Program-made: the position numbers and the translations under genes
Shown: positions 1 through 14,822 of the stretch, piece by piece
Layout: the number at the start of each line of letters is the position of its first letter
How positions within the stretch are numbered: position 1 is the first letter of the stretch
NCBI GenBank assembly: GCA_027438535.1
Contig: DAIAMA010000009.1
Location: forward strand, 1 to 14,822
DNA: 14,822 nt
Source of the DNA: a bacterium
GTDB taxonomy: Bacteria > Pseudomonadota > Gammaproteobacteria > Burkholderiales > Thiobacteraceae
Direction: 5' to 3'
Notes under the pieces: model-generated
The model's input: only the letters and a program-made list of their open reading frames with translations
Database searches by the model: none
Told to the model about the DNA's origin: nothing

Positions 1-2
1 AA

Positions 3-1259
3 CTAGTCGGCGAAGACATCGACATGGATATGCTCGAAGCCGAGGGCGAGGGCGCACCAAAACAAGATGACAGCGGCGTTACCGATATCGACGATGCGCC
101 GGTCGTGAAATACCTGCAAAAGGTATTGCTCGATGCCATCAATTCCGGCGTATCGGACATCCACTTCGAACCGTTCGAAAAATTTTACCGCATCCGCTAC
201 CGCTTGGACGGCGTGCTGTACGAAGTCGCCAAACCGCCGCTGGCGATCAAGGACAAAATCTCGTCGCGCATCAAGGTGATCTCCAAGCTCGATATCGCCG
301 AGAAACGCGTGCCGCAAGACGGCCGCATGAAATTGGTACTGTCGAAAAATCGCGCCATCGATTTTCGCGTCAGCACCTTACCCACGCTGTGGGGCGAAAA
401 AATCGTGATGCGGATCTTGGATCCCGCCAGCGCGCAGCTCGGTGTCGATGCCTTGGGCTACGAGCCGGAGCAGAAAGAGGCCTTGCTGAATGCCGTTTCG
501 CGCCCTTACGGCATGGTGCTGGTAACCGGCCCAACCGGTAGCGGAAAAACCGTCTCGCTCTATACTTGCCTCAATATTCTTAACCAGCCCGGCACCAATA
601 TTTCCACCGCGGAAGACCCCGCGGAGATCAACCTGCCGGGCGTGAACCAAGTCAACGTCAATGATAAAGCCGGGCTCACTTTTGCCGCCGCGCTGCGCGC
701 CTTTCTGCGCCAAGACCCGGATGTCATCATGGTGGGCGAGATTCGCGACCTGGAAACCGCCGACATTTCGATCAAGGCCGCCCAGACCGGCCACATGGTG
801 CTCTCGACGCTGCACACCAACGACGCGCCAACCACGCTTACCCGGCTAATGAACATGGGCGTGGCGCCATTCAACATTGCCTCTTCGGTGATCTTGATCA
901 CCGCGCAACGCTTGGCGCGCCGCTTATGCAAGCAGTGCAAAAAGCCTATCGAGGTTCCGCCGGAAGTGCTGCTGCGCGCCGGATTCACCGAGGAAGACCT
1001 GGATGGCAGCTGGCAACCTTACGGCCATGTCGGCTGCGAAGCGTGCAAGGGCACCGGCTACAAAGGCCGCCTCGGCATCTACCAAGTCATGCCGATCACG
1101 GAGGAAATCAGCCGCATCATCATGAAAAACGGCACCGCGATCGATATCGCCGACCAAGCTAAGCGCGAGGGCGTGAAAGATCTGCGCCAATCGGGTTTGC
1201 TGAAAGTAAAAGCAGGCCTTACCTCACTGGAAGAAGTCGAAGCCGTGACCAACGAATAA
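3..1259 (+). CDS. pilB: Type IV pilus assembly ATPase PilB, 5' end missing
   Basis: This is the cytoplasmic hexameric motor that powers pilus extension by hydrolysing ATP beneath the PilC platform. The reading frame is open to the left edge, and about 418 residues are visible against roughly 560-570 for full PilB, so the N-terminal domain lies outside the window. The first ATG at 24 is therefore an internal methionine. Visible motifs in order are the N2-type segment [10 protein letters not shown], Walker A GPTGSGKT (528-551), the Asp-box region around [10 protein letters not shown], Walker B with [12 protein letters not shown] (714-749), and the His box [14 protein letters not shown] four-cysteine zinc element (CKQC, then [13 protein letters not shown]) follows and is typical of PilB/GspE ATPases. 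pilC begins 11 nt downstream and pilD follows, which favours PilB over GspE or the retraction ATPase PilT, which is shorter and lacks the zinc element. Confidence 0.96.
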
Positions 1260-1270
1260 GGGGCACCACC

Positions 1271-2491
1271 ATGGCAGTCGCAACGAGAAAAGCCGTCAAA
1301 GAATTTAATTTCGCCTGGGAAGGCAAGGATAAAAAAGGCAAGGTCATCAAGGGCGATATGCGCGCCAGCGGCGAAGCCGTGGTCAACGCCAACTTGCGCC
1401 GGCAAGGTATTTCTCCGACCAAGGTCAAAAAACAATCGACCTTCGGCCGCGGCAAGAAAATCACCGAAAAAGATATCGCGCTGTTCACGCGCCAATTCGC
1501 CACCATGCTCAAGTCCGGCGTGCCGCTGCTGCAATCCTTCGACATCGTGGCCAAGGGCCATTCCAATCCGGCCGTGGCGCAATTGCTGACCGACGTGAAA
1601 AACGACGTATCGTCCGGCAGCAGCCTGGCACAGGCCTTCGGCAAACGGCCGGTGTACTTCGATGCGCTGTTTTGCAACCTGGTCAATGCCGGCGAGCAAG
1701 CAGGTATTTTGGACGGCGTGCTGGAGCGGCTCGCCACCTATAAAGAAAAAATCATCGCCATCAAGGGTAAGATCAAATCCGCGCTGTTCTACCCCGCCGC
1801 GATCTTGGTGGTGGCCTTCATCATTACCGCCATCATCATGATTTTCGTGATCCCAACCTTCAAGGATTTGTTCAAGAGCTTCGGCGCCGACCTCCCCGCG
1901 CCGACGCTGGTGGTGATCGCGATCTCCGACTTTTTTATCGCTTATTGGTGGGCGATCTTCGGCATTACTATCGGCGGTACCTGGTTTTTCTTCTATAGCT
2001 GGAAACGCTCGAAGAAAATGCAAAACACCATCGACCGCCTTTCTCTCAAACTGCCGGTCTTCGGTGAACTGCTGGAAAAAAGCGCCATCGCGCGCTGGTC
2101 GCGCACGCTGTCGACCATGTTCGCCGCCGGGGTGCCGCTGGTCGAAGCCTTGGAATCCGTCGCCGGTTCCGCGGGCAATCAAGTATTCTTCCATGCCACC
2201 AAACGCATTCAAGGCGAAGTATCCACTGGCACCAACTTGACGGTCGCCATGCAGAACACCAATTTATTCCCCAATATGGTGATCCAGATGGTGCAAATCG
2301 GCGAAGAATCGGGGCAACTCGATTCCATGCTCGGCAAGGTCGCCGATTATTACGATCGCGAAGTGGATGATATCGTCGAGCGCATGTCCGCCTTGCTCGA
2401 GCCTATCATCATGGTAGTGCTCGGCACGTTGATTGGCGGTCTGGTGATTTCCATGTACCTGCCGATCTTCAAAATGGGTCAAGCGATCTAA
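1271..2491 (+). CDS. pilC: Type IV pilus inner-membrane platform protein PilC
   Basis: PilC is the polytopic inner-membrane platform that couples PilB motor movement to pilin insertion. The 406-residue length matches the family. The two repeated T2SSF cytoplasmic domains are visible, one with FTRQFATMLKSGVPLLQSF near residues 72-90 and the second with RWSRTLSTMFAAGVPLVEAL. Hydrophobic segments lie near residues 173-195, near 222-243, and at the C-terminus (IIMVVLGTLIGGLVISMYLP). The N-terminal stretch FAWEGKDKKGKVIKG is typical of pilus PilC rather than GspF. The ATG follows a GGGG purine run about 8 nt upstream. The gene sits 11 nt after pilB and 9 nt before pilD, so the three are almost certainly cotranscribed. 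Confidence 0.97.
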   Translation: MAVATRKAVKEFNFAWEGKDKKGKVIKGDMRASGEAVVNANLRRQGISPTKVKKQSTFGRGKKITEKDIALFTRQFATMLKSGVPLLQSFDIVAKGHSNPAVAQLLTDVKNDVSSGSSLAQAFGKRPVYFDALFCNLVNAGEQAGILDGVLERLATYKEKIIAIKGKIKSALFYPAAILVVAFIITAIIMIFVIPTFKDLFKSFGADLPAPTLVVIAISDFFIAYWWAIFGITIGGTWFFFYSWKRSKKMQNTIDRLSLKLPVFGELLEKSAIARWSRTLSTMFAAGVPLVEALESVAGSAGNQVFFHATKRIQGEVSTGTNLTVAMQNTNLFPNMVIQMVQIGEESGQLDSMLGKVADYYDREVDDIVERMSALLEPIIMVVLGTLIGGLVISMYLPIFKMGQAI

Positions 2492-2500
2492 CGGCCCGGC

Positions 2501-3379
2501 GTGGAAACGTTCCAAGCGGCGCTGGCGCTATTCCGGGATGCACCGCCGGCTCTGTTTGCCGGTTTCGTGCTCGTGCTCGGCCTGCTGATTGGCAGTTTTT
2601 TGAATGTAGTGATTTACCGTCTGCCGAAAATCATGGAGCGCGAATGGAACGTATTCTGCGCCGAACTCGCCGCGCGAGTGGCACCGGCGGCGGAAACATT
2701 CAATCTCGTCACGCCGCGCTCGCGCTGCCCATCTTGCGCGAGTCCGGTGCGCGCCATGGATAATCTACCCCTCCTGAGCTATGTTTTGTTGCGCGGCAAA
2801 TGCCGCCACTGCAACGCCCGCATTTCCATGCGCTACCCTATCGTCGAAGCGCTCACGGGATTGCTTTCCGGCTATGTCGCATGGCGCTTCGGCGTGCAGT
2901 GGACGACCTTGGCCGCGCTGGTGTTTTGCTGGGCACTGATCGCGTTGACCTTCATCGACGCGGACACCCAATTGTTGCCCGATCAAATCACGCAACCCTT
3001 GATTTGGCTCGGGCTATTAGTGAATTCTGGCGGGCTGTTTACCGATCTTGCTTCCGCGCTCATCGGCGCGGTGGCGGGTTATCTCGTGCTGTGGACGATC
3101 TATTGGCTATTCAAGCTCGCCACCGGCAAAGAAGGCATGGGATATGGCGATTTCAAGCTGCTCGCCGCGATCGGCGCTTGGCTGGGTTGGTCCATGCTGC
3201 CGGCGGTGATACTGCTCTCGTCCGCGGTCGGGGCGATCGTCGGCATCGGCCTCATCGCATTGGCGCGCCATGCGCGCAGCCAGCCAATTCCCTTCGGCCC
3301 CTACCTCGCGGGCGGCGGCATCATCGCCCTGTTTTGGGGGCAAAACTTGACCCAGGCTTATCTGGCTTGGCTGCATTGA
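2501..3379 (+). CDS. pilD: Prepilin leader peptidase / N-methyltransferase PilD
   Basis: This bifunctional inner-membrane aspartyl protease cleaves prepilin leader peptides and N-methylates the new N-terminus, serving type IV pili and, where present, type II secretion. The 292-residue protein shows the N-terminal signature GSFLNVVIYRLP (31-42) and a four-cysteine zinc site (C76, C79, C101, C104) that marks the bifunctional form. The catalytic aspartates sit in FIDADTQLLPD (151-161) and in the GxGD-type motif GYGDFK (D217). Several membrane spans follow. Translation appears to start at a GTG, 9 nt after the pilC stop; no in-frame ATG before the conserved N-terminal hydrophobic segment fits better. 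The stop codon overlaps a downstream ATG (TGATG), see the mini-ORF entry. Confidence 0.97.
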   Translation: METFQAALALFRDAPPALFAGFVLVLGLLIGSFLNVVIYRLPKIMEREWNVFCAELAARVAPAAETFNLVTPRSRCPSCASPVRAMDNLPLLSYVLLRGKCRHCNARISMRYPIVEALTGLLSGYVAWRFGVQWTTLAALVFCWALIALTFIDADTQLLPDQITQPLIWLGLLVNSGGLFTDLASALIGAVAGYLVLWTIYWLFKLATGKEGMGYGDFKLLAAIGAWLGWSMLPAVILLSSAVGAIVGIGLIALARHARSQPIPFGPYLAGGGIIALFWGQNLTQAYLAWLH

Positions 3380-3408
3380 TGATCTACGCTACCCGCCGCA
3401 TCGACTGA
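3379..3408 (+). other. Nine-codon mini-ORF bridging pilD and coaE
   Basis: A short frame encoding MIYATRRID starts at an ATG that overlaps the pilD stop (TGATG at 3377-3381). It ends in a TGA that overlaps the coaE ATG (TGATG at 3406-3410). It has no ribosome binding site of its own. A conserved peptide function is unlikely on length alone. What is visible is a continuous chain of overlapping stop and start codons that could pass terminating ribosomes from pilD to coaE, which also lacks a clear Shine-Dalgarno sequence. The overlaps are read directly; coupling is inference. Confidence 0.35.
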
Positions 3409-4019
3409 TGGTGTATTGCGTTGGCCTCACCGGCGGCGTGGCTTGCGGCAAGACCACCGTCGCCCGATACTTCGCCGAGCTGGGTGCGGCGGTTATCGAT
3501 ACCGATGCGATTTCGCATGCGCTGACTCAGCCGGGCGCGCAAGGATTCGAAGAGATTGTGCGACAGTTCGGCCCGGGTATCCTGCTCCCCGATGGCCGCC
3601 TCGATCGCGCCCAGTTGCGCGCGCAAGTATTTAGCGATACCCGCATAAAATCAAAGCTGGAAGCGATTCTCCACCCGCTCATTCATGAACAAGTTCTCGC
3701 CGCCCTCCATGCCTGCCGCGCGCCGTATGCGATCCTTGTCGTGCCCCTGCTGTTCGAGACGGGACACTACCTGCCTTTGATCCGGCGCCGCCTCGTGGTG
3801 GATTGCACCGAAACCGAACAAATCGCGCGCGGCACCGCGCGTAGCCGCTTATCCGAGAGCGAAGTACGCGCCATCATGGCCAATCAGCTCCCGCGCGATG
3901 CGCGGTTGAAGCAAGCCGACGATATTATTCATAACACCCAGGATCGCGACGCGCTACGCGATCAAATCGCGGCACTCCACGCGCGCTATCTCGCCCACGC
4001 CCGGAGCGACCGTAGCTAA
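3408..4019 (+). CDS. coaE: Dephospho-CoA kinase
   Basis: CoaE phosphorylates the 3'-hydroxyl of the ribose in dephospho-CoA with ATP, the last step of coenzyme A synthesis, in the cytoplasm. The N-terminus VGLTGGVACGKTTVARYF contains the P-loop (residues 6-17), followed by GAAVIDTDAISH, the substrate-binding segment with conserved aspartates. LHPLIHEQV and the lid-type region around ARSRLSESEVRAIMANQ are also typical. The length of 203 residues is normal for the family. No strong Shine-Dalgarno precedes the ATG; instead it overlaps the stop of a nine-codon frame that itself overlaps the pilD stop. The pilD-coaE-zapD-yacG order is conserved in many proteobacteria and supports the call. Confidence 0.97.
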   Translation: MVYCVGLTGGVACGKTTVARYFAELGAAVIDTDAISHALTQPGAQGFEEIVRQFGPGILLPDGRLDRAQLRAQVFSDTRIKSKLEAILHPLIHEQVLAALHACRAPYAILVVPLLFETGHYLPLIRRRLVVDCTETEQIARGTARSRLSESEVRAIMANQLPRDARLKQADDIIHNTQDRDALRDQIAALHARYLAHARSDRS

Positions 4020-4070
4020 GCCCTAGAATTCGCATTAAATTTCCTCCCAACCCGTTTGTATTTTTGGAGG

Positions 4071-4083
4071 TTCTGGGCCAGAA
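4071..4083. promoter_or_regulatory. 13-bp palindrome upstream of zapD, possible promoter region
   Basis: TTCTGG-G-CCAGAA is a perfect 6-1-6 inverted repeat in the 87-nt gap between coaE and zapD. It overlaps a weak promoter-like pair, TTGTAT (4056-4061) and CAGAAT (4079-4084), with a 17-nt spacer. Neither hexamer is close to consensus, so an internal promoter for zapD-yacG is only a possibility. A CCTCC at 4043-4047 could pair with GGAGG at 4066-4070 just before it. Confidence 0.25.
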
Positions 4084-4106
4084 TAGCTAAACTTTTAGGC
4101 CGGACA

Positions 4107-4862
4107 GTGATCACTTACGAATATCCTCTGAACGAGCGCATTCGCATATTGATGCGTATGGAGGATTTGTTCGCGAAGTATTCGCACTTTGCCGGGCAAG
4201 ATGCATCGCTCGCACATCATGCGGCCCTGCTAACGCTATTTGAAATTCTCGAGATCGCGCGCGGCGATTTAAAATCCGATCTCATCCAAGAACTGGAACG
4301 TCAAAAGCAATCGCTGGAATTGTTGCGCAACAACCCTGGCGTGCAATCGGACGCACTAGAAGATGTACTGCATCACATCGCCACCACCATCGCGCAGATC
4401 CACGGTCTTTCGGGCAAGATTGGCCAGCACTTGCGCGACAACGAATGGGTGATGAGCATCAAACAGCGCGCGTGCATCCCGGGCGGGGTATGCGAATTCG
4501 ATTTGCCGTCTTATCACTACTGGCTTAGCCTGGACGCATCGGCGCGGCGCGATAGTTTGCGCGAATGGATGGCGCCGTTTCAACCGCTGAACAGCGCAAT
4601 CGGAATCATCCTTAAAATTCTGCGCGACAGCGGGCAAGCGCTGCGTCGCGTGGCCCCGCAAGGCGCCTATCAGCAAATGGTATCCGGTCGCGCGGCGCAA
4701 ATGCTGCGCGTGGCATTGGACGAAAGCCTGCCATGCTTTCCGGAAATCAGCGCTAACAAATACGCCATCAACATTCGTTTCACCGCGCTGAGCACGGGAA
4801 CCGAACGGCCCAGGGCGTGCGACACCGACATCGAATTCGATCTGACCCTTTGTTGCCTGTGA
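4107..4862 (+). CDS. zapD: Cell division protein ZapD (YacF, DUF1342)
   Basis: ZapD binds FtsZ and promotes bundling of protofilaments at the division ring. The protein is all-helical with little catalytic signature. It is recognised by the N-terminus [22 protein letters not shown], the central [16 protein letters not shown] region, and the C-terminal part with [15 protein letters not shown] chose the GTG at 4107, with AGG 7 nt upstream (4097-4099), because homologues begin right before the [10 protein letters not shown] motif. An in-frame TTG at 4056 would add 17 residues not typical of the family. The resulting 251 residues match ZapD. The stop overlaps the yacG start (GTGA), so the two are translationally coupled. 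Confidence 0.93.
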
Positions 4863-5053
4863 AACCCCGCCTCGTCGCCTGCCCATTGTGCGGCAAACCG
4901 AGTCTGTACAATCCGGACAATCGCTATCGACCGTTCTGCTCCGAACGTTGTAAACTGATCGACTTGGGCCAATGGGCAAGCGAATCGTATAGCGTCGCTT
5001 CTAACGAGACGCCGGATTCGCCCGACGCGCCCACCGAATCCGACCATCAATAG
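4859..5053 (+). CDS. yacG: Zinc-binding DNA gyrase inhibitor YacG
   Basis: YacG is a small zinc protein reported to bind GyrB and inhibit DNA gyrase in Escherichia coli. The 64-residue product has the diagnostic zinc motif CPLCGK...[14 protein letters not shown] and an acidic, disordered C-terminal tail. The start is the GTG at 4859 that overlaps the zapD stop by four bases. An in-frame ATG at 4817 would add an arginine-rich stretch of 14 residues lying inside zapD and unlike YacG N-termini. Its position directly after coaE and zapD is the usual one. Confidence 0.94.
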
Positions 5054-5073
5054 CGCATCTCACGGAGACTCCC

Positions 5074-5505
5074 ATGCGTCAATTCTTGCTTCTCGCCTTC
5101 ACGCTAATATTGATTCCCTCTAGCCATGCCGCCGAACTCGCTACGGTGAAAGACGCCTGGGTGCGTTTACCGCCCCCCGGCGCCAACATTGCCGCCGCTT
5201 ACCTCACACTTGAAACCAAGCAGCCGCTAACCTTGTCCGGCGCGCAATCGCCCGCCGCCGAAACCGTGGAACTCCATTCCATGACGATGAAAAACGGCAT
5301 CATGGAAATGCGTTATCTTCCGGCTTTGGCGCTGGAGGCCGGCAAACCGGTAAAGCTCGAGCCTGGAGGATTGCATTTGATGCTGATTAACCTCAAGCAG
5401 CCACTGAAGGCCGGAGAACAGGTTCAACTCGTACTGGATTTCAAACGCGGCACGCGCGCGGCCGGCACCGTGCACGTGCATGCGATAGTCAAGGCCGCGA
5501 ACTAA
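5074..5505 (+). CDS. Periplasmic copper chaperone, PCu(A)C family
   Basis: Proteins of this family bind Cu(I) in the periplasm and help deliver it, often to the CuA site of cytochrome c oxidase with Sco proteins. The 143-residue product starts with a clear signal peptide (MRQFLLLAFTLILIPSSHAA, cleavage near residue 20). The metal motif is spread over H68, M79, H101 and M103, matching the spacing of the family pattern HMx10Mx21HxM, with further methionines in SMTMKNGIMEM. A GGAG lies about 5-9 nt before the ATG. The gene begins 20 nt after yacG and is probably read through from that operon. Its TAA overlaps the stop of the convergent lipoprotein gene. No cytochrome oxidase or sco gene is in the window, so the target is unknown. 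Confidence 0.93.
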   Translation: MRQFLLLAFTLILIPSSHAAELATVKDAWVRLPPPGANIAAAYLTLETKQPLTLSGAQSPAAETVELHSMTMKNGIMEMRYLPALALEAGKPVKLEPGGLHLMLINLKQPLKAGEQVQLVLDFKRGTRAAGTVHVHAIVKAAN

Positions 5506-5888
5506 CTACCTGGGGTTTGAAACGGCAATGCGCGCCGTACCCCATCCACTTCTAAAATCATCAACCAATCACGCCGGCCGCTGACACAAACCGGGAGCGT
5601 GATGCTGGCGCGCCAGACCCCATTGGGCTCGCGTAACAAGCGATAACGATTGAAACCCATCTCCATTCCTTGCATTTGAAATACGGCGCTCACGGCGTGC
5701 GCATCGGGAGCCGCGACCGTTAAGATAAAAGGTTTAAGCGGCAGCGGTACAGTATCCGTTTGCACGCGGATTTGTCCCGCGCCCACGGCCACCGTGCATC
5801 CCTGCACCAGCGCCGCACAAGGCGCGGTCGCAATATTTTCTTTGCCGCACCCCGCGAGCAATATAACCGTCAGCGCGAGCCAGCGCAT
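5502..5888 (-). CDS. Small predicted lipoprotein, possibly YtkA/FixH-like
   Basis: The 128-residue product starts with MRWLALTVILLAGCGKEN, a textbook lipoprotein signal with lipobox LLAGC and acylated Cys14. It is thus predicted to be anchored in the inner or outer membrane. The remainder looks like one beta-rich domain containing FQMQGMEMGFNRYRL, an NGVWRASITLPVC segment and RRDWLMILEVDG. This pattern resembles YtkA/FixH-type domains, but I cannot confirm the family. Further cysteines are C24, C31 and C101. The ATG at 5888 is preceded by GGAG 9 nt upstream and lies 1 nt after the stop of the Nudix gene; a start at 5930 would add 14 residues before the signal peptide. It is the last gene of the minus-strand operon and converges on the copper chaperone gene. 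A copper-related role is suggested only by the methionine cluster and this neighbour. Confidence 0.8.
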   Translation of the reverse strand: MRWLALTVILLAGCGKENIATAPCAALVQGCTVAVGAGQIRVQTDTVPLPLKPFILTVAAPDAHAVSAVFQMQGMEMGFNRYRLLREPNGVWRASITLPVCVSGRRDWLMILEVDGVRRALPFQTPGS

Positions 5889-5889
5889 C

Positions 5890-6837
5890 TCACCACGCTC
5901 CGCGCAGCATCGCGATGCCATGCGCACCATGCTCCCATGCGGTTTCCAAATGTGCCGGCTGCATGCCGCCGATCACATACACCGGCAGCGGATAATCCTG
6001 AGCGAGCCGGCGCATCCCATCCCAGCCTAGGGTAGGCGCATTGGGGTGAGAGGCGGTAGGCAGCACGGGGCCCAGCACCGCGTAGTCGAGCTGTAGCCGC
6101 GCCGCGTGCGCTAGTTCCTGCCGCGTATGGCAGGACGCGCCGCACCATGCCACATCGGGCCGCGTCGTGGCGCGCATGAGGCGCTGCGCGGTCAAATGCA
6201 CGCCATCCAAACCCGCCTGCTGCGCCAGTGCCGGCTCGCCGTTGAGCAGCACGCGCGCCCCGTAGACCCGCGCTCGCTCGGCCACACGCTGCGCGAGCGC
6301 GAGCAAAGCGGTTTCGGAAAGCGTTTTCTCGCGCAATTGAATCAAGCGCACACCCTTGCGCAAGGCCGCCTCCAATTTATCCAAAAAAATCTTCTCGCCC
6401 AACTCGGCGGCTTGCGTCACCGCCATCACCGGCGGTAAAGACAAGCCACGCAGAATCGGGCCGTTTGCCGGCAGCACGGGCGCCACACCCACCGACTCTG
6501 CACGCTCCCAAGAAAAGAGCTGGCCCTCGTGCGGATGTGGCTCGCCCATCCAAGCGATGACGCGATAAAAATGCAATTTAACGGTGGCATGCGGATAGTC
6601 GAAAACTTGCGTCACCCACGGATAAGCGCGGGTGATCGTAATTCCCAACTCTTCTTTGATTTCGCGCGCGAGGGCGGCGCGCACGCTCTCATTCGGCTCC
6701 ACTTTGCCGCCGGGAAACTCCCAGTAGCCCGCATACGGCTTGCCCTCGGGGCGGCGCGCCAGCAGAAACGCGCCATCGGGCCGCATGATGACCGCCACCG
6801 CGACATCGGTCATTGCCGTCGCCGCGCACGCCGTCAT
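5890..6837 (-). CDS. Nudix hydrolase fused to a ThiE/TenI-like domain
   Basis: The 315-residue protein has two domains. Residues about 10-130 form a MutT-like Nudix hydrolase with an exact Nudix box from G44 to I66 (GKVEPNE...REIKEELGI), which would coordinate Mg2+ and hydrolyse a nucleoside-diphosphate-linked substrate such as an oxidised dNTP. Residues about 134-315 form a TIM-barrel domain of the thiamine phosphate synthase/TenI superfamily, with LIQLREK (165-171), DGVHL (211-215), ASCHT (234-238), LGPVLPT (255-261) and IGGM (289-292). The two Mg-binding aspartates of true ThiE are not seen: NG replaces ND at 199-200 and TAQ replaces the GQxD stretch. Thiamine phosphate synthase activity is therefore doubtful. 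This fusion is common in beta- and gammaproteobacteria. Its start overlaps the upstream ATPase stop (ATGA), indicating translational coupling. Confidence 0.93.
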   Translation of the reverse strand: MTACAATAMTDVAVAVIMRPDGAFLLARRPEGKPYAGYWEFPGGKVEPNESVRAALAREIKEELGITITRAYPWVTQVFDYPHATVKLHFYRVIAWMGEPHPHEGQLFSWERAESVGVAPVLPANGPILRGLSLPPVMAVTQAAELGEKIFLDKLEAALRKGVRLIQLREKTLSETALLALAQRVAERARVYGARVLLNGEPALAQQAGLDGVHLTAQRLMRATTRPDVAWCGASCHTRQELAHAARLQLDYAVLGPVLPTASHPNAPTLGWDGMRRLAQDYPLPVYVIGGMQPAHLETAWEHGAHGIAMLRGAW

Positions 6838-7715
6838 CGGCTACGTTTCTCCGGCTTGCCGATTGCCTGTCGGCCCACCCAGTCACGCGCGAATTGCCAA
6901 GCCACGCGCCCGCTACGCGAGCCACGCGCCAGCGCCCATTGCAGGGCGGCACGATGACGAATTTCCGTGTCAGTGATCGCGCCGCCGAGTTGCGCCACCC
7001 AATAATCGGCGATATCGAGATAGGCATCCTGGTCGAAAGGATAAAACGACAGCCAAACACCGAAGCGCTCGGAAAGCGAAACCTTTTCCTCTACCGCTTC
7101 GTCGGGATGCACTTCATGACCGACGTGCTTGGCAGCGAGATTTTCCGACATGTATTCCGGCATTAAATGCCGGCGGTTCGAAGTCGCATACACCAGCAAA
7201 TTATCGGTATTGGAGGCAATCGAGCCGTCGAGAATCGCCTTCAGTGCCTGATAGCCCGGCTCCTCCGCGCCAAATGAAAGGTCGTCGCAAAATAAAATGA
7301 AGCGCTCCGGCCGGCCATAAATCAAATCCACGATGTCGGGCAAATCGCCGAGATCGCGTTTTCCCACTTCGATTAGACGCAGACCCTTGGACGAAAACTG
7401 ATTCAGCACCGCTTTGACCAAGGACGATTTTCCGGTGCCGCGCGCGCCGGAGAGCAAAACATTATTGGCGGGTTGGCCGGCGACAAATTGGCGCGTGTTG
7501 CGCTCGATGACTTGTTTTTGTTCATCCACGCCGCGCAAATCCTTGAGCCGCACGCGATGCGGATGCGGCACCGGCTTGAGATAGCCGCGTCCGTTTTGAT
7601 TACGCCAGCGAAAGGCGATCGCGGCTTGCCAGTCCGGACTCGTGGCCGGCGGCGCAAGCAGCGCTTCCAGGCGCGCAATCAATGCTTCGGCGCGATGAAT
7701 CAGGGGGGCTTCCAT
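6834..7715 (-). CDS. DUF815-family P-loop ATPase
   Basis: This is a cytoplasmic AAA-type ATPase of unknown biological role. The 293-residue product (counting from 7715) shows Walker A GARGTGKS near residues 90-97, Walker B FILFCDDLSF near 139-148, sensor-1-like VYATSNR near 175-181, and an arginine-rich sensor-2-like GSRSGRVAWQF near 265. The N-terminal segment RVRLKDLRGVDEQKQVIERNT is typical of DUF815 proteins. I prefer the ATG at 7715, 7 nt after the argJ stop with GGAG 11 nt upstream. The alternative ATG at 7742 would overlap argJ by 20 nt and add nine non-conserved residues. It lies between argJ and the Nudix fusion in a tightly packed operon, but the neighbours do not reveal its job. 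Confidence 0.92.
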   Translation of the reverse strand: MEAPLIHRAEALIARLEALLAPPATSPDWQAAIAFRWRNQNGRGYLKPVPHPHRVRLKDLRGVDEQKQVIERNTRQFVAGQPANNVLLSGARGTGKSSLVKAVLNQFSSKGLRLIEVGKRDLGDLPDIVDLIYGRPERFILFCDDLSFGAEEPGYQALKAILDGSIASNTDNLLVYATSNRRHLMPEYMSENLAAKHVGHEVHPDEAVEEKVSLSERFGVWLSFYPFDQDAYLDIADYWVAQLGGAITDTEIRHRAALQWALARGSRSGRVAWQFARDWVGRQAIGKPEKRSR

Positions 7716-7722
7716 AGCTGAA

Positions 7723-8949
7723 TTAACTCCGGTATTCCGCATTAATCTTCACGTAATCGTAAGAAAAATCGCAGGTCCAAACCGTGGCGTTCGCCGCGCC
7801 GCGATTTAACGCTACCCGCACCACGATTTCCGGTGCCTGCATTACGCGCTGACCGTCTGCTTCGCGGTAACTGGCGGCGCGTCCGCCTTGCTCCGCAACC
7901 AGCACATCGCCGAGATAAAGTTGCACTTTACTCACGTCGAGATCGCCGATTCCGGCATAGCCGATTGCCGCCAAAATGCGCCCCAAATTCGGGTCGGAGG
8001 CGAAGAAGGCGGTCTTGACCAGCGGCGAATGCGCAATGGCATACGCGATAGCGCGGCATTCGGCCGTGGAATTACCGCCTTCGACGCGAATGGTCATGAA
8101 CTTGGTAGCGCCCTCGCCATCGCGCACGATAGCCTGCGCGAGCCAGATTGCCACCTCGGTCACGGCATCGCGCAACGCTATGTAATCGTCACCGCTCGCG
8201 CTGGATACGCGCGCACCGCCTTGGCCGGTGGCCATCAACACACAGGCATCGTTAGTGGAGGTATCGCCATCCACGGTGATGCAATTAAAAGACTGTGCCA
8301 CGGCATGCCGCAGCATCGCTTGCAACGCGTCCGGCGCCACCCTGGCATCCGTGGCGATAAAGCCGAGCAAGGTCGCCATATTCGGATGAATCATGCCCGA
8401 TCCTTTGGCGATGCCGGTAATCGTGGCGATTTGGCCTGCGATCGTCACGCGTTTGGAAAAAGCCTTAGGCACGATATCGGTGGTCATGATCGCTTGCGCC
8501 GCATCGAACCAATCGGCCTTGCCCAAATGACGCACGCATGCGGGTAGCCCGGCGGTAATTTTTTCAAGCGGCAACGGTTCCATGATCACGCCGGTGGAAA
8601 ATGGCAGCACTTGCTCCGGCGCGCACGCGATGAGGGTGGATAATTCACGGCATACCTCACGCGCGCTGATCAATCCATCCGCACCGGTGCCCGCATTGGC
8701 GTTTCCGGTATTCACCACCAGCGCGCGGATCGGCTGCTCGCGTGCCAGATGCTCACGCGCGACAATCACCGGCGCGGCGCAAAAGCGGTTTTGGGTAAAT
8801 ACGGCGCTAATCGTGGCGGTGCTCTCGAGTGCGATCACCAACAAATCCTTGCGCCCCGGTTTCTTGATATTGGCTTCGGTAACACCCAAAAAAATGCCTT
8901 GAATCGGAAGTAAATTCTCGCGCGCTGTCGGGGTGAAATTAACTGGCAT
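7723..8949 (-). CDS. argJ: Bifunctional ornithine acetyltransferase / N-acetylglutamate synthase
   Basis: ArgJ transfers the acetyl group from N-acetylornithine to glutamate in the cyclic arginine pathway, and some homologues also make N-acetylglutamate from acetyl-CoA. The precursor of 408 residues is normal length. The autoproteolysis site is clear in [16 protein letters not shown], with Thr193 as the new N-terminal nucleophile of the beta subunit. The oxyanion-hole region STGVI (118-122), NTGNANAGTG (80-89), the VDGDTSTND motif and the C-terminal [11 protein letters not shown] are also typical. The ATG at 8949 lacks a strong Shine-Dalgarno. A TACAAT hexamer on the minus strand (8982-8987) could be its -10 box, but no good -35 is visible. 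Whether it is mono- or bifunctional cannot be told from sequence alone. Confidence 0.97.
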
Positions 8950-8981
8950 GGCCGCATTCTAATAGATTGATTGAAAGGGCT

Positions 8982-8987
8982 ATTGTA
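8982..8987 (-). promoter_or_regulatory. Possible -10 box for argJ operon
   Basis: In the 125-nt gap between divergent argJ and rppH, the minus strand reads TACAAT, one mismatch from TATAAT, 33 nt before the argJ start. At spacers of 16-19 nt upstream I see only GC-rich sequence and no recognisable -35. The rest of the gap shows no clear promoter for rppH. Confidence 0.3.
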
Positions 8988-9074
8988 CCCGATCACTCGC
9001 GCCAGGCCGCGCGTCTTTCATTGCCGAATGAAATATGAAACAATGCTGGCAACGTTGAAATTTAAGGAAGCGAA

Positions 9075-9584
9075 ATGATAGACCGCGATGGGTACCGTCC
9101 CAATGTCGGCATCATTTTATGTAACGCGAAAAACGAGGTTTTCTGGGGCAAACGGATACGCGAACATTCTTGGCAGTTCCCGCAAGGCGGCATCGATAAG
9201 GGGGAATCCCCGGAGCAAGCCATGTTTCGGGAGCTGTACGAAGAGGTGGGGTTGCAACCTCAGCATGTGCGTATTTTGGGCCGCACCAAAAACTGGTTGC
9301 GTTACGAGGTGCCGGCGCAGTGGATCAAGCGTGAATGGCGCAGCAGCTATAAAGGCCAAAAACAAATTTGGTTTTTGCTGCGCTTGACCGGGCGCGACTG
9401 CGATGTCAGCTTGCGCGCCAGCGGCCACCCGGAATTCGATGCCTGGCGCTGGAGTGAATACTGGGTGCCGCTGGAATCGGTGATCGAATTCAAGCGGGAA
9501 GTGTATCGCCTCGCCTTGAATGAGCTGGCCACCTATATCGAGCGCGACCGCCGCGCACCGTTGCGCTCTGCCGAACACCGCTGA
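9075..9584 (+). CDS. rppH: RNA pyrophosphohydrolase RppH (NudH)
   Basis: RppH removes pyrophosphate from the 5' triphosphate end of mRNAs, which triggers RNase E-dependent decay; homologues also cleave diadenosine polyphosphates. The 169-residue protein begins [15 protein letters not shown], the usual RppH N-terminus. It has an exact Nudix box from G38 to L60 (GGIDKGE...RELYEEVGL), followed by [10 protein letters not shown] and GQKQIWFLL, also typical of RppH. The ATG is preceded by AAGGAAG about 6 nt upstream. The C-terminus after ERDRR is short and basic. It is transcribed divergently from argJ and is separated from the downstream rubrerythrin gene by 202 nt containing that gene's own promoter. 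Confidence 0.96.
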
Positions 9585-9596
9585 TCGCGGGCCTTC

Positions 9597-9621
9597 TTGC
9601 GCGTGGCGCCGTCGCACGCAA
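9597..9621. other. Imperfect hairpin after rppH
   Basis: Just past the rppH stop, bases 9597-9621 can fold into a stem of about 11 pairs with one C-A mismatch, two G-T pairs and a 3-nt loop (TTGCG...CGCAA at the base). It is followed by AAAACACC rather than a T-run, so it is a poor match to an intrinsic terminator. It may still protect or end the rppH transcript. Confidence 0.3.
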
Positions 9622-9687
9622 AAACACCTTCCCCTCATAATTGTTAACGCCTCACCTCGCACGCGCATAAAGTAATTCGAGCAACCC

Positions 9688-9717
9688 TTGACAGCGCTTC
9701 TGCACTATATCTATACT
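9688..9717 (+). promoter_or_regulatory. Near-consensus sigma-70 promoter for the rubrerythrin cassette
   Basis: TTGACA (9688-9693, perfect -35) and TATACT (9712-9717, five of six bases of the -10) are separated by 18 nt. Initiation would fall near 9724, giving a leader of about 63 nt before the rubrerythrin start. A second, weaker pair, TTTACA (9721-9726) and TGTTAT (9745-9750), also with an 18-nt spacer, places its -10 inside the palindrome at 9746-9764. The surrounding DNA is clearly more AT-rich than the flanking genes. Confidence 0.7.
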
Positions 9718-9745
9718 ACGTTTACAGATTAGATTTGGTCTAACT

Positions 9746-9764
9746 GTTATAAACTGTTTATAAC
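9746..9764. promoter_or_regulatory. 19-bp palindrome, probable operator upstream of rubrerythrin
   Basis: GTTATAAAC-T-GTTTATAAC is a perfect 9-1-9 inverted repeat between the strong promoter and the ribosome binding site. It overlaps two direct copies of AACTGTT (9742-9748 and 9752-9758) set exactly 10 bp apart. Its size, AT-rich arms and symmetry resemble Fur/PerR-type boxes, but the arms differ from the PerR consensus, so the regulator is unknown. A smaller inverted repeat TTAGA-N5-TCTAA sits just upstream at 9729-9743. No regulator gene lies in the window. Confidence 0.6.
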
Positions 9765-9774
9765 CCTCTTTTTC

Positions 9775-9780
9775 AAGGAG
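9775..9780 (+). promoter_or_regulatory. Strong ribosome binding site of rubrerythrin
   Basis: AAGGAG lies 6 nt before the ATG at 9787 and fixes the start. It is the strongest Shine-Dalgarno match near this cassette apart from those before the DUF3501 and cyclopropane synthase genes. Confidence 0.8.
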
Positions 9781-9786
9781 ATCGCG

Positions 9787-10206
9787 ATGAACCTCAAAGG
9801 CTCCAAAACCTTCGACAATCTTAAAGCCGCATTTGCCGGCGAATCTCAGGCTAACCGCCGTTATTTGTATTTCGCGGCGAAGGCCGACGTAGAAGGCTAT
9901 AACGACGTCGCCGCCGTGTTCCGCTCCACCGCGGAAGGCGAAACCGGACACGCCCACGGCCATTTGGAATATATGGAAGCAGTCGGCGACCCCGCCACCG
10001 GGCTACCGATCGGCGCCACCGGCGACAACCTAAAAGCCGCCATCGCCGGCGAGACCCATGAGTACACCGATATGTACCCAGGCATGGCGAAGTCCGCGCG
10101 CGACGAAGGTTTCGACGAAATCGCCGATTGGTTCGAAACGCTATCCAAAGCCGAACGCTCGCATGCCAACCGCTTCCAGAAGGCGCTGGACACCCTCGGC
10201 AATTAA
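9787..10206 (+). CDS. Rubrerythrin, diiron domain only (no rubredoxin domain)
   Basis: Rubrerythrins are ferritin-like diiron peroxidases that reduce hydrogen peroxide to water in the cytoplasm. The 139-residue four-helix protein keeps all expected ligands: E19, E52 with H55 (ETGH), E89 and E92 (ETHEY), and E123 with H126 (ERSH). It ends at LDTLGN, about where classical rubrerythrin would continue into a C-terminal rubredoxin domain with two CxxC motifs. No such motif is present, and only 89 nt separate it from the next gene, so this is a genuine short form rather than a frameshift. Such short forms occur in aerobic bacteria. The electron donor must be another protein; the iron-sulfur protein encoded next is a candidate. 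It has its own promoter, palindrome and ribosome binding site. Confidence 0.95.
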
Positions 10207-10228
10207 TCGCACTTTAGCGTTCTAGCTT

Positions 10229-10259
10229 ACTGCTTCCGTCCCGCCGGGCCGGAAGCAGT
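10229..10259 (+). terminator. Stem-loop between rubrerythrin and the iron-sulfur gene, possible attenuator
   Basis: ACTGCTTCCG (10229-10238) and CGGAAGCAGT (10250-10259) form a perfect 10-bp stem around an 11-nt GC-rich loop. The 3' flank is TTCCTACC, too poor in T for a confident intrinsic terminator. Because the next gene has only a weak ribosome binding site and no clear promoter, partial termination or 3'-end protection of the rubrerythrin transcript is the likelier use. It would make rubrerythrin more abundant than its partners. Confidence 0.5.
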
Positions 10260-10295
10260 TCCTACCCGTGTATAAATATTGACGAAAGACAAGCA

Positions 10296-11624
10296 ATGAC
10301 CGCGCGTGAAGGCAGTTTAGAAGCCCCTCAGAGACATACGCTTGCCACGGCTAACCCTCTCTTCTGGGACGAGGCGGCGCTCAATCAAGAACTGCATCGG
10401 GTATTCGACATTTGCCACGGCTGCCGCCGCTGCGTGAGCCTGTGCACCTCGTTCCCTACGCTATTCGATTTGGTGGACAATTCTCCCACCCTGGAAATGG
10501 ACGGGGTGAAGACAGAAGATTATTGGCAGGTCGTGGATCAATGCTATTTGTGCGACCTGTGCTTCATGACCAAATGCCCTTACGTGCCGCCACACGAGTG
10601 GGCGCTGGATTTTCCGCATCTGATGCTGCGCGCGAAAGCGATCAAATTCAAAAAAGGCGACACCGCCCTCCGCGACAAGCTGCTCTCCAGCACCGACGCG
10701 ATGGGAAAACTCGCGACCATTCCGGTGGTAGTGCAGACGGTGAATGCGCTGAACAAGACACCGGTGGTGCGCGCCGTGATGGACAGCGCGCTGGGCATCC
10801 ATAAAGATCGCGTGTTGCCGGAATATACGGGGGCGAAATTCCGCGCCCATGCCAAGCCTAATGCCGGTTTCCCGGTCAAACACGGCCAGCGCACGCCGGG
10901 CAAGGTAGCGATCTACGCGACCTGCTACGTGAATTACAACGAGCCGGGCATCGGCCACGATTTGCTGAAGGTGCTGGCGCACAACGAAATCCCGGCGCGG
11001 CTCGTCGAAAAAGAAGCGTGCTGCGGCATGCCGAAATTGGAGTTGGGCGATCTCGATGCCGTGGAGCGGCTCAAGAACGTCAATATTCCTCAACTCGCCA
11101 AGCTGGCGCGCGAAGGTTATGCGATTCTTAGCGCGGTACCCTCGTGCACGCTGATGTACAAACAGGAGTTGCCGCTGATGTTCCCGGACGACGCGGATGT
11201 CAAAGCCGTGGGGGAAGCCATGTGGGATCCGTTCGAATATTTGATGGCGCGCCATCAGGACGGCCTGCTCAAAACCGAATTCAAACAACCGTTGGGTAAA
11301 GTCTCCTATCACATCGCTTGTCATCTGCGGGTGCAGAACATGGGACAGAAAACGCGCGAGATGCTGCAACTGGTACCCGAGACCACCGTGAATACGGTCG
11401 AGCGCTGTTCTGGCCACGACGGTACCTGGGGCGTAAAGTCGGAATTTTTCGCCAACTCCATGAAAATCGGCCGCCCGGTATTCAAGGCCATGGCCAACAA
11501 TACGCCCGACTACATCAGTTCGGACTGCGCGATTGCCGCCCGCCATATCCAGCAAGGCATGGGCGATACACCGGCGCGGAAGGAACACCCGATCACGCTC
11601 ATTCGCCTCGCTTACGGCCTCTAA
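10296..11624 (+). CDS. GlpC/HdrD-like iron-sulfur oxidoreductase with two cysteine-rich domains
   Basis: The 442-residue protein belongs to the large family that includes GlpC, glycolate oxidase GlcF and heterodisulfide reductase HdrD. Its N-terminal part has two 4Fe-4S cluster motifs, C40/C43/C46/C50 (CHGCRRCVSLC) and C83/C86/C89/C94 (CYLCDLCFMTKCP). Two cysteine-rich (CCG) domains follow: the first has C210, CCG at 242-244 and C284, the second C342, C371 and C411. In the second the expected CCG reads CSGHDG, so one ligand cysteine is replaced by serine. No transmembrane segment is evident, so it may be cytoplasmic or bind a membrane partner. No flavoprotein partner gene is nearby, which argues against a classical GlpABC or GlcDEF complex. 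It probably passes electrons to or from a partner such as the adjacent rubrerythrin; that link is inference. The ATG has only a weak GAAAG upstream. Confidence 0.9.
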   Translation: MTAREGSLEAPQRHTLATANPLFWDEAALNQELHRVFDICHGCRRCVSLCTSFPTLFDLVDNSPTLEMDGVKTEDYWQVVDQCYLCDLCFMTKCPYVPPHEWALDFPHLMLRAKAIKFKKGDTALRDKLLSSTDAMGKLATIPVVVQTVNALNKTPVVRAVMDSALGIHKDRVLPEYTGAKFRAHAKPNAGFPVKHGQRTPGKVAIYATCYVNYNEPGIGHDLLKVLAHNEIPARLVEKEACCGMPKLELGDLDAVERLKNVNIPQLAKLAREGYAILSAVPSCTLMYKQELPLMFPDDADVKAVGEAMWDPFEYLMARHQDGLLKTEFKQPLGKVSYHIACHLRVQNMGQKTREMLQLVPETTVNTVERCSGHDGTWGVKSEFFANSMKIGRPVFKAMANNTPDYISSDCAIAARHIQQGMGDTPARKEHPITLIRLAYGL

Positions 11625-11641
11625 TCTAAAAGGAGTAAACC

Positions 11642-12250
11642 ATGCAGACACAGGAGTCCCGCATCATGCCAAAACTCTCTCGAGATCACCTGATGACGCT
11701 TGAAGCCTACGCCAAGGCGCGGCCCGCATTACGCGCGCAAGTCATGGCACACAAGAAAGATCGCACTATCGCCCTGGGCGGCCATGTCACGCTCATTTTT
11801 GAAGACCAGCTCACCATCCGCTATCAAATTCAGGAAATGCTGCGCGTCGAACGCATTTTCGAGGAAGCCGGCATTCAAGACGAACTGGACGCCTACAACC
11901 CGCTCATTCCCGATGGGACTAATTGGAAAGTCACGATGCTGATCGAGTACCCCGACGTGAGCGAGCGCCAAGCCATGCTTTCGCGCTTGAAGGGCATCGA
12001 GGGCCGGGTCTGGGTGCAGGCGGCGGGGCAGAAAAAAATCTACGCCATTGCCGACGAAGACCTGGAACGTGCCAACGAGGAAAAAACCTCCGCCGTGCAT
12101 TTTCTGCGCATCGAACTCGATGCCGCCAGCATTGCCGCGATCAAGCAAGGGGCCGCCATCGCCATCGGGGTCGAGCATCCGGAATACACGGCGCAGATCG
12201 CCGCGCTGCCAGAGCATGTGCGCAGCTCGCTTGCCCAAGATTTGGCTTAA
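11642..12250 (+). CDS. DUF3501 family protein of unknown function
   Basis: The 202-residue soluble protein is recognised as DUF3501 from its KLSRDHLMTLEAYAKAR start and the segment FEDQLTIRYQIQEMLRVERIFEE. Further marks are the YNPLIPDGTNWKVTMLIEYPD stretch and a C-terminal half that ends EYTAQIAALPEHVRSSLAQDLA. There are no signal peptide, membrane segments, or cysteines, so it is unlikely to carry an iron-sulfur cluster itself. The ATG at 11642 is supported by AAGGAG about 7 nt upstream; an internal Met at residue 9 is an alternative. It starts 17 nt after the iron-sulfur gene and is therefore its operon partner. DUF3501 genes commonly follow such iron-sulfur and rubrerythrin genes. A role in assembling or regulating that complex is plausible but unproven. 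Confidence 0.9.
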   Translation: MQTQESRIMPKLSRDHLMTLEAYAKARPALRAQVMAHKKDRTIALGGHVTLIFEDQLTIRYQIQEMLRVERIFEEAGIQDELDAYNPLIPDGTNWKVTMLIEYPDVSERQAMLSRLKGIEGRVWVQAAGQKKIYAIADEDLERANEEKTSAVHFLRIELDAASIAAIKQGAAIAIGVEHPEYTAQIAALPEHVRSSLAQDLA

Positions 12251-12300
12251 ACTTTCCTCATCTCTTTCCTATACTGGGTTACATAACGGAGGGGGAGATC

Positions 12301-13509
12301 ATGCTGCAAAACCAGATACTCAAAATGGTGGAAGGCCGTCTGCGCCGCCTGCGCCTGCCGGTTGCGCTAGAATTGTGGAACGGCCAGGCGTTGCGCTTCG
12401 CCGACTACCCCACTGTTACCTTAAAGGTTAACAAACCCCAAGCGCTGCTCAATTTCGCCAAGCCCAGCCTGGGCAAACTGGCCAGGAGCTACGTCGAGCG
12501 CGGCTTTGATTTCAAAGGCCCCACGCGCGACATCATCAACCTGGGCGAGCATTTGTGCGAAAACGAAGTGCTCGTGGATAAAAAAGCCAGTCGCGCACTG
12601 TCCTGGTGGAAGCATTCCAAACCCGCCGACCGCAAGAACATCAGCCACCACTACGATGTCTCCAACGACTTCTACGCCTTATGGCTGGATCAACGGCGCG
12701 CGTACTCCTGCGCCTACTTCAAGCAGGCAGACGATACCTTGGAGCATGCCCAAGAGCAAAAGCTCGAACACATCTGCCGCAAGCTCGACCTCAAGCCGGG
12801 TGAACGCTTGCTCGACATCGGTTGCGGCTGGGGCGGACTCGTCCTGTGGGCGGCCGAACACCATGGCGTGCACGCCACAGGCATCACCCTCAGTCAAAAT
12901 CAGCACGACTATGTACAGACGCAAATCCAAGCGCGCGGCTTGCAAGATCGCATTGCCGTACATCTCATGGATTACCGGGATGTTCCCGAGGACGTGCCCT
13001 ACGACAAAATCGCCTCGGTCGGCATGTTCGAACATGTCGGGCGCCATAACCTGGCCAAATATTTCGCGAAAATTTATCGGCTGCTGAAACCGGGCGGGCT
13101 GGTCATGAACCATGGCATCACTTCCAGCGGCCTTGATACGCAAGGCCTGGGAAGCGGCATCAGCGACTTCATCGACGAATACGTTTTTCCGGGCGGCGAG
13201 CTGGTGCATGTATCGCATGTGATCGAATCGCTCTCCGCTCACGGCCTCGAATGCTGGGACGTGGAATGCCTGCGCCCGCACTATGCGCGCACGCTATGGC
13301 ACTGGGTAGACCGGCTGGAAGCGCATGAGACGCAAGCGAAAGAGATAGTCGGCGAAGAAAAATACCGTATCTGGCAAATCTATATGGCCGGTTCGGCGCA
13401 TGCCTTCGAGCGCGGCTGGATGTCGATTTTCCAAATCCTCGGCGGCAAGCCATTGGCGAATGGGACCATGCCGTATCCGCTGACGCGGGAGCATGTTTAT
13501 CAGGCGTAG
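12301..13509 (+). CDS. cfa: Cyclopropane-fatty-acyl-phospholipid synthase
   Basis: This SAM-dependent enzyme adds a methylene bridge across cis double bonds of membrane phospholipid acyl chains, a late-growth and stress response. The 402-residue protein shows an N-terminal lipid-binding region and the segment NISHHYDVSNDFYALWLD (113-130). The catalytic YSCAYF has C137, and SAM-binding loop LDIGCGWGG spans 171-179. Bicarbonate-site residues appear as E244 (MFEHVG) and H271 (NHGIT), and DEYVFPGGEL follows. The start at 12301 follows GGAGGGGGAG (12288-12297). The same frame is open back to 11923, but that part lies over DUF3501 and is not conserved. It begins 50 nt after DUF3501, so it may share that transcript. 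A TATACT at 12270-12275 could instead be its own -10 box, though its -35 is poor. A small repeat GTTA-CA-TAAC lies at 12278-12287. Confidence 0.95.
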   Translation: MLQNQILKMVEGRLRRLRLPVALELWNGQALRFADYPTVTLKVNKPQALLNFAKPSLGKLARSYVERGFDFKGPTRDIINLGEHLCENEVLVDKKASRALSWWKHSKPADRKNISHHYDVSNDFYALWLDQRRAYSCAYFKQADDTLEHAQEQKLEHICRKLDLKPGERLLDIGCGWGGLVLWAAEHHGVHATGITLSQNQHDYVQTQIQARGLQDRIAVHLMDYRDVPEDVPYDKIASVGMFEHVGRHNLAKYFAKIYRLLKPGGLVMNHGITSSGLDTQGLGSGISDFIDEYVFPGGELVHVSHVIESLSAHGLECWDVECLRPHYARTLWHWVDRLEAHETQAKEIVGEEKYRIWQIYMAGSAHAFERGWMSIFQILGGKPLANGTMPYPLTREHVYQA

Positions 13510-13535
13510 TATATAAGGCGCTGGCACGCTTGCTT

Positions 13536-13560
13536 ACCCGCCGGCGCCGCTGCGCCGGGT
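13536..13560 (+). terminator. GC-rich hairpin after cfa, weak terminator candidate
   Basis: In the 93-nt gap after cfa, ACCC...GGCGC (13536-13547) can pair with GCGCCGGGT (13552-13560) in a 9-bp stem with a 3-nt bulge and a CGCT loop. No T-run follows, so an intrinsic terminator is uncertain. Longer alternative pairing with the outer GGCGC (13517-13521) is possible. Confidence 0.3.
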
Positions 13561-13602
13561 GGCACTTCGCGCCTCCTGGGCAACACGATAAAATCACCTC
13601 GC

Positions 13603-14043
13603 ATGCCTCCCTTTCGTTTCACCACGCACCTCGTCACCTGGCAAGCCGCCAAAGAACCACTCAGCAGCATTCGCGGCGCGGTTTTCATTCAAGAACAAAA
13701 CGTGCCGCAAGATCTGGAATGGGACGGCGAAGACGCGCGCGCGATACACGCCTTAGCCCGCGATGCACAAGGCCTGGCCATTGGCACCGCGCGCCTGTTG
13801 CTGCACGGCGACCTCGCGCACATCGGACGCATGGCCGTATTGAAACCATGGCGCGGGCGGGGCGTGGGAAGCGCCTTACTCGCATGCCTACTCGCCGAAG
13901 CGCAGCAACGTGGCGCAATCTCCGCGTTTCTCAACGCGCAAACGGATGCGGTGCCGTTTTATACGCGCGCGGGCTTTACGCGCGAAGGGGCGGAATTTTT
14001 CGACGCGGGAATTCCGCATTACCGCATGACGCGCGGGCTTTAG
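13603..14043 (+). CDS. GNAT family N-acetyltransferase, ElaA/YjcF-like
   Basis: The 146-residue cytoplasmic protein has the single GNAT fold. The N-terminal part VFIQEQNVPQDLEWDGEDARAIHALA is characteristic of the ElaA/YjcF-like subgroup. Motif A, IGRMAVLKPWRGRGVGSALLACLLAEA, contains the acetyl-CoA pyrophosphate loop RGRGVGS (84-90). The C-terminal FYTRAGFTREGAEFFDAGIPHYRM completes the fold. The acceptor substrate is unknown. The ATG has no strong Shine-Dalgarno sequence. Its TAG overlaps the stop of the convergent ABC transporter gene, leaving no room for a terminator between them. Confidence 0.92.
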   Translation: MPPFRFTTHLVTWQAAKEPLSSIRGAVFIQEQNVPQDLEWDGEDARAIHALARDAQGLAIGTARLLLHGDLAHIGRMAVLKPWRGRGVGSALLACLLAEAQQRGAISAFLNAQTDAVPFYTRAGFTREGAEFFDAGIPHYRMTRGL

Positions 14044-14822
14044 CTTTCCGCTTCTTCGCTCGGCGCCTCGATGCTTAAAATCCCCGCGTTGTAATCGTAG
14101 GCGAAAAGTTCGGCATAGCGACCCCAATCGATAATGATCGAGAGTACGCGTTCGGCTTCTTCTTCATTCAAGTAATCTTCCAATTCTCTTAAAAACCGCT
14201 GCTCGGGCGCACGTTGCGAGGGACGCTCGTCCAGGACGCGGCGGATATGCGCGGCGAGCGGCACGCGTTTCAACAGATGCTCGCCGAAGATTTCCTTGCG
14301 CCGCAGAATATCGGCTTCGACAAAAGCACGGCCGTGGCGCGTGAGCGTGATCGTGCGGCCGGTCACGTGCGCGAAATCGAGCAGCTCCAGCACATCGACG
14401 ATAGGGAATAGATCGTCGATCTCAAAGTGCAGTGCTTCGGCAAGTTCCGGCAACTCGGCGCTGCCGCCTTCTTCGATCTGTTCGATCTGATCCAGCACCC
14501 CTTCCATTTGCGCCACGAATACGCTCGGCAATCGATGGCCGATGCCGATCGCTTCGAGCTTGGCCACCGCGCCGACCACGGCCGTGGTCATGGCGGTATA
14601 GACGCGCTCCACCATCTGCCGGAACACCACTGCATCGCGATCGCGCGGATGTTTCATGGTCACCGGCAACTCGGCTTTGACCCGGCCAGGGTTGGCGTCG
14701 AGCAACACGATGCGGTCGGCCATCAACAGCGCCTCCTCGATGTTATGCGACACCATCAGAATCGCCTGCGTCGGAATTTGCCGCTCCAGCCACAGATCGA
14801 GCAGATCGCCGCGCAAAGTCTC
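14040..14822 (-). CDS. NitT/TauT-type ABC transporter ATP-binding protein, 5' part missing
   Basis: Only the C-terminal 260 residues are visible, since the frame (beginning ETLRGDLLDLW) continues past the right edge. A TTG at 14816 is internal, not a start. The first part holds the end of an ABC nucleotide-binding domain, with the H-loop SHNIEEALLMADRIVLLDANPGRV; Walker A, signature and Walker B lie outside. After it comes a long C-terminal extension of the AAA-associated type found on some nitrate/sulfonate/taurine-class ABC ATPases, with LPELAEALHFEIDDLFPIVDVLELLDF and the ending ILSIEAPSEEAES. The substrate cannot be judged without the permease and binding protein, which should lie to the right. 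The TAA overlaps the GNAT stop codon. Confidence 0.92.
   Translation of the reverse strand, partial: ETLRGDLLDLWLERQIPTQAILMVSHNIEEALLMADRIVLLDANPGRVKAELPVTMKHPRDRDAVVFRQMVERVYTAMTTAVVGAVAKLEAIGIGHRLPSVFVAQMEGVLDQIEQIEEGGSAELPELAEALHFEIDDLFPIVDVLELLDFAHVTGRTITLTRHGRAFVEADILRRKEIFGEHLLKRVPLAAHIRRVLDERPSQRAPEQRFLRELEDYLNEEEAERVLSIIIDWGRYAELFAYDYNAGILSIEAPSEEAES

What the first reader, a model, noticed from the sequence alone, without database searches (positions are those of the whole stretch)
9688..12250. Rubredoxin-less rubrerythrin, CCG-type iron-sulfur protein and DUF3501: a candidate peroxide-reduction module
Seen: three adjacent same-strand genes behind one strong promoter. The rubrerythrin has all seven diiron ligands but no rubredoxin domain. 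The next protein has two 4Fe-4S motifs and two cysteine-rich domains but no flavoprotein partner, and DUF3501 has no known function. Known: diiron peroxidases need an electron donor, and the GlpC/HdrD family shuttles electrons between clusters and partners, some via quinones. Inference: the iron-sulfur protein may serve as the missing reductase, with DUF3501 as an assembly or regulatory subunit. The gene association recurs in other bacteria, but I know of no biochemical description of the three as one system.
Basis: partly seen in the sequence, partly recalled or inferred. Interest (0 to 1): 0.75.

Follow-up and report, generated by a model that had tools for sequence, protein, structure and literature searches.

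The report
Known three-gene peroxide-defence operon
Three neighbouring bacterial genes encode a small iron enzyme that probably destroys peroxide, an iron-sulfur protein that probably feeds it electrons, and a helper of unknown role; the trio has been described before, and this work adds likely DNA control sites for it.

Summary
In detail: RBR (9787-10206), a GlpC-like iron-sulfur protein (10296-11624) and DUF3501 (11642-12250) follow one promoter. The association is not new: Cardenas et al. 2016 (PMC5114695) described this 'aerobic-type rubrerythrin' trio, named the iron-sulfur protein RFO and proposed that it replaces rubredoxin. I found no biochemical description of the three together (search; passages of four of five papers). 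Added here, from sequence: (1) in 299 genomes of the phylum, DUF3501, RFO and this RBR type occur in the same 22, side by side; (2) five loci with RBR+DUF3501 but no adjacent RFO all have an RFO elsewhere in the genome; (3) 87 of 87 RFOs keep 15 Cys and His374 but lack two of GlpC's five Cys in the second CCG domain; (4) a palindrome TTAGA-N5-TCTAA lies just after the -10 box (9729-9743) and also precedes an Irr-like Fur-family gene in relatives, while loci without it often carry OxyR-type sites; (5) a hairpin separates RBR and RFO. Best reading: a peroxide/iron-controlled diiron peroxidase, RFO as electron relay, DUF3501 as adaptor. Electron path and DUF3501 role are inference; FNR alone supports a related enzyme in vitro.

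The parts
9688..9717 (+). sigma-70-like promoter of the operon, TTGACA-18-TATACT
   Evidence: 11 of 12 matches, not above chance by consensus alone; same layout by eye in congeners printed
9729..9743 (.). operator palindrome TTAGATTTGGTCTAA, starting 12 bases after the end of the -10 box; proposed site of an Irr-like Fur-family repressor
   Evidence: TTAGA-N5-TCTAA exact in 37 of 87 RBR upstreams, 0.03 expected; the only hit of TTAGAYTNNGTCTAA in this genome; same box upstream of irr-like genes of relatives
9787..10206 (+). RBR, aerobic-type (rubredoxin-less) rubrerythrin, 139 aa
   Evidence: PDB relatives 9onm, 4di0 and sulerythrin 1j30
10229..10259 (+). mRNA hairpin between RBR and RFO without T-tract; possible RBR-favouring processing or stabilising element
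   Evidence: 70 of 83 RBR-RFO gaps with z below -2 (65 of 83 with other shuffles) against 8 of 82, 10 of 84 and 12 of 77 in three control regions
10296..11624 (+). [quoted passage not shown] Cys 40/43/46/50, 83/86/89/94, 210/242/243/284, 342/371/411, plus His374
11642..12250 (+). DUF3501 protein, 202 aa (most aligned homologues start at the internal Met9, 11666)
   Evidence: solved relative 3fjv
12301..13509 (+). cyclopropane fatty-acid synthase-like gene, probable fourth gene of the transcription unit in this lineage
   Evidence: PF02353, 338 bits; in 13 of the 30 short loci (the window's own included) and 12 of 80 named loci

Best explanation
This is one copy of the published aerobic-type rubrerythrin system. 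RBR is a Cys-free diiron peroxidase that turns H2O2, and probably organic hydroperoxides, into water. RFO is a soluble GlpC-type relay (two ferredoxin-like [4Fe-4S] sites, one four-Cys CCG site, one remodelled three-Cys CCG site with an invariant His) that takes electrons from a general reductant, a flavoprotein or the quinol pool, and passes them to RBR in place of a rubredoxin domain. DUF3501, which has no conserved Cys, is an adaptor that holds RFO and RBR together. The operon is switched by a repressor of the Irr-like Fur family at a palindrome over the transcription start, so it should be on when iron/haem or peroxide inactivates the repressor; other lineages seem to use OxyR instead. A hairpin after RBR probably lets RBR be made in excess of RFO and DUF3501. 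Shown: genes, conserved residues, co-occurrence, operator-like sites, hairpin. Inferred: electron path, adaptor role, repressor identity and its signal in this organism, peroxidase activity of this copy.
For: Same 22 of 299 genomes for all three, on the same contig with gaps under 600 bases (hypergeometric 8.5e-34, ignoring kinship). 63 of 80 named DUF3501 loci have the complete trio; of the other 17, 10 are cut by contig ends, 5 have RBR+DUF3501 only, one (L097) has a masked stretch, one (L040) a split RFO. The 7 genomes behind those 5 plus L040 and L097 all contain RFO: of the five, two have a second, complete trio (L227, L229), one an RBR-RFO pair (L224), and two a lone RFO with its own OxyR-type half-site (L225, 1 mismatch; L226, none). 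RFO-DUF3501 fusions: P0078, P0081, P0109, P0114 among the 120 listed and L086, a Nitrosomonas MAG. 22 of 27 examined non-trio RBR-like places carry a rubredoxin Cys pair; the 15 aligned trio-type RBRs have no CxxC. Operators. OxyR-type regulator, catalase, RBR and DUF3501 in a row in L087 and L091. Literature: ferriperoxin reduces peroxides (PMC3317640); sulerythrin reacts fast with H2O2 and very slowly with O2 (PMC12851003).
Against: Ferriperoxin works in vitro with NADPH and FNR (PMC3317640). Thermoproteales reportedly lack RFO but have RBR and DUF3501 (PMC5114695). 5 of 27 examined non-trio places are rubredoxin-less RBR-like proteins in genomes without RFO. No structure or co-fold could be made. 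For the regulator: the window's own genome (66% complete) and G001 (91%) and G009 (99%) have the box but no detected irr-like gene; in the phylum sample Irr-family genes are only weakly associated with the trio, 10 of 22 against 64 of 277 (p 0.036); irr-like genes L209, L216, L219 and L220 in DUF3501 genomes lack the box. In Pelagibacter a rubrerythrin transcript rose 1.57-fold on iron limitation (PMC2864753), the opposite of simple Irr repression at low iron; which RBR type that is I did not check.
Confidence: 0.66

Rival explanations
1. RBR receives its electrons from a general FNR-type flavoprotein; RFO and DUF3501 serve maturation or repair, for example reloading or reductive reactivation of the diiron site after over-oxidation.
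For: FNR plus NADPH supports ferriperoxin in vitro (PMC3317640). DUF3501 has no conserved Cys but invariant His37, His153, His179 and many acidic residues, which could hold iron. An FNR-type flavoprotein gene lies divergently upstream in 7 of 80 loci (Pfam checked on one, L065).
Against: RFO has a full set of electron-transfer motifs and was found in each of the 22 trio genomes and in each of 7 genomes checked for exceptions. The flavoprotein neighbours come from a narrow set of loci, mostly labelled Thiobacillus.
Confidence: 0.21
2. The operon is mainly an iron-detoxification module: RBR acts as ferroxidase or iron buffer, alongside a ferritin, and peroxide is its oxidant.
For: Irr-like control, since Irr governs bacterioferritin and a rubrerythrin-like gene in alphaproteobacteria (PMC3413700); an EncFtn-like ferritin gene between RFO and DUF3501 in 7 of 80 loci and in five congeners of the window.
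Against: No such gene was clustered in the other 73 of 80 loci (some cut by contig ends), the window lacks it, OxyR-type half-sites stand in for the box in many other loci, and an Fe-S reductase has no obvious use in a ferroxidase.
Confidence: 0.1
3. The system is an oxygen reductase, with RBR as terminal O2-reducing site.
For: Occurrence in aerobes (PMC5114695).
Against: Sulerythrin, a relative (8e-51), reacts rapidly with H2O2 and very slowly with O2 (PMC12851003).
Confidence: 0.02
4. Chance neighbourhood without functional link.
For: None found.
Against: Identical 22 of 299 genomes, RFO present where not adjacent, fusions.
Confidence: 0.01

Closest known systems
Aerobic-type rubrerythrin system, RBR + RFO + DUF3501 (Cardenas et al. 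2016, PMC5114695; mitochondrial version in Andalucia, PMC7050145)
   Same: Same three families, same adjacency, same lack of rubredoxin, same proposed electron role of RFO; RFO-DUF3501 fusion known from Nitrosomonas.
   Different: No difference in kind. Irr, PerR, OxyR, cyclopropane and promoter do not occur in its held main text (word search). I saw its abstract, outline and passages, not the whole text, so the Cys/His signature and the hairpin may have been noted there.
Ferriperoxin of Hydrogenobacter thermophilus (PMC3317640) and sulerythrin of Sulfolobus
   Same: Single-domain diiron proteins of about this size; ferriperoxin is a proven peroxidase and was needed for aerobic growth.
   Different: Ferriperoxin was assayed with FNR; in the parts I read RFO and DUF3501 were not tested. 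The window's RBR has not been assayed.
GlpC, subunit of anaerobic glycerol-3-phosphate dehydrogenase (E. coli K-12)
   Same: 30% identity over 335 residues, same order of 4Fe-4S and CCG domains.
   Different: RFO scores below the GlpC cut-offs, has a conserved N-terminal extension, lacks Cys at 372 and 414, has invariant His374, and none of the neighbouring genes scanned is glpA- or glpB-like.
Irr-controlled rubrerythrin-like and bacterioferritin genes of alphaproteobacteria (PMC3413700, passages)
   Same: Fur-family Irr protein, binding site at the transcription start, target of the rubrerythrin superfamily.
   Different: MbfA is another, membrane-linked rubrerythrin-like protein (recalled); here the target is the trio in Betaproteobacteria, and the Irr-like proteins score below the Irr equivalog cut-off (127 against 150).

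Membership tests
Aerobic-type rubrerythrin system (RBR-RFO-DUF3501) | rubrerythrin without rubredoxin domain, diiron ligands kept | tested here: met
   no Cys, seven ligand positions invariant
Aerobic-type rubrerythrin system (RBR-RFO-DUF3501) | co-located DUF3501 gene (PF12007) | tested here: met
   247.6 bits against cut-off 25
Aerobic-type rubrerythrin system (RBR-RFO-DUF3501) | co-located COG0247-type Fe-S oxidoreductase with CCG domain | tested here: met
   PF02754 50.8 bits against cut-off 20.6
Aerobic-type rubrerythrin system (RBR-RFO-DUF3501) | peroxide reduction by the assembled system | not testable with these tools
   needs purified proteins; not shown for any member in what I read
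Classical two-domain rubrerythrin | C-terminal rubredoxin domain CxxC...CxxC | tested here: not met
   NF045767 134.9 bits against cut-off 200
GlpC | score over the GlpC equivalog cut-offs | tested here: not met
   TIGR03379 187.4 of 279.9; NF008369 235 of 278
GlpC | second CCG domain with five Cys, as in E. coli GlpC | tested here: not met
   positions 372 and 414 not Cys in 87 of 87
Ferriperoxin/sulerythrin | single-domain RBR of about 140 aa similar to sulerythrin | tested here: met
   E 8e-51
Ferriperoxin/sulerythrin | NADPH-FNR-dependent peroxidase activity | not testable with these tools
   needs assay
Irr (regulator, in relatives of the window) | score over the Irr equivalog cut-offs | tested here: not met
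   L155 scores NF045678 127 of 150, NF045677 119 of 170; these are its best-matching models, so it is called Irr-like
Irr (regulator, in relatives of the window) | binding to the box | not testable with these tools
   inferred from the box upstream of the irr-like genes and from Irr-family genes next to the trio in 5 genomes

The most novel reading that the evidence does not exclude
In Betaproteobacteria the trio is the main target of a small self-controlled Irr-like regulator, swapped for OxyR in other lineages, and RFO is a distinct kind of CCG reductase whose second cluster site is held by three Cys and a His and feeds a diiron peroxidase directly, with DUF3501 as coupling subunit. That would be a dedicated Fe-S-cluster-driven peroxidase of aerobic bacteria and, by inheritance, of early mitochondria.
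Probability: 0.35. Interest if true: 0.65.

Novelty: already known. Interest (0 to 1): 0.42.

Why it matters
The trio was named in 2016 and traced by others to early mitochondria, yet its electron donor and the role of DUF3501 are still open in what I could read. The operator sites give physiology a handle: expression should answer to iron and to peroxide. RFO is present even in genomes where it is not next to RBR-DUF3501, which argues that RBR needs it in the cell, although FNR supports a related enzyme in the test tube. The His374 and missing-Cys signature names residues to test.

Tried and rejected
RBR-DUF3501 fusions: a search with the two window proteins joined end to end listed P0124 and P0142 with both domains among its best 120. 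Their sequences contain garbled stretches typical of frameshifts, so I do not count them. P0121 and P0126 are repeated RBR pieces and were set aside.

'RBR+DUF3501 without RFO' as a natural counter-example: not borne out for the five loci found, since each genome has an RFO. But only two of the five have a truly lone RFO; two have a second, complete trio and one an RBR-RFO pair.

Absence of rubredoxin as a perfect predictor of RFO: rejected, 5 of 27 examined non-trio places break it (one search lists 32 such places in 27 genomes, I fetched 27; my first motif had the wrong Cys spacing and found none, corrected).

Canonical Fur as owner of the box: not tested; I did not score the upstreams of the canonical fur genes.

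DUF3501 and ribosomal uL10m: weak sequence matches (E 0.016-0.7), taken as chance.

Promoter by consensus alone: not significant.

Statistics to read with care. The 80 named loci are the best of 591 relatives, so they lean to close relatives of the window. One search scored 34 irr-like loci at 45% identity or more, of which 7 are second copies of the same gene; without them 19 of 27 have the box with at most one mismatch and 20 of 27 with at most two (deduplicated by hand from the rows). In one search, 92 loci matched RFO; 86 passed my length and ambiguity filter and, with the window, make 87. In one search two of 84 RBR upstreams were dropped for length or unknown bases. The backward-read control pattern gave 3 sites in 2 of 31 genomes.
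Full report
WHAT IS THERE. The window holds, on the + strand, RBR (9787-10206, 139 aa), an iron-sulfur protein (10296-11624, 442 aa) and DUF3501 (11642-12250, 202 aa), followed by a cyclopropane fatty-acid synthase-like gene (12301-13509). The promoter TTGACA-18-TATACT lies at 9688-9717. RBR has no Cys and keeps the seven diiron ligand positions, invariant in 15 aligned sequences (which positions are ligands is recalled). Its closest solved relatives are named rubrerythrin (9onm, 4di0) and sulerythrin. DUF3501 has a solved relative, 3fjv, deposited as 'uncharacterized novel protein'.

IT IS A KNOWN TRIO. Cardenas, Quatrini and Holmes 2016 (PMC5114695; I saw the abstract, the outline and passages) describe an 'aerobic-type' rubrerythrin lineage without rubredoxin, co-located with DUF3501 and a COG0247 protein which they name RFO. 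They report the triple in 185 of 4461 genomes, an RFO-DUF3501 fusion in Nitrosomonas, and suggest that RFO compensates for the missing rubredoxin. Passages of PMC7050145 report the three-component system, with predicted mitochondrial targeting, in Andalucia and further eukaryotes; a passage of PMC12699882 repeats this. Passages of PMC7852563 report the operon beside OxyR, with a ferritin-like 'DPS' gene, in Sideroxydans; passages of PMC7760498 report the cluster in Acidihalobacter; passages of PMC7465337 review it. Five papers in the held library contain 'DUF3501'; I read passages of four, and saw PMC3597751 only as a listing. None of what I read describes the three biochemically as one system. 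Most subscription papers are not in that library.

CO-OCCURRENCE. In 299 genomes of the phylum (292 of them at least 90% complete with at most 5% contamination; the window's own, 66%, is included) DUF3501 is in 22, RFO at E at most 1e-60 in 22, and RBR of this type (over 260 bits; the next match has 168) in 22. They are the same 22, from 22 genera, with the three genes on one contig in the order RBR-RFO-DUF3501 and gaps under 600 bases (hypergeometric 8.5e-34; relatedness ignored). One search lists 48 genomes with any RBR match at E at most 1e-15; the other 26 have neither DUF3501 nor RFO at the limits used. I examined 27 of the 32 non-trio places listed (one in each of those 26 genomes, one in trio genome G069): 22 of 27 carry a rubredoxin Cys pair, 5 do not, so 'no rubredoxin, hence RFO' has exceptions. 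Among 80 named DUF3501 loci, 63 have the complete trio; 5 have RBR+DUF3501 without RFO; 10 are cut by contig ends; one has a masked stretch (L097) and one a split RFO (L040). The 7 genomes behind these 5 and two all contain RFO. Of the five, two hold a second, complete trio, one an RBR-RFO pair, and two a lone RFO (no RBR or DUF3501 within about 1.5 kb) whose upstream has an OxyR-type half-site, with 1 and 0 mismatches (L225, L226). RFO-DUF3501 fusions occur in 4 of the 120 proteins listed and in L086, a Nitrosomonas MAG. A listing also shows RFO on large Burkholderia replicons (4 records).

RFO IS A DISTINCT GlpC RELATIVE. It matches E. coli GlpC at 30% over 335 residues but stays below the GlpC cut-offs. 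In 87 of 87 RFOs kept for the count the 15 Cys listed under parts and His374 are invariant; residue 372 is Ser (72) or Ala (15), and 414 is Ala (85) or Gly (2). GlpC has Cys at both places. GlcF and YkgE have Cys at both as well, but not at the place of Cys411. So the second CCG site of RFO has only three Cys, plus a conserved His: a possible unusual cluster site. That is inference; no structure could be predicted, and no solved relative of RFO was found by profile.

CONTROL SITES. Of 87 RBR upstream stretches (the window and 86 of loci L031-L130), 37 contain TTAGA-N5-TCTAA exactly and 11 more with one mismatch; 0.03 and 0.76 are expected from shuffles, 0.01 and 0.51 from a first-order Markov model. 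The window copy is 9729-9743, starting 12 bases after the -10 box ends, as expected for a repressor site. The stricter pattern TTAGAYTNNGTCTAA hits 12 of 31 genomes at one place each. By coordinates 9 of these 12 places lie 1.9 to 2.4 kb upstream of DUF3501; G003 is a broken-contig case beside the EncFtn-like gene, and G007 (70% complete) and G013 have no detected DUF3501. The pattern read backwards gave 3 sites in 2 genomes. Among the 39 upstreams without the box (more than one mismatch), 24 have an OxyR half-site ATAG-N7-CTAT with at most one mismatch (1.5 expected); among the 48 with it, 4 (3.6 expected). The OxyR consensus is recalled.

THE REGULATOR. Relatives encode an Irr-like Fur-family protein (best NCBIfam model IrrA, 127 bits, cut-off 150). 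Of 34 irr-like loci with at least 45% identity to L155, 24 have the box upstream with at most one mismatch (0.14 expected); 7 are duplicates, leaving 19 of 27. Of 29 more distant Irr-family loci 1 does (0.13 expected). Among 60 relatives the irr-like gene is in 26 of 37 DUF3501 genomes and 3 of 23 others (p 1.6e-5; one of the three is G007, which has the box). In the phylum sample the association is weak: 10 of 22 against 64 of 277 (p 0.036). But in 5 of the 22 trio genomes (G067, G075, G090, G190, G312) an Irr-family match lies directly upstream of RBR on the same strand, 123 to 282 bases from match to match (the G190 match contains one stop codon). Against: the window's own genome, G001 (91%) and G009 (99%) have the box without a detected irr-like gene. 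In alphaproteobacteria Irr represses genes at low iron, including a rubrerythrin-like one, and irr deletion raised peroxide resistance in Rhodobacter (PMC3413700, start of abstract and passages). Also against simple Irr logic, a Pelagibacter rubrerythrin transcript rose 1.57-fold on iron limitation (PMC2864753, passages). The genome-wide Irr-box paper that I recall (Rodionov 2006) is not held. Papers with Irr, rubrerythrin and Betaproteobacteria together: none. So these searches did not find the link in print; I cannot say it is unpublished.

HAIRPIN. The RBR-RFO gap folds better than shuffles (z below -2) in 70 of 83 loci (mean z -3.57), against 8 of 82 upstream of RBR, 10 of 84 inside RFO and 12 of 77 after DUF3501; only 7 of 82 main hairpins are followed by a T-tract. 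A first run with other shuffles gave 65 of 83, where the printed examples show different sequences. A processing or stabilising role that raises RBR over RFO is inference.

HOW IT PROBABLY WORKS. RBR reduces peroxide; RFO delivers electrons; DUF3501 couples them: it stays with RBR at the five loci where RFO is not adjacent, and it is fused to RFO in others. The strongest counter-evidence is ferriperoxin of Hydrogenobacter: NADPH and FNR supported its peroxidase activity, and its gene was needed for aerobic growth (PMC3317640: abstract, passages and the Discussion). RFO and DUF3501 are not mentioned as tested in the parts I read. The donor for RFO is unknown. A divergent FNR-type flavoprotein and MsrB lie upstream in 7 of 80 loci (Pfam checked on L065), a lead limited to a narrow group.

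VERDICT.

Noticed in passing
L031:5680-5976, also L032, L037, L042, L066, L083, L099; congeners G001, G002, G004, G005, G006: An EncFtn-like ferritin gene (PF22277, checked on L031, L066, L099) sits between RFO and DUF3501 or directly before DUF3501 in 7 of 80 named loci and in the congeners listed; the window has only a short gap there. PMC7852563 mentions a ferritin-like 'DPS' gene in a similar operon, possibly the same family.
   Followed up: partly
window 12301-13509: Cyclopropane fatty-acid synthase-like gene 50 bases after DUF3501, conserved next to the trio in several lineages (13 of 30 short loci, the window's own included; 12 of 80 named loci).
   Followed up: partly
L033, L038, L042, L045, L056, L065, L067: Divergent MsrB plus FNR-type flavoprotein upstream of the trio (Pfam checked on L065), a possible electron source.
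   Followed up: no
L087:2762-6600, L091:2740-6579: OxyR-type regulator, catalase, RBR and DUF3501 in a row without RFO (Pfam checked on L091); a complete trio lies elsewhere in the same genomes (L227, L229).
   Followed up: partly
L233 (G258:C4:964000-967500): Rubredoxin-less RBR in a genome without detected DUF3501 or RFO, directly after an Irr-family match.
   Followed up: partly
G354:C1:491779-492618 and 1197846-1198313: RFO appears split into two distant pieces in a one-contig MAG chromosome; misassembly or rearrangement.
   Followed up: no
33 of 80 named loci, e.g. L075:6612-7148: CNP1-like secreted protein gene (PF08750, checked on L075) in the flank downstream of DUF3501; L27/L21-type ribosomal protein genes and an Obg-like gene (named by eye) also recur in the flanks.
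   Followed up: no
window 24-3379: Type IV pilus-type assembly genes by appearance (ATPase, inner-membrane protein, prepilin peptidase), named by eye only.
   Followed up: no
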